Assembly: GCF_000744885.1 (NCBI RefSeq)
Contig: NZ_JQMV01000003.1
Location: forward strand, 1,488,001-1,552,000
Reading direction: 5' to 3'
Length of the DNA: 64,000 nt
From: Thermus amyloliquefaciens
GTDB taxonomy: Bacteria > Deinococcota > Deinococci > Deinococcales > Thermaceae
The notes below the pieces were generated by a model that did no database searches, was not told the origin of the DNA, and saw only the letters and a program-made list of their open reading frames with translations. The position numbers and the translations under genes are program-made. Shown piece by piece: positions 1 to 64,000 of this stretch. Position 1 is the stretch's first letter. Every line of letters begins with the position of its first letter.

Positions 1-1398
<1,398 letters not shown>

Positions 1399-1399
1399 A

Positions 1400-1795
1400 C
1401 TAGTTCACCCCAAAATCATGGTTGAAAAGGGAAAGGCTCCCCAGAAGGAAAAGAAAGGCTATCAGGCTGTAGAGCACCGCCTTGGTCCAAAACCGCCTGG
1501 AGGGGTTACGAACCCAGTCGTCCAAGACATAGCGAAGCCCATTGGCTCCGTGCAACAGACCCAGGGCCAGGATCAAGAGGTCGTAGATCTTCCAGGTGGT
1601 CTGGGAAAGCCGCTTGGCCACGTAGTCGTAGTCGATCTTGTTGAGGTCCATAAGGATGGCGTTCATCCACATGTGGCCCAGGAGCAAAAAGACCAGGACC
1701 ACGCCGGAGATGCGCATGAAAACCCACCAGTAGAGCTCGAGGTTGGTGCTGGCCTCGAGCCTCGCCTCCTGATACCGCTTGGACCTAATCGCCAT
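1400..1795 (-). CDS. sdhD: succinate dehydrogenase membrane anchor subunit D
   Basis: Small hydrophobic anchor of complex II, 131 residues. After a short basic N-terminus there are three membrane segments (about 25-45, 65-85 and 100-120). The His in the first segment (GHMW) and the LLHGANGLRYVLDD stretch are typical of SdhD, where they sit near heme b and the quinone site. The ATG at 1795 is preferred over a TTG at 1807; it overlaps the end of sdhC by 11 nt, which suggests translational coupling. It is followed at once by sdhA. Confidence 0.88.
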   Translation of the reverse strand: MAIRSKRYQEARLEASTNLELYWWVFMRISGVVLVFLLLGHMWMNAILMDLNKIDYDYVAKRLSQTTWKIYDLLILALGLLHGANGLRYVLDDWVRNPSRRFWTKAVLYSLIAFLFLLGSLSLFNHDFGVN

Positions 1796-2150
1796 GGCTA
1801 CCCCCAAGAATCCCGCCCCCGATCTTCACCAAGAAGGGCAGGTAGAAGACCACGAAAAGAACCCAGACCCCGTACCAAAGCTGACGTTGGTAGCGCACCC
1901 CCCAGGAGGTGAAGTCCATGAGGATGATCCGGAGGCCATTGAACCCGTGGTAGATCACCCCGGCGATGAGGAGAAGTAGCCCAAGCTGGAAGACCGGTTG
2001 ATGGTAGAACTTCATAAGGGCGTTGGACACCTCCGGTCCCCACATGGCGCTGGAAATGTTGGCCACGTGAAGCATCAGGAAAACCAGGATCCCTAGACCC
2101 GAGAGCCGGTGCAGGTAAAACGCCCACTGCCCTTCTCTTCCCCTGTACAT
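1785..2150 (-). CDS. sdhC: succinate dehydrogenase cytochrome b556 subunit
   Basis: First gene of the sdh operon, 121 residues with three predicted membrane helices. HRLSG near residue 14 and the His in VIYHGFNGLR (about residue 68) match the SdhC pattern; one of these normally ligates heme b. A textbook Shine-Dalgarno (TAAGGAGGTG) sits directly before the ATG at 2150. Upstream on the minus strand are several TATA-like -10 boxes (for example TATGAT about 2170-2175) without a clear -35 partner, so the exact promoter is not resolved. Confidence 0.9.
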   Translation of the reverse strand: MYRGREGQWAFYLHRLSGLGILVFLMLHVANISSAMWGPEVSNALMKFYHQPVFQLGLLLLIAGVIYHGFNGLRIILMDFTSWGVRYQRQLWYGVWVLFVVFYLPFLVKIGGGILGGSHGD

Positions 2151-2365
2151 GGCACCTCCTTACCGGCCGCCATCATACCACTTTCCTTAAGGAGAGTGTG
2201 GGACACAGCTTATACCACCCCAGCCCAAGGCGAGGCGGGGCACCCGCCCGGCTCCCCCATCGCCCCCAGGGTGCCAAGCTGCCCTTTATACCCCCTACCC
2301 CTATTTTGGGTCCAAGGAAAGGGATTTTCCTCTTCCCACCCCCAAGCCCCCCCCAGGGCCAGGTT

Positions 2366-2389
2366 CCCCGGGCAAGCCCCCGGGGTTTT
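2366..2389 (+). terminator. terminator-like hairpin with no assigned upstream gene
   Basis: CCCCGGG (2366-2372) pairs with CCCGGGG (2379-2385) around a six-base loop and is followed by four T on the plus strand. It has the same design as the terminator after speD. No plus-strand gene precedes it here, so it either ends an unannotated transcript or insulates speD from upstream transcription. Confidence 0.5.
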
Positions 2390-2408
2390 CCCGCCTGGAG
2401 ACGTGGTA

Positions 2409-2436
2409 TTGACAGGGGGGGGAGGGGGGGCATAAT
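2409..2436 (+). promoter_or_regulatory. sigma-A type promoter of speD
   Basis: TTGACA at 2409-2414 and CATAAT at 2431-2436 are separated by 16 nt in otherwise G-rich sequence. The start would fall near 2443, giving a leader of about 48 nt before the speD ATG. Confidence 0.75.
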
Positions 2437-2442
2437 GGGGGG

Positions 2443-2473
2443 CGTGCCGCGGGGGGATACCCCGGGGGGCACG
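2443..2473 (+). promoter_or_regulatory. stem-loop in the speD 5' leader
   Basis: CGTGCC (2443-2448) pairs with GGCACG (2468-2473), and the inner G-run (2451-2456) faces CCCC (2460-2463). It begins at the predicted transcription start and ends three bases before the Shine-Dalgarno AAGGAGGTG (2476-2484). It could protect the 5' end or modulate translation; its function is not known. Confidence 0.45.
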
Positions 2474-2490
2474 GGAAGGAGGTGGTTAGG

Positions 2491-2925
2491 ATGGAACTCT
2501 TTGGGTTCGGCCCGCATCTCATGGTGGACGGCTACGACGCCAACCCCGAAAAGCTCCGGGATGCCGAGTTGGTGCGCCGTGTCCTGGACGAGCTCCCCGA
2601 GGAAATGGAGATGACCAAGGTGCTCCCCCCCTTCGTCTACAGCTACGGGCCTCAAGGGGAGGATGGGGTGACCGGGGTGGTGATCATCGCCGAAAGCCAC
2701 ATCGCCATCCACACCTTCCCCAAAAAGCGCTTCCTTTCCATAGACATCTTCTCCTGCAAGGCCTTTGACATGGCCCAGGTGCTGAGAAAGCTCACCGCGG
2801 TCTTTGAGATCGGCCGCTACGAAACCTACATGATCAACCGGGGCAAGGAGTTCCCCAAGGACCCCGAGCTGGCCCGGAAGATCGTCCTGGGGGAGCGGGA
2901 ATACCTCGAGGCCCGCGTGGGCTAA
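2491..2925 (+). CDS. speD: S-adenosylmethionine decarboxylase proenzyme
   Basis: Makes decarboxylated S-adenosylmethionine, the aminopropyl donor for polyamines, through a self-generated pyruvoyl group. The sequence has the prokaryotic class pattern AESHIAIHTF: processing would occur between Glu68 and Ser69. His74 and Cys89 are spaced (+5, +20 from the Ser) as in characterised bacterial SpeD. At 144 residues it is slightly longer than the usual 120-130. The ATG at 2491 is chosen because AAGGAGGTG lies 6 nt upstream; a GTG at 2482 would bury that site. It is monocistronic, with its own promoter and a terminator at 2944. Thermus uses such enzymes for long and branched polyamines. Confidence 0.93.
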   Translation: MELFGFGPHLMVDGYDANPEKLRDAELVRRVLDELPEEMEMTKVLPPFVYSYGPQGEDGVTGVVIIAESHIAIHTFPKKRFLSIDIFSCKAFDMAQVLRKLTAVFEIGRYETYMINRGKEFPKDPELARKIVLGEREYLEARVG

Positions 2926-2943
2926 GGAAAAGGCACCCCCTTT

Positions 2944-2965
2944 CCCGGGCTTGCCCCGGGTTTTT
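2944..2965 (+). terminator. intrinsic terminator of speD
   Basis: CCCGGG (2944-2949) and CCCGGG (2955-2960) form a stem with a CTTGC loop, followed by five T. It lies 18 nt past the speD stop. Confidence 0.8.
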
Positions 2966-3013
2966 CATTTTGGGCTCATCCTTCCTCTCTAGGTTATAGG
3001 AGGAGGCTTAGGT

Positions 3014-4159
3014 ATGGTGCGCAAGGTGCTCACCCTGGTTCTTCTAGTCCTCGGCGTGGCCTTAGCCCAGGGCTTCCGCGGCCTTTCCCTAGGCACCCCC
3101 TATCCGGAGATCGGGGTGCAACCCGGGGAGAGCGTCAACCTCACCCTCACCCTCAAGAACCATGGCCTTCCCCCGGGGGTGGTCCGGGTCCAGGTGGCGG
3201 AGGCCCCGCAGGGCTGGCAGGCCAGCCTCATCGGCGGAGGCCGTCTGGTGCGGGCGGTTTACCTGAGCCCGGACGGGGAAACCACCCTTACCCTTCGCCT
3301 CCAGCCCCCCAAGGAGGTGAAGCCCGGCACCTACCGCTTCCTGGTGCGGGCCGAGGGGCTGGGCCATACCGCCAGCCTTCCCATCGGCCTGGTGGTGGGG
3401 CAGGGCCTGCCGCAGAGGCTGAGCCTCGAGGCGGAGCTCCCCATCCTCAAGGGTCCTCCCACCAGCTCCTTCCGCTACCGGGTGACCCTGAAGAACGAAT
3501 CCGACCGCGACCTCTTGGTCTCCCTGGAGTACGAGGCCCCCAAGGGGTGGCAGGTGTCCTTCACCCCTGCCTTCTCCAGCCAGCAGGTGACCAGCCTGCC
3601 CATCAAGGCCGGGGAGAGCAAGGACCTGGACGTGGAGGTCTCCCTGCCTAAGGACACCAAGGCGGACACCTACGGCCTCACCCTGAGGGCCGTGGCCGGG
3701 GAGGCCAAGGCGGAGCTGGGGCTTACCCTGGAGGTCACGGGCCGGCCGGAGGTCCGCTTCACCACCAAGGAGGGGCGGCTTTCCGGCCAGGTGGTGGCGG
3801 GCCGGGAGAACGCGGTCAAGCTCCTGGTGAAGAACGAAGGGAGCGCCCCGGCCAAGAACCTGTCCTTTAGCGCCATGGAGCCCTCGGGCTGGGAGGTGAA
3901 GTTTGAGCCCGACAAGCTGGAGGCCCTGGACCCTGGCCAGGAGCAGGAGGTGACCGCCCGCATCAAGCCCTCCCCCAAGGCGGTCACCGGGGACTACATG
4001 GTGACCCTTAGCCTTTCCGGGGCCGAGGGCCTCTCCGAGAGCCTGGACTACCGGGCCACGGTGGTGCGCTCCAGCCTCTGGGGCCTGGTGGGGGTGGGCA
4101 TCATGGCCGTGGCCCTTTTGGTCCTGGCCTTCGCCGTGAACCGTTTCGGCCGGAGGTAG
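3014..4159 (+). CDS. secreted, membrane-tethered NEW3-like (alpha-galactosidase-associated Ig-like) protein
   Basis: 381 residues. A signal peptide (about 1-19, ending ALAQG) is followed by three Ig-like beta-sandwich repeats with the NEW3 signature ([17 protein letters not shown] and [11 protein letters not shown], each followed by a GWxxxF-type strand). A C-terminal membrane helix (about 354-375) ends in NRFGRR, so the body should be extracytoplasmic. It ends one base before an ABC ATPase gene, which a permease gene overlaps; the three probably form one complex or pathway. A Shine-Dalgarno (GGAGGAGG) is 7 nt before the ATG. NEW3 proteins next to ABC-2 exporters are seen in other bacteria, but the substrate is unknown. 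Confidence 0.75.
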
Positions 4160-4160
4160 C

Positions 4161-5084
4161 ATGGCGGTCATCGAAACCCATGGCCTCACCAAGCGCTACG
4201 GCCGGGTGGTGGCCGTGGAGGACCTGAACCTGGAGGTGCAGGAGGGGGAGGTGTTTGGCCTCCTGGGCCCCAACGGCTCGGGAAAGACCACCACCATCCT
4301 CATGCTCCTGGGCCTCACCGAGCCCACCCGGGGCAAGGCCCGGGTCCTGGGCCTGGACCCCATGCGGGAGCCCCTCAAGGTCAAGGCCCGGGTGGGCTAC
4401 CTCCCCGACCAGGTGGGGTTTTATGGGGAGCTCACCGCCTGGGAGAACCTGCGCTACACCACCCGCCTTCTGGGCCTTCCCGAGGCCGAGGCCAAGGCCC
4501 GCATAGAAGAGGTGCTCAAGCGCATGGGCCTGTGGGAGGTGCGGGACCGAAGGGTCTCCGCCTTCAGCCGGGGGATGCGGCAGCGGCTTGGGCTTGCCGA
4601 GGTCCTCCTGAAGAGGCCCAAGGTGGCCATCCTGGACGAGCCCACCCTGGGCCTGGACCCGGAGGCCGCCCGGGAGTTTCTGGAGCTCATTAAGGGCCTG
4701 AAGGCGGAGGGCATCACCGTCCTCCTTTCCAGCCACCTCCTGCACCAGGTGCAGGAGGTCTGCGACCGGGTGGGGCTTTTCCACAAGGGCCGCCTGGCCC
4801 TTGTGGGCACGGTGGAGGAGCTGGCGCAGCGGGTCTTAGGGGGCGGGTACGAGATCCAGATGGAGGCCAGCCCGGGCCTCGAGGAGGCCTTCCGCCGCCT
4901 GGAGGGCGTGGTCCGGGTGGTGGCGGAGGGCGGGCGGTACCGGGTCCTAGCCACCCGGGACCTCCGCCCCCAGCTGGCCCGGATGGCCACGGAGCAGGGC
5001 GAGCTCCTAAGCCTCTCGCTGCACCACCCCAGCCTGGACGAGGTGTACGCCCACTACTTCAAGGAGGTGGCCCATGCGGCGTGA
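4161..5084 (+). CDS. ABC-2 type exporter, ATP-binding protein
   Basis: 307 residues. It has Walker [11 protein letters not shown] (about 34-43), the ABC signature FSRGMRQR, Walker B VAILDEP followed by TLGLDPEA, and the switch His in LLSSHLL. The C-terminal ~80 residues form the regulatory extension typical of CcmA/NatA-like exporter ATPases. It begins one base after the NEW3 gene stop and overlaps the permease start by 11 nt, so it is translationally coupled. It should energise export by the following permease. Confidence 0.92.
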
Positions 5085-6030
5085 AGGCTCCCCTTGGACC
5101 GGGCTCTGGGCGGTCTTCTTCAAGGAGATGGCCGACCACCTCACGGGCCTGAGGATGCGGATTCTAGAGGGGCTGATCCTCCTTTCCGCCCTGGCCGCCG
5201 TCTACACCGGCACCCGGACCCTGCGCCAGACCGTGGGGGAGGACCCCTTCCTCTACCTCAAGCTCCTCACCACCGCCCAGGACCCCTTGCCCTCCTTTGT
5301 GGGCTTCCTCTCCTTCTTCGTGCCCCTGGCCGCCATCGCCTTGGCCTTTGATGCGGTGAACGGGGAGCACGTCCGGGGGACGCTTTCCCGTATCCTCTCC
5401 CAACCCATCTACCGGGACGCCCTCCTCTTTGGCAAGTTCCTGGCAGGCCTCGGCACCCTGGCGGTGCTCCTCACCGCCCTTTTCCTCCTGGTGGTGGGCC
5501 TTGGCCTCTTCACCCTGGGGGTGCCCCCCGAAGGCGAGGAGATGGCCCGGGCCCTCCTCTTCCTCCTGGCCACCCTGGCCTACGCGGGCTTCTGGCTCGC
5601 CCTGGGCCTCCTTTTCTCCGTGCTGTTCCGCCAGCCGGCCACCGCCGCCTTGGCGGCCATCGGGGTCTGGCTCTTCTTCGCCGTTTTCTTCCCCATCCTC
5701 ACGGATCTTGCGGCCAATGCCCTCCTCCTGCGGGCTGACCCCTTTGACCCGGAAAGCCAGCTCAGGCAGGCAAGCCTGGCCCTCTGGATCTCCCGGCTTT
5801 CCCCCAACACCCTCTATGCGGAAACCCTCACCGCGGTCCTGAACCCGGCGGTGCGCTCCCTGGGCCCCATCCTCATCACCCAGCTGGAGGGTGCGGTGCT
5901 GGGAACCCCCCTTCCCCTCTCCCAGAGCCTCCTCCTCATCTGGCCCCAGCTCACCGGCCTCGTGTCCTTGGTCATCCTCCTCTTCACCCTGGCCTACGTG
6001 AGCTTCCAGCGCCAGGAGGTCCGGGCCTGA
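5074..6030 (+). CDS. ABC-2 type exporter, permease protein
   Basis: 318 residues. An N-terminal cytoplasmic helix is followed by six hydrophobic segments (about 30-48, 80-100, 115-145, 155-180, 185-205 and 285-310). A large loop lies between segments five and six, as in ABC-2 permeases of the NosY/NatB kind. [16 protein letters not shown] matches the coupling-helix region of the family. The ATG at 5074 sits inside the end of the ATPase gene. Substrate unknown; I see no nos or cyt-c maturation genes nearby. Confidence 0.88.
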
Positions 6031-6075
6031 GAAACCCCCTTGGGGCTCGCCCCCTGGAACCCAAAGCGCCGGTCA

Positions 6076-6165
6076 TGGGGGTGGCCAGATGGGGGCCTCG
6101 CCCCTGACCAAGGCAAAGCAAGGCCTTTTTGGTCCCCCGTCGTGGCGCAAGCCCCGACGGGGTAC
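6076..6165 (-). repeat. copy A of a ~90-bp intergenic repeat
   Basis: Read on the minus strand it begins at the cupin stop codon (TAAGTACCCC), continues with the core GGCTTGCGCC, then AAAAAGGCCTTGC, then GTCAGGGGCGAGG and a final TGGCCACCCC. Copies B (15096-15188) and C (10100-10186) share these blocks in the same order. A perfect stem CCCCGTCG/CGACGGGG surrounds the core. No coding capacity. Confidence 0.6.
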
Positions 6166-6537
6166 TTATTCCTCCAGCCACTCGGTGGCGTAGGCGTTGG
6201 TCTTGGGGATGACGCAGAGGAACTCCACCGGCTCATCCCCCTCGTTCACGTAGGCATGGGGCGTGTCCGGGGGGATGTAGACCGCCTGCCCAGCCCCCAC
6301 CTCCCTCACCTCGTCGCCCAAAAGCACCTTCATGCGCCCAGAAAGCACGTACTGCTCGTGCTCAATGGTGGGGTGCTTGTGCTTGGGGATCCTGCCACCC
6401 GGCAGGATGGTGAACTTTCGGGTGATGAAGTGGGGGGCTCCATCCTCAGGACCGATGAGCACCTGGATGAAGGCCTTCTCCCCCCGTTCCACGGGACGGG
6501 CCTCCACGCTGGCCCCCTGTTTGACCACGGGCTTCAT
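6166..6537 (-). CDS. cupin-domain protein
   Basis: 123 residues, a single cupin-2 beta-barrel. Motif 1 reads GGRIPKHKHPTIEHEQYVLSG, giving two His, a further His and Glu as metal ligands. Motif 2 contains PPDTPHAYVN. The likely ATG (6535-6537) forms an ATGA overlap with the stop of the upstream phosphoribosyltransferase, implying coupling. An ATG 9 nt earlier (6546) is possible. Specific substrate or metal cannot be told; small single-domain cupins are often dioxygenase-like or regulatory. Repeat copy A starts at its stop codon. Confidence 0.85.
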   Translation of the reverse strand: MKPVVKQGASVEARPVERGEKAFIQVLIGPEDGAPHFITRKFTILPGGRIPKHKHPTIEHEQYVLSGRMKVLLGDEVREVGAGQAVYIPPDTPHAYVNEGDEPVEFLCVIPKTNAYATEWLEE

Positions 6538-7160
6538 GCCGCCCATTGTAGCAAAAGGCCCTCCACCTCCTCATCCGTGACCTCGCCGAAGTCCATGTAG
6601 TACGCCCCCACGGCGGCGAAGTCCGGTGGGGTGGAGAGCACCACCACCTCGGCCTGATTCTTCAGTCGCTCCAGGGCATCGGGGCTGGCCACGGGCACCG
6701 CCACCACCACCCGCCGGGGGCTCTCCGAAAGAACCACGGCCAAGGCCGCCTCCATGGTGGAGCCGGTGGCGATGCCGTCATCCACCAGCACCACATCCCG
6801 GCCCGCAAGGGGCACCTTGGGCCGCACCTTGCGGTAGCGCTCGGCCCGCCTCCGGATCACGTCCTTCTGCCGGGCCGCCTCGCGCTCCAGGTAGCTTGGG
6901 TCGGCGTACTGGTGGGCATAGGGCTTCAACACCATGCCCCCCTTCTCCCCCACCGCCCCCAGGGCAAACTCGGGATTCCCCGGGGCCCCCACCTTGCGCA
7001 CCAGGACCACATCCAGCTCCCCCCCTAGGCCTTTAGCCACCTCATCGGCCACCACCACCCCGCCTCGGGGGATGCCCAACACCACAGGGCGTTCAAGACC
7101 CAAGGGCTTCAGGGCCTCCACCAAAAGGGCCCCGGCGTGCCTGCGGTCGCGGAAGCGCAT
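6534..7160 (-). CDS. phosphoribosyltransferase-family protein
   Basis: 208 residues. The PRPP-binding loop VVLVDDGIATGSTM (about 120-133) defines a type I PRTase fold; IPRGGVVVADEVA near residue 35 is typical of the uncharacterised COG1926 group. The ATG at 7160 is chosen for its Shine-Dalgarno (GGGGAGG, 6 nt away); the frame extends further upstream without support. Members of this group are often fused to, or lie near, hydrolase or phosphoesterase genes, and their base substrate is unknown. It is coupled to the cupin gene. Confidence 0.85.
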   Translation of the reverse strand: MRFRDRRHAGALLVEALKPLGLERPVVLGIPRGGVVVADEVAKGLGGELDVVLVRKVGAPGNPEFALGAVGEKGGMVLKPYAHQYADPSYLEREAARQKDVIRRRAERYRKVRPKVPLAGRDVVLVDDGIATGSTMEAALAVVLSESPRRVVVAVPVASPDALERLKNQAEVVVLSTPPDFAAVGAYYMDFGEVTDEEVEGLLLQWAA

Positions 7161-7247
7161 AGGAAACCTCCCCATCCATGCTACACCGGCCCGTGGTCTT
7201 GAACGCGGTATAAAGTTTTTGGTAACCTGGGGCCAAAGGAGGTCAGC

Positions 7248-8930
7248 ATGGACCAAGCAGGCTCCAAGCCCTGGCTCGCCCACTACGATCCTGGCGTTCC
7301 CCCAGAGGTGGAGGTCCCCCCCATCCCCCTGTGGCGCTTCCTGGAAAACAGCGCCAACCGCTACCCCCAGCATGTGGCCCTGGAGTTCTTGGGCAAAACC
7401 CTGACCTATGGGGAGCTATGGGAGAAATCCCGACGCTTCGCCGAGGGGCTCAAGGCCCTAGGGGTGAGGCCTGGCGACCGGGTGGCCATCATGCTCCCCA
7501 ACTCCCCCCAGTTCGTCATCGCCTTCTACGGCACCCTCCTGGCGGGGGGTGTGGGCGTCAACGTGAACCCCCTCTACACCCCCAGGGAGCTAAGGCACCA
7601 GCTCAAGGACTCCGGGGCGGAGACCCTGGTCATCCTGGACCACCTCCTGCCCCGCTTCCTGGAGGTGGAAGGGGAAACCCCGGTGAAGCGCACCGTGGTC
7701 ACGGGCATCAAGGACTTCCTCCCCTTCCCCAAGAACCTCCTTTACCCCTTGAAGGCCAGGAAGGACAAGCTCCCCCTGGGCTTCCCCAAACGGGACGGTT
7801 TCCACGCCTTCCTGGACCTCCTGAAACACCCCCCCGCCACCCCCCACCCGGCCGACCCCGAGGACCTGGCCCTCCTGCAGTACACGGGGGGTACCACGGG
7901 CATCTCCAAGGGGGCCATGCTCACCCACCGGAACCTGGTGGCCAACGTCCTGCAGATCGATGCCTGGGATTCCACCTCCAAGGAGCTCCAGGGCAAAGGG
8001 GTCATGCTGGGCGCCCTGCCCTTCTTCCACGTCTACGGCATGACCGTGGCCATGAACTACGGCATCTACTCCGGGTACAAGATCGTCCTTTTGCCCAGGC
8101 CGGAGATCCAGGCCATTGTGGAGGCCATTGAGAAGCATCAGGTCACCCACTTCCCCGGGGTGCCCACCCTCTACGTGGCCTTCAACACCTTCCCGGGCAT
8201 TGAAAAACGAAACGTAAAGAGCATCCGCATCTGCCTCTCGGGAGCCGCCCCCCTGCCGGTGGAGGTGGCCAAGCGCTTCGAGGAGATCACCGGGGCCCGG
8301 CTCATCGAGGGCTACGGCCTCTCCGAGGCGAGCCCCGTGACCCATTCCAACCCCGTGCTGGGGGAGATCAAAAAGGGTTCCATCGGCATGCCCCTCCCCA
8401 GCGTGGAGGCCAAGGTGGTGGACGAGGAGGGCCAGGAGGTCCCCTTGGGCGAGGTGGGAGAGCTCATCGTCAAAGGCCCCAACGTCATGAAAGGCTACTG
8501 GAACCGCCCCGAGGAAACCCAAAGGACCCTCAAGGAAGGCTGGCTCTTCACCGGCGACATGGCCAGAATGGACCAAGACGGCCACTTCTACATCGTGGAC
8601 CGCAAAAAGGACATGATCATCGCCGGCGGCTACAACATCTACCCCCGCGAGGTGGAAGAGGTCCTCTACCAGCACGAGGCCGTCCAGGAGGCCGCCGTGG
8701 TAGGCGTGCCCGACCCCTACCGCGGGGAAACCGTGGCCGCCTTCATCGTCCTCAAGGAGGCCTATAAGGGCAAGGTCTCGGAAAAGGACCTCGAGGCCTT
8801 CTGCCGGCAAAACCTCGCCGCCTACAAGGTCCCCCGCATCATCCAGTTCCGCGATAGCCTCCCCAAATCCAGCGTGGGCAAGATCCTCAGGCGGGAGCTT
8901 CGCGAGGAGTTCGCCAAAAGGCAACCCTAG
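7248..8930 (+). CDS. fadD: long-chain fatty-acid--CoA ligase
   Basis: 560-residue ANL-family enzyme that activates fatty acids as acyl-AMP and then acyl-CoA. It contains the P-loop YTGGTTGISKGAMLTHRN (about 207-224), YGLSEASP, the GWLFTGDMARMD adenylation motif, DRKKDMIIAGGYNIYP hinge region, and the C-terminal PKSSVGKILRREL with the catalytic Lys. The N-terminus (KPWLAHYDPGVP) resembles Bacillus LcfA-type ligases. AAAGGAGG lies 6 nt before the ATG. Divergent from the phosphoribosyltransferase gene. Its stop shares a CTAG with that of iscS. Confidence 0.93.
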   Translation: MDQAGSKPWLAHYDPGVPPEVEVPPIPLWRFLENSANRYPQHVALEFLGKTLTYGELWEKSRRFAEGLKALGVRPGDRVAIMLPNSPQFVIAFYGTLLAGGVGVNVNPLYTPRELRHQLKDSGAETLVILDHLLPRFLEVEGETPVKRTVVTGIKDFLPFPKNLLYPLKARKDKLPLGFPKRDGFHAFLDLLKHPPATPHPADPEDLALLQYTGGTTGISKGAMLTHRNLVANVLQIDAWDSTSKELQGKGVMLGALPFFHVYGMTVAMNYGIYSGYKIVLLPRPEIQAIVEAIEKHQVTHFPGVPTLYVAFNTFPGIEKRNVKSIRICLSGAAPLPVEVAKRFEEITGARLIEGYGLSEASPVTHSNPVLGEIKKGSIGMPLPSVEAKVVDEEGQEVPLGEVGELIVKGPNVMKGYWNRPEETQRTLKEGWLFTGDMARMDQDGHFYIVDRKKDMIIAGGYNIYPREVEEVLYQHEAVQEAAVVGVPDPYRGETVAAFIVLKEAYKGKVSEKDLEAFCRQNLAAYKVPRIIQFRDSLPKSSVGKILRRELREEFAKRQP

Positions 8931-10051
8931 GCCCGGGCCCGGGCCACCGCTTCCCGGAAGGCCTCCACCGCCCGGTCCACCTCGGCCTCGGTGGTGTAGC
9001 GGCCCAGGGAGAAGCGCAAGGAGGCCCGGGCCTCCTTGGGGGAGCGGCCAATGGCCAGGAGGACATGGGAGGGCTCGAGGCTCCCCGCGGAGCACGCCGA
9101 GCCCGAGGAGACCGCCACCCCCAGGAGGTCCATGGCCAAGAGCAGGGCCTCCCCATCCGCTCCCTTCACCGTCACGTTGACCAGCTTGGGCAGGCGGTGC
9201 TCGGGGTGGCCGTTGAGCTCCACCCCTTCCACGGAAAGCAGGCCCGCCTCGAGGCGCCTGCGCAAGGCCAAAAGCCGGGAGGATTCCTGGGGAAGAAGCC
9301 TCAAGGCCTTCTCCAGGGCCACCGCCATCCCATGGGCCAGGACCGGGCTTTGCGTGCCCCCCCGCCTCCCCCCCTCCTGCTTGCCCGGCACCAAGGGGAA
9401 GAGGTCCACACCCTGGCGCACCAAAAGGGCCCCGATCCCCTTCGGCCCATAGAACTTGTGGGCGCTTAAGGAGACCAGGTCCGCCCCCACCTCCTCCACC
9501 CGGAAGGGCACCTGGCCCACGGCCTGCACGGCATCCGTGTGGAAGAGGGCCCCGTGGGCGTGGGCGATCCGGGCCATCTCCCGGATGGGGTAAAGGGTTC
9601 CCAGCTCGTTGTTGGCGGCCATGACGCTCACCAGGATGGTGTCGGGCCTTAGGGCCTCCTCCACCTGCTCCGGGTAAACCAGGCCTAGAGGGTCGGGCCT
9701 GAGCCGGGTCACGGCAAAGCCCAGGCCCTCCAGAAGGCGCAAGGCCCCCAAGACCGCGGAGTGCTCCACCTCCGTGCTCACCACATGCCCCTTCCCCTTG
9801 GCCAAGGCCACCCCCAGGAGGGCCAGGGCGTCCGCCTCGGAGCCCGAGGCGGTAAAGACCACCTCCCGGGGGCGCACCCCCAAAAGGTCCGCCACCCGCT
9901 CCCGGGCGCCCTCCAGCACCCTCCTGGCCTCCTGGCCAAAGCGGTGGATGCTGCTTGGGTTGCCGAAGATCCCCTCCACCTGGCGCATGGCCTCCTGGAC
10001 CTCCGGGTCCAGGGGGGTGGTGGCGGCGTAGTCCAAATAGACCAAAGCCAA
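8927..10051 (-). CDS. iscS: cysteine desulfurase (NifS/IscS family)
   Basis: 374 residues. PLP enzyme that takes sulfur from cysteine for Fe-S clusters and thio-cofactors. The N-terminus is YLDYAATTPL; His97 (VEHSAV) stacks on PLP, Lys199 in SLSAHKFYGPKG binds it, and Cys320 in SSGSACSAGS carries the persulfide. A TTG start at 10051 is chosen because AAGGAGG lies 5 nt upstream and it gives the canonical N-terminus; the frame is open further upstream. It follows the IscR-like gene (135-nt gap holding repeat copy C). Tail-to-tail with fadD. Confidence 0.92.
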   Translation of the reverse strand: MALVYLDYAATTPLDPEVQEAMRQVEGIFGNPSSIHRFGQEARRVLEGARERVADLLGVRPREVVFTASGSEADALALLGVALAKGKGHVVSTEVEHSAVLGALRLLEGLGFAVTRLRPDPLGLVYPEQVEEALRPDTILVSVMAANNELGTLYPIREMARIAHAHGALFHTDAVQAVGQVPFRVEEVGADLVSLSAHKFYGPKGIGALLVRQGVDLFPLVPGKQEGGRRGGTQSPVLAHGMAVALEKALRLLPQESSRLLALRRRLEAGLLSVEGVELNGHPEHRLPKLVNVTVKGADGEALLLAMDLLGVAVSSGSACSAGSLEPSHVLLAIGRSPKEARASLRFSLGRYTTEAEVDRAVEAFREAVARARA

Positions 10052-10099
10052 GGTTGCCTCCTTTCCGTGGATCCCCTTAACCAGGGGGACCAGGGCAGG

Positions 10100-10186
10100 C
10101 CCTGGCCACCTCCCCCAGAGCCCCGTACCTATGATGCCAAAAGCCTTCCTGGGGCCCCCATCCTGGCGCAAGCCGCCCCAGGGTAC
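10100..10186 (-). repeat. copy C of the ~90-bp intergenic repeat
   Basis: On the minus strand it starts at the iscR stop (TAGGTACCC), has the same GGCTTGCGCC core, then AGGAAGGCTTTTG, and a distal GGGGAGGTGGCC block. Here the strongest stem is CCTGGGGC with GCCCCAGG. It lies between iscR and iscS and might act as a partial terminator or processing site. Confidence 0.5.
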
Positions 10187-10633
10187 CTAGCCCGCGGGCT
10201 GGAGCTGGATCAAGCGCCGGGCCTCGATGAGCTTCCGCTCCTCAATCAGGTCCTTCAAGGTGGTGCCGCCCAGGACCTGGCGCATGGCCAAGTCCACCCG
10301 CTTCCAAAGGAGCTCGGTGGAGCACTGCCCCACCTTGGCGCAGGCCTCGGGGTCCTCGATGCAGGAGACGGGAGCCAGGCTGCCCTCCAGGGCCTCCACC
10401 ACCTCCAGGGCCGTCACCCTCTCAGGGGGACGGGCCAGGCGGTACCCGCCCTTGGCCCCCCGCACGGAGCGGATGAACCCCGAACGCCGAAGCTGGGCGG
10501 CGATCTGTTCCAGGTAGTGCTGGCTGATGCCCTGGGCCTCGGCCACCTCCTTGAGGGGCACCGCCTCCGGCGCCCTGAGGCCGATCTCCACCAGGGCCCT
10601 GAGGCCATACTGGGCCTTTGTGGACACCCACAT
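10187..10633 (-). CDS. iscR: Rrf2/IscR-family transcriptional regulator
   Basis: 148 residues. N-terminal winged helix with YGLRALVEIGLRA and the recognition segment ISQHYLEQIAAQLRRSGFIRSVRGAKGGYRLA. Three cysteines at 91, 98 and 104 are spaced as in IscR, where they hold a [2Fe-2S] cluster that reports Fe-S status. The ATG at 10633 has a TATACT box 6 nt upstream and no Shine-Dalgarno, consistent with a leaderless mRNA. It lies between metal-ABC-transporter genes and iscS and probably controls iscS and perhaps the transporter. Confidence 0.9.
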   Translation of the reverse strand: MWVSTKAQYGLRALVEIGLRAPEAVPLKEVAEAQGISQHYLEQIAAQLRRSGFIRSVRGAKGGYRLARPPERVTALEVVEALEGSLAPVSCIEDPEACAKVGQCSTELLWKRVDLAMRQVLGGTTLKDLIEERKLIEARRLIQLQPAG

Positions 10634-10639
10634 GCCCCC

Positions 10640-10645
10640 AGTATA
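10640..10645 (-). promoter_or_regulatory. -10 box of a leaderless iscR promoter
   Basis: TATACT, 6 nt before the iscR ATG and within the 23-nt gap after the permease gene. No good -35 is seen. Transcription would start at or next to the start codon. Confidence 0.55.
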
Positions 10646-10656
10646 CCGCAAAGGCC

Positions 10657-11463
10657 CTATTTCCCCCCGGAAAACAGGGTTTTGGCAAAGGCCAGGCCGA
10701 ACAAGGCCGCCTGCAACAGCACGATGCTGGCCCCGCTGGGCCAGTCCAGGAGGAAGGAGAGCAAGAGGCCCAGGACCGTGGACAAAACGGACAGCACCAG
10801 GGAGAGGAGGGTAAGGCCGGAGAAGGTGGGGCTCAAAAGCCTGGCCGCCGCCCCGGGGATCACCAAAAAGGCCGCCACCAGGATGATCCCCACCACCTTC
10901 ACCGCCAGGACCAGGCTCACGGCGATGAAGCCGGAGAGGAGGTAATCGTGGAAGACCACCGGCACCCGGTCGGAAAGGGCCAGCTCCCGGTCAAAGGTGG
11001 CGTAGGCCAGAGGCCCCCAAAGGGGCAAAAGGAAGAGGCCAAGCAGCAGGAGCAACCCCACCGCCACCAGGTCCGAGGGGCCCACCGCCAAGAGGGAGCC
11101 GAAGAGGTAGCCCATGGCGTCCCCCACGTAGCCCTTGGCCTGGGAGAGGAAAACCGCCCCCAGGGCCACGGAGAGGGCAAAGAAGACCCCGATGGCGGTG
11201 TCCTCGGAAAGCTCGGTCTTCTCCTTCACAAAGGTGATGGCCATGGCCACCAAAAAGGTAAAGGGGAGGGCGAACCAAAGGGGTTCCCCCCTTAGGAAAA
11301 GCCCCAAGGCCACCCCGGCGAAGGCGGCGTGGGCCAGCCCATCTCCCAGGAAGGAAAGCCGGCGTTGCACCACGAAAGGGGAGAGCAAGCCGGAAAGAAG
11401 GCTCACCAAAAGCCCAGCCAAAAGGGCCCTCTGGAAAAAGGGGTAACCCAAGGCCTCAAGCAC
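10657..11463 (-). CDS. ABC-3 family metal (Zn/Mn-type) transporter permease
   Basis: 268 residues with about eight hydrophobic segments. SFLGDGLAHAAFAGVALG matches the conserved stretch of ZnuB/MntB-type permeases. Start choice: the GTG at 11463 overlaps the ATPase stop by 8 nt (GTGCTTGA), the same arrangement as at 60605-60612. An ATG at 11487 and the open frame to 11508 are alternatives. No periplasmic binding protein gene is adjacent. The metal cannot be assigned from sequence. Confidence 0.88.
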   Translation of the reverse strand: MLEALGYPFFQRALLAGLLVSLLSGLLSPFVVQRRLSFLGDGLAHAAFAGVALGLFLRGEPLWFALPFTFLVAMAITFVKEKTELSEDTAIGVFFALSVALGAVFLSQAKGYVGDAMGYLFGSLLAVGPSDLVAVGLLLLLGLFLLPLWGPLAYATFDRELALSDRVPVVFHDYLLSGFIAVSLVLAVKVVGIILVAAFLVIPGAAARLLSPTFSGLTLLSLVLSVLSTVLGLLLSFLLDWPSGASIVLLQAALFGLAFAKTLFSGGK

Positions 11464-12196
11464 GCCCACCCCCCAGGAAGAGCTCATGGGCATGGCCCAG
11501 GTGTCCAAAGGCCTGGCGCAAGCACTCCTCGGAGAGGGCCTTCTCCGGGGGGCCGAAGCCCACCACCCTCCGGTTCATCACCAGGACGTGGCTGGCGTGG
11601 TGGGCCGCCTCCCAGTCGTGGGTGATCATGAGGACCGTGGCCCCCGACTCCTGCTGGTAGGCCTCCAGGTACCGGTAAAGGTCCACCTCCCCCACCCGGT
11701 CCACCCCGGTGGCGGGCTCGTCCAAAAGGAGGATCCTCGGCCTGCGGATCAGGGCCCGGGCCAGGTAGACCCGTTGAAGCTGCCCTCCGGAAAGCCTTCC
11801 CAAAGGGCGGAAGGCCAGCGCCTCCGCCCCCACCCGCCTTAAGGCGGCAAGGGCTTCCTCCCTTTCCCGGGGGGATAGGCGGAAGGGCCAGCGCCGCCTA
11901 AGGCCCGTGGCCACCAGTTCCAGGGAAAGGGCGGGGAAGGAGCGGTCAAAGGCCTTGATCTGGGGCACGTAGCCGAACCACAGGGGATCGCTTTCCGCCA
12001 AGGGACGCCCGAAAACCCTCACTTCCCCCCGGAAGGGGACGAGGCCCAGGATGGCCTTCAAAAGGGTGCTCTTCCCCGCCCCGTTGGGGCCCACCACGGC
12101 CACGAAGGCCCCCTCTGGCACCTTTAGGTGGATGCCCTTCAGGGCCTTGAACTCCCCAAAGCGTACAGACAGGTCTTGGGCCTCGAGGGCCAACAC
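11456..12196 (-). CDS. metal ABC transporter ATP-binding protein (ZnuC/MntA-like)
   Basis: About 246 residues. Walker A VVGPNGAGKSTLLK, the Q-loop in FGYVPQIK, signature LSGGQLQRVYLARAL, Walker B ILLLDEPATGVD and the switch His in MITHDW are all present. It pairs with the downstream permease for high-affinity metal uptake. A GTG at 12196 is preferred because a promoter (12204-12232) would start transcription at that codon; an ATG at 12214 is the alternative. There is no Shine-Dalgarno, suggesting a leaderless message. Confidence 0.87.
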   Translation of the reverse strand: MLALEAQDLSVRFGEFKALKGIHLKVPEGAFVAVVGPNGAGKSTLLKAILGLVPFRGEVRVFGRPLAESDPLWFGYVPQIKAFDRSFPALSLELVATGLRRRWPFRLSPREREEALAALRRVGAEALAFRPLGRLSGGQLQRVYLARALIRRPRILLLDEPATGVDRVGEVDLYRYLEAYQQESGATVLMITHDWEAAHHASHVLVMNRRVVGFGPPEKALSEECLRQAFGHLGHAHELFLGGGRA

Positions 12197-12203
12197 ACAG
12201 TAA

Positions 12204-12232
12204 CAATAATCCATTTTCAAGAAGCCCGTCAA
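12204..12232 (-). promoter_or_regulatory. promoter of the metal ABC transporter genes
   Basis: On the minus strand TTGACG (12227-12232) and TTATTG (12204-12209) are 17 nt apart, with the GTG start 7 nt further. The box sits in an unusually AT-rich patch for this genome, so a metal-responsive repressor site here is plausible but not shown. Confidence 0.55.
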
Positions 12233-12266
12233 GCCCAGGGGCTTGGCTGCCAGGCGACCCGGGGCC

Positions 12267-13052
12267 TCAGAAGCTGTGCTCCTCCGCGGGGAACACCCCC
12301 TCCCGCACCTCCCGCACGTACTGGGATAGGGCCTCGCGGAAGAGCCTTCCCCCCTCCAGGTACCGCTTCACAAACCGGGGCTTGAAATCCCCGTAAAGCC
12401 CCACCACGTCGTGGAAAACCAGGACCTGGGCGTCGGTGTGGGGCCCGGCCCCGATGCCCACGGTGTGGACGGACAGCCTTGCCGTGACCTCCTGCGCCAG
12501 GGCCGCGGGCACCATCTCCAGCACCACCCCATAGGCCCCCGCCTCCTCCAGGGCCAAGGCCCCCTTCAGGATGCGCTCGGCCTCCTCGGGGCGCTTCCCC
12601 TGAAGCCTATAGCCTCCCAGCTGGCTCGCCGTCTGGGGGGTGAGGCCCACGTGGCCCAAAACCGGAACCCCCGCCCGGGTGAGGCCAAAGACGATCTCCG
12701 CCACCTCCTCCCCACCCTCCAGCTTGACCGCATCCGCCCCACCCTCTTTAAGGAGCCTCTCGGCGGCCCCCAGGGCCCGGTCCAGGGTGGCGTAGGAGAG
12801 GTAGGGTAGGTCCGCCACCAAAAAGGTATCCGGAGCCCCCCGCCGGGCCGCCTTGGTGTGGTGGAGCATCTCCTCCAGGGTGACGGGGACCGTGGAGGGG
12901 TAGCCAAGCACCACCATGCCCAGGGAATCCCCCACCAGGATGGCGTCCACCCCGGCTTCCTGGGCCAGGCGGGCCGTGGGGTAGTCGTAGGCGGTGAGGT
13001 AGACCAGGCGTTGGCCCTTGGCTTGGCGGAACTCCTTGACCGTCCGGCGCAT
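12267..13052 (-). CDS. panB: 3-methyl-2-oxobutanoate hydroxymethyltransferase
   Basis: 261 residues. First enzyme of pantothenate synthesis, adding a hydroxymethyl group from methylene-tetrahydrofolate to ketoisovalerate. The family motifs LTAYDYPTARLAQEAGVD, ILVGDSLGMVVLGY (metal-ligand Asp), GHVGLTPQ, VVLEMVP with the catalytic Glu, and GIGAGPHTDAQVLVFHD are present. Length is typical. TAGCCT lies 6 nt before the ATG and there is no Shine-Dalgarno. Head-to-head with ruvB across only 24 nt. Confidence 0.95.
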   Translation of the reverse strand: MRRTVKEFRQAKGQRLVYLTAYDYPTARLAQEAGVDAILVGDSLGMVVLGYPSTVPVTLEEMLHHTKAARRGAPDTFLVADLPYLSYATLDRALGAAERLLKEGGADAVKLEGGEEVAEIVFGLTRAGVPVLGHVGLTPQTASQLGGYRLQGKRPEEAERILKGALALEEAGAYGVVLEMVPAALAQEVTARLSVHTVGIGAGPHTDAQVLVFHDVVGLYGDFKPRFVKRYLEGGRLFREALSQYVREVREGVFPAEEHSF

Positions 13053-13076
13053 GGGAAAAGGCTATCATGAAGGGGC
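13053..13076. promoter_or_regulatory. 24-nt divergent spacer with overlapping panB and ruvB -10 boxes
   Basis: On the minus strand TAGCCT (13059-13064) is 6 nt from the panB ATG. On the plus strand TATCAT (13063-13068) is 8 nt from the ruvB GTG. The two boxes overlap by two bases, so both -35 regions must lie inside the opposite coding sequence and the two polymerases should exclude each other. Confidence 0.55.
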
Positions 13077-14054
13077 GTGGAAGCGCACTTGGACCTCGCC
13101 CTAAGGCCCAGGACCCTGGACGAGTACATCGGCCAGGAGAGGCTTAAGCGGAAGCTCAGGGTGTACCTCGAGGCGGCCAAGGCCCGGGGGGAACCCCTGG
13201 AGCACCTCCTCCTCTTCGGCCCCCCGGGCCTGGGCAAGACCACCTTGGCCCATGTGATCGCCCATGAGCTGGGGGTTAACCTTCGGGTTACCTCCGGGCC
13301 GGCCATTGAAAAGCCCGGGGACCTGGCCGCCATCCTGGCCAACTCCCTGGAGGAGGGGGACATCCTCTTCATCGACGAGATCCACCGCCTAAGCCGCCAG
13401 GCGGAGGAGCACCTCTACCCGGCCATGGAGGACTTCAAAATGGACATCGTCATCGGCCAAGGCCCCGCGGCCCGCACCATCCGCCTGGAGCTTCCCCGCT
13501 TCACCCTGATCGGGGCCACCACCCGCCCGGGCCTCATCACCGCCCCCCTCAGGAGCCGGTTTGGGATCGTGGAGCACCTGGAGTACTACTCCTTGGAGGA
13601 GCTGGCCGAAGGGGTCAGGCGGGACGCAAGGCTTCTGGGGGTGGCCATCGCCGAGGAAGCCGCCCTGGAGATCGCCAAAAGGAGCCGGGGCACCATGCGC
13701 GTGGCCAAAAGGCTTTTCCGGAGGGTGCGGGACTTCGCCCAGGTGGCGGGGGAGGAAACCATCACCCAGGAAAGGGCCCTCGAGGCCCTCAGCGCCTTGG
13801 GCCTGGACGAGCTCGGCCTGGAAAGGCGGGACCGGGAGATCCTGGAAACCCTGATCCTGCGCTTCGGGGGCGGGCCGGTGGGCCTGCAAACCTTGGCCAC
13901 CGCCCTCTCCGAGGATCCGGGCACCCTGGAGGAAGTCCATGAGCCTTACCTCATCCAGCAGGGCCTCTTGAAGCGCACCCCTCGGGGCCGGGTGGCCACG
14001 GAAAGGGCCTACCGCCACCTGGGCTACCCCCCTCCCGCGGAACCCCTCCTTTGA
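13077..14054 (+). CDS. ruvB: Holliday junction branch-migration ATPase RuvB
   Basis: 325 residues. AAA+ motor that, with RuvA, moves Holliday junctions. It has Walker [13 protein letters not shown], Walker [10 protein letters not shown], sensor 1 GATTRPG, arginine-finger region [10 protein letters not shown], and the C-terminal winged helix ending [17 protein letters not shown]. It matches the T. thermophilus RuvB pattern almost throughout. GTG start; the short purine-rich leader and nearby TATCAT suggest a nearly leaderless mRNA. A DUF4388 gene follows after 3 nt. Confidence 0.96.
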
Positions 14055-14057
14055 GCC

Positions 14058-15095
14058 ATGGTAAGGGCTACCCTGGAGGAACTGGACCTGGCGGAACTTC
14101 TGAAGGCCCTGGCCGACCACCGTAGAAGCGCCGTGGTCACCTTCCGGGGGCGCCTTTACGGCCGGATCCATCTCCTTCACGGACGCATCCTGTACGCCCG
14201 CACCGAACCAGGACCCCACCTGGGGGAGTACCTGGTGCGCCTGGGCCACCTTTCCCTGGAGGAGATTCAAGAGTTGGTGGAGCGCCAGGGCCGGGAAAAC
14301 CCCGGCACCCCCTTGGGGGCCTTGGCCCTGGAACTCGGGCTGATCGGGGAGGAGGAGCTAAGGGAGGCCCTGGAGGCCCAGGTCCTCGAGGCCCTGGCCA
14401 CCCTGCTTTGGGAAAAGGAAGGGGAGATCCTGGCCGAGCCCCTGGAGGAGGGAAGCCAGGTGGCCCTTCCCCAGACCCTGGAAACCAAGTCCACCCTTCT
14501 GGAAGCGGCCCGGCGCCTGGACGAGTGGCGCCAGGGCCAGGTGGAGCCCCACGAGGTCTTCCACCTGGTGGAGGACCCCACCCGCCATCCCCTGAGCCCG
14601 GAGGCCTGGACGGTGCTGGAGCTATTGGACGGGGTGCGCCGGGCGAGAAGCGTGGCCTTGCTCTCTGGGCTTCCGGAAGAGGAGGTTTACCACATCCTCT
14701 TTGAGCTGAAAAGCCGCGGGCTGATCCGCCCTTCCACCCTCCTGGCGGAGGACCCCCTGGTCCTGGTCTTGGCGGAAAGCGGGGTGGTGAGGCGGCTTCT
14801 CCTCTACCTCCTGGAGGCCCACCGCTACCGGGTCCAGCTCCCCTTGGACCTGGAGATGGCCCTCCGCCTTCTCAAGGAAAGGCCCAAGGCCATCATCCTC
14901 CAAGGGGAAAAAGCCCTGGAAATCGCCCGAAAGCTGAGGGGGCACCCCGAGGGCAAGCTGGCCTCCTTGTACCTGGTGAGCGAAACCCCGCCGGGGCTCC
15001 TTTTCCGGCCCCTTAGGGTCCTCCACCTCCCCAAACCCCTGAAGGCCCAGGAGGTGCTCAAGGCCCTGGCTCCCCTGAGGCGCGGGGGAGGCTAG
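14058..15095 (+). CDS. DUF4388 (PATAN-type) domain protein
   Basis: 345 residues. The N-terminal ~120 residues match DUF4388/PATAN: LAELLKALADHRRSAVV, then the FRGRLYGRIHLLHGRILYA hairpin and LGEYLVRLGHLS. A middle helical segment (about 170-220) resembles a winged helix. The C-terminus (about 220-340) has the alternating hydrophobic pattern of a receiver-like fold but no obvious phospho-acceptor. Such proteins are linked to gliding, pili or two-component signalling in Thermus and cyanobacteria; its role here is unknown. It lies 3 nt after ruvB, so is probably co-transcribed. Confidence 0.75.
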   Translation: MVRATLEELDLAELLKALADHRRSAVVTFRGRLYGRIHLLHGRILYARTEPGPHLGEYLVRLGHLSLEEIQELVERQGRENPGTPLGALALELGLIGEEELREALEAQVLEALATLLWEKEGEILAEPLEEGSQVALPQTLETKSTLLEAARRLDEWRQGQVEPHEVFHLVEDPTRHPLSPEAWTVLELLDGVRRARSVALLSGLPEEEVYHILFELKSRGLIRPSTLLAEDPLVLVLAESGVVRRLLLYLLEAHRYRVQLPLDLEMALRLLKERPKAIILQGEKALEIARKLRGHPEGKLASLYLVSETPPGLLFRPLRVLHLPKPLKAQEVLKALAPLRRGGG

Positions 15096-15188
15096 GGGCC
15101 ATGCCGGAGGACTTCGCCCCTGAACCATAAATGATCACGCGCAAGGCTTTTCGGGGTCTCCCTAGGGGCGCGCGCCTCGAGGGGGCAC
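15096..15188 (-). repeat. copy B of the ~90-bp intergenic repeat
   Basis: It fills the whole gap between two convergent genes. On the minus strand it begins at the TPR-gene stop (TAAGTGCCCC), has the variant core GGCGCGCGCC, then GAAAAGCCTTGCG, then GGTTCAGGGGCGAAG and TGGCCCC next to the DUF4388 stop. Block order and spacing agree with copy A. Confidence 0.6.
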
Positions 15189-16541
15189 TTAGTTGGGCCG
15201 CCTCCCTTCCCGAAGGATGGCCTCCGCCCGCTCCCGGTAGGCCAGGAGGGCTTGGTGCCACTCGTCGGCAGGGTGAACGTGGGGCAGGACGGCCTCGGTG
15301 CGGGCCAGGATCTCCTCGGGCGAGCGGTAACCCAGCTGGGCCAAGGTGTCCACCACCATCTCCTGGGCCCCCACCCACTCCCGGCTCCCCTCCTCGGCAA
15401 GCTCCGCCGCCTTCCGGTAATGGGCCAGGGCCTCCTCCAGGTGCATGAGGTCGTAGGCGATGTGGCCCAGGATCAGCTCCCCCGCCGCCTCCGCCCCCTG
15501 CCCCATGGCCCTTCGGGCCACCTCCTCCGCCTCTTGGTACCGCCCCTGGCGGTACAGGGCCTCGGCCAGGTCCGCAAGCGCCTGGGCCTGGTAGGGGTAG
15601 CCCTCTTCCCGCAAGAGGGCCTCCAAGTACTCCTCCGCCTCCAGGTAGGCCCCCTGGTCAAGGGCGGCCACCGCCATCTCGTGAAGCACGTACCCCCTCT
15701 CCAGACCCTCGGCCCTGGCCAAGGCCTCCTGGAAGGCGGCCATGCCCTCGGCGTAGCGGCCCAGGCGGAGGAGGATCTGCCCCTGAAGGAGGGGGGTGCC
15801 GTAGGCCTTTTGGCCGCTTTCCTCCTCCAGGGCCAGGGCCTTCAGCACCTCCTCCAGGGCCCGGTTGGGGTTATCCAGAAGGAGATGGGCCCGGGCCAGG
15901 AGGTAGTGGCGGGTGGCGGCATCCTCCACGGGCTCTTCCCCCGCGGCCCCCGAGGCCTCCTCGAGGGCCAATAGGGCCCTCTCCCCCTCCCCCGCCTCCA
16001 CCCACATGGCGGCGGCATCCAGAAGGAGCCAGTAGCGCTCCAAGCCCAAGGCCAGCTCCGCCCCCCTCTCGTAGGCCAAGGCGGCCTCCCGGAAGCGGCC
16101 AAGCCTTTCCAAGGCCCTTCCCCTAAGCCCCTCCGCCCGCCAGGCCAAAAAGGCGGGAAGGCCCTCCTTGAGGGTCCTCAGCACCTCCTCAAACCGGCCC
16201 AGGTAGAAGAGGGCCTGGGCCTGGTGGTACCGGGCCCGGGGGTCCTCCGTGGGGAGGAAAAGGGCCCGCACCTCCCCCTCCCCCCGGCCCTCGAGGGCCA
16301 AAAGCTCCCCCAAAAGGGCCCGGTACAGGGGGTCGTACTCCAGCCCCCCGAGCTCGTAGGCCTCCTCCAGGGCCCGGTGGGCCCTTTCCAGCCCCTCCTC
16401 CCCGTAGAGGCTATGCACCTCCGCCAAAAGCAGAAGGGCCTCCCGGGCCTCCGCCTTGGAGCCGAACAGGGCCTTCCGGGTGAGGCGCTCAATGGCGGTA
16501 TCGTAATCCCCGTGGTGCAGGGCCTCGAGGACCCCCTTCAT
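15189..16541 (-). CDS. tetratricopeptide-repeat protein
   Basis: 450 residues made almost wholly of helical TPR-like repeats of about 34 residues, with the usual Ala/Gly/Leu/Tyr pattern (for example GRFREAALAYERGAELA, GRYAEGMAAFQEALARA, GRYQEAEEVARRAMGQG, LEEALAHYRKAAELAEEG). No signal peptide or catalytic domain is seen, so it is probably a cytoplasmic scaffold. ATG at 16541; the frame runs open beyond it. TATCCT lies just upstream. Divergent from ftsH. The final codon is followed directly by repeat copy B. Confidence 0.85.
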   Translation of the reverse strand: MKGVLEALHHGDYDTAIERLTRKALFGSKAEAREALLLLAEVHSLYGEEGLERAHRALEEAYELGGLEYDPLYRALLGELLALEGRGEGEVRALFLPTEDPRARYHQAQALFYLGRFEEVLRTLKEGLPAFLAWRAEGLRGRALERLGRFREAALAYERGAELALGLERYWLLLDAAAMWVEAGEGERALLALEEASGAAGEEPVEDAATRHYLLARAHLLLDNPNRALEEVLKALALEEESGQKAYGTPLLQGQILLRLGRYAEGMAAFQEALARAEGLERGYVLHEMAVAALDQGAYLEAEEYLEALLREEGYPYQAQALADLAEALYRQGRYQEAEEVARRAMGQGAEAAGELILGHIAYDLMHLEEALAHYRKAAELAEEGSREWVGAQEMVVDTLAQLGYRSPEEILARTEAVLPHVHPADEWHQALLAYRERAEAILREGRRPN

Positions 16542-16614
16542 CGCCGCTAGAGGATACCACACCCCCCTCTTCTTTGAGCCTAAAGGCGCTACCATAGGAC
16601 CAGGGAGGTAGACC

Positions 16615-18468
16615 TTGCCGCAACGGATCAACCCTTTCACCCTGATCTTTTTGCTCCTCCTAGGCTATCTGGCCTATACCGCCTTCACGGGCCCCCCAGC
16701 CCCCACCCTTCCCTACACGGAGTTCCGCAAGCTGGTACGGGAAGGCAAGGTGGCCGAGGTGACCCTGGAGGAAACTCGCATCCTGGGCACCTTGAAGGAA
16801 CCCGAGCGCTTCCCCACCCCGCAGGGGGGAAGCCAGGTGGCCAGGCGCTTCGCCGTGCCCCTGCCCCCGGCCCAGGTGACCGACCCCGAGCTTCTCCGCT
16901 TCCTGGAGGAAAACGGGGTCCGGATCGTCACCAAACCCCCTTCCCTCTGGCCCCAGGTCCTCCTCTACCTCGGCCCTACCCTGCTCCTCATCCTTTTCTT
17001 CTATTTCTTCTTCATGCGGGCCCAGGGCGGGGCCGGGCAGGTGATGCAGTTCGGGCAGAGCCGGGCCAAGCTTTACGGGAAGGAAAAGCAGGTCAACACC
17101 ACCTTCAAGGACGTGGCCGGCCACGAGGAAGCCAAGCGGGAACTCATGGAGGTGGTGGACTTCCTCAAGAACCCCAAGAAGTACCTGGAGCTGGGCGCGG
17201 AAATCCCCAAAGGAGTTCTCCTGGTGGGCCCTCCCGGAACCGGCAAGACCCTTCTGGCCCGGGCGGTGGCGGGGGAAGCAGGTGTCCCCTTCTTCTCCGT
17301 CTCCGCCAGCGAGTTCATGGAGATGTTCGTGGGCGTGGGGGCAAGCCGGGTGCGAAGCCTCTTTGAGGACGCCCGACGGAACGCCCCCAGCATCATCTTC
17401 ATCGACGAGCTGGACTCCATCGGCCGCAAACGGGGGGCAGGCATCGGGGGTGGCCATGACGAGCGGGAGCAGACCCTGAACCAGATCCTTTCCGAGATGG
17501 ACGGCTTTGAAAAGGACACCTCGGTGATCGTCCTGGCCGCCACCAACCGCCCGGACATCCTGGACCCTGCCCTGCTGCGCCCCGGGCGCTTTGACCGCCA
17601 GGTAGTGGTGGGCCTACCCACCCTGGAGGAGCGCCGGGATATCCTCCTGGTGCACATGCGGGGTAAACCCATCGCCGAGGACGTGGACGCCCTGGAGCTG
17701 GCCCACCTCACCCCGGGCTTCTCCGGGGCCGACCTGAAGAACCTGGTCAACGAGGCAGCCCTGCTGGCGGCCCGGGATGGCGCCAAGAAAATCCGCAAGG
17801 AGCACTTCCTGAAGGCCCTGGACAAGATCGTCCTGGGCCTCGAGCGGCCCGCCCTAAAGCTTTCCGAGGAGGAGAAAAGGGCCGTGGCCTATCACGAGGC
17901 GGGGCATGCCGTGGTGGGGGAGGTCCTGCCCCACGCCGACAAGACGGAGAAGGTCTCCATCGTCCCCCGGGGCATGGCCTTGGGTGCCCGCTGGAGCAAA
18001 CCCGAGGAAAGGGTTTTGGTTTCCAAGGACCACCTCATGGACGAGCTCGCCGTCCTCATGGCGGGCCGGGTGGCGGAGGAGCTCTTCACCGGCACCGTAA
18101 CCACCGGGGCCCAGGACGACTTCAAGCGGGCCACCCAGATCGCCAAGCGCATGGTTTTGGACTGGGGCATGGGGGAGCACTTCAGGAACATCGCCTGGGG
18201 TTCGGACTCCGGCCCCATCTTCCTGGGTGAGGAAATCGCCAAGAAGAAGGACCACTCCGAGGAAACCGCCCGCCTCATCGACCAAGACATCCGCAAGATC
18301 CTGGACGAAGCCTACGCCAAGGCCCGCCAGGTCCTCATGGAGCACGCCCCCGCCATGCACAAGATCGCCGAGGAACTCCTTAGGGAGGAGACCATCCCCG
18401 GGGAGCGGGTGCGGGCCATCCTCAAGGAAGCCCAAGCGGTGCAAAGGGCCTCGGAGGAAAGCGCCTAG
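16615..18468 (+). CDS. ftsH: ATP-dependent zinc metalloprotease FtsH
   Basis: 617 residues. Membrane-bound AAA protease that degrades misfolded membrane and regulatory proteins. Two N-terminal membrane segments (about 7-22 and 117-137) flank an extracytoplasmic domain. Walker A GPPGTGKT starts near residue 205; Walker [12 protein letters not shown], the second region of homology and the pore motif [10 protein letters not shown] follow. The zinc site HEAGH begins at His427. TTG start with GGGAGG 8 nt upstream. Its stop overlaps that of glpD in a CTAG. Thermus genomes carry several ftsH copies; which one this is cannot be told. Confidence 0.95.
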
Positions 18469-20003
18469 CAAAGGGCAGGAAGGGCCCTCCTGGCCTCCAG
18501 TAGGAGGGCCTGTTTCCTTCCGTCATCCCATCCCAAGAGGGGCGCCATGAGCTCCACCACCCGGGGCAGGGCCCTCTCCGCCGCCTTTTGGTCCAAGAGG
18601 GCCAGGCCAAGCCTTCGGGCCAGTACATCCAAAGGCCTTTGCGCAAGCTCCTCCCTTACCGCAAAGACCACCTCCCCTTCCAGGTAGGGAAGCCCAGGGA
18701 GAAGGGGCCTATCCCCCAAGGCCGCCACCTCGGGAGCCAGGGTGCCGTAGTGGGTGTAGAGGTGCTCGGCCACCCCCTCCGGCAGGGGCAGGGGAGGCCT
18801 GGGCCCCGCCCCCAGGAGGGGGGTGCGGTGGCTTTCTGAAGGAGGCAGGGAAAGGCCCAGGTCCCGGGCCAGGCGCTCCACCAGGTCCAAAGCCATGAGG
18901 CGGAAGGTGGTCCACTTGCCCCCGGTAAGGGTGTAAAGGCCCTTCTCCTCCACGATGAGGTGGTCCCGCACCAGCCTCTTGGTCTCCCCCTTTCCCACCA
19001 GGGGCCTGAGACCCGCCCAGGCCGCCAAAACCCGGCTGGAAAGGTCCCCCAGGTAGGGGCGGATCTCCTCCAAAAGGTAGGCCACCTCCTCCTCCCGGGG
19101 CAGGGGGCAGGCGGTGGCCTCGGCGGGGAGGTCGGTGGTGCCCAAAAGGGCCTTGCCCTGCCAGGGAAGGAGGAAGAGCACCCGGCCATCCCGGGTTTTA
19201 GGCAGGAGGAGGCCTACCTGTAAGGGGTAGTCCAGGACCAGGTGGGCCCCGCTCGAGGGGGTGAGGAGGGGAGGAAGTTCCGGGTCCAAAAGCCCGCGCA
19301 CCCGGTCCGCCTGGGGCCCCGTGGCGTTCACCACCGCCTGGGCCCAGACCTCCACCTCCTTCCCGGTGAGGCGGTCCTTGACCACCGCACCTTTCACCCT
19401 TCCCTCCCGTACCAGGAAGCCCGTGGCCTCGGCGTAGTTGAGGGCCACTGCCCCCCGGCTCAGGGCAGAGAGGATGAGGGCTAGGTTTAAGCGGTAGTCG
19501 GCGAACTGGCCATCCTGGTAGAGGATGCCCCCCAAGGTGGGAGGGAGGCCGGGGACGAGGGCCTTCACTTCCTGGGAAGGGACGTAACGGCTCAGGGAAA
19601 GGCGCCTTCCCCCCGCCAGCAGGTCGTAGAGCTTGAGGCCAAGCCCGTAGTAGGGAATCTCCAGGGGGCGGAAGAGGGGGGTGAGGAGGGTTAAGGGCCT
19701 TGCCAGGTGGGGAGCGAGTTCCATCACCACCCTTCTCTCCCTAAGGGCGTCCCGAACCAGGCGAAGCTGCCTGGGGTCCCGGTGCTTCACCGCCAGCTCC
19801 AGGTAGCGCACCCCCCCGTGGAGGAGCTTGGTGGAGCGGCTGCTGGTGCCCATGCCGAAGTCCCCCGCCTCCACCAGGGCCGCCCTTAGGCCCCTCAGGG
19901 TGGCCTCCCACAAAACCCCTGCCCCCGTGGCCCCACCCCCCAGGATGAGGAGGTCCAGGGGCTCCTTAAGCCGTTCCCAGAGCTCCTCCCGGCTTGGGGT
20001 CAT
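18465..20003 (-). CDS. glpD: glycerol-3-phosphate dehydrogenase (FAD)
   Basis: 512 residues. Membrane-associated flavoenzyme oxidising glycerol-3-phosphate to dihydroxyacetone phosphate and passing electrons to quinone. FAD motif [19 protein letters not shown] near the N-terminus, then [16 protein letters not shown] and a C-terminal domain with [13 protein letters not shown], all characteristic of GlpD. The ATG makes an ATGA overlap with the glpK stop, and GGAGGG precedes it. It is the last gene of the galactoside/glycerol operon. Confidence 0.95.
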
Positions 20004-21490
20004 CCCTCCTCCCTCGCCCAGCCCAGGGTCCGTTCCACCGCCCGCCGCCAGCCGCGATAAAGGGCCTCCCGCCGGGAGGGGGGCATGCGGGGTGTGAAGC
20101 GGGCCTCCAGGGTCCAGGCTTCCCTCACCGCCTCCAGCCCCAGGACCCCCGCCCCCACCCCCGCCATCAGGGCCGCCCCCAAGGCGGTGGTTTCCGTGAC
20201 CTTAGGCCTCAGGACCGGAACCCCCAGGAGATCCGCTTGGATCTGCAAAAAGAGGGCGTTCTCCACCATGCCCCCATCCACCCGAAGCTCCTTTAGAGGG
20301 GTGCCGGCCTCCTCCATGGTCCGCACCACGTCCACCACCTGGAAGGCCACCCCCTCCAAGGCCGCCCGGGCCAGGTGGGCCTTGGTGGTGCCCCGGGTGA
20401 GGCCCAAAATGGCCCCCCGGGCGTAGGGGTCCCAGTAGGGGGCCCCCAGGCCGGTGAAGGCGGGAACCAGGTACACGCCCCCACTGTCCTCCACCTCCCG
20501 GGCCAAGGCCTCCACCTGGGCGCTTTCTTGGACCAGGCCCAGGCCATCCCTAAGCCACCCCACCACCGCCCCCGCCATGAAGACGCTTCCCTCCAGGGCG
20601 TAGCTGACCTTGCCCCTCACGCTCCAGGCCACGGTGCTGAGGAGGCCCTTGGGGGAAGGGACGGGCCGCTCTCCCGTGTTCAGGAGCAGGAAGGCCCCGG
20701 TGCCGTAGGTGCACTTCCCCTCCCCTCTCTCCAAGGCCGCCTGGCCGAAGAGGGCCGCCTGCTGGTCCCCCAGCACCCCGCGGATGGGGATGGCCCTGCC
20801 GAAAAGCTCCGGCAGGGTTTCCCCAAACTCCCCATCCGAAGGGCGCACCTCGGGAAGCATGGCCCGGGGTACGCGGAAAACCTCCAAAAGCTCCTCGTCC
20901 CAGGAAAGGGTATGCAGGTTAAAAAGAAGGGTGCGGCTGGCGTTGGAGGGATCCGTGGCGTGCACCCTGCCCCCCGTGAGGCGGTAGAGGAGCCAGGTGT
21001 CCACGGTGCCGAAAAGAACCTCCCCCCTCCCCGCCCGCTCCCTAAGGCCGGGCACGTTCGCCAACAGCCAGGCCAGTTTGGTGCCGGAGAAGTAGGGGTC
21101 CAGAAGAAGCCCGGTGCGCTCCCGGAAGAGGGGCTCCAAGCCCTGGGCCTTGAGCTCCTGGCACAGGGAGGCCGTGCGCCTATCCTGCCAGACGATGGCG
21201 TTATGAAGGGGCTTCCCCGTACCCTTTTCAAACACAAGGGTGGTTTCCCGCTGGTTGGTGAGGCCCAGGGCCACCACCTCCCTGGCCTCCACCCCAGCCT
21301 GGCGCAAGGCCTCCTGGGCCACCCCAAGCTGGCTTTCCCAGATCTCCAGGGGATCGTGCTCCACCCAGCCCGGCCTCGGGTAGAGCTGGCGGAACTCCCT
21401 CTGGGCCATGGCCACGGGCCTCCCCTCCAGGCTGAAGAGGATGGCCCGGCTGCTGGTGGTGCCCTGGTCCAGGGCCAAAAGGTACTTCAT
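20000..21490 (-). CDS. glpK: glycerol kinase
   Basis: 496 residues, FGGY kinase. [14 protein letters not shown] (phosphate 1), NQRETT, WQDRRTA (substrate-binding Asp region), [21 protein letters not shown] and the C-terminal [22 protein letters not shown] are all present. It phosphorylates glycerol to glycerol-3-phosphate for GlpD. It overlaps galT (ATGA, with GGGAGG inside galT) and glpD (ATGA), so there is no room for a separate promoter: glycerol metabolism is wired into the galactoside operon. Confidence 0.96.
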
Positions 21491-22557
21491 AAGGCCTCCC
21501 TTAGGCTTTTTGCTGCTTCCTCGGGCAGGGCGTCCACCACAAAGGTGCCCGCCCCAAGCTCCGTACCCGCCAGGAACTTGAGCTTATCCCGGGTGCGCCT
21601 GGGCGGGTAGAACTCCACATGGAAGTGGAAGGTGCGCTCCTCCCCCAAGGGGGCGGCGTGAAAGACCATGACGTAGGGAAAGGCTTCGCCAAAAAGGGCG
21701 TCGTAGCGGGCCACCACCCGGCCCAGAAGCCGGGCGAAGGCGGCCATCTCTTCCTCGGAAAAGGTCCAAAGCCCTGGGTGGCGCTCCAGAGGAGCCACCC
21801 AGACCTCATAGGGATAGCGGGCGAAGGGGGGCACAAAGGCCAAAAACCCCTCCTCCTGGTCCACCCGGTAGGGCTCCAGGTGGGGAAAAAGCTCCAGGAG
21901 CACGGGCCTTTCCCTAAAGGCCTGGCTTTCCCACTCCAGGATGGGGGGCACAAAGGGGTAGGCGTAGATCTGCCCGTGGGGATGGTGGAGGGTCACCCCC
22001 ACCGCCTCCCCCCGGTTCTCGAAGGGCATGACGAACCGGATCCCCTCGAGGGCATACAAGGCCCGGTACCGGTCCCGCCAAACCCAGGCCAGGAGGAGCC
22101 TTTCCTCCTCCGTGAGGGTGGCCAGGCTTCCCACGTGGGCCTGGGTATACACCACCACCTCGCACCGGCCCAAAGCCCTCTCCGCGGGAACGGGAAGCCC
22201 ATCCGGGGGAGGGGTGGGCCTTGGCACCAGGGAGGGAAACCGGTTTTCAAAGACCGCCACCCGAAAACGGTCAAAAGGTATCTCCGTGGGAAAGCCTCCC
22301 TCCTGGCTTGGGCAAAGGGGGCAGTGCTCCTTGGGAGGCAAGAAGGTGCGCTCCTGGCGGTGGGCCGCGTAGACCACCCACTCCCCCCGCAAGGGGTGGT
22401 AGCGGAGGTGCGGGCTTGGGGAGATGGACCCCGCCTCCTCCGGTACGGAGGGCTCCTCGGCCACGGGCAAGACCTCCACCTCGAGGGGATGAAGCCCGTA
22501 AAGGATCAGCTCCCGCCCGTCCTTCTTGCGATGCACATGCTTATAAAAGGAAGGCAT
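21487..22557 (-). CDS. galT: galactose-1-phosphate uridylyltransferase
   Basis: 356 residues. Leloir-pathway enzyme exchanging UMP between UDP-glucose and galactose-1-phosphate. The nucleophile motif [16 protein letters not shown] (His-Pro-His) is present, as are the zinc-type CPLCPSQ pair and the [12 protein letters not shown]-terminal His motif. The ATG at 22557 is inside the end of galA (17-nt overlap). No galK or galE occurs in the window, so galactokinase and epimerase must be elsewhere. Confidence 0.94.
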
Positions 22558-23971
22558 AGTCCAACACCTCCTCCCCCACCCGGAAACGGTAGGGGCCAAG
22601 GGGCTTTACCTCCTTATCCCGGCTCAGGAAGGCCCAAAGCCTTTCCCTTTCCTCCGGGGAAAGCCAGGAGGGCGGGTCGGAGGTGGCCTTGAAGCCCGTG
22701 ATCTCCCCCATGGCCTCCTGCAGGCGCATCTCCTCAAGGGACAGCAACGAGAAACGGCTCCGGAAAAAGGCCACGTCCGGGTCCACCTGGACGTTTTCCC
22801 GCAGCCAAAGCCGGTGCAGGGTGGTGCGGAGGGCGTTCCTTAGCCCCGGGCCCGTGGGGTCCTGTAGCCAGAAGGAGCGGTCCTCGTTGTCCCAGTAGGG
22901 GGCCACATCCGGACCCACCCTGAGGCCATCGGCAAGCCCCAAGGAGGCCAGGATGGGAGCGCCGCAAAAGAGAAGGTAGGCCTCCCCTGCCTCCTCGCGG
23001 ATCCGCTCCATGGCCTTACAGTACCGCACCTCTCCCTCGGCCCCGGGTAAAGCGGCGGCGTAGAGGAAATCCAGCTTCAGGTAGTCGTACCCCCAGGCCC
23101 GCACCTTGCGCACCAAGCCCGCCACATGGTCCAAAACCTCCTCGTTGCCCGAATCCAGGGCGTATAGGGGTTTCCCCCAGTTGAAGCCCGCGGGGATGGG
23201 CCTTCCGTCCCCGTCCCGCAGGATCCACTCGGGATGGGCCCGCACTAGGAGGCTATCCGGGGTCACCAAAAAGGGAGCCAGCCATAACCCCGCCCTGAAG
23301 CCCTTTTCCCGGATCCTCTCCGCCAAAAAGGCCATCCCCCGGGCGAAGCGCTCGTTGGGTTCCCAGTCCCCAAGGGCCCGCTGCCAGCCGTCGTCGATCT
23401 GGAAGACCTCAAAGGGAAGCCCGGCCACTTCCTCCAGCACCTCGAGGAGCAAGGCCTCATGGATCCGGTTGTAGAAGCTATACCAGGAGCACCACAGCCT
23501 GGGAGGCCCTTTGGAAAGCCGCCTGGGAAGGAGCCTGCCATAGGCGGCGAACACCTCCGTTGGCTCCCCGTAGCCCAGAAACCACTCCCCCTCCCCCTCG
23601 GCGTAGCGGCCCAGGAGGAGGTCCTCGCGCCCCAAGACCCGCGCCCCCACGCCCAGGGCCCCCAGGAGGAGCACCTTCCCATCTGGCCCCTCGAGAGCCC
23701 CTAGGCCGCTTCCCCACCACTCGGAAGCCTCGAGGAGGAAGGGGTCGTCCGCCTGGGGCCTGCGGGCCTCGGGGAAAAGGGGCTTCGGGGGAAAGTTTAG
23801 GTCCACCCAGGCGGTAAGGCTCCAGCTCTGCCAGCCGTGGCGGAAGAAACGCCTTGCCGCAAAGGGGGGGAAGGCCCGCACCTCCTGTCCCCGGAGGATC
23901 AGGCCTCCCTCCACGGGCCTCTCGTCCTGGGCAAAAAGGCCTACCTCGAGGCCGCCAAGCATCCTCCTCAT
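22541..23971 (-). CDS. galA: alpha-galactosidase, GH36 family
   Basis: 476 residues. It releases alpha-linked galactose, for example from melibiose, raffinose or digalactosyl compounds. The (beta/alpha)8 core carries the nucleophile Asp301 in DYLKLDFLY and the acid/base Asp355 in [10 protein letters not shown], with the substrate motif QIDDGWQ. The N-terminus [19 protein letters not shown] resembles known Thermus alpha-galactosidases. It lacks the large N-terminal domain of 700-residue GH36 enzymes, as usual in Thermus. The ATG overlaps the beta-galactosidase stop (ATGA). No signal peptide, so it acts on imported substrate. Confidence 0.93.
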
Positions 23972-25905
23972 GCTTCCTCCCAAAGGGCCAGGTCATAGGG
24001 CGGCACCCGAGGCCCCCCCAAAAGGAACCTCGCCCCCCCAGGCGCCGGGGCCTGGGCGGGCTCCGGGCCGTAGTTGAAGGCGAAGACCCACCGCCCCCGC
24101 CTGCGAAGCCTCAGGCCCTCGGGCAGGGGAAGGACCTTTAGGCCCGCCTCGGCGGCAAGGGCGGCGAGGAGCCTCCCCGCGAGCTCGGGCGAGGGCCAGG
24201 CCGCAAGGTAGAGGTACCGCCCCTCCCGGTAGAGGGCCCCCCTTCCGTCAGGGAAGGCAAGGAGGGGCTTGGCAGGGGCCTCCACCCACTCCCGCCAAAG
24301 GCCCAGGGGGAAGCGGCCGAGCCCCCCCTCCGCCACCTCCCGAAGACCCGGGGGAAGGCTTTCCACCCGCACCACCCTCAGGGGGAGGAGGGCTTGGAGG
24401 GGGCCCGGGGGGAGCTCCTTAGGAATCTGGAAAGTCTCCGTTTTACTCCCGGAGCGGGGGCCGAAGAGGACGAGCCCCTCCGCCTCCTGGAAGGCCTTCA
24501 AAGCCTCTCCTCGCACGATGGGAAGACTTGGGACCACGATGAGGGCGTAGCCTTTTAGGGACGCTCCCGGGGGCACGAAGTCCACGTCCAAGCCGAGCCG
24601 CCGTAGGGCGCTGTAAAAGAGGTACACGAGGTCCAGGTAGCTCCACTCCGCCCCCTGGGGCTGGATCTCGTAGACCCAGGCCGCCTCGGGATCGTAGACC
24701 AGGGCCACAGGGGCTTGGGCCACCGGAGGCAGGGCGAGGGCGGTAAGCTCCTCGGCCACCCGCCTCGCCTCAAAGAAGCCCTGGTCCGGGGCACCGTCCG
24801 GCCGGTGGAGCCCGGCGTGCATCTGCTCTTGGGCGAAGGGCACCTGCCGCCAGCGGAAGTAGGCCACCACCTCCGCCCCGTGGGCCAGGGCCTCCCAGGT
24901 CCAAAGCCGCACCATCCCGGGAGCGGGGCTCGGGTTATGGGGGGCCCAGTTCACGGGACCCGGCTGCTGCTCCATCACCCAGAACCGCCCCCGCCCCACC
25001 CCCCGGTAGAGGTCATGATGGAAAGCGGCCACGTCAGGGTGGCCGGTGCGGGCGTAGCGGAGCTTTTCCTCTGGAGGTAGGGGCATGAGGTCCGTGAAGC
25101 CCAGGGGGTAGCTGTCCCAGCTCGCAAAGTCCAGGTCCTCGGCCACGGCGAAAGGGTCTAGGTCGGTGAAAAAGCCCATGAAATTGTGGGTGACGAACCT
25201 GCCCGGGGCAAGGGCTCGGAGGATCCCCACCTGCATGCGGTTAAAGGCCTTCACCTGGTCCGAGGCGAAGCGGTAGTAGTCCAGGAGGTGGCTGGGGTTA
25301 GGCTCGGCCACGGTGAGGTGGGGAAGCTCCACCTCGGCAAAGTCCCGGTAGCGCTGGCTCCAGAAGGCCGTGCCCCAGGCCTCGTTTAAGGCCTCAATGG
25401 AACCGTACCGCGTCTTAAGCCACCCCCGGAAGGCCTCCTGACAGCAGGGGCAGTAGCAGCGCACGGTGCCGTGGCAGCCGTACTCGTTGTCGGTCTGAAA
25501 GCCCGCTACCCCCTCGAGGCGTCCATACCGCTCAGCGAGGAGGGTCACGATGCGCCGGGCCTCCTCCCGGTAGGCCGGGCTGGAAAAGCAGTAGTGCCGC
25601 CTCCCACCGAACCGCCTTCTCCTCCCCTCCCGGTCCACGGGGAGGACCTCCGGATAGCGGTCCACAAGCCACTTGGGCGGCGTGGCCGTGGGCGTGCCCA
25701 GGACTACCTTGAGCCCCTCCCCGGTAAGGGTGGCCACGGCCTCGTCCAGCCAGCCCCACTCCAGCCTCCCGGGCTCAGGCTCCAAGAGGGCCCAGGCGAA
25801 CTCCCCGATGCGCACGTAGGAAAGCCCGAGCTCCCGCATGCGCCGGGCGTCTTCCTTCCAGCGCTCCTTGGGCCAGTGTTCGGGATAGTAACAGACCCCC
25901 AGCAT
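23968..25905 (-). CDS. beta-galactosidase, GH42 family (A4-type)
   Basis: 645 residues, agreeing almost residue for residue with the Thermus A4 enzyme as I remember it. Acid/base Glu141 (TDNEYG) and nucleophile Glu312 (VMEQQPG). The zinc-site cysteines Cys106, Cys150, Cys152 and Cys155 are present, plus an extra Cys154. It is intracellular (no signal peptide). Starts 3 nt after the upstream permease stop and is coupled to galA. In GH42 enzymes the natural substrates are often galactans, galactosylglycerol or other beta-galactosides rather than lactose. Confidence 0.96.
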
Positions 25906-25908
25906 CCC

Positions 25909-26733
25909 TCACTCCTTGGTGGCGCCCAGGGTAAGCCCCTGGATGAAGTAGCGTTGCAGGCCGAAGAAAACGATCAATGTAGGCAGCGTGGCCAGGAGGC
26001 TCCCCGCCACGATGAGGGGCCAGTCGGCGATGTACTGCCCCTTCAGGTTGGCAAGCCCTGTGGTGATGGGTTTCAGCTCATCCCGGCTCAGCAGGACCAA
26101 ACCCCAGAGAAAATCGTTGAAGATCCAGGTGAACTCCAGGGTGGCGATGGCGGCCAGGCCCGGAAGCATGAGGGGCAGAGCAATCCGCCGCCATATGGTC
26201 CACTCCCCGGCCCCGTCCACCACCGCCGACTCAAACAGGGAGGTTGGGATGGTGCGCATGAAGTTCCGCAAGACAAAGGTGGCAAACCCGAGCTGGAAGG
26301 CCGTGTGAAAGAGAATGGGGGCAAGATAGGTGTCATAGACCCCAAGCTGGTTGGCTAAGCGGAAGACGGGGAGCATGAGCATCTGGAAGGGAACCATGTT
26401 GAATCCCAGAAAAAGGAGGAAGATGGGGAGGGCGAGACGGAAGCGGAAGCGCACCAAGGCGTAGGCGGCCATGCTGGAGAGGACCAGGATGCCAAAGAGG
26501 GAAGGCAGGGTGATGATGAAGCTGTTGAGCAGATAACGGCTTATCCCGGCCTCGGCCCAGGCCTGGACGTAGTTGTCCAGGGTAATCTCTCTGGGCCAGC
26601 TCCAGAATCCTCTCAGGGTGAGGTCGTCCAGGGTTCTCAGGCTGACGAGGAAAGCCCCCACCAGGGGAAAAAGCCAGAGGAGGGCCGCAGCCCAAAGCAA
26701 TCCCACCACGAAGGGAGAGAGTCTAACCTTCAT
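25909..26733 (-). CDS. carbohydrate ABC transporter permease (MalG-type)
   Basis: 274 residues with six membrane segments. The EAA loop reads ESAVVDGAGEWTIWRRIALPLMLPG (first half ESAVVDGAGEW), which docks with the ATPase. The C-terminal QRYFIQGLTLGATKE is typical of MalG-like CUT1 permeases. It overlaps the partner permease by an ATGA and is 3 nt from the beta-galactosidase gene. No ATPase gene is in the operon; Thermus sugar importers commonly share a MsmK/MalK-type ATPase encoded elsewhere. Confidence 0.93.
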   Translation of the reverse strand: MKVRLSPFVVGLLWAAALLWLFPLVGAFLVSLRTLDDLTLRGFWSWPREITLDNYVQAWAEAGISRYLLNSFIITLPSLFGILVLSSMAAYALVRFRFRLALPIFLLFLGFNMVPFQMLMLPVFRLANQLGVYDTYLAPILFHTAFQLGFATFVLRNFMRTIPTSLFESAVVDGAGEWTIWRRIALPLMLPGLAAIATLEFTWIFNDFLWGLVLLSRDELKPITTGLANLKGQYIADWPLIVAGSLLATLPTLIVFFGLQRYFIQGLTLGATKE

Positions 26734-27641
26734 CCCTCCTCCTTCACTTCCTCCTTTACCGCACGCCAGAGGAAAAAGGCAATCGGCACAAAGGTGATGG
26801 CAAAGAGGACCACGGCGATGGCCGCCGCGTAGCCCATGCGGTAGTCGTGAAAGGCCGACAGGTACATGTAGTTGGCCAGCACCTCGCTGCTATGGAAGGG
26901 ACCCCCCCGCGTCATCACGTAAACGAGGTCAAAGGAGCGGAGGGAGTCCACCGTGCTCACCACCACCACGATAACGGTGATAGGGGCGAGAAGGGGAAAG
27001 ATGATGCGGCGGAAAAGGGTCCATCCCGTGGCCCCGTCCACCAAGGCCGCCTCCACCACCTGGGGATCCACGGTCTTAAGCCCGGCCAGGTACAGGAGCA
27101 TCACGTACCCTACCTGGCGCCAACAGGCCGCCCCCAGGATGGCCGCTAAAGCGAGCTTGGGGTCCCCAAGCCAGCCGATGCGGTAGGCGGCCTCGGGGTC
27201 CACCTGGAGGCCCAAGGCGGCAAGGCCCTTTAGGACCGCGGCCAGGAGAGCATTGAGGAGCCCTTGCTGGGGATGGTAGATCCAGGACCAGACCACGGCC
27301 ACCACCGCCGGGGAGAGCACCAGAGGAAGGTAAAAGCTCACCTTTAGGAACCGCTCCCCAGGGACGGGGTGGTTGAGGAGGTAGGCCAGGGCCAGCCCGG
27401 CCGAGGTAGGAAGGAGGAGGAAGACCGCGACCCAGATCAGGTTATTGCCCAGGGCCTGGTAGAAGACGGGGTCGCGGAAGAGGCGGGCGAAGTTCTCCAG
27501 GCCCACCCAGTTCCAGCGGGGGGACACCCCGTCCCAGTCACTGAAGGCGAGGGCAAAGGTAGCCAGCGTGGGATAAACCACGCAGAGGGCGTAGAGGGCA
27601 AGGGGTAACCAAAGAAAGGGGACAGGGCTTGGCCTTCGCAT
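26730..27641 (-). CDS. carbohydrate ABC transporter permease (MalF-type)
   Basis: 303 residues with six membrane helices. The EAA loop contains EAALVDGATGWTLFRRI, and LRSFDLVYVMTRGGP is a CUT1 permease signature. The ATG at 27641 is chosen for TGGAGG upstream; the frame is open to 27659. A strong hairpin (27660-27689) separates it from the binding-protein gene, probably setting a lower level than the binding protein. Confidence 0.93.
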   Translation of the reverse strand: MRRPSPVPFLWLPLALYALCVVYPTLATFALAFSDWDGVSPRWNWVGLENFARLFRDPVFYQALGNNLIWVAVFLLLPTSAGLALAYLLNHPVPGERFLKVSFYLPLVLSPAVVAVVWSWIYHPQQGLLNALLAAVLKGLAALGLQVDPEAAYRIGWLGDPKLALAAILGAACWRQVGYVMLLYLAGLKTVDPQVVEAALVDGATGWTLFRRIIFPLLAPITVIVVVVSTVDSLRSFDLVYVMTRGGPFHSSEVLANYMYLSAFHDYRMGYAAAIAVVLFAITFVPIAFFLWRAVKEEVKEEG

Positions 27642-27659
27642 CAAGAAAACCTCCAGCAA

Positions 27660-27689
27660 GGCCCCCGCCTTTTTGGAAAAGCGGGGGCC
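27660..27689 (-). terminator. intercistronic hairpin between binding-protein and permease genes
   Basis: GGCCCCCGC (27660-27668) is perfectly complementary to GCGGGGGCC (27681-27689) with a 12-nt loop. There is no T-run after it on the minus strand, so it is more likely a 3' stabiliser or attenuator than a full terminator. This layout is common in sugar-importer operons. Confidence 0.65.
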
Positions 27690-27695
27690 TTAAGA

Positions 27696-28949
27696 CTAGC
27701 GGTTATCCTTAAAAATCCGGGCCCGCTCTTCCTCCAGGGACCTGAGGATGGCATCGATCTGCCCCGGGTTGGCCATGAACTGCACGAAACCGTTCATGCC
27801 CTTGTTGGCCATCTCGGGGTCGGTATCGCGGTCGTAGAACTGGGTGATGTAGGCGGCGGGCTCAATGATCTCCTTAAGCCCCTTCTGGATGTAGGCCGGA
27901 TAGAGCTTGGGATCCACGTCGTTCCGCGGCACCAGGCGTTTGAACTCCTTCACCGCAAGCTCCATGACCTCCTTGGAGGCCAGGAAGCTCAAGAAGAGCT
28001 TGGCGTTTTCCATGTTCGGGGCCTTGGCCGGGATGAAGTACCCGTCCGTGGGGGCTTCCTCCGCCAAGGGCACACTGGGATTTATGATGGGGAAGCGGAA
28101 GAAGTCCAGCTCCTTCTCCTCGCGGTCGTCGGGATACTGGTCGCGGATGAAGTCGCCGATGAGGTACATGGCCGCCTTGCCCTGGACCATGAGGTTGGCC
28201 GCGTCCTGCCAGTCGTAGGAAGCGGGGTTCTCCAGGAAGCACTTGTGGTCCAGGAGCTCCTTCCAGTAGTCAAAGACCCGGCGCACCCTGGGATCGGTAT
28301 AGGCCACCTTGCCGTCCATGAGGGCCAGGTGGAACTGGGGACCATTCACCCGAAGGTTGAGGTAGTCAAACCACCCCGCGGCGGGCCAGAGGAACTTGGT
28401 CCCGATGGCGATGGGGGTAAGGCCCGCGGCGTTCAAGCGGTCGCAGACGGCCACGAACTCCTTCCAGGTCTTGGGCACCGCAAGCCCCAGGCGTTGGAAG
28501 ATGTCCTTGCGGTAGTAGACGGCCCACCAGTAGTAGCTGGTGGGGAGGAAGGTGTAGCGGTCTCCCGTCTTGGAAAGGGCCTGGAAGCCCTTGGGGAAGA
28601 TCCGCTCCCAACCCTCCTTGCGCCAGAGGTCGGTGATGTCTGCCACAAGACCCCGCTCGGCGAAGTACCGCATCCGCTCCCCGGCAAACCAGGTAAGGAC
28701 ATCCGGGGGACGGCTCGAGGCCAGGTAGGTCCGGATCGCCTGCTTGAAATCCTCGTGGGCCACGATCGTGTGCGTTACCTGGATCCCGGGGTACCTCTGC
28801 TTGAAGAGGGCCACTATCCGCTGATCAGAGGCCCGCGCTAGCGGGTCGCCGTTGTAGGAGTTGTAAACCAGCCTCCCCTGCCCCTGGGCCAAAGCCCAAA
28901 GCAGAAGGCCGCACGCCAATACCGCCAGCATCCGCACCATCAAGCGCAT
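27696..28949 (-). CDS. carbohydrate ABC transporter substrate-binding protein
   Basis: 417 residues. A signal peptide (MRLMVRMLAVLACGLLLWALAQ) is followed by a family-1 solute-binding fold: SDQRIVALFKQRYPGIQV, PPDVLTWFAG, VPKTWKEF, GKAAMYLIGDF and TDGYFIPAKAPN. No lipobox Cys follows the signal, so a free or differently anchored periplasmic protein is likely. AGGAGG precedes the ATG. First gene of the galactoside/glycerol operon. The ligand cannot be read from sequence; context suggests an alpha- or beta-galactoside such as a galactosylglycerol. Confidence 0.93.
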   Translation of the reverse strand: MRLMVRMLAVLACGLLLWALAQGQGRLVYNSYNGDPLARASDQRIVALFKQRYPGIQVTHTIVAHEDFKQAIRTYLASSRPPDVLTWFAGERMRYFAERGLVADITDLWRKEGWERIFPKGFQALSKTGDRYTFLPTSYYWWAVYYRKDIFQRLGLAVPKTWKEFVAVCDRLNAAGLTPIAIGTKFLWPAAGWFDYLNLRVNGPQFHLALMDGKVAYTDPRVRRVFDYWKELLDHKCFLENPASYDWQDAANLMVQGKAAMYLIGDFIRDQYPDDREEKELDFFRFPIINPSVPLAEEAPTDGYFIPAKAPNMENAKLFLSFLASKEVMELAVKEFKRLVPRNDVDPKLYPAYIQKGLKEIIEPAAYITQFYDRDTDPEMANKGMNGFVQFMANPGQIDAILRSLEEERARIFKDNR

Positions 28950-28962
28950 ACACCACCTCCTG

Positions 28963-29004
28963 GACCTACCCCAAAGGGTAAGCGCCCACTGTTTTGGGCA
29001 GGTC
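28963..29004 (-). promoter_or_regulatory. three-way-junction-like leader of the galactoside operon
   Basis: Two short hairpins, TACCC/GGGTA (28967-28971 with 28976-28980) and GCCCA/TGGGC (28984-28988 with 28995-28999), are enclosed by GACC/GGTC (28963-28966 with 29001-29004). It lies in the ~59-nt leader, just ahead of the Shine-Dalgarno. The stems are short; function unknown. Confidence 0.35.
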
Positions 29005-29014
29005 TTCGTCTTCT

Positions 29015-29042
29015 ATTTTAAGTCCCTTTTTTTGGTTGTCAA
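29015..29042 (-). promoter_or_regulatory. promoter of the galactoside/glycerol operon
   Basis: On the minus strand a perfect TTGACA (29037-29042) and TAAAAT (29015-29020) are 16 nt apart in a markedly AT-rich patch. The start is expected near 29008. The -35 side abuts AAGCTTTCG-type sequence (29051-29060) that could serve the divergent DeoR-family regulator. Confidence 0.8.
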
Positions 29043-29065
29043 GTCTTACTAAAGCTTTCGTTTGG

Positions 29066-29094
29066 GCACCCCGAAGGCCGCGCACCCCGAAGGC
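29066..29094 (+). repeat. tandem 13-bp direct repeat upstream of the regulator gene
   Basis: GCACCCCGAAGGC occurs at 29066-29078 and again at 29082-29094, a 16-bp period. It lies between the operon promoter and the regulator start. Spaced direct repeats are a typical operator design for DeoR-family proteins, so autoregulation is possible. Confidence 0.5.
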
Positions 29095-29115
29095 AGGAAT
29101 GGCACAATGGGTTCC

Positions 29116-29889
29116 ATGCCCTCCCTCGAGGCCCAGACCCGGCGGGAAAGGATCCTCAGGCTCCTCAAGCAGGACGGCCAGGTGCGGGTGGCCGACCTGG
29201 CCAAGGCCCTCGGGGTCTCCCAGGTCACGGTGCGGGCCGACCTCGAGGCCTTGGAGCGGGAGGGGAAGCTCAGGCGTCTGCGGGGTGGAGCTGTGCTTTG
29301 GGAGGCCCGGCGGTTTGAGCTCCCCCTCGAGGTCACCCGTACCCTTCACGCCAAGGCGAAGGAGGCCATCGGCAGGCGGGCGGCGGGGCTTGTCAAGGAC
29401 GGGGATGTGGTGATCTTGGACGTGGGGAGCACTACCACCGAGATGGCCAAGGCCCTTCCCTCTACCCTTAGGGACGTGGTGGTGGTCACCAGCGCCCTCA
29501 ACATCGCCCTCCTCCTCGAGAGCCACCCGGGGATCACCGTGATCGTCACCGGAGGGAGGCTCAGGCCCCTGCAACACTCCCTGGTGAACCCCTTCGGCAC
29601 CCTCCTCCTGGAGGAGCTGAACGCCGACAAGGCCTTCCTGGGGTGCAACGGGGTTCACCCGGAGCGGGGCTTCACCAACACCAACTTGGAGGAGGCCGAG
29701 ATCAAGAAGGTCATGGTCCGGGCGGCCCGGGAGGTCTACTTCCTGGCGGACCACTCCAAGCTCCTCCAGGTGGCCGCGGCCAAGATCGCGCCCCTCTCCG
29801 CGGCCACCCGACTCATTACCGACAAAAAGGCCCATCGCGAGACCCTAAAGGCCTTGGAGGAGGCGGGGCTGAAGACAGAGCTGGCCTAG
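29116..29889 (+). CDS. DeoR/GlpR-family transcriptional regulator
   Basis: 257 residues. N-terminal helix-turn-helix RRERILRLLKQDGQVRVADLAKALGVSQVTVRADL in which the second helix carries the DeoR signature. The C-terminal sugar-phosphate-sensing domain has ILDVGSTTTEMAKAL, VTGGRLRPLQHSLVNP and the FLGCNGVHPERGFT motif. It is divergent from the galactoside/glycerol operon and most likely represses it, releasing in response to a sugar phosphate or glycerol-3-phosphate. ATG at 29116 is chosen (a CACAAT box is 7 nt upstream); ATG 29107 is also in frame. It ends tail-to-tail with the peptidase gene, sharing CTAG. Confidence 0.9.
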   Translation: MPSLEAQTRRERILRLLKQDGQVRVADLAKALGVSQVTVRADLEALEREGKLRRLRGGAVLWEARRFELPLEVTRTLHAKAKEAIGRRAAGLVKDGDVVILDVGSTTTEMAKALPSTLRDVVVVTSALNIALLLESHPGITVIVTGGRLRPLQHSLVNPFGTLLLEELNADKAFLGCNGVHPERGFTNTNLEEAEIKKVMVRAAREVYFLADHSKLLQVAAAKIAPLSAATRLITDKKAHRETLKALEEAGLKTELA

Positions 29890-30877
29890 CGAAAGAGGTC
29901 GGGCCGCCGCCTCCCCCCCACCTCCACCGCCGGCCAGAAGGGGTCCTCCGTAAGGTTCAGGAGCCCTCCCTCTCTGAGGAGGAAGGTGTCCTCCACCTTG
30001 GCCCCCGCTAGGCTCGGGTTCCAGGCGAGGGCCATCCCCGCTTCCAGAACCAAAGGATGCCCCGGCGTGGCCACCGCCTCCCGGGACCGGTACCCCCCAA
30101 GACCCCCCTGGTGGTGCTCCTCCCAGGCCCCGGGGAAGCCCACCCGGGCGTAGGCCTCCTGGAGGGCGGCAAAGACCTCCCCTAAGCTGGCCCCGGGCCG
30201 GGAGGCGGCAAGGGCCGCCTCCTCCACCTCCAGCACCCTGCGGTAGCGGGCCTCCACCCTGGGATGGCCGGAGGAAACCATCCGGGTCAGGTTCGCCACC
30301 AGCCCCCGCCGGGCCGCGCAGACCACCGCCATAAAGGCCCGCCCCAGAGGCCTTTCCTTGGGCAGGGGATGGCGGTGCCGGAAAAGCCGTTCCTCCCCCG
30401 CCACCAGGAGGAGAAGGGGCCGGATCCCCTGTCCCCAGAGGGCCTCGGCCAAAGCCCCGGCAAGCTCGCATTCCCGCCACTCCCCCCTCGCCCCCGCACC
30501 ACCTCCCCCACCGCCATCGCCGCCTCCCGCCCGAGGTGGATGAAGGCCTCCTGCGCCTCTTGGGAAAGGACCAGGCGGAGGGGGGTGAGGTCGTGCTCCA
30601 GGTCGCTTGGGCTTGGGGGCGGAGGAAAGGCGTACCAGGGGTGGACGCGCACGGGAAGCCCCAAGGCCTCCTCCTCCGCCATCCTCGGGTGCTCCACCCG
30701 GCTCGTGTGGAGGACCATCTCCTCCCCCACCTCGAGGTAGGCCACGCTCTCCCCCATCCCCAGGGTGTTCTCCCCGCCTACCAGCCAGGCGAAGTTCTCG
30801 GGCCGGGCCACGAAGAAGCGGGGAAAGCCCCGCTCCTCCATGAAGCGGCGAAGGCGCCCGTAAGCCTCTCGGTCCAT
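29886..30877 (-). pseudogene. M24-family (Xaa-Pro dipeptidase-like) peptidase with a frameshift
   Basis: The N-terminal part, from the ATG at 30877, reads MDREAYGRLRRFMEERGFPR and continues to about 30488. The C-terminal part continues in another frame from WRECELAGALAEALWGQG to RRPDLFR at 29886. The break coincides with a run of six G on the coding strand (30482-30487). One extra G would restore a single frame of about 330 residues, a normal length for the family, joining VRGRGG to EWRECELAG. It is therefore either a recent inactivation, a sequencing slip in a homopolymer, or slippage-dependent expression. Last gene of the ydjC-GPH-GH2 cluster. Confidence 0.75.
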
Positions 30878-30885
30878 GCCCCAGG

Positions 30886-32934
30886 CTACCAAGCTACCCC
30901 TCCCGGGAGGAGGGGGGAGAGGTACTCCAGGGCCACCTCCTGCCGGGACCAAAGCCTTTCCCCTTCCCAGGCCTCCCCCACCAGGCGGTAAACCCCCGGG
31001 GGAAGCTTCCTCAAAGCCTCCTCTAGGGGAAGGAAGCGGGCCTGGACCTCGAGGGGGCTTTCCCAAAGCTCCCCCAGGCTGAAAAACCTTCGGGCCTCCC
31101 CGGGGGCCAGGGCCACCTCCTCCTCGTAAAGGGAAAGATCTTGCGGGCCTTCCAGGAAAAGGTGGACCCGAAGGCTTAAGGGCCTTTCCAGGTCGCTTAT
31201 GAGCCAGGCCTCCTGCAGGGGAGGCCCTCCCACCTCCATCCTTTCCCGGTAGGGAACCAGGGAGATCAAAACCGGGCTGCTGGACTCCTTCAGGGCGTGG
31301 TAGCCCCTCTTGGGCACCCGCTCCACGTCCACCACCGCCCAGGTGATCCCCTCCCAGGGCTCCACGAACATGAACTGGAAGTAGCCCACCACCCTCCCCT
31401 TCCCCCGCCGGTAGGCGTGGATGGCAAACTCCAGTAGCCTCGCCTGGTAGGCCTGGGAGTTCTCCACAAACTCCTCCAGGGACCCCCCAACCTCCACCCC
31501 CGCCACCCGGAAGGTCTCGTGGGGCTGGAAGTTGTGGTAGGCGTAGACCTCCCACCTGGGAGGCCAGGCCGCTTCCCCCAGGACCCGGCGCAGGAGTTCC
31601 GCCCGGGGCAGGGCCTGGGCCCCAAACTCGGAAGGCAAGGGGGCTCCGGGAAGGGCCAGGAAGTCCCGGTAGTGCCCCCAGTACCAGCCCGGGTAGGGAT
31701 GCTCGCGGAAGTCCGAGGCCTCCTTCGCCGGCCGGGTGGGGTCTTGGGCCCTTAGTTCCGCCGCCAGAAGGGGCCCGAGGAGGTGCCGGTTGTGGGTGGG
31801 CTCGTTCTGCGCACACCAGAGGTAAAGGGAAGGGTGGGCCCCCAGGTGCTCCACCATGGCCCGCACCTGGCGCAGGGCCTCCCCCGCGAAGGCCTCGTCC
31901 GCGGCGTAGCCCCACTGCAAGGGGAAGTCCTGCCAGACCAAGACCCCCTCCCGGTCGCAGGCCCGGTAGAAGGCCGGATGGGTCACGTGGGCGTGGACCC
32001 GCACCGCGTTCAGGTTGGCCTCCTTGAGGAGGGCCACGTCCCTTTGGGCCAGGTCCTCGGTGTAGGCCGAAAGCCACTGGGTGGGGATGATGTTGGTGCC
32101 CCTCAGGAAAAGCCTCCTGCCATTTAGGAGGAGCCAGCCTTCCCCGTCCAGCTCCACGGTGCGGAAGCCCAAGGGGGCGCTGAGCCTGGCCCCCAGGACC
32201 TCCGCCTCGAGGCGGAAGAGGTGGGGGAAGCCCCGCTCCCACACCTCCCAAAGGGGCATCCCGGGAAGGTCCCACACCACCTCCCGCCAGGCCCGGCCCG
32301 CCTCTCCCTCCAGGAAAAGTTCCCGCTCCAGGGCCTCCCCCGGGAAGTTCTCCGGAAGAAGCCTTAGGCGTAGGGGCTCCCGAAAGGCCCTGGGGGCATC
32401 CACCAGGAGCCGCACCAGAAGCCGCCAGCCCCCGGGCTGGGGGTGGAGGCGGTGGGTGAGGCCGAGGAGGGCCACCCCCTCCCGGAAAAAGACCTCCACC
32501 CCACCCCAAAGCCCCCCCGTTCCCCGCTCCTGGCCCCGTTCCGTGGTCCCCCCGGGACGGCAGTCGTGCTGGCCAAAGACCCCTTTGATCTGCCGCTTGA
32601 ACCGGGGCCAGACCCCCAGGGGCTCCTTGGGGGCGGAAACCCGGAGGAGGAGTTCCCGCCCCGGGGGAAGCTCCAAAAGCCAGGGGAAGAAGTACCCCTC
32701 GTGCCGCCCCAGGTAGGTGCCCCCCACCCAGGCCTCCTGGTAGTAGTCCCCAAAGGAGCGGAGGAAGCGCCTGGGTCCGCCCTCGGGAAGGGCCAGGCGG
32801 TACCAGCCCACCTCCGCCTCCAGGCCCTCGAGGCTCCACTGGTGGGGAAGCGCCACCTCCCGCCACCCCTCCTCCGGAAGCTCCTCCGGCCTCGCGGCCC
32901 CGTGGGCCAGGAAGTGCACCCGTTCCAGCCTCAT
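30886..32934 (-). CDS. GH2-family glycoside hydrolase (beta-mannosidase-like)
   Basis: 682 residues. It has an N-terminal jelly-roll (GDYYQEAWVGG is the usual GH2 sugar-binding stretch), Ig-like domains, then a TIM barrel beginning LFLRGTNIIPTQW. Putative acid/base Glu378 in WCAQNEPTHN and nucleophile Glu436 in PSEFGAQALP; the latter fits beta-mannosidases (SEFGxQ). A GH2 exo-glucosaminidase is a second possibility because a ChbG/YdjC-type deacetylase gene is in the same operon. No signal peptide. The ATG overlaps the upstream transporter gene by 4 nt. Confidence 0.85.
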   Translation of the reverse strand: MRLERVHFLAHGAARPEELPEEGWREVALPHQWSLEGLEAEVGWYRLALPEGGPRRFLRSFGDYYQEAWVGGTYLGRHEGYFFPWLLELPPGRELLLRVSAPKEPLGVWPRFKRQIKGVFGQHDCRPGGTTERGQERGTGGLWGGVEVFFREGVALLGLTHRLHPQPGGWRLLVRLLVDAPRAFREPLRLRLLPENFPGEALERELFLEGEAGRAWREVVWDLPGMPLWEVWERGFPHLFRLEAEVLGARLSAPLGFRTVELDGEGWLLLNGRRLFLRGTNIIPTQWLSAYTEDLAQRDVALLKEANLNAVRVHAHVTHPAFYRACDREGVLVWQDFPLQWGYAADEAFAGEALRQVRAMVEHLGAHPSLYLWCAQNEPTHNRHLLGPLLAAELRAQDPTRPAKEASDFREHPYPGWYWGHYRDFLALPGAPLPSEFGAQALPRAELLRRVLGEAAWPPRWEVYAYHNFQPHETFRVAGVEVGGSLEEFVENSQAYQARLLEFAIHAYRRGKGRVVGYFQFMFVEPWEGITWAVVDVERVPKRGYHALKESSSPVLISLVPYRERMEVGGPPLQEAWLISDLERPLSLRVHLFLEGPQDLSLYEEEVALAPGEARRFFSLGELWESPLEVQARFLPLEEALRKLPPGVYRLVGEAWEGERLWSRQEVALEYLSPLLPGGVAW

Positions 32935-34184
32935 TCCCGCACCTCGTGGGGGAAAAGGGCAGCGAGGAGGTAGGCCAGGAGGATGGCCGCCCCCGGGATC
33001 ACCGCCACCAGGAAGCGGAAGGCGAGCCCCGGGTTCGGCCCCGGCTCCTCCCCGCTCACGTACCCGAAGAGGGGCCCAAGGAGGGCAAAGGCAAGCCCCA
33101 CCAAGGCCCCCGAGGCCCGGCCCAGAAGCCCCACCAGGCTGTAGTAGGCCCCTTCCCGCCTCGTGCCCGTCCTCTCCGCGTCCAGGTCAATGACCTTAGC
33201 CATCACCACCTCCCCCGTGACCCTGACCCCGGCAAACCCCACCCCCACCAGGGCCCCCACCAGGAGGGCAGGGAAAAGGCTTTGCGGCAGGAAGAGGAGG
33301 AGGGCGGCAAGCCCCATGAGGAGGTGGGCGAGCCGCCAGGCCCGCTTGCCCCCCAGGGCCCCTGCCAGCCGCCCCCAGAGGAAGACCGAGGGCAGGGCCA
33401 CCAGGAAGACCGCGGCGAAGAGGAAGGCGGTGGCCGCCTCGGGAAGGCCCAGGCTGTGCTTGGCGTAGAAGGCCATGCCCGTCTGGATCACCATGCGGCC
33501 AAACTCAAAGAGAAGCCCCACCAAAGCCACCACCCAGAAGGCCCGGTTGGTCAGGACCAGGCGGAAGGACTCCCTTAGCCCCAGGCCGCTTTCCGCCTTG
33601 GGGTCCTCCTGGATCCCCGGGAAAAAGAAGAGGAAGGCCATAAGAGCAAGCCCGGCGAAGAGGAGGGCCATGCCCAAAAACCCCACCTGGGCGTAGACCA
33701 AAGGGGCTAGGGCTATCCCCAGGATCAGGCCAAAAAGCTCCGCGCCCCGCTTTAAGGCGGCAGCCCCAGCCCTTTCGGAAAGCCCGCGAAACATCTCCGG
33801 GAAGAGGGCCCCGTGGTTGGTCCAGACCACCGTGGCCATGGTCTCGTACAGGACGATGGCCACCGCGAAGTAGTAGGGCAGGACCCCAGGGCTTCGGGCC
33901 CAGTCGGGCACCCAGAAGACCAGGAGGTAGAAGAGGAGGAAAAGGGGAACGCCCAGAAGAAGCCAGGGCCGCCTGCGGCCCAAGCGGGTCTTGGTGCGGT
34001 CGGAAAGGTGGCCAAAGAGGGGGTCGTTCACCGCGTCCCAGAAGGCGTAGGCGGTGCGGGCCAGGGCGTAGAAGGTGGCGGAGAGACCAAGCCTCTCCAG
34101 GTAGAAGAAGGCCAGGTACGTGCCGAAACTCTCCGAGACCAGGGTGAGTCCCAGCTGGCCGGCCGCATAGCGCCAAGGTTTCAC
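32931..34184 (-). CDS. GPH-family (MelB-like) sugar:cation symporter
   Basis: 417 residues with about twelve membrane helices. FWDAVNDPLFGHLSDRTKTRLGRRRPW is the diagnostic GPH loop (first helix pair Asp residues and the basic LGRRRP). It imports an oligosaccharide or glycoside with Na+ or H+. It overlaps ydjC (ATGA) and the GH2 gene (ATGA), so it should carry the substrate those enzymes handle. Confidence 0.9.
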   Translation of the reverse strand: MKPWRYAAGQLGLTLVSESFGTYLAFFYLERLGLSATFYALARTAYAFWDAVNDPLFGHLSDRTKTRLGRRRPWLLLGVPLFLLFYLLVFWVPDWARSPGVLPYYFAVAIVLYETMATVVWTNHGALFPEMFRGLSERAGAAALKRGAELFGLILGIALAPLVYAQVGFLGMALLFAGLALMAFLFFFPGIQEDPKAESGLGLRESFRLVLTNRAFWVVALVGLLFEFGRMVIQTGMAFYAKHSLGLPEAATAFLFAAVFLVALPSVFLWGRLAGALGGKRAWRLAHLLMGLAALLLFLPQSLFPALLVGALVGVGFAGVRVTGEVVMAKVIDLDAERTGTRREGAYYSLVGLLGRASGALVGLAFALLGPLFGYVSGEEPGPNPGLAFRFLVAVIPGAAILLAYLLAALFPHEVRE

Positions 34185-34972
34185 AGGACCTCCTTCACGG
34201 CCCTCCAGGTGAGGGGGTGGAACTCAGCGAGCACCCGGCGCACCTCCGGGTGGGCCAGGGCGAAGTAGTCCGCCTCCCGCGTCCGCCAGTCGGGGAGGGC
34301 CCGGCCCTCAGGGGTGGGGAGGGCGCTGTGGTGGACCAGCTGGTAAAGCCCCGCGGGGAGGCGGGAAAGGTCCAGGTAGAAGCCGAGCCGCTCCTCTGGG
34401 GGCAGGCCGTAGGGGTCCAGGAAGCGCACCGCGGGAAAGGGGGCTTCCCGCAAAAGCCTCTCCAGGTCCGGGAGGAAGGCGGGGGGTACCCCCAGGCCCT
34501 CGAGGCTTTCCGGCAGCAACGGGGGCAGGCGGTACTCCCAGGCCAGGCGCAGGTACACCTCCGCCAGGTCGGGCCGGAGCACCGCCCCCTGGTGGACGTC
34601 CAGGTGCGTGGGGGTAAAAAGGCGTTGGGCCGCCTGGATCTGGGCCCTAAGCTCCCGTTCCACCTCCTCCGGGCGGGCCCTTTGCCAAAGCACCTCCAAG
34701 GAGTCGGGAAAGTACCCGGCCTCGTCCCTCAGGCTTTCCCCTTCCGTGAGGGGGCGCATCCTGGGGGCAGGCCACTCGCTGGTGAGGGTGAGGTGCACCC
34801 CCAGGTCCTCCCCCCGCACCCCGCTGGCCCAGGCCCCCGGGACCATCACGCTCCCCGTGGGGAAGCCCAGGGCCTGGTAGGCGCCATTTTGCGCGTGGGT
34901 CAGGCCCAGGTCGTCGTGATGCAGGATGAGGACCCGCCGCCCCCCAAGGCCCAGCCGCTCCAAAAGGTCCAT
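34181..34972 (-). CDS. ChbG/YdjC-family carbohydrate deacetylase
   Basis: 263 residues. LILHHDDLGLTHAQNGA carries the metal-binding Asp, GVHLTLTSEW and FTPTHLDVHQG the paired His motifs, all as in the ChbG family that removes an N-acetyl group from chitooligosaccharides. AAGGAGGAGG precedes the ATG at 34972, which is chosen over the longer open frame. It is the first gene of a four-gene sugar cluster; a TAGAAT box lies upstream (about 34998-35003). Substrate not proven. Confidence 0.88.
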   Translation of the reverse strand: MDLLERLGLGGRRVLILHHDDLGLTHAQNGAYQALGFPTGSVMVPGAWASGVRGEDLGVHLTLTSEWPAPRMRPLTEGESLRDEAGYFPDSLEVLWQRARPEEVERELRAQIQAAQRLFTPTHLDVHQGAVLRPDLAEVYLRLAWEYRLPPLLPESLEGLGVPPAFLPDLERLLREAPFPAVRFLDPYGLPPEERLGFYLDLSRLPAGLYQLVHHSALPTPEGRALPDWRTREADYFALAHPEVRRVLAEFHPLTWRAVKEVL

Positions 34973-35145
34973 GCCTCCTCCTTTCCCTTGGCTCCATTCT
35001 AAAGGGAAGGGGGGCCTTTCCGGGCCAGGTACCCCTTGAGGGGGGCCAAGGAAGGGCCAGCTTTTCGTTGCCGAAGGGGTAACCCTCCTGCCCGGGCGCT
35101 TCACCCCAAGGGACCCGGCGGGAAGAAAAGGACCCGTTGGAGGGC

Positions 35146-36123
<978 letters not shown>

Positions 36124-36702
36124 TTAGCCCCTTTCCCCCAAGCCTTGGGAAAGATCCCGGCCGTTAAAGCGATCCGCACAAGGGAGAAGCCCTTCCCTCA
36201 CCCAGCAGAGCACGGCCTCCTTGGCCGCCTCGAGGACCCTCTCCACCACCGGCCATTCCTCGGGAAGGAAGGGGGAAAGCACGTACTCCGCCCCCTTTTC
36301 CCGGGAAGGGGGCTTGCCGATGCCCAAGCGCAGACGGTGGAAGGCCTGCGTCCCCAAGGCCTCGGCGATGGAGGCCACCCCCCGGTTGCCCGCGGGGCTA
36401 CCCCCGGCCTTCAGGCGCAAGCGGCCTAGGGGCAGGTCCATCTCGTCGTGGACCACCAAGAGGCGCTCGGGGGGGATCTTGTAGAAGCGCACCAGGGGAG
36501 CCACCGCCTGCCCGCTTAGGTTGTAGTAGGTGAGGGGCTTGAGGAAGATCCCCCTCTTCCCCTCCACCTCCACCTCGGCCATAAGGGCCTTCCCCTTCTC
36601 CCGGAAGGGGAAGCCCAGACGGTCCAGGACCATGAAGCCCAGGTTGTGCCGGGTCCTGGCGTACCTTTCCCCCGGGTTGCCCTGGCCCACCACCAAAAAC
36701 AT
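36124..36702 (-). CDS. pth: peptidyl-tRNA hydrolase
   Basis: 192 residues. Releases stalled peptidyl-tRNA. VVGQGNPGERYARTRHNLGFMVLD carries the catalytic His (about residue 20) and FLKPLTYYNLSGQAV, HDEMDLPLGRLRLKAGGSPAGNRGV the remaining active-site and tRNA-binding motifs. The ATG at 36702 has GGGAGGGG upstream. Position next to rplY and prs is the classic bacterial order. Confidence 0.95.
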   Translation of the reverse strand: MFLVVGQGNPGERYARTRHNLGFMVLDRLGFPFREKGKALMAEVEVEGKRGIFLKPLTYYNLSGQAVAPLVRFYKIPPERLLVVHDEMDLPLGRLRLKAGGSPAGNRGVASIAEALGTQAFHRLRLGIGKPPSREKGAEYVLSPFLPEEWPVVERVLEAAKEAVLCWVREGLLPCADRFNGRDLSQGLGERG

Positions 36703-36781
36703 CCGCCCCCCTCCCAAAAAGAAGGTGGGACCGCCCTCGGATCCCACCCCCTCAAGGGGCAAGCCCCCCGTGGGGCCTGCC

Positions 36782-37402
36782 TCACTCCTCCTCTTCCTTC
36801 TTGCCCTTCTTGATGACCTCGGGCTCCGCGGGGGCCTCGAGGGCCTCCGCCGCCAGCTTCTCCACGTCCTCGGGCGGCACCACGGCGGCGATGGTCTCCT
36901 CGGGGGAGACCGCAAGCCGCACCCCCTCGGGAAGCTTCAGGTCGGCGGCGTGCAGGCTATCCCCGATGCCCAGGCCGGAAACATCCACCTCGATGAACTC
37001 GGGGATGTTCCGGGGGGAGACCCGGACCAGGATGTCCCGGTGCACCTCCTGCAAGACGCCGCCCTCCCGCACCCCCTGGGGGGTGCCCACGAAGCGCAAG
37101 GGGATGTACATCTCCACGGGCTCGTCGGAGAGGACGTAGAAGTCCACGTGCTCGGGGCGGCGGCGGCGCTTGTCCAGGTTCACCTGGCGAACCAGGGTGG
37201 GAAGCTCCTGGCCATCGGGGAGCTCGAGGACGATCACGTGGTGGATGGAAGCCTGGCGGAAGACCTTGTCAAACTCCCCTAGCTCCACGTACACCTTGCG
37301 GTTCAGGTGCTTGTTGTAGATGACGCCGGGGAGCTTCCCCGCACGGCGCAAGGCGGCGGGCTTCTCCCCTTCCCGGTACTGGGCTTTCAAACGGTATTCC
37401 AT
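36782..37402 (-). CDS. rplY: 50S ribosomal protein L25, CTC/TL5 form
   Basis: 206 residues: an N-terminal 5S-rRNA-binding L25 domain plus the C-terminal CTC extension, ending in an acidic/lysine tail (EVIKKGKKEEEE). It agrees closely with Thermus TL5. MEYRLKAQYREGEKPAALRR begins at the ATG 37402 with GGAGGAG upstream. Order prs-rplY-pth is conserved. The 79-nt gap to pth contains a GC-rich hairpin-prone stretch. Confidence 0.96.
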   Translation of the reverse strand: MEYRLKAQYREGEKPAALRRAGKLPGVIYNKHLNRKVYVELGEFDKVFRQASIHHVIVLELPDGQELPTLVRQVNLDKRRRRPEHVDFYVLSDEPVEMYIPLRFVGTPQGVREGGVLQEVHRDILVRVSPRNIPEFIEVDVSGLGIGDSLHAADLKLPEGVRLAVSPEETIAAVVPPEDVEKLAAEALEAPAEPEVIKKGKKEEEE

Positions 37403-37485
37403 GTCTCCTCCTAGCAAAAGGCGAAGGCCCCCAAGGGGCACACTATGGGAAAGCTTAGCACATCCCCTTGCCTTCCTTCCACACC

Positions 37486-38409
37486 TCAGATCAAGGCGCT
37501 CACCGACTGGTTGGTGTGCACGTGCTGGATGGCCTGCGCCAGGAGTTCGGCGGTGGAAAGCACGGTGTAGCCCCCGTCCTTGAGGGGGATGGTGTCGGTG
37601 AAAATCACCTCCCGGATGGCAGGGTGGGCGAGGTTCTCCCTGGCCTCCCCCACCAACACGGGGTGGGTGGCCATGACCACCACCTCGGGCAAGGCCCCCG
37701 CCTGGAGAAGGGCCTCCACCCCCCGCCGGATGGTCCCCCCGGTGGAGACGATGTCGTCTATGATCAGGGGCCTCTTCCCCGCCACCTCCCCGATCACGTA
37801 GGTGACCGCGGTCTCCTTGGGGCCATAGCGGCGCTTGGCCAGCATGGCAAAGGGCAGGCCCAACCGTTCGGAAAGCCGCCTCGCCTCCTCCGCCCGGCCG
37901 GCATCCGGGGAGACCACCACGGCGTTTTCCGTATATCCCCTTTCCTGCATGTAGCGGGCAAAAAGGCGCACCGCGGAGAGGTGGTCCACGGGGATGTCAA
38001 AAAAGCCCTGGATCTGGGGAGCGTGCAGGTCAATGGCGATCACCCGGTGTACCCCCACCGCCTCCAGGAGGCCCGCCACCAGCTTGGCGCTCACCGGCTC
38101 CCGGCCCTGGGTCTGCTTGTCCTGGCGGGCGTAGCCGAAGTAGGGGATCACGGCGTTGATGCGCCCGGCGGAGCTCCTGCGGGCGGCATCGGCCAGGAGG
38201 AGGAGTTCCATCAGGTGGTCGTTGACCGGGGGGCAGGTGGGCTGGATGAGGTAGACATCCTCCCCCCGCACGCTCTCCAGAAGGCGCACCCGCACCTCGC
38301 CGTCGGGGAAGCGATCCACCAGGGCTTTGCCTAGGGGTACCCCTAAGGCCTCCGCCACCCGCCGGGCCAGATCGGGGTGGGCATTCCCCGTGAAGATCCG
38401 GATTTCCAT
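37486..38409 (-). CDS. prs: ribose-phosphate pyrophosphokinase
   Basis: 307 residues. Makes PRPP from ribose-5-phosphate and ATP. IRIFTGNAHPDLARRVAEALG, the ATP motif YFGYARQDKQ, the class I PRPP loop LIIDDIVSTGGT and the flag region HAPQIQGFFDIPVDHL are present. GGGAGGGG before the ATG. It follows mtnN after 14 nt. Confidence 0.96.
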   Translation of the reverse strand: MEIRIFTGNAHPDLARRVAEALGVPLGKALVDRFPDGEVRVRLLESVRGEDVYLIQPTCPPVNDHLMELLLLADAARRSSAGRINAVIPYFGYARQDKQTQGREPVSAKLVAGLLEAVGVHRVIAIDLHAPQIQGFFDIPVDHLSAVRLFARYMQERGYTENAVVVSPDAGRAEEARRLSERLGLPFAMLAKRRYGPKETAVTYVIGEVAGKRPLIIDDIVSTGGTIRRGVEALLQAGALPEVVVMATHPVLVGEARENLAHPAIREVIFTDTIPLKDGGYTVLSTAELLAQAIQHVHTNQSVSALI

Positions 38410-38423
38410 GGGCCCCTCCCCTT

Positions 38424-39089
38424 TCAGTATGCCAAAAGGGCCTGGGCCAGAAGACCAAGCCGCCTCGAGGCCTCCTCCAAAAAGGCCTGGAAGTCCCTGG
38501 CCGCCCCCTCCCCAGCCCCATCGGTCACCGCGCGGATCAAGGCCATGGGGTGGCGGAAGCGCCAGGCCACCATGAGGGCCGCCGCCCCCTCCATCTCCAC
38601 CGCCTGGGCCCCGTGGAGCCGGGCAAGCCTCTCCGCCTCCTTCCGATCCGCCAGGAACCGGTCCCCCGTGGCCACCACCCCCCGCCGGGCGGGAAGGCCC
38701 AAGGCGGAAGCCGCCGCCTCGGCCCGGGCCAGAAGGCCAGGGTCCGAGGGAAAGAAGCGCACCCCGAAGGCGGTCTCCCCCGGCTCCCGGCCGAAGGGGG
38801 TGAGGTCCACATCCCACTGCACCGCCTTTTCCGCCAAGAGGAGGTCCAGGGCACGAAGGGTTGGGTCCAAGCCCCCGGCCACCCCCAGGAAGAAGCTCTC
38901 CTGGGGGGAAAACCGGGCCAGGACATAGGCCACCGCCGAGGCCGCCGCCACCTTCCCCACCCCGGTTTCCGCCACCAGCACCCCGGGGGCCTGGTGGAGG
39001 GGAAAGGGAGCCACAAGGGCCTCCTTAGCCCCCAAAGCCTCCCTTAGCGCCCGGGCCTCCTCGGGCTCCGCGGCGAAGAAAGCCCTCAC
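38424..39089 (-). CDS. mtnN: 5'-methylthioadenosine/S-adenosylhomocysteine nucleosidase-type enzyme
   Basis: 221 residues, purine/nucleoside phosphorylase fold. VAETGVGKVAAASA, FLGVAGGLDP, AVEMEGAAALMVA (ribose-binding Met-Glu) and IRAVTDGAG (catalytic Asp) are present. Futalosine hydrolase of menaquinone synthesis is close in sequence and cannot be excluded. However, the ATGA overlap with luxS strongly favours the S-adenosylhomocysteine nucleosidase role. Confidence 0.8.
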   Translation of the reverse strand: MRAFFAAEPEEARALREALGAKEALVAPFPLHQAPGVLVAETGVGKVAAASAVAYVLARFSPQESFFLGVAGGLDPTLRALDLLLAEKAVQWDVDLTPFGREPGETAFGVRFFPSDPGLLARAEAAASALGLPARRGVVATGDRFLADRKEAERLARLHGAQAVEMEGAAALMVAWRFRHPMALIRAVTDGAGEGAARDFQAFLEEASRRLGLLAQALLAY

Positions 39090-39553
39090 CTGCCCTCCAA
39101 GGGGATGGTCTTTTGCACCCTAAGGCCTTGCCGTAACACCTTCTCCGCCCAGGCCTTGGCCCCCGGGAGGTCGTGGTCCCGGTAGTTGCCGCACTCCCGG
39201 AAGCCCGCCCCCGGCACGGGTCCCTCGTGCAGGAGGACATCCCTCAGGGCCCGCTCCCAGGCCACCAACACCTCTTCCTCCTCCAGGGGGCCTTCCACCA
39301 CCAGGTAAAACCCCGTGCGGCACCCCATGGGGGAAAGGTCAATGACCCCCTCCAGGTGGTCCCGCAGGTAGCCCGCCAGCAGGTGCTCGAGGGTGTGCAG
39401 GCTGGCGGTGGGGAGGGCCTCCCGGTTGGGCTGGGCCAGGCGCAGGTCGTACTTCTCCACCCAGCCGCCCCCCACCCTTTTCCTCCCCGCCCGCCGCACG
39501 TAGGGGGCCCTTACCTTGGTGTGGTCCAGGGCAAAGCTCTCCACCTCGGCCAT
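39086..39553 (-). CDS. luxS: S-ribosylhomocysteine lyase LuxS
   Basis: 155 residues. Converts S-ribosylhomocysteine to homocysteine and the autoinducer-2 precursor. The zinc site is HTLEHLLAG (two His) plus the Cys of [24 protein letters not shown] near the N-terminus is the substrate region. With mtnN it completes detoxification of S-adenosylhomocysteine. A TAGGAT box sits 6 nt before the ATG, implying a leaderless mRNA. Head-to-head with guaA. Confidence 0.95.
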
Positions 39554-39584
39554 GTCCCCATCCTATCTTGCTAGACTGGCCCAT
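39554..39584. promoter_or_regulatory. 31-nt divergent luxS/guaA promoter spacer
   Basis: TAGGAT on the minus strand (39560-39565) is 6 nt from the luxS ATG; TAGACT on the plus strand (39572-39577) is 7 nt from the guaA ATG. Neither gene has a Shine-Dalgarno. Both -35 elements would lie within the opposite gene. Confidence 0.55.
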
Positions 39585-41096
39585 ATGGTCTTGGTGCTGG
39601 ACTTCGGCTCCCAGTACACGCGGCTCATCGCCAGGAGGCTTCGGGAACTGAGGGCCTTCTCCCTCATCCTGCCCGGGAACACCCCCCTGGAGGAGGCCCT
39701 GAAGCACAGGCCCGAGGCCCTGATCCTCTCCGGAGGGCCCAACAGCGTCTTTGACCCCCAAGCCCCCCGCCCCGACCCCAGGCTCCTCCGCCTGGGCCTC
39801 CCCACCCTGGGCATCTGCTACGGGATGCAGCTCCTGGCCCAGGAGCTTGGGGGCAAGGTGGAGCGGGCGGGGCGGGCGGAGTACGGCAAGGCCCTCCTCA
39901 CCCGCTACCAGGGCCCCCTCTTCCGGGGCCTAAAGGGGGAGGTCCAGGTCTGGATGAGCCACCAAGACGCCGTGACCGAGCTTCCCCCGGGGTGGCGGGT
40001 AGCGGCGGAGACCGAGGAAAACCCCGTGGCCGCCATGGAGGCCCCCGACGGCAAGGCCTTCGCCGTGCAGTTCCACCCCGAGGTGGCCCACACCCCCAAG
40101 GGGATGCAGATCCTGGAAAACTTCCTGGAGCTTGCCGGGGTGAGGCGGGACTGGACCCCGGAGCACGTTCTGGAAAGCCTCCTCCAGGAGGTGCAAGAAC
40201 GGGTGGGGCAGGACCGCGTCCTCCTGGCGGTCTCCGGGGGAGTGGACTCCAGCACCCTAGCCCTCCTCCTGGCCAAAGCGGGGGTGGACCACCTGGCGGT
40301 CTTCGTGGACCACGGCCTCCTGCGCCTGGGGGAGCGGGAGGAGGTGGAGGGGGCCCTTAGGGCCCTGGGGGTGAACCTCCTGGTGGTGGAGGCCAAGGAC
40401 CGGTTTCTGCAAGCCCTAAAGGGGGTGGAGGATCCCGAGGAAAAGCGCAAGATCATCGGCCGGGAGTTCGTGGAGGTCTTCAGCCAGGTGGCCCGGGAAA
40501 GGGGCCCCTTCCGCTTCCTGGCCCAGGGCACCCTCTACCCCGACGTGATCGAGTCCGCCGGGGGGCATGGGGCGGCTAAGATCAAGAGCCACCACAACGT
40601 GGGCGGCCTCCCCGAGGACCTAAAGTTTGAGCTCCTGGAGCCCTTCCGCCTCCTCTTCAAGGACGAGGTGCGGGAGCTGGCCCTGCTTCTCGGCCTCCCC
40701 GACCCCATCCGCCTGCGCCACCCCTTCCCGGGACCGGGCCTGGCGGTGCGCATCCTGGGGGAGGTGACGGAGGAGAAGCTTTCCATCCTCCGCCAGGCGG
40801 ACGACATCTTCATCAGCCTCCTCAAGGAGTGGGGCCTCTACGGACAGGTGGCCCAGGCCCTGGCGGTCCTCACCCCGGTGCGGAGCGTGGGGGTGGCGGG
40901 GGATGAGCGCCGCTACGGCTACGTCCTGGCCCTACGGGCGGTGACCACCGAGGACTTCATGACCGCGGACTGGGCCAGGCTCCCCCTGGACTTCCTGGAC
41001 GAGGTGGCCAGGCGCATCCCCCGCCGGGTACCGGAGGTGGGGCGGGTGGTCTACGACCTCACCTCCAAACCCCCGGCCACCATAGAATGGGAGTGA
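39585..41096 (+). CDS. guaA: GMP synthase (glutamine-hydrolysing)
   Basis: 503 residues. N-terminal class I amidotransferase ([18 protein letters not shown], nucleophile Cys in [19 protein letters not shown]), ATP-pyrophosphatase domain with P-loop VSGGVDSST, and the C-terminal dimerisation domain ending [14 protein letters not shown], the family's standard end. The ATG at 39585 gives the normal N-terminus; the frame is open upstream. Its TGA overlaps the ATG of the next gene (TGATG). Confidence 0.97.
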
Positions 41097-41665
41097 TGCC
41101 CGAAGCCGCAAGGCGCCTCGAGCCCCTTTCCCTCGAGGCCTACCTGGAGCTGGAGGCCAGGTCCCCGGTGAAGCACGAGCTGGTGGAGGGTACCCTCCAC
41201 GCCATGGCCGGGGCGAGCCGGGCCCACAACCTTATCGTCACTAACCTGGCCCTTCTCCTAGGCCCCCTGGCCCGGCGCAAGGGCTGCCGCCTCTATGTGG
41301 CGGACATGAAGCTCAAGGTGGGGGAACGCACCGTCTACTACCCCGACCTCATGGCGGTGTGCGCCCCACCCCCGGAAAACCCCTACTACGAGGAAGCCCC
41401 CTGCCTGGTGGTGGAGGTGCTCTCGGAAAGCACCGAGGGGGTGGACCGGCGGGAAAAGCTTTGGCGCTACCTGGCCCTTCCTTCCCTCCAGGCCTACCTC
41501 CTGGTGAGCGCCCTGGAGCGACGGGCAGAGCTTTATCGGAAGGAAGGAGGGGAGGTCTTCTACCAGGCCCTCGAGGCGGGGGAGGTACCCCTCCCCTGCC
41601 TGGAAGGGGGCTTCCTCCTGGAGGAGGCCTACGCGGGGGTGGACCTGGAGGCCCGCCCGGGTTAG
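41096..41665 (+). CDS. Uma2-family (DUF820, restriction-endonuclease-like) protein
   Basis: 189 residues. PD-(D/E)XK fold: SPVKHELVEGTLHAMAG, the Asp of VYYPDLMAVC, and LVVEVLSESTEGVDRREKLWRY form the usual DUF820 pattern with candidate Asp, Glu and Lys catalytic residues. Many paralogues occur in Thermus, Deinococcus and cyanobacteria and their function is unknown. Coupled to guaA by a 1-nt overlap, which is unusual company for this family. A second Uma2 fragment lies 0.5 kb downstream. Confidence 0.85.
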   Translation: MPEAARRLEPLSLEAYLELEARSPVKHELVEGTLHAMAGASRAHNLIVTNLALLLGPLARRKGCRLYVADMKLKVGERTVYYPDLMAVCAPPPENPYYEEAPCLVVEVLSESTEGVDRREKLWRYLALPSLQAYLLVSALERRAELYRKEGGEVFYQALEAGEVPLPCLEGGFLLEEAYAGVDLEARPG

Positions 41666-41689
41666 ACTGGAGGGGAAAGGAGGTAAAGC

Positions 41690-41977
41690 ATGCCCACCTT
41701 TATCGTCCTCAGCACCCTCACGGACGATGGCGCCGAGACCCTGGTGAAGAACCCCGAACGCATCAAGGAGGTGAACCAGGAGCTGGAAAGGGACTTCGGG
41801 GTCAAGGTGGTGGCCCAGTATGCGGTCTTGGGGCCTTATGACTTCGTGAACATCGTGGAGGCGGAGGATGCCTTGGCCGTGGCCCGGGCCATGCTCCACC
41901 TCGGGGCGCGGGGGAGCGTGAAGACCACCACCCTCGAGGCCATCCCCGTGGCCGACCTCATCGCCAAGCTCAAGTAG
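41690..41977 (+). CDS. GYD-domain protein
   Basis: 95 residues, ferredoxin-like alpha/beta dimerisation fold. TFIVLSTLTDDGAETLVKNPERI and VVAQYAVLGPYDFVNIVEAEDA are the GYD signature, and GSVKTTTLEAIPVADL closes it. Function of the family is uncertain. AAAGGAGG lies 7 nt before the ATG. Its stop overlaps by one base the GTG of the glyoxalase-like remnant. Confidence 0.88.
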   Translation: MPTFIVLSTLTDDGAETLVKNPERIKEVNQELERDFGVKVVAQYAVLGPYDFVNIVEAEDALAVARAMLHLGARGSVKTTTLEAIPVADLIAKLK

Positions 41978-42204
41978 TGGAGGTCCTGGAGACCGCGGTC
42001 TACGCCGAGGACCTGGAAAAGGCCCGGGCCTTTTACGAGGGGGTCCTGGGCCTCCCCTGCTTCCAGTTCAAGCCGCCCCGCCACGCCTTTTTCCGGGCCG
42101 GGCGCGGGGTCTTCCTGGTCTTCAACCCCGAGCAGACGGGGAAGGACGAGGCCCTGCCCCCCCACGGGGCCAAAGGAACTTTATGCCAAAGCAGGCATCC
42201 CTGA
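41977..42204 (+). pseudogene. truncated glyoxalase/VOC-family gene
   Basis: The first ~62 residues (VLETAVYAEDLEKARAFYEGVLGL, FFRAGRGVFLVFNPEQTG, PPHGAKG) are a normal N-terminal half of a vicinal-oxygen-chelate protein. The frame then ends in unrelated CQSRHP at 42204. The second half of the fold, including the C-terminal Glu ligand, is missing. At about 42172 the DNA changes into the tail of a Uma2 gene in another frame. It looks like a deletion or recombination scar. Confidence 0.75.
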
Positions 42205-42349
42205 AGTCTGGATCGTGAACCTGGCGGAAAACCTCCTGGAGGTCTACCGCCATCCCCAAGAGGACCACTACCGCCTTAGGGAGATCCTCCTCCCCGGCGA
42301 GGCCAAGGCTCCTCTGGCCTTCCCCAATCGGCCTATCCTTTGGTCGTGA
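42172..42349 (+). pseudogene. C-terminal remnant of a Uma2-family gene
   Basis: In the frame starting KELYAKAGIPEVWIVNLAEN and ending at the TGA 42347-42349, the translation matches the last ~57 residues of Uma2/DUF820 proteins (LYAKAGIPEVWIV, LLEVYRHP, YRLREILLPGE). It has no start and no N-terminal catalytic region. It differs from the intact neighbour at 41096, so it is not a simple duplicate of that gene. Its end overlaps the rnhA start. Confidence 0.7.
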
Positions 42350-42831
42350 AGCAGGTGGAGCTTTTCACCGACGGGGCCTGCCTGGGCAACCCCGGGCCCG
42401 GGGGTTGGGCCGCCCTTTTGCGCCATGGGGGGCACGAGCGCCTGCTTTCCGGGGGCGAGGCCTGCACCACCAACAACCGCATGGAGCTCACCGCCCTCCT
42501 CGAGGGCCTAAGGGCCCTCAAGGAGCCCTGCGAGGTGCACCTTTTCTCGGACAGCCAGTACCTGGTGCGGGCCCTAACCGAGTGGCTTCCCGCCTGGCAG
42601 CAAAGGGGCCTGCGCAAGGCAGACGGGAAACCCATAGAAAACCGCGACCTCTGGGAGGCCATCCTGGAGGAGCTGAAACGCCACCGCGTCCTCCCCACCT
42701 GGGTGCGGGGGCACCACGGCCACCCGGAGAACGAACGGGTGGACCGGGAGGCCAGGCGCCAGGCCAAGCGGCAAAGGGAACGGTCCCAGAACCCTTGTCC
42801 CCCCAAGGGGGCTACGCTTTTTCCCCGCTAG
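42346..42831 (+). CDS. rnhA: ribonuclease HI
   Basis: 161 residues. Degrades RNA in RNA-DNA hybrids. Active-site residues: Asp in LFTDGACLGNPGPGGWAA, Glu in NNRMELTALLEGL, Asp in FSDSQYLVRALTEWL, and Asp in ENERVDREARRQA. It resembles T. thermophilus RNase HI, including the CPPK-type tail. The GTG at 42346 is chosen; TATCCT lies 6 nt upstream, so the mRNA may be leaderless and its promoter lies inside the Uma2 remnant. Confidence 0.93.
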   Translation: MKQVELFTDGACLGNPGPGGWAALLRHGGHERLLSGGEACTTNNRMELTALLEGLRALKEPCEVHLFSDSQYLVRALTEWLPAWQQRGLRKADGKPIENRDLWEAILEELKRHRVLPTWVRGHHGHPENERVDREARRQAKRQRERSQNPCPPKGATLFPR

Positions 42832-42855
42832 GTAAAAAAACGTTATACTGAGGCC

Positions 42856-44538
42856 ATGCTAGGCCAGCCCAAAAGCCCTCTCGAGAGCCAACTCCGCCCG
42901 GAGGAACGGGAAGGCCCCGTGTTCAAGGCCAACAAGGACGCCTGGGTGGCCCTGGTGCGGGAGTTCAGGGAAAGCCTGGAAAGGGTGCGCCAAGGGGGCG
43001 GGCCCAAGGCCGTGGAGCGCCAGCACAAGAAGGGGCGCCTCACCGCCCGGGAGCGCATCGCCAAGCTTTTGGACCCGGGCACGGAGTTCTATGAGCTCAT
43101 GGCCTTCGCCGGGTGGGGGATGTACGAGGAGTGGGGCGGGGCCCCAGCGGGAGGCGTGGTCACCGGCCTGGGGCAGATCCAGGGCCAGACCTGGATGATC
43201 ATCGCCAACGACGCCACGGTGAAGGCGGGGGCCTTCTTCCCCATCACCGCCAAGAAGGTGATCCGGGCCCAGACCATAGCCTTGGAAAACCGCATCCCCA
43301 CCCTGTACCTGGTGGACTCCGCTGGGGTTTTCCTGCCCCTCCAGGACGAGGTCTTCCCCGACCAGGACGACTTTGGCCGCATCTTCTACCTGAATGCCCG
43401 CATGTCCGCCCTGGGCATCCCCCAGATCTCCGCCATCATGGGGAACTGCGTGGCCGGGGGCGCCTACCTGCCCGTCATGACCGACGTCCTCCTCATGACC
43501 GAGGGGAGCGGGCTTTACCTGGCGGGCCCCGCCCTGGTGAAGGCGGCCATTGGCCAGGAGGTGACGAGCGAGGAGCTGGGCGGGGCCAGGATGCACTTTG
43601 AGGTCTCGGGCACCGTGGACTTCTACGAACCCAACGACGAGGCCGCCATAGAACGGATCCGCCAGCTCATCGCCCTCTACCCACCCCCCAAGCTTGCCCC
43701 TTGGGCGGAAGGCCGCAAGGAGCCCAAAGACCCCCTCTACCCCGCGGAGGACCTCTATGGCCTCATCGCCCCCGACGGGTCCCGCCCCTATGACCTCCGG
43801 GAGGTGATCGCCCGCCTCGTGGACGGCTCGGAGTTTTTGGAGTACAAGGGGGGGTATGGGGAGACCCTGGTCACGGGGTTTGCCCGCATCGGGGGGTTTC
43901 CCGTGGGCATCGTGGGCAACCAACGCCTCATCCTGAAGAAGAAGGGTCGGATTGAGGTGGGCGGGGTCATCTACGCGGAGGCCGCGGACAAGGCCGCCCG
44001 GTTCATCCTGGAGGTGAACCAGATGAATATCCCCCTCCTCTTCCTCCAGGACGTGACCGGCTTCATGGTGGGGAAGGAGTCGGAGCAGGCGGGCATCATC
44101 CGCCGGGGGGCCAAGCTGGTGAACGCCGTTTCCAACTCCGTGGTGCCCAAGATCACCCTGATCCTGGGGGGCTCCTTCGGGGCGGGCAACTACGCCCTGG
44201 CGGGCAAGGCCTACGCCCCCAGGTTCATCTTCGCCTGGCCCAGCGCCAAGTATGCGGTGATGGGCGGGGCCCAGGCGGCCAAGACCCTTTTGGAGCTGGA
44301 GGTGGAGAAGCTCAGGCGGGAGGGCAAAGAACCCTCCGACGAGGAGCTTAAGGAGCTCTACGAAGGCATCAAGGGGCGCTACGAGGAGACCCTAGACCCC
44401 CGGTACGCCGCCGCCAGGCTTTGGGTGGACGGCATCCTCCTCCCCCACGAGACCCGGAAGTGGCTCATCCGGGCCCTCGAGGCCTGCGCCCTAAACCCCG
44501 AGCGGGAACCCTTCCGCACCGGGGTCTTCCAGGTGTAG
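42856..44538 (+). CDS. acyl-CoA carboxylase carboxyltransferase subunit (methylcrotonyl-CoA carboxylase beta type)
   Basis: 560 residues. Two crotonase-like halves: GRLTARERIAKLLDPGTEFYEL and VTGLGQIQGQTWMIIANDATVKAGA in the N-terminal half, and LFLQDVTGFMVGKESEQAGIIRRGAKL and GGSFGAGNYALAGKAY in the C-terminal half, characteristic of MCC/PCC beta subunits. The HMG-CoA lyase gene 4 nt downstream points to methylcrotonyl-CoA, hence leucine catabolism. The biotin-carboxylase subunit is not in the window. TATACT sits 6 nt before the ATG without a Shine-Dalgarno. Confidence 0.88.
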   Translation: MLGQPKSPLESQLRPEEREGPVFKANKDAWVALVREFRESLERVRQGGGPKAVERQHKKGRLTARERIAKLLDPGTEFYELMAFAGWGMYEEWGGAPAGGVVTGLGQIQGQTWMIIANDATVKAGAFFPITAKKVIRAQTIALENRIPTLYLVDSAGVFLPLQDEVFPDQDDFGRIFYLNARMSALGIPQISAIMGNCVAGGAYLPVMTDVLLMTEGSGLYLAGPALVKAAIGQEVTSEELGGARMHFEVSGTVDFYEPNDEAAIERIRQLIALYPPPKLAPWAEGRKEPKDPLYPAEDLYGLIAPDGSRPYDLREVIARLVDGSEFLEYKGGYGETLVTGFARIGGFPVGIVGNQRLILKKKGRIEVGGVIYAEAADKAARFILEVNQMNIPLLFLQDVTGFMVGKESEQAGIIRRGAKLVNAVSNSVVPKITLILGGSFGAGNYALAGKAYAPRFIFAWPSAKYAVMGGAQAAKTLLELEVEKLRREGKEPSDEELKELYEGIKGRYEETLDPRYAAARLWVDGILLPHETRKWLIRALEACALNPEREPFRTGVFQV

Positions 44539-44542
44539 CGCC

Positions 44543-45406
44543 ATGGCCAAGGTCCCCATCCGCTACGTGGAATGCCCCCGGGATGCCTGGCAGGGCTTCA
44601 GCCGCTTCATCCCCACGGAGGAAAAGGTGGCCTTCCTTGAGAAGCTTCTAGAAGCCGGCTTCCGCCACCTGGACCTCACCAGCTTCGTCTCCCCCAAGTG
44701 GGTTCCCCAGATGGCGGATGCGGAGGCGGTCCTGGCCGCCCTGCCGCCCCCTGAGGGCCGCACCTACCTGGCCATCGTGGCCAACGAGCGGGGCCTGGAA
44801 AGGGCGCTGGCGGCCAAGAACCTCACCCACGTGGGCTACCCCTTTTCCCTCTCGGAAACCTTCCAGCGCAAGAACACGAACCGCTCCCTGGAGGACTCCT
44901 GGCCCCTGGTGGGGGAGATGGTGCGGGCCACGGAGGGGAGGCTTGGCCTCGTGGTCTACCTCTCCATGGCCTTCGGCAACCCCTACGGGGACCCCTGGAG
45001 CCTGGAAGCCGTCTTGGAGGCCATGGGAAGGCTTAGGGAACTGGGGGTGCGGGAGATCGCCCTGGCGGACACCTATGGGGTGGCGGAAGCGGAGCGCATC
45101 CGGCAGGTGCTGGAAGGGGTGGTGGCCCGCTTCGGCCCCGAAGGCCTGGGAGCCCACCTGCACGCCCGGCCCGAGGGGGTTTTGGAGAAGGTGGAAGCGG
45201 TGTTGGCCAGCGGGGTGCGCTGGCTGGAGGGGGCCTTGGCGGGGGTGGGAGGCTGCCCCTTCGCTGGGGACGAGCTGGTGGGCAACCTGCCCACGGAAAG
45301 GGTGCTTCCCCACCTGGAGGAAAGAGGCTACGCCACGGGGGTAGACCTGAAGGCCCTTCCCGGGCTGGCGGGCGAGGCGGCCCGGCTTAAGCTCCTCTAC
45401 GGCTAA
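44543..45406 (+). CDS. mvaB: hydroxymethylglutaryl-CoA lyase
   Basis: 287 residues, DRE-TIM-like barrel. Cleaves HMG-CoA to acetoacetate and acetyl-CoA in leucine breakdown. VPIRYVECPRDAWQGF replaces the usual EVGPRDGLQ: here the segment reads VECPRDAWQ, keeping the Arg-Asp pair. The C-terminal signature GVGGCPFAGDELVGNLPTE with the catalytic Cys is intact. Co-transcribed with the carboxyltransferase gene. Confidence 0.9.
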   Translation: MAKVPIRYVECPRDAWQGFSRFIPTEEKVAFLEKLLEAGFRHLDLTSFVSPKWVPQMADAEAVLAALPPPEGRTYLAIVANERGLERALAAKNLTHVGYPFSLSETFQRKNTNRSLEDSWPLVGEMVRATEGRLGLVVYLSMAFGNPYGDPWSLEAVLEAMGRLRELGVREIALADTYGVAEAERIRQVLEGVVARFGPEGLGAHLHARPEGVLEKVEAVLASGVRWLEGALAGVGGCPFAGDELVGNLPTERVLPHLEERGYATGVDLKALPGLAGEAARLKLLYG

Positions 45407-45448
45407 GGGCCGCTTTGGTGGGCGATGCCCAGGGGCACCTGGGGGGGC

Positions 45449-45844
45449 CTAGGCCACCCTTTTCAGGTAGATCCCGGGGTCCGTGGGGTTGGCGATGGCG
45501 TTCACCCGCGGGATGAGCGCCTCAGGCGGAAGGTCCAAAAGCTCCGGCAACTCCGCTGGGGAAACCACGGCCTCGTAGAACTTCTTAGCCCCAAGCCTCA
45601 ACAAAAGCTCCACCAGCTCCGAAAGCGCCTCCTCCCCTCCCGGGAAGGCCGGGCCAAAGGCGTCGGGGGTGAGGAGGTCCTTCTTGCCCCCGTGGATCAC
45701 CACCGCGTAACGGGCCTGGGGGCGGCGGTCCTGCCAGTCGGTGAGGAAGTACACCTTGGCCTCGGGAAAACGCACCCCCTTGAGGGCCTCCTTGAGGGCC
45801 TCGAGGGTCAGCCTGGGAGAGGCACGCAAGCCCACGCGTTCCAT
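45449..45844 (-). CDS. conserved protein of unknown function
   Basis: 131 residues, not recognised. The translation begins MERVGLRASPRLTLEALKEAL and shows an alternating alpha/beta pattern (KVYFLTDWQDRR, ARYAVVIHGGKKDLL, LIPRVNAIANPTDPGIYLK) without a membrane segment. The ATG at 45844 is preferred over the one at 45853 because TAAGAT lies 7 nt before it. It ends 42 nt from the convergent mvaB stop. Codon use matches its neighbours, so it is likely a real gene. Confidence 0.7.
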   Translation of the reverse strand: MERVGLRASPRLTLEALKEALKGVRFPEAKVYFLTDWQDRRPQARYAVVIHGGKKDLLTPDAFGPAFPGGEEALSELVELLLRLGAKKFYEAVVSPAELPELLDLPPEALIPRVNAIANPTDPGIYLKRVA

Positions 45845-45883
45845 GCTTCCCATCTTACGGCTGCCCCCCAGGGACAGGGGTCC

Positions 45884-46375
45884 TCAGCCCAGGAGCTTGC
45901 GGGCGTAGATGACCTGGCCGGCGTGGTGCTGGGCGTGCTCCACCAGGTGGTGGAGGACGTGGGCCCTGGGGGCCTGCAAGCCCTGGGCCCCCACGGGGAC
46001 CTCCTGGAAAAGATCCCCCTCCCCAAGCCCCCGAAAGGCGGAAAGGAGCCTGGCCCAGGCCTCCCGGAAGCGGGCCACCACCACCCCCTTGGCCTCGGGC
46101 TCCCCCAGAAGCTCCCACTCCCGTCCCCTCTTGGCCCACTCCGGCAGGTCCAAGGAAAGGGCGTAAGAGGCCAGGCGCAGGGAGCTTCCCGCCACGTGGC
46201 GCACCAGGCCGCCGATGGGGTTCACCCCCTCCTTCGGCCGCCACCAAAAAGCCTCCTCAGGGAGATCAAAGGCCCACTTTTCCAGATGGGCCTCCACCTC
46301 CTTGAGACCCTTGATCCAGGCGGAGACCGCCGGGGGCACCCCCGGCTCCAGGGGTTCCAGAAAGGGCGCGGGCAT
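45884..46375 (-). CDS. DinB-like four-helix-bundle protein
   Basis: 163 residues. The three metal-site His positions of DinB/YfiT proteins are visible: VRHVAGSSLRLASYAL in the first part and HLVEHAQHHAGQVIYARKLLG near the C-terminus. Many such proteins are thiol-dependent transferases (bacillithiol or mycothiol). Substrate unknown. TAGCAT is 6 nt before the ATG. Divergent from the small membrane protein at 46408. Confidence 0.85.
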   Translation of the reverse strand: MPAPFLEPLEPGVPPAVSAWIKGLKEVEAHLEKWAFDLPEEAFWWRPKEGVNPIGGLVRHVAGSSLRLASYALSLDLPEWAKRGREWELLGEPEAKGVVVARFREAWARLLSAFRGLGEGDLFQEVPVGAQGLQAPRAHVLHHLVEHAQHHAGQVIYARKLLG

Positions 46376-46407
46376 ACCCCCATGCTACACCCCGTAAACT
46401 GACGGGC

Positions 46408-46611
46408 ATGGAGGCCCTGGCCCTATTCGCCCTCCTGGCGGGGGGAGCCTATTTCCTCGCCCGGCGCAGGAGGCCCGCCGCCTGCCCCCAGTGCGGCCTG
46501 CCCCGGGCCCTGGCCCTGGAGGTGGCCCGGCACCGGCGTTTCTGCCCCCACGTGGCCTTCCGCGCCTGCCCTTACGATCCCAGGAAGGGGGTGTACCGCC
46601 AGCGGCGATGA
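46408..46611 (+). CDS. small membrane-anchored Cys-rich protein
   Basis: 67 residues. One N-terminal membrane helix (about 2-18) is followed by a basic patch (RRRRP) and a CPQC...C...C arrangement (Cys26, Cys29, then FCPH and ACPYD) that could bind zinc. Not assigned to a family. TAAACT lies 7 nt before the ATG. The stop overlaps the next gene start (ATGA), so the two are coupled. Confidence 0.65.
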   Translation: MEALALFALLAGGAYFLARRRRPAACPQCGLPRALALEVARHRRFCPHVAFRACPYDPRKGVYRQRR

Positions 46612-47216
46612 GCCCGGTGGAGGCCAACTGGGAGGCCCTCGAGGCGGACCTCGCCGACTACCTCGCCCGAAAAGGCCTCGTCCCCTCCTGCCGGGCGGGG
46701 TGCGCCGCCTGTTGCCACGGCCTGGTGACCCTCTCCCGCCTGGAAGGGGAGGCCCTCCTCCCCCACCTCACGGAGGCCCAGCAGTCCCGCCTCCTGGAGG
46801 AAGGCCCCAAGCGCCTGGCCCTCCTCCGGGAGGGTAAGGAGGATCCCCGCTTCCCAAGCCGCTTCTTCCAAAGCCGCACCCCTTGCCCCTTCCTGGAGGG
46901 GGGCCTTTGCGGGGTCTACCCCCACAGGCCCCTGGCCTGCCGGGGCCTCCTCACCACCGGGGACCCCGCCCTTTGTGCGCCAGAGGCCAAGACCCCCAAG
47001 GGGCACTTCCTGGCGGTGCCCTGGCGCATGGCCCACCGCCGCATGGAGGCCCTTTGGGAGGAGGAAAGGCGGCGCCACGGCTTCGTGGTGATCGGGGAAC
47101 TTGCGGGCCTCCTCTACCTCCTCCTCCAGGGCCTGCCCGAGGGGCGGGGGGAGGTGGAGGGCCTCCTCCGGGAGCTCGGGGTGCTGGGGGGGCGGTGGGG
47201 GTTCCAGGTGGTGTAG
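46608..47216 (+). CDS. YkgJ-family cysteine-cluster protein
   Basis: 202 residues. CRAGCAACCHGLVTLSRLEG near the N-terminus and CPFLEGGLCGVYPHRPLACRG form the Cys-rich cluster of YkgJ/UPF0153 proteins, thought to bind zinc or an Fe-S cluster. Additional Cys in ALCAPE. Function unknown. Start ATG overlaps the preceding small gene by 4 nt. Confidence 0.8.
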   Translation: MSPVEANWEALEADLADYLARKGLVPSCRAGCAACCHGLVTLSRLEGEALLPHLTEAQQSRLLEEGPKRLALLREGKEDPRFPSRFFQSRTPCPFLEGGLCGVYPHRPLACRGLLTTGDPALCAPEAKTPKGHFLAVPWRMAHRRMEALWEEERRRHGFVVIGELAGLLYLLLQGLPEGRGEVEGLLRELGVLGGRWGFQVV

Positions 47217-47391
47217 CCAGGTCCGGTCCCCCGGGGGCAAACCCGGGCGCTTGCCCGCACCGGCCCGCGGGCCCTGGCGGCCTTGAGGTGGGCGATCCAG
47301 GCCCTGGCGTCCATGCCCACCCCGACCTCCGGCTCCCCCTGGGGAAGATCCCCTAAACCTCCTTGCGGAGGGGGGTGCGCCTGGGGGATAT

Positions 47392-47417
47392 AAAAAGAGG
47401 GCGGCCCGCAGGCCGCC
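47392..47417 (-). terminator. terminator after tRNA-Ser
   Basis: On the minus strand GGCGGCC/GGCCGCC form a 7-bp stem with a 4-nt loop, then CTC and five T. It starts 2 nt past the CCA of tRNA-Ser. The 175 bp between it and the 47216 stop holds no gene I can support. Confidence 0.8.
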
Positions 47418-47419
47418 TT

Positions 47420-47511
47420 TGGCGGAGGGGGCGGGATTCGAACCCGCGAGGCCCCTTGCGGGGCCTACCGGTTTTCGAGACCGGCCCGTTCAACCGCTCC
47501 GGCACCCCTCC
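47420..47511 (-). tRNA. tRNA-Ser (anticodon CGA)
   Basis: 92 nt, class II. Acceptor GGAGGGG (47505-47511) pairs with CCCCTCC, discriminator G, encoded CCA at 47420-47422. Anticodon loop CTCGAAA on a CCGGT/ACCGG stem; a long variable arm (GGCCCCGCAAGGGGCC) and the T-loop GTTCGAATC. Its first 22 nt are also the last codons of tilS-tadA on the same strand. Confidence 0.96.
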
Positions 47512-49034
47512 CTGAGCCGGGCGAAGAAGTCCTTTAGGAGCTTAGCACACTCCCCCTCCAGGAGGCCACCCCTCAGCCCCTCCCCGTGGCCAAACCGGGT
47601 CAAGGCCCCCTCCTTCAGGTTCTCCGCCCCGTAGACCACCTCCACCCCCGCCTCCTGCAGGGCGTGGTGGCACATGCGGCAGGGCTCGAGGGTCACGTAA
47701 AGCCTCCCCCCCCGGGCCCGTCGGCCCACCCGGCGCAGGAGGAGCATCTCCGCGTGGGCCGTGGGGTCCTGGGTGGCCTCCACCCGGTTGTGGTCGGCGT
47801 GGACCTCCTCCCCCACCACCAGGACCGCCCCCACCGGAACCTCCCCCTCCTGGAAGGCCGCCCGGGCCTCCCCCAGGGCCAAGGCCATGAAGCCCTCCTC
47901 CTCCGGCGGCGGGAAAAGGCCCAAGACCTCCAGGACCCGCTTCCCCTCCGCCCGCACGGGCCAAAGCCCCTTGAGCTCCTTGGGCACCCCCTTCTCCGCC
48001 AGGAAGTCCCGCAGGCGCTTCCTCCCAAAAGGCCTTTCCAGGTAGTCCCCGGGCTCCGGCCGGCGGAAGCCCGGGGGCAGGGGGAGTTTGGGGTCAGGGG
48101 GGATGAGGAAGAGGGTGCCCCCCTTGCGCCGGGCCAGATGCCCTCCCGGAAGGGTCGCCGCCCTGCCCCCCAAGGCCTCCTCCAGGAGGGCGATGAGCCT
48201 TCCCTCGGGCCTGAGGTCCAGGGCCTCCAGCACCCGCCGCAAGGCCCGCCGGCGCAGGACAGCCGGTGCCCTGAGGAGGGGCGCTGCCCGGAAGGCGGGC
48301 ACGAAGAAACGGGGGTCGGGGAGAAGGCGAGCCCCGGCCTCCCGCTCCAGGTGGTCCTCCTCCTCCTCCCGCACCCCGGCGAAACGGGCCAGGGCCTCCT
48401 TGGCCCGGGGGAAGCGGGCCTCCAAGAGGGGAAAGACCGCAAGCCTCAGGTAGTTCCGGTCCAGGGCGAGGTCCCGGTTGGAAGGATCCTCCCGCCAAAC
48501 CTCCTTAAGCTCCCGCAGGAAGGCCCTCAGCTCCTCCCGACGGAAGGGGAGGAGGGGCCGCACCACCAGGCCCTCCCTTTCCCGGATGCCCAGGCCCCGG
48601 GCCGTGCCCTGGAGGAGCTTGAGGACCACGGTCTCCGCCTGGTCGTCCAGGGTGTGGGCGGTGAGGATGGCCCTGGCCCCCACCTCCTTGGCCACCCGGT
48701 GCAAGAAGGCGTAGCGGATCTCCCGGGCCACCGCCTCCAGGTTCTCCCCCCGCTTCTCGGCAACCCTCCCCACCTCCACCCGCTCGGCCCGGAAGGGGAA
48801 GCCGAGCCTTTCCGCCAGGGCCCGCACGAAGGCCAAATCCTCCCCGCTATCCGGGCGGAGGGCGTGGTCCAGGTGGGCCACCACCGCCTCCCTCCCCGCC
48901 CGCCTCGTCAGGTGGGCCAAGGCCACCGAGTCCCCACCCCCCGAGACGGCCAGCACCAAGGGGTCCTTGGGAGCAAGCCGGGAAAGCCGCTCCCGGAAGG
49001 CCTCCTCCAGGCCCTGGGAAAACCTCTCAGGCAA
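47490..49034 (-). CDS. tilS: tRNA(Ile)-lysidine synthetase fused to a TadA-like tRNA adenosine deaminase
   Basis: 514 residues. The N-terminal ~370 residues are TilS, which converts C34 of tRNA-Ile(CAU) to lysidine: PP-loop SGGGDS at 31-36, the downstream HLDHALRP, and the TilS-C domain. The C-terminal ~140 residues are a TadA-like deaminase (EVPVGAVLVVGEEV, zinc site HAEM and PCRMCHHAL), which normally makes inosine at position 34. Both act on the tRNA wobble base, so the fusion is logical. TTG start with GGAGGTG upstream, overlapping the preceding gene by 8 nt. Its last seven codons and the TGA lie inside the tRNA-Ser gene. Confidence 0.93.
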   Translation of the reverse strand: MPERFSQGLEEAFRERLSRLAPKDPLVLAVSGGGDSVALAHLTRRAGREAVVAHLDHALRPDSGEDLAFVRALAERLGFPFRAERVEVGRVAEKRGENLEAVAREIRYAFLHRVAKEVGARAILTAHTLDDQAETVVLKLLQGTARGLGIREREGLVVRPLLPFRREELRAFLRELKEVWREDPSNRDLALDRNYLRLAVFPLLEARFPRAKEALARFAGVREEEEDHLEREAGARLLPDPRFFVPAFRAAPLLRAPAVLRRRALRRVLEALDLRPEGRLIALLEEALGGRAATLPGGHLARRKGGTLFLIPPDPKLPLPPGFRRPEPGDYLERPFGRKRLRDFLAEKGVPKELKGLWPVRAEGKRVLEVLGLFPPPEEEGFMALALGEARAAFQEGEVPVGAVLVVGEEVHADHNRVEATQDPTAHAEMLLLRRVGRRARGGRLYVTLEPCRMCHHALQEAGVEVVYGAENLKEGALTRFGHGEGLRGGLLEGECAKLLKDFFARLREGCRSG

Positions 49035-49419
49035 GCCGGGCCACCTCCGCCTTCAAGGTGGAAAGGCAGCAGCGGCCCCTGGGGTTGCGCTGGTCGCAGG
49101 CGCAACGCTTGGCCCTCACCCCCTCCTCCACCTGGGCCACGGGGTCCAGGCCCTGCCGCAAGGCCTCCGCCAGCCCCTCCCGGGTCCAATCAAAGCAGTA
49201 GCAGATGAGGGAAGCGCCCTTGTCGTAGATGGGAAAGCGCACCTCCTCCAGGGTGTACACCCCTTCCCGCCCGTAGTAGACCACGGGGCAGCCAGGGTCC
49301 TGGCAGAGGTAATGGGGGCTCCCGGGGTCCAGCCGGGCAAGAGCTTTCCCCATGAGGAAGTTTTTCACCGCCTTCAGGGGCACCTCGAGGCCCGCCCTGC
49401 CGTTTTGCGGGCATACCAT
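49027..49419 (-). CDS. CopZ N-terminal-like Cys-rich (zinc/[2Fe-2S]) protein
   Basis: 130 residues with nine Cys: VCPQNG, YLCQDPGCPVVYY, LICYCFDWTR and KRCACDQRNPRGRCCLST. This pattern resembles the N-terminal [2Fe-2S]/zinc domain of archaeal CopZ, but no HMA copper domain follows. It may be a redox or metal-handling protein. The ATG at 49419 has TATAGT 6 nt upstream and no Shine-Dalgarno. tilS-tadA is downstream and overlaps by 8 nt. Divergent from a CDGSH gene. Confidence 0.75.
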   Translation of the reverse strand: MVCPQNGRAGLEVPLKAVKNFLMGKALARLDPGSPHYLCQDPGCPVVYYGREGVYTLEEVRFPIYDKGASLICYCFDWTREGLAEALRQGLDPVAQVEEGVRAKRCACDQRNPRGRCCLSTLKAEVARLA

Positions 49420-49450
49420 GCTTCCACTATAGCCGCGGTATCCTAACCCC
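49420..49450. promoter_or_regulatory. 31-nt divergent spacer with two -10 boxes
   Basis: TATAGT on the minus strand (49426-49431) and TATCCT on the plus strand (49439-49444) each lie exactly 6 nt before their start codons. There is no Shine-Dalgarno on either side. Confidence 0.6.
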
Positions 49451-49660
49451 ATGAGGCTTCGCTTCCGGGAAAACGGCCCCTACGTCCTGGACCTGCCCGA
49501 GGGAACCCCCTTCCGCCTGAACGGGGAGGAGATGCGGCTAGAAAGGGCCAACCTCGCCCTTTGCCGCTGCGGCCAGTCCGGAAACAAACCCTTCTGCGAC
49601 GGGAGCCACAAGGAGGTGGGGTTCCAGGCGGAGAAAGGGGAGCTGGAAACAGCCCCCTAG
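49451..49660 (+). CDS. CDGSH-type iron-sulfur protein
   Basis: 69 residues. The CDGSH [2Fe-2S] signature is complete: Cys38, Cys40, Cys49 and His53 in CRCGQSGNKPFCDGSHK. The N-terminus (RFRENGPYVLDLPEG) is the short beta-strand pair common in bacterial single-motif members. Such proteins are redox-active and can pass clusters on. TATCCT is 6 nt before the ATG. Confidence 0.92.
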   Translation: MRLRFRENGPYVLDLPEGTPFRLNGEEMRLERANLALCRCGQSGNKPFCDGSHKEVGFQAEKGELETAP

Positions 49661-49701
49661 GGGCTAGGCCCAAAGGGACGAGGACCCAGCCCCAGAAGCA
49701 G

Positions 49702-52608
49702 CTACCGGACCCCTTGGTCCTTAGCCCTCCTCCGCCAACGCTCCAGGATCCTTTTCCGGCCAAGCCCCTCCCGCAGGGCCTGTTCCTCCGCCAAGGCCAG
49801 CATGGCCTGGGGGAACCCCACGGCCTGCAAGTCCCCCTGGTCCGCCTCCTGGTAGGCCTGAAGAAGAGCCGCCTCCAGAAAGTCCGCGGCCAGATCCACC
49901 CAAGCCTCCCCTCCTTGCCCCTCCTCCGCCGCCAGATAAAGGGCCCGCTCCAGGTCGTAGGCCAGCCGGGCCAGGTCCTGAAGGGGATGGCCCCTACCCT
50001 CCCTGCCCAAGGCCAGAAGGAAAACCTCCCCTTCCGCCTCCACAAAAGCCTCTAAACCGCGGTTCAGGAGGGGTATCCCCTCCCCCTCTCCCTCCGCCTC
50101 CCGCAAGGCCCGGTGCAAAAGGGCAAGCCGCACCCCCAGAAGCCGGGCCAGGGCCTCCAGCTCCCCGAGGGCACCGGCCACCAGGCCCAAGGCCCCCTCG
50201 CCAACCGGGTGGTCTTGCAACCGGGCCAGGCCCTCCCCCGCCAGCCTCAAGGCGTGGGCAAAGGCCTCCTGGGGACGGCGGGAAGGGAGGGTACCGGTGA
50301 GGGCCAAGGCCCGCCGTCCCTGGCCTCGAGCCCAGTAAAGCCCCCCTATGGGCTTCAGGACCCAAGGGAGATCCAGGCGGGACAAAAGGCGCTCCGTACG
50401 GTCCAGCCCCCCATCCTGGACCAACCCCACCTGGAGCCAAACCCCTTCCCCTGCCGCCAGACCCGGGCGGAGAAGCTCCAGGGTTTCGGGAACGGGACCC
50501 GGATGGTGGCCCCGGTAGTGGGCCCTGAGGCTCCGGCCCTCAAACCCTTGGGCGAGCCTCCTTAAGAGGAGGGCGTAAAACCCGGGGTCCTGGGAGAGCT
50601 CAAAGAGGTATCCCCCTCCCCGCACCCGGGCGAAAAGCCCCGGGCCTTCCCCCTCCCGGCGCAGGGCGATGGGCAAAAAGGCCTCAAGGGAACCCTCCTC
50701 CCCCTCGAGGCGCAGGAGGGTGAGGTACAAAGGGGGTTCCTTCTGGAAACGAAGGGCGTCCTTGAGCTCCACCCGCCTGGGCCTCAGGGCCAGCCAAGCC
50801 CGCTCCCCCAGCGCCTTACCCAAGGCCCCCAGGAAGGCGGCCCGGGCCCTTTCGTCCACCAAAGTATCGATGAAGAGGCCCTCCACACCGGCGGAGAGGG
50901 GCACGGAGGGCAGGCCCTGGAGTCCCTCTGCCTCCTCCTGGGGCGCGGCCCCGTCGGAAAGGTGGAGGCGCTCCACCTCCTCCTTGGGCCTTAGGGCAAA
51001 GAGGCTGAAACCATGGGGACCCAAGGCCAGGCGGTAACGCCCCTCCACCGGGGGAAAGGGGCTTTGGGAGAAAAGCTCCACCGGGACCTGGCCCTCATAC
51101 CCCTCCAAGGGCAGGTCAAAGGCCTGGGTGTAGCGGGAGAGGTTGGCCACCACCAGGACCTTCTCCCCCTGGTACTCCCGCACGTAGGCCAGGATCCGCC
51201 GGTTCTCCACGGGAAGCAGGCGCAGACTGCCCCGGCCCAGAACCCGGGCGTACCGGTTCCGGATGCCCAGGAAGCGGCGCACGAAGTTCAGGAGGGAGTG
51301 GGGGTTTTCCCTCTGGGCCTCCACGTTGACAAAGTGGTAGCTGTAGGGCCCCTCGCTCACCGGGGGCAGGAAGAGGCGGTGGTAGGGGGCCCGGGAAAAG
51401 CCCGCGTTCCGGTCCGCCGACCACTGCATGGGGGTCCGCACCCCGTTGCGGTCGCCCAGGAAAGGGTTATCCCCCATGCCGATCTCGTCCCCGTAGTAGA
51501 GGATGGGGCTTCCCTTTAGGGTGAAGAGGAGGGCGTGAAGCAGCTCAAACCGCCGCCTATCCCCACCCAGGAGGGGCATGAGCCTGCGGCGGATCCCCAG
51601 GTTGATCCGGTACCTGGGGTCAGGGGCATAGACCTCCCAGAGGAACTCCCGCTCCTCCTCCGTGACCTTCTCCAGGGTGAGCTCGTCGTGGTTGCGCAGG
51701 AAAAGGGCCCACTGGGCGGTCTCCGGTATGCCCTCCGTCTCCTGAAGCATGGCCTCAATGGGGCCCCGGTCCTCCCGGCGCAGGGCCAGGAAAAGGCGGG
51801 GCATCAGGGGGAAGTTGTAGGCCATGTGCACCCCGTCCCCCTCCCCGAAGTAGGGGAGGGTTTCCTCGGGCCACATGTTGGCCTCAGCCAAGAGGACCTT
51901 ACCGGGGCCATAGCGCTCCTCCAAGGCCTTGCGCAGGCGTTTCACCGCCTCAATGGTCTCGGGAAGGTTTTCGCAACTGGTCCCCTCCCGCTCGTAGAGG
52001 TAGGGGATGGCGTCCAGGCGGAAACCGTCCACCCCCATGTCGGCCCAGAAGAACATCACCTGGTGCATGGCCCGTTCCACCTCGGGGTTGTCCCAGTTGA
52101 GGTCGGGCTGATGGTGGTAGAAGCGGTGCCAGTAGTAGGCCCCGGCCACCGGGTCAAAGGTCCAGTTGCTGGGCTCAAAGTCCTGGAAGATGACCCGGAC
52201 CCCCTTGTACTTGTCCGGGGTATCGCTCCACACGTAAAAGTCCCGCATGGGGCTACCCGGCTTCCTGGCCTCCTGGAACCAAGGGTGGTCGCTGGAGGTG
52301 TGGTTGAGGACCAGCTCGATGATGACCCGCATCCCCCTGGCGTGGGCCTCGTCCAGGAAGCGCCGGAAGTCCTCGAGGGTCCCGTGGACGGGCAGGATCT
52401 GGTAGTAGTCGGAGATGTCGTACCCATCGTCCCTTAAGGGGGACTGGAAGAAGGGCATGAGCCAAAGGGTGTTCACCCCCAAGGCCTCCAAGTAGGGCAG
52501 CTTTTGCCTCAAGCCCTCAAAGTCCCCGTAGCCGTCGTCGTTGGCGTCAAAGAAGGAGCGCACGTGCAGCTGATAGATGACCGCATCCTTGTACCAAAGG
52601 GGATCCAC
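49702..52608 (-). CDS. treS: trehalose synthase (maltose alpha-D-glucosyltransferase), long Thermus form
   Basis: 968 residues. Interconverts maltose and trehalose. The GH13 part (about 1-560) has WYKDAVIYQLHVRSF, GVDGFRLDAIPYLYER (nucleophile Asp), LLAEANMWPEE (acid/base Glu) and LRNHDELTLE. The remaining ~400 residues are the Thermus-specific C-terminal extension, which resembles a maltokinase-like fold and is linked to thermostability. GTG at 52608 gives DPLWYKD as in T. thermophilus; a CATACT box is 8 nt upstream. Divergent from an alpha-glucosidase gene. Confidence 0.95.
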   Translation of the reverse strand: MDPLWYKDAVIYQLHVRSFFDANDDGYGDFEGLRQKLPYLEALGVNTLWLMPFFQSPLRDDGYDISDYYQILPVHGTLEDFRRFLDEAHARGMRVIIELVLNHTSSDHPWFQEARKPGSPMRDFYVWSDTPDKYKGVRVIFQDFEPSNWTFDPVAGAYYWHRFYHHQPDLNWDNPEVERAMHQVMFFWADMGVDGFRLDAIPYLYEREGTSCENLPETIEAVKRLRKALEERYGPGKVLLAEANMWPEETLPYFGEGDGVHMAYNFPLMPRLFLALRREDRGPIEAMLQETEGIPETAQWALFLRNHDELTLEKVTEEEREFLWEVYAPDPRYRINLGIRRRLMPLLGGDRRRFELLHALLFTLKGSPILYYGDEIGMGDNPFLGDRNGVRTPMQWSADRNAGFSRAPYHRLFLPPVSEGPYSYHFVNVEAQRENPHSLLNFVRRFLGIRNRYARVLGRGSLRLLPVENRRILAYVREYQGEKVLVVANLSRYTQAFDLPLEGYEGQVPVELFSQSPFPPVEGRYRLALGPHGFSLFALRPKEEVERLHLSDGAAPQEEAEGLQGLPSVPLSAGVEGLFIDTLVDERARAAFLGALGKALGERAWLALRPRRVELKDALRFQKEPPLYLTLLRLEGEEGSLEAFLPIALRREGEGPGLFARVRGGGYLFELSQDPGFYALLLRRLAQGFEGRSLRAHYRGHHPGPVPETLELLRPGLAAGEGVWLQVGLVQDGGLDRTERLLSRLDLPWVLKPIGGLYWARGQGRRALALTGTLPSRRPQEAFAHALRLAGEGLARLQDHPVGEGALGLVAGALGELEALARLLGVRLALLHRALREAEGEGEGIPLLNRGLEAFVEAEGEVFLLALGREGRGHPLQDLARLAYDLERALYLAAEEGQGGEAWVDLAADFLEAALLQAYQEADQGDLQAVGFPQAMLALAEEQALREGLGRKRILERWRRRAKDQGVR

Positions 52609-52702
52609 GGTCCCCAAGTATGCGCCGTTAGAGGTACGACTTCAAGTAGGCCAGGACCGCCTCCTGATCCCCAAGCCGCCCTTCCGGGTGTAGACTCCTC
52701 GC

Positions 52703-54310
52703 ATGTGGTGGAAGGAAACCGTGATCTACCAGATCTATCCGCGAAGCTTCCAAGACACCAACGGGGACGGCATCGGCGACCTGGAGGGGATCCGCCGGAG
52801 GCTTCCCTACCTGAAGGGCCTGGGGGTGGGGGCCCTCTGGCTCTCCCCCTTTTACAAGAGCCCCATGAAGGACTTTGGTTACGACGTGGCCGACTACTGC
52901 GAGGTGGACCCCATCTTCGGCACCCTGGAGGACTTTGACCGCCTCCTAAAGGAGGCCCATGCCCTAGGGCTCAAGGTCCTCATCGACCTGGTGCCCAACC
53001 ACACCTCGGACCAGCACCCCTGGTTCAAGGAGTCCCGCAGCTCCCGGGATAACCCCAAGCGGAACTGGTACATCTGGAAAGACCCGGCCCCGGATGGCGG
53101 CCCCCCCAACAACTGGCAGAGCTTTTTCGGAGGCCCCGCCTGGACCCTGGACGAAGGGACGGGGCAGTACTACCTCCACCTCTTCCTGCCCGAGCAACCC
53201 GACCTCAACTGGCAAAACCCCGAGGTGCGGGAGGCCATCCACGAGGCCATGCGCTTCTGGCTAAGGCGGGGGGTGGATGGTTTTCGGGTGGACGTGCTCT
53301 GGCTTTTGGCCAAGGACCCCCTCTTCCGGGACGAGCCGGGTAGCCCCTCCTGGCGGCCCGGGCTTCCCGACCGCCTGCGCCACGAACACCCCTATACCGA
53401 GGACCAGCCGGAAACCTACGCCTACGTGCGGGAGTTGCGGTATGTCCTGGACGAGTTCAGCCAGCCCGGACGGGAACGGGTCATGGTGGGGGAGATCTAC
53501 CTTCCCTTCCACCGCCTGGTGCGCTACTACCGGGCGGGGTGCCACCTTCCCTTCAACTTCAGCCTGATCACCGAAGGCCTGCCCCACTGGCAGCCCGAGA
53601 CCATCGCCCGCATCGTGGAGGCGTACGAAAGCCTCCTCACCCCCTGGGACTGGCCCAACTGGGTCTTGGGCAACCACGACCAGCCCCGGTTGGCCTCGAG
53701 GCTCGGGGAGGCCCAGGCCCGGGTGGCCGCCATGCTCCTCTTCACCCTGCGGGGCACCCCCACCTGGTATTACGGGGATGAGCTGGCCCTGCCCAACGGG
53801 GAGATCCCCCCGGAAAGGGTCCAAGACCCCGCAGCCCTAAGGCAGAAGGACCGCGCCCCTGCGGACTACCACAGCCTGGGCCGCGACCCGGAGCGCACCC
53901 CCATGCCCTGGGATACCTCCCCGTACGCCGGTTTCTCCACGGTGGAGCCCTGGCTCCCCCTAAATCCCGACTGGCCGGTGCGAAACGTGGCCGCCCAGGA
54001 GAAGGATCCGAAATCCATGCTCCATCTGGTGAAACGCCTCATCCGCCTTCGCCAAGACCCCGGGCTCCTCCATGGCCCCTACCGCACCCTTCGGGCAGGG
54101 GGCGGGATCTACGCCTACTTGCGGGGCGAAGGCTTCCTGGTGGCCCTGAACTTCACGGAGCGGGAAAAAGCCCTGGAGCTCCCGCAAAAGGGCCAGATCC
54201 TCCTCTCCACCCACCTGGACCGGGAGGAGGCGGTGGAAGGCATCCTGCGCCTGCGGCCAGACGAGGGAGTAGTGGTACGGCTAAGCGGGGTCCGGGTGGA
54301 AGGGGTGTGA
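52703..54310 (+). CDS. alpha-glucosidase / oligo-1,6-glucosidase, GH13
   Basis: 535 residues. WWKETVIYQIYPRSFQDTNGDG, DLVPNHTS, GVDGFRVDVLWLL (nucleophile), VMVGEIYLP (acid/base) and VLGNHDQPRL give all four GH13 regions. It hydrolyses terminal alpha-glucosidic bonds of short maltooligosaccharides, isomaltose or trehalose-like sugars; the exact linkage is not decidable. Cytoplasmic. TAGACT is exactly 6 nt before the ATG and there is no Shine-Dalgarno. Likely works with TreS in maltose/trehalose turnover. Confidence 0.92.
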   Translation: MWWKETVIYQIYPRSFQDTNGDGIGDLEGIRRRLPYLKGLGVGALWLSPFYKSPMKDFGYDVADYCEVDPIFGTLEDFDRLLKEAHALGLKVLIDLVPNHTSDQHPWFKESRSSRDNPKRNWYIWKDPAPDGGPPNNWQSFFGGPAWTLDEGTGQYYLHLFLPEQPDLNWQNPEVREAIHEAMRFWLRRGVDGFRVDVLWLLAKDPLFRDEPGSPSWRPGLPDRLRHEHPYTEDQPETYAYVRELRYVLDEFSQPGRERVMVGEIYLPFHRLVRYYRAGCHLPFNFSLITEGLPHWQPETIARIVEAYESLLTPWDWPNWVLGNHDQPRLASRLGEAQARVAAMLLFTLRGTPTWYYGDELALPNGEIPPERVQDPAALRQKDRAPADYHSLGRDPERTPMPWDTSPYAGFSTVEPWLPLNPDWPVRNVAAQEKDPKSMLHLVKRLIRLRQDPGLLHGPYRTLRAGGGIYAYLRGEGFLVALNFTEREKALELPQKGQILLSTHLDREEAVEGILRLRPDEGVVVRLSGVRVEGV

Positions 54311-54318
54311 AGGCCAAA

Positions 54319-54342
54319 GGGCCAGGCCCTAGGGCCTGGCCC
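54319..54342. terminator. perfect 24-bp palindrome between aglA-type gene and tRNA-Leu
   Basis: GGGCCAGGCCCT followed by AGGGCCTGGCCC is fully self-complementary. It lies 9 nt after the alpha-glucosidase stop and 4 nt past the tRNA-Leu CCA. T-rich flanks are weak (TTTGG on the minus strand), so it may be a bidirectional terminator or a 3'-end processing barrier. Confidence 0.6.
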
Positions 54343-54345
54343 CCC

Positions 54346-54432
54346 TGGTGCCGGGGGCGGGACTCGAACCCGCACGTCCTTGCGGACAGCAGATTTTGAG
54401 TCTGCCGCGTCTACCGGTTCCGCCACCCCGGC
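54346..54432 (-). tRNA. tRNA-Leu (anticodon CAA)
   Basis: 87 nt, class II. Acceptor GCCGGGG (54426-54432) pairs with CCCCGGC; discriminator A and encoded CCA at 54346-54348. Anticodon stem GCAGA/TCTGC with loop CTCAAAA; variable arm TGTCCGCAAGGACGT; T-loop GTTCGAGTC. Its first 22 nt overlap the 3' end of lnt on the same strand. Confidence 0.96.
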
Positions 54433-55742
54433 GCGCGCACCCTAAGGATAAGGCCCAAGAGGAAAAGCGTCAACGCCACCCCCACCGCCCAGTCCCCGTA
54501 GCGGACATAGAAGGTGCTTCCTTCCCTCAAGCCATAAGGCGCCAGCAAGTACCCCTCCTGGTGCGGGGGGATCTGGGCCGCCACCCGGCCGTAGGGGTCT
54601 ATGCTGGCGGTGATGCCGTCGTTTCCCACCCTCAGGAGCCAGCGCCCCGTTTCCACCGCCCGCAAGCGCCCTAAGGCAAAGTGCTGTCTGCCCCCAAAGG
54701 AAGGCCCAAACCAGGCATCGTTGGTGAGGAGAACCAGCACCCTAGCCCCCTCCCGGGCCAGGGTGCGGGCCACGGAAGGAAACACGGACTCATAGCAGAT
54801 CATGACCCCGTAGGGGCCGATGGGGGCCAACCGGTCCCCTGGCGTCCGGTCCGAAAGCTCCCCCAGGCCAAAGGCGCGAAAGAAATAGCCGTACACCCCC
54901 CCCAGGACCTCCCGAAAGGGAAAACGCTCCCCAAAGGGCACCAGGCGCACCTTGTCGTAATGACCCAGGACCCTGCCATCCTGGTAAAGGGCCGCCCGGT
55001 TGGGGCCATAGAGGTTTAGGCCCGTGAGGAGGAAACGGCCCGCCAGGAGGTGGTCCAGGCCCCCTGGGATCCCCCAGACCGCCGTCTCTGGCCAGACCAC
55101 CAGCCGGGCCTCGGGATGCCTTTGCAAGCCCTCCCGCGAGAGGCGGAGGTAGACCTCCTCGTCCAGCTCCCCCTGGACCTTGGACAAGGGGTTGATGTTG
55201 CCCTGGACCAGCAGGGCCTTCCCCTCCCCCGTGGCCGGGGGTAGGGGCACCAACCACAGGACTGCCCAGGGAAGAAGAAGCCCATAGCGGCGTTCCCGAA
55301 GGCCCCAGGCCAAAAGGAGGACCAAAAGGGAGAGGAGGTAGACCCCACCCCAAGCGGCCAGCACCCGCCCTGGGGCCTCCACCAGGCTGTAGCCCAAGAA
55401 CCCCCAGGGGAAGGCCAGGTCCCCTTGCTCCGTGAGCCACTCCAGCACCACCCATCCCCCCACCCGGGCCAGGGGCGTGGGGGTAAGGGCGAAGAGGAGA
55501 CCAAAGGAAAGGGCCTTAAAGAGCACCAGGGGAAGAAAGGGCAGAGCCCCCAAGGGGCCGAAGAGCTGGGTAAAGCTCTGGGGAAGCCAGATGAGGTGGA
55601 GGCCCCAAAACCCCAGGCCCATGAGGAAGCCCGTGCGAAAGCCCCCGCGAAGGAGAAAGGCCAGGACCAACGGGGCGAAAAAGCCCAAAGGGAAAGGGGG
55701 CAGGGTGAGGGCGAGGAGGAGGCCCAGGAGGAAGGACCGCAC
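54411..55742 (-). CDS. lnt: apolipoprotein N-acyltransferase
   Basis: 443 residues. Adds the third acyl chain to lipoproteins in the inner membrane. Several N-terminal membrane helices (1-170), a nitrilase-like domain with VVWPETAVWG (Glu), HYDKVRLVPFGE (Lys) and MICYESVFP (Cys) as the catalytic triad, then a final helix. GTG at 55742 is chosen: TATGGT lies exactly 6 nt upstream and the predicted N-terminus (RSFLLGLLLALTL) fits a membrane helix. The last seven codons and the TAG lie within tRNA-Leu. Confidence 0.92.
   Translation of the reverse strand: MRSFLLGLLLALTLPPFPLGFFAPLVLAFLLRGGFRTGFLMGLGFWGLHLIWLPQSFTQLFGPLGALPFLPLVLFKALSFGLLFALTPTPLARVGGWVVLEWLTEQGDLAFPWGFLGYSLVEAPGRVLAAWGGVYLLSLLVLLLAWGLRERRYGLLLPWAVLWLVPLPPATGEGKALLVQGNINPLSKVQGELDEEVYLRLSREGLQRHPEARLVVWPETAVWGIPGGLDHLLAGRFLLTGLNLYGPNRAALYQDGRVLGHYDKVRLVPFGERFPFREVLGGVYGYFFRAFGLGELSDRTPGDRLAPIGPYGVMICYESVFPSVARTLAREGARVLVLLTNDAWFGPSFGGRQHFALGRLRAVETGRWLLRVGNDGITASIDPYGRVAAQIPPHQEGYLLAPYGLREGSTFYVRYGDWAVGVALTLFLLGLILRVRAPGWRNR
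54445..54473 (-). promoter_or_regulatory. tRNA-Leu promoter embedded in lnt
   Basis: On the minus strand TTGACG (54468-54473) and TATCCT (54445-54450) are 17 nt apart. The tRNA 5' end is 12 nt past the -10. It lies inside the codons for the last membrane helix of Lnt. Confidence 0.7.
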
Positions 55743-55812
55743 CCCTTTACCATAAGGGGTGGGCACGGGTTTTTTCACAGGCTTTTCTCCCCTTGCGTGA
55801 GAAAATGGGCCC

Positions 55813-56517
55813 ATGCGCCTAGGGGTCCTTTCCGACATCCACGCCAACCTACCGGCCCTGGAGGCGGCCCTCGAGGCCCTGAGACAAGAGGGGGTGGACG
55901 AGGTGCTGGTCCTGGGGGACCTGGTGGGCTACGGCCCCCACCCCAAGCAGGTCATCGGACGCCTGATGAAGGAAGGGCTTCCCGCCATCGCCGGGGCCTG
56001 GGACCTGCGGATCGCCTACCCCTTGCCGGCCAGCCTGCCCGAAGGGGTGGGCAAGGCCACCTTGGAATGGACCCGGGCCCAGCTCTCGGAAAAAGAACTG
56101 GCTTATCTCCGCTCCTTGCGCCTTTCCCATCGCAAAACCTACGGGGAAAAGCGCCTCGTGGCCTTCCACGGCGCTCCGGGAAACCCCGAGAAGCACCTGG
56201 ACCTCCTGGGCCCCGCCAAGGAACTCCTGCCCCATCTGGAGCGTTACAATGCCGCCACCCTCCTCTTAGGAGGCCGGCACCTCCCCCTTGCCCGGCGGGT
56301 GGGAACGGGCCTTTTGGCGGACCCGGGGAGCGTGGGCCTCAGCCTCAGCGGGGAGCCCGGGGCCGACGCCATGGTCCTGGACACGGAAACCCTAGAGGTC
56401 CGCTTCCTAAAGGTGCCCTACGACCTAGGCCCCCTGATCTTTGACCTCAGGGCCTGGGGCCTCCCCCCGGTCCTGGAAAGGGTCTACCGCACGGGGCGCT
56501 TCCTCAAGGAGGACTAG
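55813..56517 (+). CDS. calcineurin-like metallophosphoesterase with altered metal motifs
   Basis: 234 residues. The first motifs are normal (SDIHANL, Asp8/His10; VLGDLVGYGP, Asp36). However, GNHD is replaced by GAWD (61-64), and the late GHTH is replaced by GGRH (in LLLGGRHLPLARR); the middle AFHGAPG is retained. Metal binding may therefore be weak or changed. Related to YfcE/COG0639 phosphodiesterases. GAAAAT lies 6 nt before the ATG. Its last 93 nt overlap queG on the other strand. Confidence 0.8.
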   Translation: MRLGVLSDIHANLPALEAALEALRQEGVDEVLVLGDLVGYGPHPKQVIGRLMKEGLPAIAGAWDLRIAYPLPASLPEGVGKATLEWTRAQLSEKELAYLRSLRLSHRKTYGEKRLVAFHGAPGNPEKHLDLLGPAKELLPHLERYNAATLLLGGRHLPLARRVGTGLLADPGSVGLSLSGEPGADAMVLDTETLEVRFLKVPYDLGPLIFDLRAWGLPPVLERVYRTGRFLKED

Positions 56518-57573
56518 GGCCTCGGCCCGGATCCCTTCCTCGGGGTCCCTTAGAAACCCCTCCACCCCAAAGCCAGCCCGGTGAAGGGCATGGAGGGCGG
56601 TGCGGCGCACCAGGGGGTGGGGGTCCTTCGCCGCCAGCCCCATGAGGTCCTCCCCCAAACCCAGGTTGCTCAGGACGATGAGGGCGTTCCGGGCCATGCG
56701 GGCCCTTCCTGGGCGGGCGAAGGCGGTATCCCCGAACTTCCGCTGAAAGCCCCTTCCCGAGAGGCGGAAGAACTCCTCCAGGTTGGGATGGGCCAGCTCG
56801 GGCTCCGGCCGAAAACCTGGCCACACCCGGCCAAACCGGTCCCAGGGGCAGACCTCCTGGCAGAGGTCGCACCCCAAAAGCCACTCCCCTATCCCCGGCC
56901 AAACCTCGGGCGGGATGAACCCCTTGTGCTCCACGGTGAGGTAGCCCACGCACACCCGGGCATCCAAGGTGCCGTCCCCCAGCAGGGCCCCCGTGGGACA
57001 GGCGGCCAGGCAACGGGTGCACCGCCCACAGCGGTTGGGGTGCCCAGGGAAAACCTCCACCTCCAAGGAGGTGAGGAGGACGCCAATAAGGGCGTGCACG
57101 CCGAAGGCCGGGGAGAGGAACATCCCGCTTTTCCCAATCCAGCCCACCCCAGTCAGGGCCGCCAGGGTGCGCTCGGGAAGAGGCCCGTGGTCCACGTAAC
57201 CCTTGGCCTCCACCCCCAGGCTTCTCGCCAGGGCCTCCAGGGCCTTCATCTCCTCCCCCAGGAGCAGGTGGTAGTCCCGCACCCAGGCGTACCGGGCCAC
57301 CCGGCCCACCCGGACTCCCCCAGGGGGCACCCCGGGGTCAGGGTAGGCATAGGGGGCGAAGACCACCAGGGCGCTTCGCGCCCAGGGAAAGCGGCGCTCC
57401 GGGTGGAAACGGGCCTCCACCTCCCTTTCCAGGTAGGCCATCCCCCCGTGCCTTCCCTCGGCCAAAAAGCGCCGGAAGCGGCCCTCCGCCTCCTCCGGCA
57501 TGGCGAGGGGCGCCCAGGCGTAAGGAAGCCCCCGCTCCCGAAGGGCTTCCTCTAGAAGCGGGCGGGCCTCCAC
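56425..57573 (-). CDS. queG: epoxyqueuosine reductase
   Basis: 382 residues, a normal length for QueG, which makes the final reduction in queuosine synthesis using cobalamin and two [4Fe-4S] clusters. DUF1730 region (VVFAPYAYPDPG, GVEAKGYVDHGPLPERTLAALTGVG), clusters CGRCTRCLAACPTGAL and CDLCQEVCPWD, then HEAT-like repeats at the C-terminus (DPHPLVRRTALHALHRAG). GTG start with TAAAGT exactly 6 nt upstream. The final 31 codons overlap the phosphoesterase gene in antisense. Confidence 0.93.
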   Translation of the reverse strand: MEARPLLEEALRERGLPYAWAPLAMPEEAEGRFRRFLAEGRHGGMAYLEREVEARFHPERRFPWARSALVVFAPYAYPDPGVPPGGVRVGRVARYAWVRDYHLLLGEEMKALEALARSLGVEAKGYVDHGPLPERTLAALTGVGWIGKSGMFLSPAFGVHALIGVLLTSLEVEVFPGHPNRCGRCTRCLAACPTGALLGDGTLDARVCVGYLTVEHKGFIPPEVWPGIGEWLLGCDLCQEVCPWDRFGRVWPGFRPEPELAHPNLEEFFRLSGRGFQRKFGDTAFARPGRARMARNALIVLSNLGLGEDLMGLAAKDPHPLVRRTALHALHRAGFGVEGFLRDPEEGIRAEALVLLEEAPRAVDPFQDRGEAPGPEVKDQGA

Positions 57574-57622
57574 GGCTTCACTTTAGGGCGAAGGCCCAGG
57601 GGAAGCCGGTATAATCCCCGGC

Positions 57623-58618
57623 ATGGAAGAGCTGAAGATCGCCCTCCTGGGCGGAGGCACCGTGGGAAGCGCCTTCTACGCCCTGGTCCAGGAGCGCCTC
57701 GAGGACTTCCAGGCCCTGGGCTTCTCCCCCCGGTTCCTGGGGGTCTTGGTGCGGGACAAGGGCAAGCCCAGGCCCATCCCCCCCGAGCTCCTTTGCACCC
57801 ACATGGACCTCCTGCAGGCGGACGTGGTGGTGGAGGCCATGGGCGGGGTGGAGGCTCCCCTGGGCTGGGTGCGCCCCGCCCTGGAGGCAGGCATCCCCCT
57901 CATCACCGCCAACAAGGCCCTTTTGGCGGAGGCGTGGGAGGCCTTGCGCCCCTTCGCCGAGGAGGGGCTCATCTACCACGAGGCCAGCGTGATGGCCGGC
58001 ACCCCGGCCCTCTCCTTCCTGGAAACCCTTAGGGGAAGCCGGCTTTTGGAGCTCCACGGGATCCTGAACGGCACCACCCTTTACATCCTTCAGGAGATGG
58101 AAAAGGGGCGGACCTACCGCGAGGCCCTCCTCGAGGCCCAGCGCCTGGGCTACGCCGAGGCGGATCCCACCTTGGACGTGGAGGGCATAGACGCCGCCCA
58201 CAAGCTCACCCTCCTGGCCAGGCTCCTGGTGGACCCCGCCTTCCCCTTCCCCAGGGTGGAGGCCCAGGGCATCACCCGCCTCACCCCCAACCTCCTCCAG
58301 GAGGCCCAGGCCCAAGGGAAGAGGGTGCGCCTGGTGGCCAGCCTCTTTGGGGAAGGAGGGCGGTGGCGGGCTGTGGTGGCTCCCCGGCTTCTGCCCCAGG
58401 ACCACCCCTTGGCCCAAGCCCAGGGCAACATCCTATGGGTGCGGGCAAGGCCCCTGGGCGAGGCCTTCGTGACCGGGCCGGGGGCGGGGGGCGGGGCCAC
58501 AGCCAGCGGCCTATTGGCGGACCTCTTCCGTTTCCTCTCCGGAAGCCTGGGCCACCTGCCGGCCCCGGCCCCCATCCCGCCCTTGGCCGAGGGAACCCCC
58601 TTTCCCGGGGTAGAATGA
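57623..58618 (+). CDS. hom: homoserine dehydrogenase
   Basis: 331 residues. NAD(P)H-dependent reduction of aspartate semialdehyde. Rossmann motif ALLGGGTVGSAFY, then VVVEAMGGVEAP, LITANKALLAE (catalytic Lys), and the HSD signature ILNGTTLYILQEM, GYAEADPTLDVEGIDAAHK. No ACT domain, so it is shorter than the ~430-residue feedback-regulated form. TATAAT lies 7 nt before the ATG. thrC follows after 4 nt. Confidence 0.95.
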   Translation: MEELKIALLGGGTVGSAFYALVQERLEDFQALGFSPRFLGVLVRDKGKPRPIPPELLCTHMDLLQADVVVEAMGGVEAPLGWVRPALEAGIPLITANKALLAEAWEALRPFAEEGLIYHEASVMAGTPALSFLETLRGSRLLELHGILNGTTLYILQEMEKGRTYREALLEAQRLGYAEADPTLDVEGIDAAHKLTLLARLLVDPAFPFPRVEAQGITRLTPNLLQEAQAQGKRVRLVASLFGEGGRWRAVVAPRLLPQDHPLAQAQGNILWVRARPLGEAFVTGPGAGGGATASGLLADLFRFLSGSLGHLPAPAPIPPLAEGTPFPGVE

Positions 58619-58622
58619 TCCC

Positions 58623-59678
58623 ATGAGACTTCCCCTCTTGGAACGCTACCGGGCCCATCTTCCCGTGTCCCTGAACACGCCCGTGATCTCCCTGCTGGAA
58701 GGCTCCACCCCCCTGCTCCCCCTAAAGGGCCCTGAGGAGGCCCGAAGGCGGGGCATACGCCTCTACGCCAAGTTGGAAGGCCTAAACCCCACGGGCAGCT
58801 TCAAGGACCGGGGCATGACCCTGGCGGTGTCCAAGGCGGTGGAGGAGGGGGCCAAGGCGGTAGCGGCCGCCAGCACCGGCAACACCGCCGCCAGCGCCGC
58901 CGCCTACGCCGCCCGGGCGGGGATCCGGGCCCTGGTGATCCTGCCCGCGGGGTACGTGGCCCTGGGGAAGGTGGCCCAAAGCCTGGTGCACGGAGCCCGG
59001 GTCATCCAGATCGAGGGCAACTTTGACCAGGCCCTGGCCCTCACCAAGGCCCTCACCGAGGCCTACCCGGTGGCCCTGGTGAACTCCTTGAACCCCTACC
59101 GCCTGGAAGGCCAGAAGACCCTGGCCTTTGAGGTGGTGGAGGAGCTGGGGGATGCCCCCCACTACCACGCCCTCCCCGTGGGCAACGCCGGCAACATCAC
59201 CGCCCACTGGATGGGGTACAGGGAGTACCACGCCCTGGGCAAGGCGAGCCGCCTCCCCCGGATGCTGGGCTTCCAGGCGGCGGGCGCCGCCCCCTTGGTC
59301 CTGGGCCGGCCCGTGGAGAAGCCGGAAACCCTGGCCACCGCCATTCGCATCGGCAACCCCGCCAGCTGGCAGGGGGCCATCCGGGCCAAGGAGGAGTCCG
59401 GTGGAACGATAGAGGCGGTGACGGACGAGGAGATTCTCGCCGCCTACCGCTACCTGGCCGAGGAGGAGGGCGTCTTCTGCGAACCCGCCTCCGCCGCCGC
59501 CATGGCCGGGGTGTGGAAGCTCTTGCGGGAGGACCGGCTGGATCCGGGAAGCACCGTGGTCCTCACCCTCACGGGCCACGGCCTCAAGGACCCGGCCACC
59601 GCGGAGAAGGTGGCGGGGCTCCTGCCCCCGGTGCCGGCGACCCTCGAGGCGGTGGCCCAGGCCGCGGGGCTGGTGTGA
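58623..59678 (+). CDS. thrC: threonine synthase
   Basis: 351 residues. PLP enzyme making threonine from O-phosphohomoserine. Lys61 in NPTGSFKDRGM binds PLP; AAASTGNTAASAAAYAARAG and PVGNAGNITAHW are the phosphate and PLP-binding loops. TAGAAT, formed by the last codons of hom, lies 6 nt before the ATG and may give an extra leaderless transcript. It matches the T. thermophilus enzyme type. Confidence 0.96.
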   Translation: MRLPLLERYRAHLPVSLNTPVISLLEGSTPLLPLKGPEEARRRGIRLYAKLEGLNPTGSFKDRGMTLAVSKAVEEGAKAVAAASTGNTAASAAAYAARAGIRALVILPAGYVALGKVAQSLVHGARVIQIEGNFDQALALTKALTEAYPVALVNSLNPYRLEGQKTLAFEVVEELGDAPHYHALPVGNAGNITAHWMGYREYHALGKASRLPRMLGFQAAGAAPLVLGRPVEKPETLATAIRIGNPASWQGAIRAKEESGGTIEAVTDEEILAAYRYLAEEEGVFCEPASAAAMAGVWKLLREDRLDPGSTVVLTLTGHGLKDPATAEKVAGLLPPVPATLEAVAQAAGLV

Positions 59679-59690
59679 TAAGCTTGGGCC

Positions 59691-60005
59691 ATGTCCGAGG
59701 CGAAAAACACCCCCAGGAAGCCCAAGGAACCCTTCCCCGGGGCCTACTACCTGGCCGGGGCCATCACCCTCACCCTCATGCTCTTCTTCCTGATCCTCGG
59801 GGCTACCCTTCCGGCGGGGGTGGCGGGGTTCCTGGTGGCCTTCGTCCTGGGCCTTACCGTCAACCCCAAGTACGTCCCCTTCTTCCTCGTGGCGGGGGTC
59901 TTCTCCGCGGCCATGGGCTTTTTGGGGCAGGAGCCCCAGGTGGCCTGGGGCGGGGTGGCCCTGGCCCTTTCCCAGGTGCTGGTCAAACGCCTCAACTGGA
60001 CCTAA
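59691..60005 (+). CDS. small membrane protein of unknown function
   Basis: 104 residues. A basic N-terminus (KNTPRKPKEPFPG) is followed by three hydrophobic segments (about 18-42, 43-58 and 60-80). Not recognised. TAAGCT is 6 nt before the ATG. The TAA stop overlaps the next ATG by one base, so the two membrane proteins are coupled and may act together. Confidence 0.7.
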   Translation: MSEAKNTPRKPKEPFPGAYYLAGAITLTLMLFFLILGATLPAGVAGFLVAFVLGLTVNPKYVPFFLVAGVFSAAMGFLGQEPQVAWGGVALALSQVLVKRLNWT

Positions 60006-60301
60006 TGAACCCTAACCGCCTATCCCAAAGCCTGGCCCTCCTGGGCGTGGCCGCCTACGCCTACTTCCTCTTCCTCCGCCCCACCCAGGAGGGCATGGCC
60101 CTGGCGGTGGGCCTCTTCGTGGGCACCATGGGCGTGGCCTATGGGGAGAAGCCCTTTCCCGTGCCCTTCTTCCTGGGCCTTTACGCCCTGCTCTTCCTCC
60201 TGCAGCTCCTCTTTGGCCACCCCCTCCCCTTCCTGGCCGGGGGGGCTTTGGGGGTGGGCCTCCCCTATCTGGCCTACCGCCTGCGAAAACCCGCCAAGTA
60301 G
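60005..60301 (+). CDS. small membrane protein of unknown function
   Basis: 98 residues with about four hydrophobic segments (SLALLGVAAYAYFLFL, GMALAVGLFVGTMGVAYG, PVPFFLGLYALLFLLQLLFG, LAGGALGVGLPYLAYRL) and a basic end. Not recognised. Its last 28 nt overlap the end of a convergent membrane-protein gene. Confidence 0.7.
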   Translation: MNPNRLSQSLALLGVAAYAYFLFLRPTQEGMALAVGLFVGTMGVAYGEKPFPVPFFLGLYALLFLLQLLFGHPLPFLAGGALGVGLPYLAYRLRKPAK

Positions 60302-60612
60302 AGGAGGGCCCCCAGAAGCATCCCCTCCCCCAGGGCGGGCAGGTAGAGGAGGAGCTCCCGCACGTCCAGGCGCAGGTGGAGCAGGAGGGGCCAAGGGAGA
60401 AGGGTCCAGGCCAAGCCCGGCTGCCCGTAACCCGCCGCCAGGAAAACCCCGGCCCCAAGCCCTCTCAGGTAGGCCAGCCACCCCGAGCCCAGCTCGTTTT
60501 CGTACACGAACCAGATCAGGTTGAGCCAGACCCCCAGCGCCCAAAGGGGCAGGCGGTGCTGCCAGCGGAAGGCCAGGAAGAGGAGGAGGACGAACCCCAA
60601 GACCTCAAGCAC
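60274..60612 (-). CDS. small membrane protein of unknown function
   Basis: 112 residues with about four membrane segments (VLGFVLLLFLAFRW, LWALGVWLNLIWFVY, YLRGLGAGVFLAAGY, GMLLGALLYLAGF). GTG at 60612 overlaps the upstream stop by 8 nt (GTGCTTGA) with GGGAGGTG before it; the open frame extends to 60684 without support. Coupled to the 2-phosphoglycerate-kinase-like gene. Function unknown. Confidence 0.7.
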   Translation of the reverse strand: MLEVLGFVLLLFLAFRWQHRLPLWALGVWLNLIWFVYENELGSGWLAYLRGLGAGVFLAAGYGQPGLAWTLLPWPLLLHLRLDVRELLLYLPALGEGMLLGALLYLAGFRRR

Positions 60613-62038
60613 GGGCCACCTCCCGGGAGCCATGGGCCTCCAGGTAGGCCACCAGGACCTCCAAGGCCTTCTCCACCGCCTCATCCAGGTCCTCGCCCGG
60701 GATCACGGGAACCCCCTCCTCCTGGGCCCAACGGAGGAGGTGTTCCTGGATAAGGCGGATCTCGGAGAAATGGGTGAGGTACTTCTCCCCAGGCCGGGCA
60801 TGGGCCGTTTCCTGGTCCCTAAGGAGGAACCGGTCCCGGTGGAGCTTCTCGTCCTGAAGCGCCACCAGCATGGGAACCGTGAGCACCCTGTCCCGGTAAG
60901 GGTGGTCCAGGTAGCGGGGAACCACATGAACCCCCTCCAGCACGATGGAGGTCCCCTCGAGGGCGCTCCGTTCCTGGATGGCCCTAAGGCCCACCGCCAC
61001 CCGGGCCACCTGGTCCAGGAAGCCCCGCATCACCCGCTCCTCGTGGCTTTCCTCCCCGCCCAGGTCTGGCAAAAGGGCCTTCCAGGCCTCAAAGGTGGAG
61101 AGGTGGAGGGTGGGAAGAAGGTCCCGGGAAAGGGAGGCCCGGAACACCTCCCGCACGGCGTCCGAGGGAACGATGTGGGTGATGCCCAGGCGGTAGGCCA
61201 AGGCCGAGGCCAGGACACTCTTCCCCACCCCGGTCACCCCACCGATGAGGATGTGCACCGGGCGGGCGCTTCGCCTCAGGCTCCGAAGGAGGAGGTACCG
61301 CCTGGCCACCTCCTCCCCCGCCTCCTTGAGAAGCGCCTGGTACACCCTTTCCCGAAGCTCATTCCGCCGGATCACCCTGCGCCCCTCCTGGCGCAGGGCC
61401 TTTTCCATCTCCCGGGCCAGCCGGTACGCCCCTTCGGGGGAAAAGCCGATGCCCATCAGGGACTGGGCCAGGATGCCCTTGGAAAAGGGCATGCGGGGCT
61501 CACCGCTTTCTTCCTCCACGAAAAGCTCCCCGGCAAAGGCCTGGCGCTGGAGGTAGCGCCTTTTGGCCCCCTTCCCCAGGGCCCGGCCCACCACCTGGGC
61601 CACCACCTCCTCCAGGCGTCGGGCGGAAATCTGCTTGACGCCCTCCTGCCTGAGATGCCCCTCCACCGCCTTGGCCAGCTCGTGGGCCTCCTTGAGGGAA
61701 AAGCCCGCGTCCTCGAGGCTTCTCGCCAAGAGGCCCTTGGAGAAGGGGCGGCGCCTTTTCCCCTCCAGGACCAGGATCTCCTCAAAGGGAAGGGTCTGCC
61801 TGGCAAGCCTCCCCGCCGCCTCCTCCCCCAGGGCCCGGGCTACCTCCTCCAGGAAGACCTTGCGCAGGACCCCCGGGGCCACGGCCGAAGCCCCCTCCGC
61901 CTTCAAACGCTCCTCCACGGTATGGGCCACGGCCTGGGCGGCCTCCAGGGGCACCCCCAAGGGCAGGAGGGCCTCCACCAAGAGGCCCTTGGAAAGGGGC
62001 CACCTTCCTCTGCGTAGGCGAACGAAAACCTCAGCCAC
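60605..62038 (-). CDS. 2-phosphoglycerate kinase-like protein with three ATP-cone repeats
   Basis: 477 residues. Three successive ATP-cone-like units (about 2-80, 87-165 and 171-250), each opening with a (P-L/F)SKG(L/I)L motif, are followed by a P-loop kinase domain (GGVTGVGKSVLASALAYRLGI from about 266; VPSDAVREVFRASLS; IVLEGVHVVPRYL). This matches COG2074, the 2-phosphoglycerate kinase of methanogens that feeds cyclic 2,3-diphosphoglycerate. Those enzymes carry a single cone as far as I know. The Thermus role is unknown. GTG start; TATGAT is 8 nt upstream. Confidence 0.8.
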   Translation of the reverse strand: MAEVFVRLRRGRWPLSKGLLVEALLPLGVPLEAAQAVAHTVEERLKAEGASAVAPGVLRKVFLEEVARALGEEAAGRLARQTLPFEEILVLEGKRRRPFSKGLLARSLEDAGFSLKEAHELAKAVEGHLRQEGVKQISARRLEEVVAQVVGRALGKGAKRRYLQRQAFAGELFVEEESGEPRMPFSKGILAQSLMGIGFSPEGAYRLAREMEKALRQEGRRVIRRNELRERVYQALLKEAGEEVARRYLLLRSLRRSARPVHILIGGVTGVGKSVLASALAYRLGITHIVPSDAVREVFRASLSRDLLPTLHLSTFEAWKALLPDLGGEESHEERVMRGFLDQVARVAVGLRAIQERSALEGTSIVLEGVHVVPRYLDHPYRDRVLTVPMLVALQDEKLHRDRFLLRDQETAHARPGEKYLTHFSEIRLIQEHLLRWAQEEGVPVIPGEDLDEAVEKALEVLVAYLEAHGSREVARA

Positions 62039-62079
62039 TCTCTGGCATCATAGCACTTTACCCATGGGCAAGGGCTTTC

Positions 62080-62109
62080 TTGACAGGGGTTTTCCCCGCG
62101 TGTTACCAT
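62080..62109 (+). promoter_or_regulatory. promoter of the tRNA-Cys/tRNA-Val operon
   Basis: TTGACA (62080-62085) and TACCAT (62104-62109) with an 18-nt spacer; the first tRNA begins 12 nt after the -10. Confidence 0.7.
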
Positions 62110-62121
62110 ACCTTACGGCTT

Positions 62122-62196
<75 letters not shown>

Positions 62197-62202
62197 GAAC
62201 GT

Positions 62203-62279
62203 GGGCGCGTAGCTCAGGTGGCCAGAGCACTACCTTGACACGGTAGGGGTCGGTGGTTCAAGTCCACTCGCGCCCACCA
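62203..62279 (+). tRNA. tRNA-Val (anticodon GAC)
   Basis: 77 nt. Acceptor GGGCGCG/CGCGCCC, discriminator A, encoded CCA at 62277-62279. Anticodon loop TTGACAC on CTACC/GGTAG; T-loop GTTCAAGTC. Six nt from tRNA-Cys, so co-transcribed. Confidence 0.97.
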
Positions 62280-62283
62280 AGAA

Positions 62284-62308
62284 CCCCCGGGGCTGGCCCC
62301 GGGGGTTT
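62284..62308. terminator. bidirectional terminator between tRNA-Val and ttuA
   Basis: CCCCCGGGG (62284-62292) and CCCCGGGGG (62297-62305) form a 9-bp stem with a CTGG loop, followed by TTT on the plus strand and TTCTT on the minus strand. It serves the tRNA pair and, from the other side, ttuA. Confidence 0.8.
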
Positions 62309-62310
62309 CC

Positions 62311-63276
62311 TCATCCCTTGGAGGCCAGCGGCGCCTGGGGTGCAAACTGGGCCTCCTCGGGAAGTAGGCGTCTTTTCTTGGCCCGGCGGTAGACCGCATC
62401 CCACATGCGGCAAAAGGAACACACCGCCCCCGTGGTGGGGTAGCCGCACCGCTCGCAGGCCCTTAGGGCCACTTCTTCGCCCGCCTGGAGTTTGGGCTGT
62501 ATTCTTTCCAGAAAGCCCTCGAGGAACCGCAGCTTCGCCCCGGGCAGCTCCTGCTCCACCCGGTTTAGGGCCTCCTTGTAGAGGAGGCTCTTGGCCCCCA
62601 GGGCGTTGGGGCACTCCTCGTGAAGGTAGCGGATCCCCCTCAGGAGGGTGTAGGAGAGCACCTCCCGCTCGCTAAAGCGGTAAAAGGGCTTGACCCGGGC
62701 AGCCAGGCCCGGCTTCTCGGGAAGCACCGGCCCCTGGCGGACCAGGGCGTCCTCCTGGGGGTTCAGGAGGTTGCCGAAGAGGACCGCCGCCTCGTCGTCC
62801 AGGTTATGGCCGGTGGCCACCACCCTAAAGCCCCCCTCCACCGCCACCTGGTTGATGATGTACCGCTTGGAAAGGCCGCAGGCGGAACAGGCCACCCGCC
62901 CCGAAAGCTGGGCCAGCTCCGGAACCCCAAAGCCATAGGCCTGGCGGAGGTCCACCACCCAAAGCTGGAGGCCCCGGTCCTGGGCGAAGCGTTGCGTGAC
63001 CTCCAGGCTCCGCTCCGAGTAGCCCCCGATCCCCAGTTGCAGGTGAAGCCCCACCGCCTGGTAGCCCAGCCGCCAAAGCACATCCCAAAGGGCCAGGGAA
63101 TCCTTCCCCCCGGAAACCGCCACCAACACCCGCTCGCCGGGTTGGAGCATCCTGTGGCGGCGGATGGCCCGCTCGGTTTCCTTGACGAACCACTCCAGGT
63201 AGTGCTCCTTGCACAGGGCAAAGCCCCGGCCCCGGAGCTCCACCTGGGCCTTTTGGCCGCAGACCTTACACACCAT
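62311..63276 (-). CDS. ttuA: tRNA-5-methyluridine(54) 2-sulfurtransferase TtuA
   Basis: 321 residues. Introduces the sulfur of 2-thioribothymidine-54, a heat-adaptive tRNA modification. N-terminal zinc finger CKVCG...CKEH, PP-loop AVSGGKDS, the [4Fe-4S] cysteines in VACSACGLSKR and EECPNA, and a C-terminal zinc finger CERCGYPTTGAVCSFC. The ATG lies inside the end of ttuB (11-nt overlap). Receives sulfur from TtuB. Confidence 0.95.
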   Translation of the reverse strand: MVCKVCGQKAQVELRGRGFALCKEHYLEWFVKETERAIRRHRMLQPGERVLVAVSGGKDSLALWDVLWRLGYQAVGLHLQLGIGGYSERSLEVTQRFAQDRGLQLWVVDLRQAYGFGVPELAQLSGRVACSACGLSKRYIINQVAVEGGFRVVATGHNLDDEAAVLFGNLLNPQEDALVRQGPVLPEKPGLAARVKPFYRFSEREVLSYTLLRGIRYLHEECPNALGAKSLLYKEALNRVEQELPGAKLRFLEGFLERIQPKLQAGEEVALRACERCGYPTTGAVCSFCRMWDAVYRRAKKRRLLPEEAQFAPQAPLASKG

Positions 63277-63472
63277 GGCCCCCAGAAATGGCGGACAGGA
63301 CCTCGAGGGTATCCCCCTCCCCCACCCTCTCGTCCAGGGTGAGAAGCTCCTCCCCGCGGATCACCACCACCGTTTCGGGATTCAGGCCGAGCTCCAGGAG
63401 AACCTCCTTCAGGGGCCTATCCCCCTTCACCTCCACCTCCTGGCGCTCGGGCAGGCGCAACACCACCTTCAT
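63266..63472 (-). CDS. ttuB: ubiquitin-like sulfur carrier TtuB with a C-terminal extension
   Basis: 68 residues, beta-grasp fold, carrying thiocarboxylate on its C-terminal glycine for TtuA. VVLRLPERQEVEVKGDRPL and VVIRGEELLTLDERV match T. thermophilus TtuB. The functional diglycine is at 64-65 (ISGG), but here three more residues (HGV) follow before the TAA. T. thermophilus TtuB, as I recall, ends at the diglycine. The extra codons come from overlap with the ttuA start. Starts 4 nt after the acuC stop. Confidence 0.9.
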   Translation of the reverse strand: MKVVLRLPERQEVEVKGDRPLKEVLLELGLNPETVVVIRGEELLTLDERVGEGDTLEVLSAISGGHGV

Positions 63473-63476
63473 CCTG

Positions 63477-64000
63477 CTAGTGTATCAGGTGGGTCCGCAA
63501 AAGCTCCATGAGCCTTTCCAGGGTGAGGCGGTTTCGCTTCTCAATCTCCCGCCTCCGGGGGATCTCCGGGTAAGGGGCCTCGGGATCGTGCAAGGTGGGG
63601 GTAAGGGGCTTCCCCAACCTGGCCTCCCATGCCCGAAGCCACCCCTCTGGCAGCGCCCCGGGAAGGGGCAGGCCATGAACGGTGTGGTAGAGGAGCGCCC
63701 AGACCCGCACGGCGGCGTCCAAGCTGTACCCACCCCCCAGGGTGATGAGCACCCGGCCCCCCGTGTAGGCATCCGCATACTCCAGGATCAGGCGGAAGAT
63801 CCTCTCATAAGCCCGGGTGGTGAGGAGAAGGTCCGCCAAGGGGTCCTGGTGGTGGGCGTCGGCCCCCGCCTGCACCACCAGCACGTCTGGGCGGAAGGCC
63901 CCTAGGGCCCAGGGCACCAGGGCCTCAAAGACCTCCAGGTAGCTTTCGTCCTCGGTGAAGGGCTCCAGGGGAAGGTTCAGCTTCCTCCCCAACCCCTCTC
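63477..64000 (-). CDS. acuC: histone-deacetylase-family (AcuC-like) protein, partial
   Basis: The C-terminal ~174 residues of a zinc-dependent arginase/deacetylase-fold enzyme are visible; the N-terminus is beyond the right edge. VLVVQAGADAHHQDPLADLLLTT has the Asp/His zinc-binding pair and VLITLGGGYSLDAAVRVWALLYH is the family's Gly-rich motif with the active-site Tyr. Members deacetylate acetyl-CoA synthetase or small amides. Upstream of ttuB with a 4-nt gap, so in the same operon. Confidence 0.88.
   Translation of the reverse strand, partial: EGLGRKLNLPLEPFTEDESYLEVFEALVPWALGAFRPDVLVVQAGADAHHQDPLADLLLTTRAYERIFRLILEYADAYTGGRVLITLGGGYSLDAAVRVWALLYHTVHGLPLPGALPEGWLRAWEARLGKPLTPTLHDPEAPYPEIPRRREIEKRNRLTLERLMELLRTHLIH

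What the first reader, a model, noticed from the sequence alone, without database searches (positions are those of the whole stretch)
47420..49034. tilS-tadA ends inside tRNA-Ser(CGA)
The last seven codons and the TGA of tilS-tadA (47490-47511) are the first 22 nt of tRNA-Ser on the same strand; the TGA lies in the D-arm. If tRNA-Ser comes from the long transcript, RNase P cleavage would strip the stop codon from the mRNA, so each transcript could yield either protein or tRNA, not both. I see no convincing private promoter for this tRNA. The protein modifies tRNA, so feedback is conceivable.
Basis: partly seen in the sequence, partly recalled or inferred. Interest (0 to 1): 0.6.

Follow-up and report, generated by a model that had tools for sequence, protein, structure and literature searches.

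The report
tRNA gene overlapping tilS-tadA's end
In all 26 Thermus genomes in which the gene was found, a tRNA-modifying enzyme gene borrows its stop codon from inside the serine tRNA gene behind it, and that tRNA is probably made from its own promoter hidden in the enzyme's last codons, so this looks like tight gene packing rather than a feedback switch.

Summary
The overlap is real: tilS-tadA (49034→47490, minus strand) ends with six codons, plus one base of a seventh, and a TGA inside tRNA-Ser(CGA) (47511→47420). All 26 Thermus genomes that encode the fusion have it (25 at the same D-loop TGA, one in another frame). Relatives form a continuum, from an intergenic tRNA promoter, through promoters straddling or inside the tadA end, to overlap; a tree needs at least three changes.

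TGTGCTAAGCT (47549→47539), an extended -10, sits inside tadA 27 nt before the tRNA. It uses TGT-GCT codons fixed in 24/24 scored genomes. The motif occurs four times in the genome: the other three all lie just upstream of a start codon (two of them 6 nt). A terminator follows the tRNA everywhere.

A second case lies in the same window: lnt (55847→54411) ends in the D-loop of tRNA-Leu(CAA), with TTGACG-17-TATCCT inside lnt, in 26/26 genomes. Lnt has no tRNA role, which argues against feedback.

Best reading: promoter-ORF-tRNA-terminator packing; the tRNA is mainly self-transcribed, and the long mRNA still risks losing its stop to RNase P. No transcript data were available.

The parts
47490..49034 (-). 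tilS-tadA fusion, 514 aa; N-terminal TilS, C-terminal TadA deaminase; TGA stop at 47492-47490
47420..47511 (-). tRNA-Ser(CGA), the only CGA serine tRNA found in the genome
47490..47511 (-). 22-nt overlap: one base of Arg-508, codons E-G-C-R-S-G and TGA = tRNA nt 1-22 (acceptor 5' strand to D-loop)
47539..47549 (-). extended -10-like element TGTGCTAAGCT (TAAGCT at 47544-47539) inside codons C496-A497-K498-L499; 27 nt before tRNA nt 1
47563..47568 (-). weak -35-like TGGCCT, 18-nt spacer; its first T is the third base of GGT (G489), fixed in 24/24 genomes
47400..47417 (-). intrinsic terminator hairpin GGCGGCCTGCGGGCCGCC followed by CTCTTTTTAT, 2 nt after the tRNA CCA; a stable hairpin follows the tRNA in the Thermus genomes examined
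49027..49452 (-). CopZ-like zinc/iron-sulfur protein ORF whose end overlaps the tilS start by 8 nt; probable upstream gene of the same transcript (inferred)
54411..55847 (-). second case: lnt (apolipoprotein N-acyltransferase), 478 aa, TAG stop inside tRNA-Leu(CAA)
54346..54432 (-). tRNA-Leu(CAA); first 22 nt shared with the lnt 3' end
54445..54473 (-). promoter TTGACG-17-TATCCT inside lnt, -10 ends 12 nt before tRNA-Leu; present in the 26 Thermus genomes (-35 TTGACG or TTGACC)

Best explanation
This is a compact promoter-ORF-tRNA-terminator packing. tRNA-Ser(CGA) is made mainly from its own sigmaA-type, extended -10 promoter, buried in the codons for C-A-K-L of TadA's last helix. RNA polymerase would start about 20 nt before the tRNA and stop at the terminator just after the CCA. 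The tilS-tadA mRNA comes from further upstream, runs through the same tRNA and terminator, and uses the D-loop TGA as its stop codon. The overlap follows from geometry: the promoter sits about ten codons before the natural end of TadA and must lie roughly 10-30 nt before the tRNA, so the stop falls at or inside the tRNA, which supplies a dispensable tail (EGCRSG) and a stop. RNase P cleavage of long transcripts would make nonstop mRNA; this is tolerated because the leading ribosome can finish before the tRNA folds, the terminator stem may slow processing, and tmRNA is present. Shown by sequence: overlap, conservation, promoter-like element with constrained codons, terminator, tmRNA gene. Inferred: transcription start, co-transcription, the cleavage conflict and how it is tolerated.
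For: Overlap in 26/26 fusion-bearing Thermus genomes. Of 330 conserved degenerate codon columns of tilS-tadA, only three carry one A/T-ending codon in at least 90% of genomes: GGT489, TGT496, GCT497; the last two form the -10 and the first falls at the -35 position with an 18-nt spacer. The same test on lnt finds two of 249, CTT466 and CTT468, which carry the first and last T of its TATCCT; chance figures about 6e-5 and 3e-5 under random placement (descriptive only). TGTGNTAAGCT occurs four times in 2.16 Mb, against 0 for the reversed pattern; the other three lie before start codons. Other Thermus tRNAs have TTGAC-N17-TAnnnT promoters, several with a TG extension; tRNA-Ile(GAT) uses TAAGCT too. 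In relatives the promoter lies between the genes (g4: TTGTGCTAAAGT), straddles the tadA stop (g3: TTGACG-17-TAAAGT) or lies inside tadA with the stop 4-12 nt before the tRNA (g13, g12). Terminator hairpin after the tRNA across Thermus. TadAs of known structure end within a few residues of the matching point. tmRNA present.
Against: On sequence alone the promoter is modest: score 8.6, reached by 1.85% of random windows, among the weakest of 34 tRNA leaders, with a poor -35 and a 27-nt gap to the tRNA against a usual 11-17. C-A-K-L is also a conserved protein motif, although the choice of TGT and GCT is not explained by that. No transcription start data for Thermus were found. Relative G049 (g2) has a similar motif in tadA although its tRNA lies about 100 nt further on.
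Confidence: 0.77

Rival explanations
1. tRNA-Ser(CGA) is made only or mainly by processing the long tilS-tadA transcript, so each transcript yields either protein or tRNA.
For: No terminator found between the genes; shared terminator after the tRNA; stop codon lies downstream of the tRNA 5' end.
Against: Fixed rare synonymous codons forming an extended -10, the same motif before genes elsewhere, intergenic promoter in relatives, and a near-consensus promoter in the parallel lnt case.
Confidence: 0.1
2. The overlap is a regulatory device: RNase P cleavage destroys the stop codon and so limits TilS-TadA, possibly as feedback on tRNA processing or tRNA supply.
For: Genus-wide conservation and at least three changes of state on the tree; cleavage would give nonstop mRNA by position; tmRNA present.
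Against: Relatives with the same two genes keep them apart; G015 keeps the overlap in another frame; the enzyme does not act on tRNA-Ser; the same arrangement at lnt; geometry explains it without regulation.
Confidence: 0.1
3. The conserved TGT-GCT-AAG-CT block reflects protein or mRNA constraint (conserved C-A-K-L helix, RNA leader structure), not a promoter.
For: C-A-x-L-like residues are shared with TadA relatives; codons just before the tRNA (505-508) are also fixed and end in G/C, which could be a leader constraint.
Against: Protein constraint does not explain fixed A/T-ending codons in a gene with 13% A/T at third positions; lnt shows the same signature exactly at its -10; motif re-used before gene starts.
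Confidence: 0.12

Closest known systems
secG-leuU mRNA-tRNA dicistronic transcript of E. coli (Mohanty and Kushner 2008, title seen in the reference list of PMC3985628; paper itself not readable)
   Same: Protein gene and tRNA on one transcript that ends in a Rho-independent terminator after the tRNA; by its title the terminator inhibits RNase P processing.
   Different: As far as I know the secG stop is outside leuU; here the stop codon is inside the tRNA, and the tRNA has a likely promoter inside the ORF.
Small RNAs with ORF-embedded promoters at mRNA 3' ends, e.g. DapZ in dapB and MicL in cutC (PMC9438474)
   Same: Promoter inside the end of a coding sequence (DapZ just upstream of the dapB stop), making a short 3' RNA that still accumulates when the parent gene is silent.
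   Different: The product here is a housekeeping tRNA, the stop codon lies within the RNA's folded part, and 5' maturation needs RNase P.
rnpA-rpmH nested genes of Thermus (Feltens 2003, as described in PMC9841429)
   Same: Unusual tight gene overlap in Thermus.
   Different: Two protein genes sharing a translation start, not a protein gene and a tRNA.
Overlaps of tRNA and protein genes in animal mitochondria (general knowledge)
   Same: Gene ends share bases with tRNAs and processing at the tRNA competes with a complete mRNA.
   Different: Mitochondrial tRNAs lack private promoters and stops are often completed by polyadenylation.

Membership tests
TilS (tRNA-Ile lysidine synthetase) fused to TadA | TilS N-terminal PP-loop domain above curated cut-off | tested here: met
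   TIGR02432 154.5 bits, cut-off 93.6
TilS (tRNA-Ile lysidine synthetase) fused to TadA | TadA-type deaminase domain with zinc motif, related to solved TadA | tested here: met
   PF00383 69.9 bits; A. aeolicus TadA 1wwr E 2.5e-22; the TadA equivalog NF008113 hits but below its cut-off, 84.5 of 150
TilS (tRNA-Ile lysidine synthetase) fused to TadA | Lysidine and inosine formation on tRNA | not testable with these tools
   needs biochemistry
tRNA-Ser(CGA) | Type II cloverleaf with long variable arm, CGA anticodon, encoded CCA | tested here: met
RNA with an ORF-embedded promoter | Promoter consensus and position-specific constraint on synonymous sites | tested here: met
   consensus match itself modest
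RNA with an ORF-embedded promoter | Mapped primary 5' end inside the ORF | not testable with these tools
   no Thermus start-site data found
mRNA-tRNA dicistronic transcript | Both genes on one strand with no terminator between and one after the tRNA | tested here: met
mRNA-tRNA dicistronic transcript | Read-through RNA observed | not testable with these tools
   no RNA data

The most novel reading that the evidence does not exclude
In Thermus, long tilS-tadA and lnt transcripts act as choice points: a ribosome reaching the D-loop stop blocks tRNA folding, while RNase P cleavage strips the stop and sends later ribosomes to tmRNA rescue, so tRNA maturation caps protein yield at two unrelated genes.
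Probability: 0.1. Interest if true: 0.75.

Novelty: new variant of a known kind. Interest (0 to 1): 0.42.

Why it matters
It documents two genus-wide bacterial cases in which a protein gene takes its stop codon from inside a tRNA, with the tRNA promoter embedded in the same coding sequence, and a set of relatives that shows the intermediate steps. It gives a natural system to test how translation termination, tRNA folding, RNase P and ribosome rescue compete on one RNA. It also warns that gene callers that forbid tRNA overlap may truncate or mis-call such genes.

Tried and rejected
Generic sigma-70 scan found no promoter, because the site is an extended -10 with a weak -35; replaced by a comparison with Thermus tRNA leaders and codon conservation. 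It covered 46 tRNA genes with enough upstream sequence, some with only about 300 nt, and its coding filter could miss genes. Literature searches for bacterial tRNA/ORF overlap or Thermus start-site maps found nothing direct; the library is open-access only, so absence is weak evidence of novelty. Feedback through TCG codons rejected (2 codons). Window-wide synonymous conservation just before the tRNA is low but not unique: 24 of 417 windows are as low for codons 496-508; the argument rests on the A/T-ending fixed codons. The criterion for those columns was chosen after seeing the tadA motif; lnt served as the independent repeat. The minimum of three changes on the tree may be gains or gains plus losses, and deep branches are poorly resolved.

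Full report
OBSERVATION. The minus-strand ORF 49034-47490 encodes a TilS-TadA fusion. Its last 22 nt are the first 22 nt of tRNA-Ser(CGA). They hold one base of Arg-508, the codons E-G-C-R-S-G, and a TGA that is nt 20-22 of the tRNA, in the D-loop.

CONSERVATION. The fusion is encoded in 26 of 27 Thermus genomes. In the order, 99 of 111 genomes match at the threshold used, though some of these matched as two pieces. In all 26 Thermus genomes tRNA-Ser(CGA) sits on the tadA end, and in 25 the frame ends at the same TGA (one of these, G016, has a disrupted frame further upstream). In G015 the frame is shifted and runs to a TAG about 47 nt into the tRNA. The tail sequence is therefore not what is kept; the overlap is.

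INTERMEDIATES. Adjacency of tadA and tRNA-Ser(CGA) is wider than the overlap. In most members of genus g4 the stop lies about 39-328 nt upstream of the tRNA, with a promoter such as TTGTGCTAAAGT between. In g3 TTGACG-17-TAAAGT straddles the TAA stop. In g13 and g12 the stop is 4-12 nt before the tRNA and a -10-like motif lies inside tadA. In g14, in G071 (g5) and in G050 (g2) the stop is inside the tRNA, again at GGTTGA. A tree of the C-terminal part needs three changes between the states, two of them forced by well-supported branches.

PROMOTER. Inside tadA, 27 nt before the tRNA, lies TGTGCTAAGCT. Among 24 Thermus sequences, 330 columns are conserved and degenerate; three hold one A/T-ending codon in at least 90% of genomes: GGT489, TGT496 and GCT497. 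TGT and GCT build the extended -10, and the T of GGT is the first base of a weak -35-like hexamer 18 nt upstream. G015 and G016 were not in that count, but both also carry TGTGCTAA at this place. TGTGNTAAGCT occurs four times in the 2.16-Mb genome, the reversed pattern never. Two of the other three lie 6 nt before an ATG, as expected of leaderless genes, and the third stands in a 5' region before a purine-rich ribosome-binding-like site and an ATG. Other tRNA leaders of this genome show TTGAC-N17-TAnnnT, several with TG before the -10. By a simple score the Ser(CGA) site is among the weaker ones (1.85% of random windows score as well), so the case rests on conservation and re-use of the motif.

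SECOND CASE. In the same window lnt (55847-54411) ends RVRAPGWRNR* with its TAG in the D-loop of tRNA-Leu(CAA). All 26 Thermus genomes with a match share this, with TTGACG/C-17-TATCCT inside lnt, 12 nt before the tRNA, and G071 of genus g5 shares the overlap. In lnt only two of 249 conserved columns hold a fixed A/T-ending codon, CTT466 and CTT468, and these carry the first and last T of TATCCT. This was an independent repeat of the test. G050 and G049 have lnt and tRNA-Leu apart, with an intergenic TTGACA promoter-like site. Other tRNAs of the genome have an upstream gene ending within 60 nt: Leu(TAA) at -17, with the stop TAG forming part of its -10 TAGGAT, and five more at -30 to -50.

MECHANISM. 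A hairpin follows the CCA closely at both loci. Each tRNA thus has a promoter, gene and terminator of its own, laid over the end of a protein gene. The protein mRNA has no other terminator before the tRNA in the window and no other stop, so it must include the tRNA. Cutting at the tRNA 5' end would remove the stop codon; that follows from position and was not observed. How the cell lives with this is inferred: the first ribosome follows polymerase closely and may end before the tRNA's 3' half is made; a ribosome at the stop covers the tRNA's 5' half; the terminator stem may slow RNase P, as reported for secG-leuU in E. coli (title in PMC3985628 reference list); and tmRNA is present. TadA homologues of known structure end within a few residues of the same place, so the tRNA-encoded tail replaces a part that is not conserved.

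The conflict between RNase P and the stop codon stands as a deduction for long transcripts. Dependence of the tRNA on them is unlikely, and the feedback idea has no support: the enzyme acts on other tRNAs, and the same layout is found at lnt.

NOVELTY. RNAs with ORF-embedded promoters (PMC9438474) and mRNA-tRNA transcripts are known. I found no report of a genus-wide bacterial tRNA that supplies the stop codon of the gene before it, but the library searched is open-access only. I rate this a new variant of a known kind, interest 0.42.

Noticed in passing
54346-55847 (-): lnt ends inside tRNA-Leu(CAA) with a near-consensus promoter inside the lnt frame; conserved in 26/26 Thermus genomes. A second, stronger case of the same layout, outside the finding's coordinates.
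   Followed up: yes
41972-42064 (+): ARAGORN calls a 93-nt tRNA-Gly(gcc) here, but Rfam does not support it; probably a false call, since a tRNA-Gly(GCC) is found elsewhere in the genome.
   Followed up: partly
37452-37462 (-) and 59674-59684 (+): TGTGCTAAGCT and TGTGATAAGCT, two of only four genome copies; the first precedes a gene starting MEYRLKAQYREGEKPAALRR (perhaps ribosomal protein L25), the second lies 6 nt before an ATG (leaderless-type start).
   Followed up: partly
49027-49034 (-): The CopZ-like ORF end overlaps the tilS-tadA TTG start by 8 nt, suggesting translational coupling; a small ORF (perhaps CDGSH-type) starts divergently at 49451.
   Followed up: no
L106 (G016): tilS-tadA frame is broken between TilS and TadA parts in this 87%-complete genome (two matches); assembly error or real split not decided. 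The TadA end still overlaps the tRNA.
   Followed up: no
L188 / G000:C3 near 760159 (+): Gene upstream of tRNA-Leu(TAA) ends 17 nt before the tRNA, and its TAG stop is the start of the tRNA's -10 TAGGAT.
   Followed up: partly
L099-L103, just after the tRNA-Ser terminator: A palindrome like ATATCCCCCATTTGGGGGAT follows the terminator in five Thermus genomes; part of it also appears near 47388 in the window.
   Followed up: no
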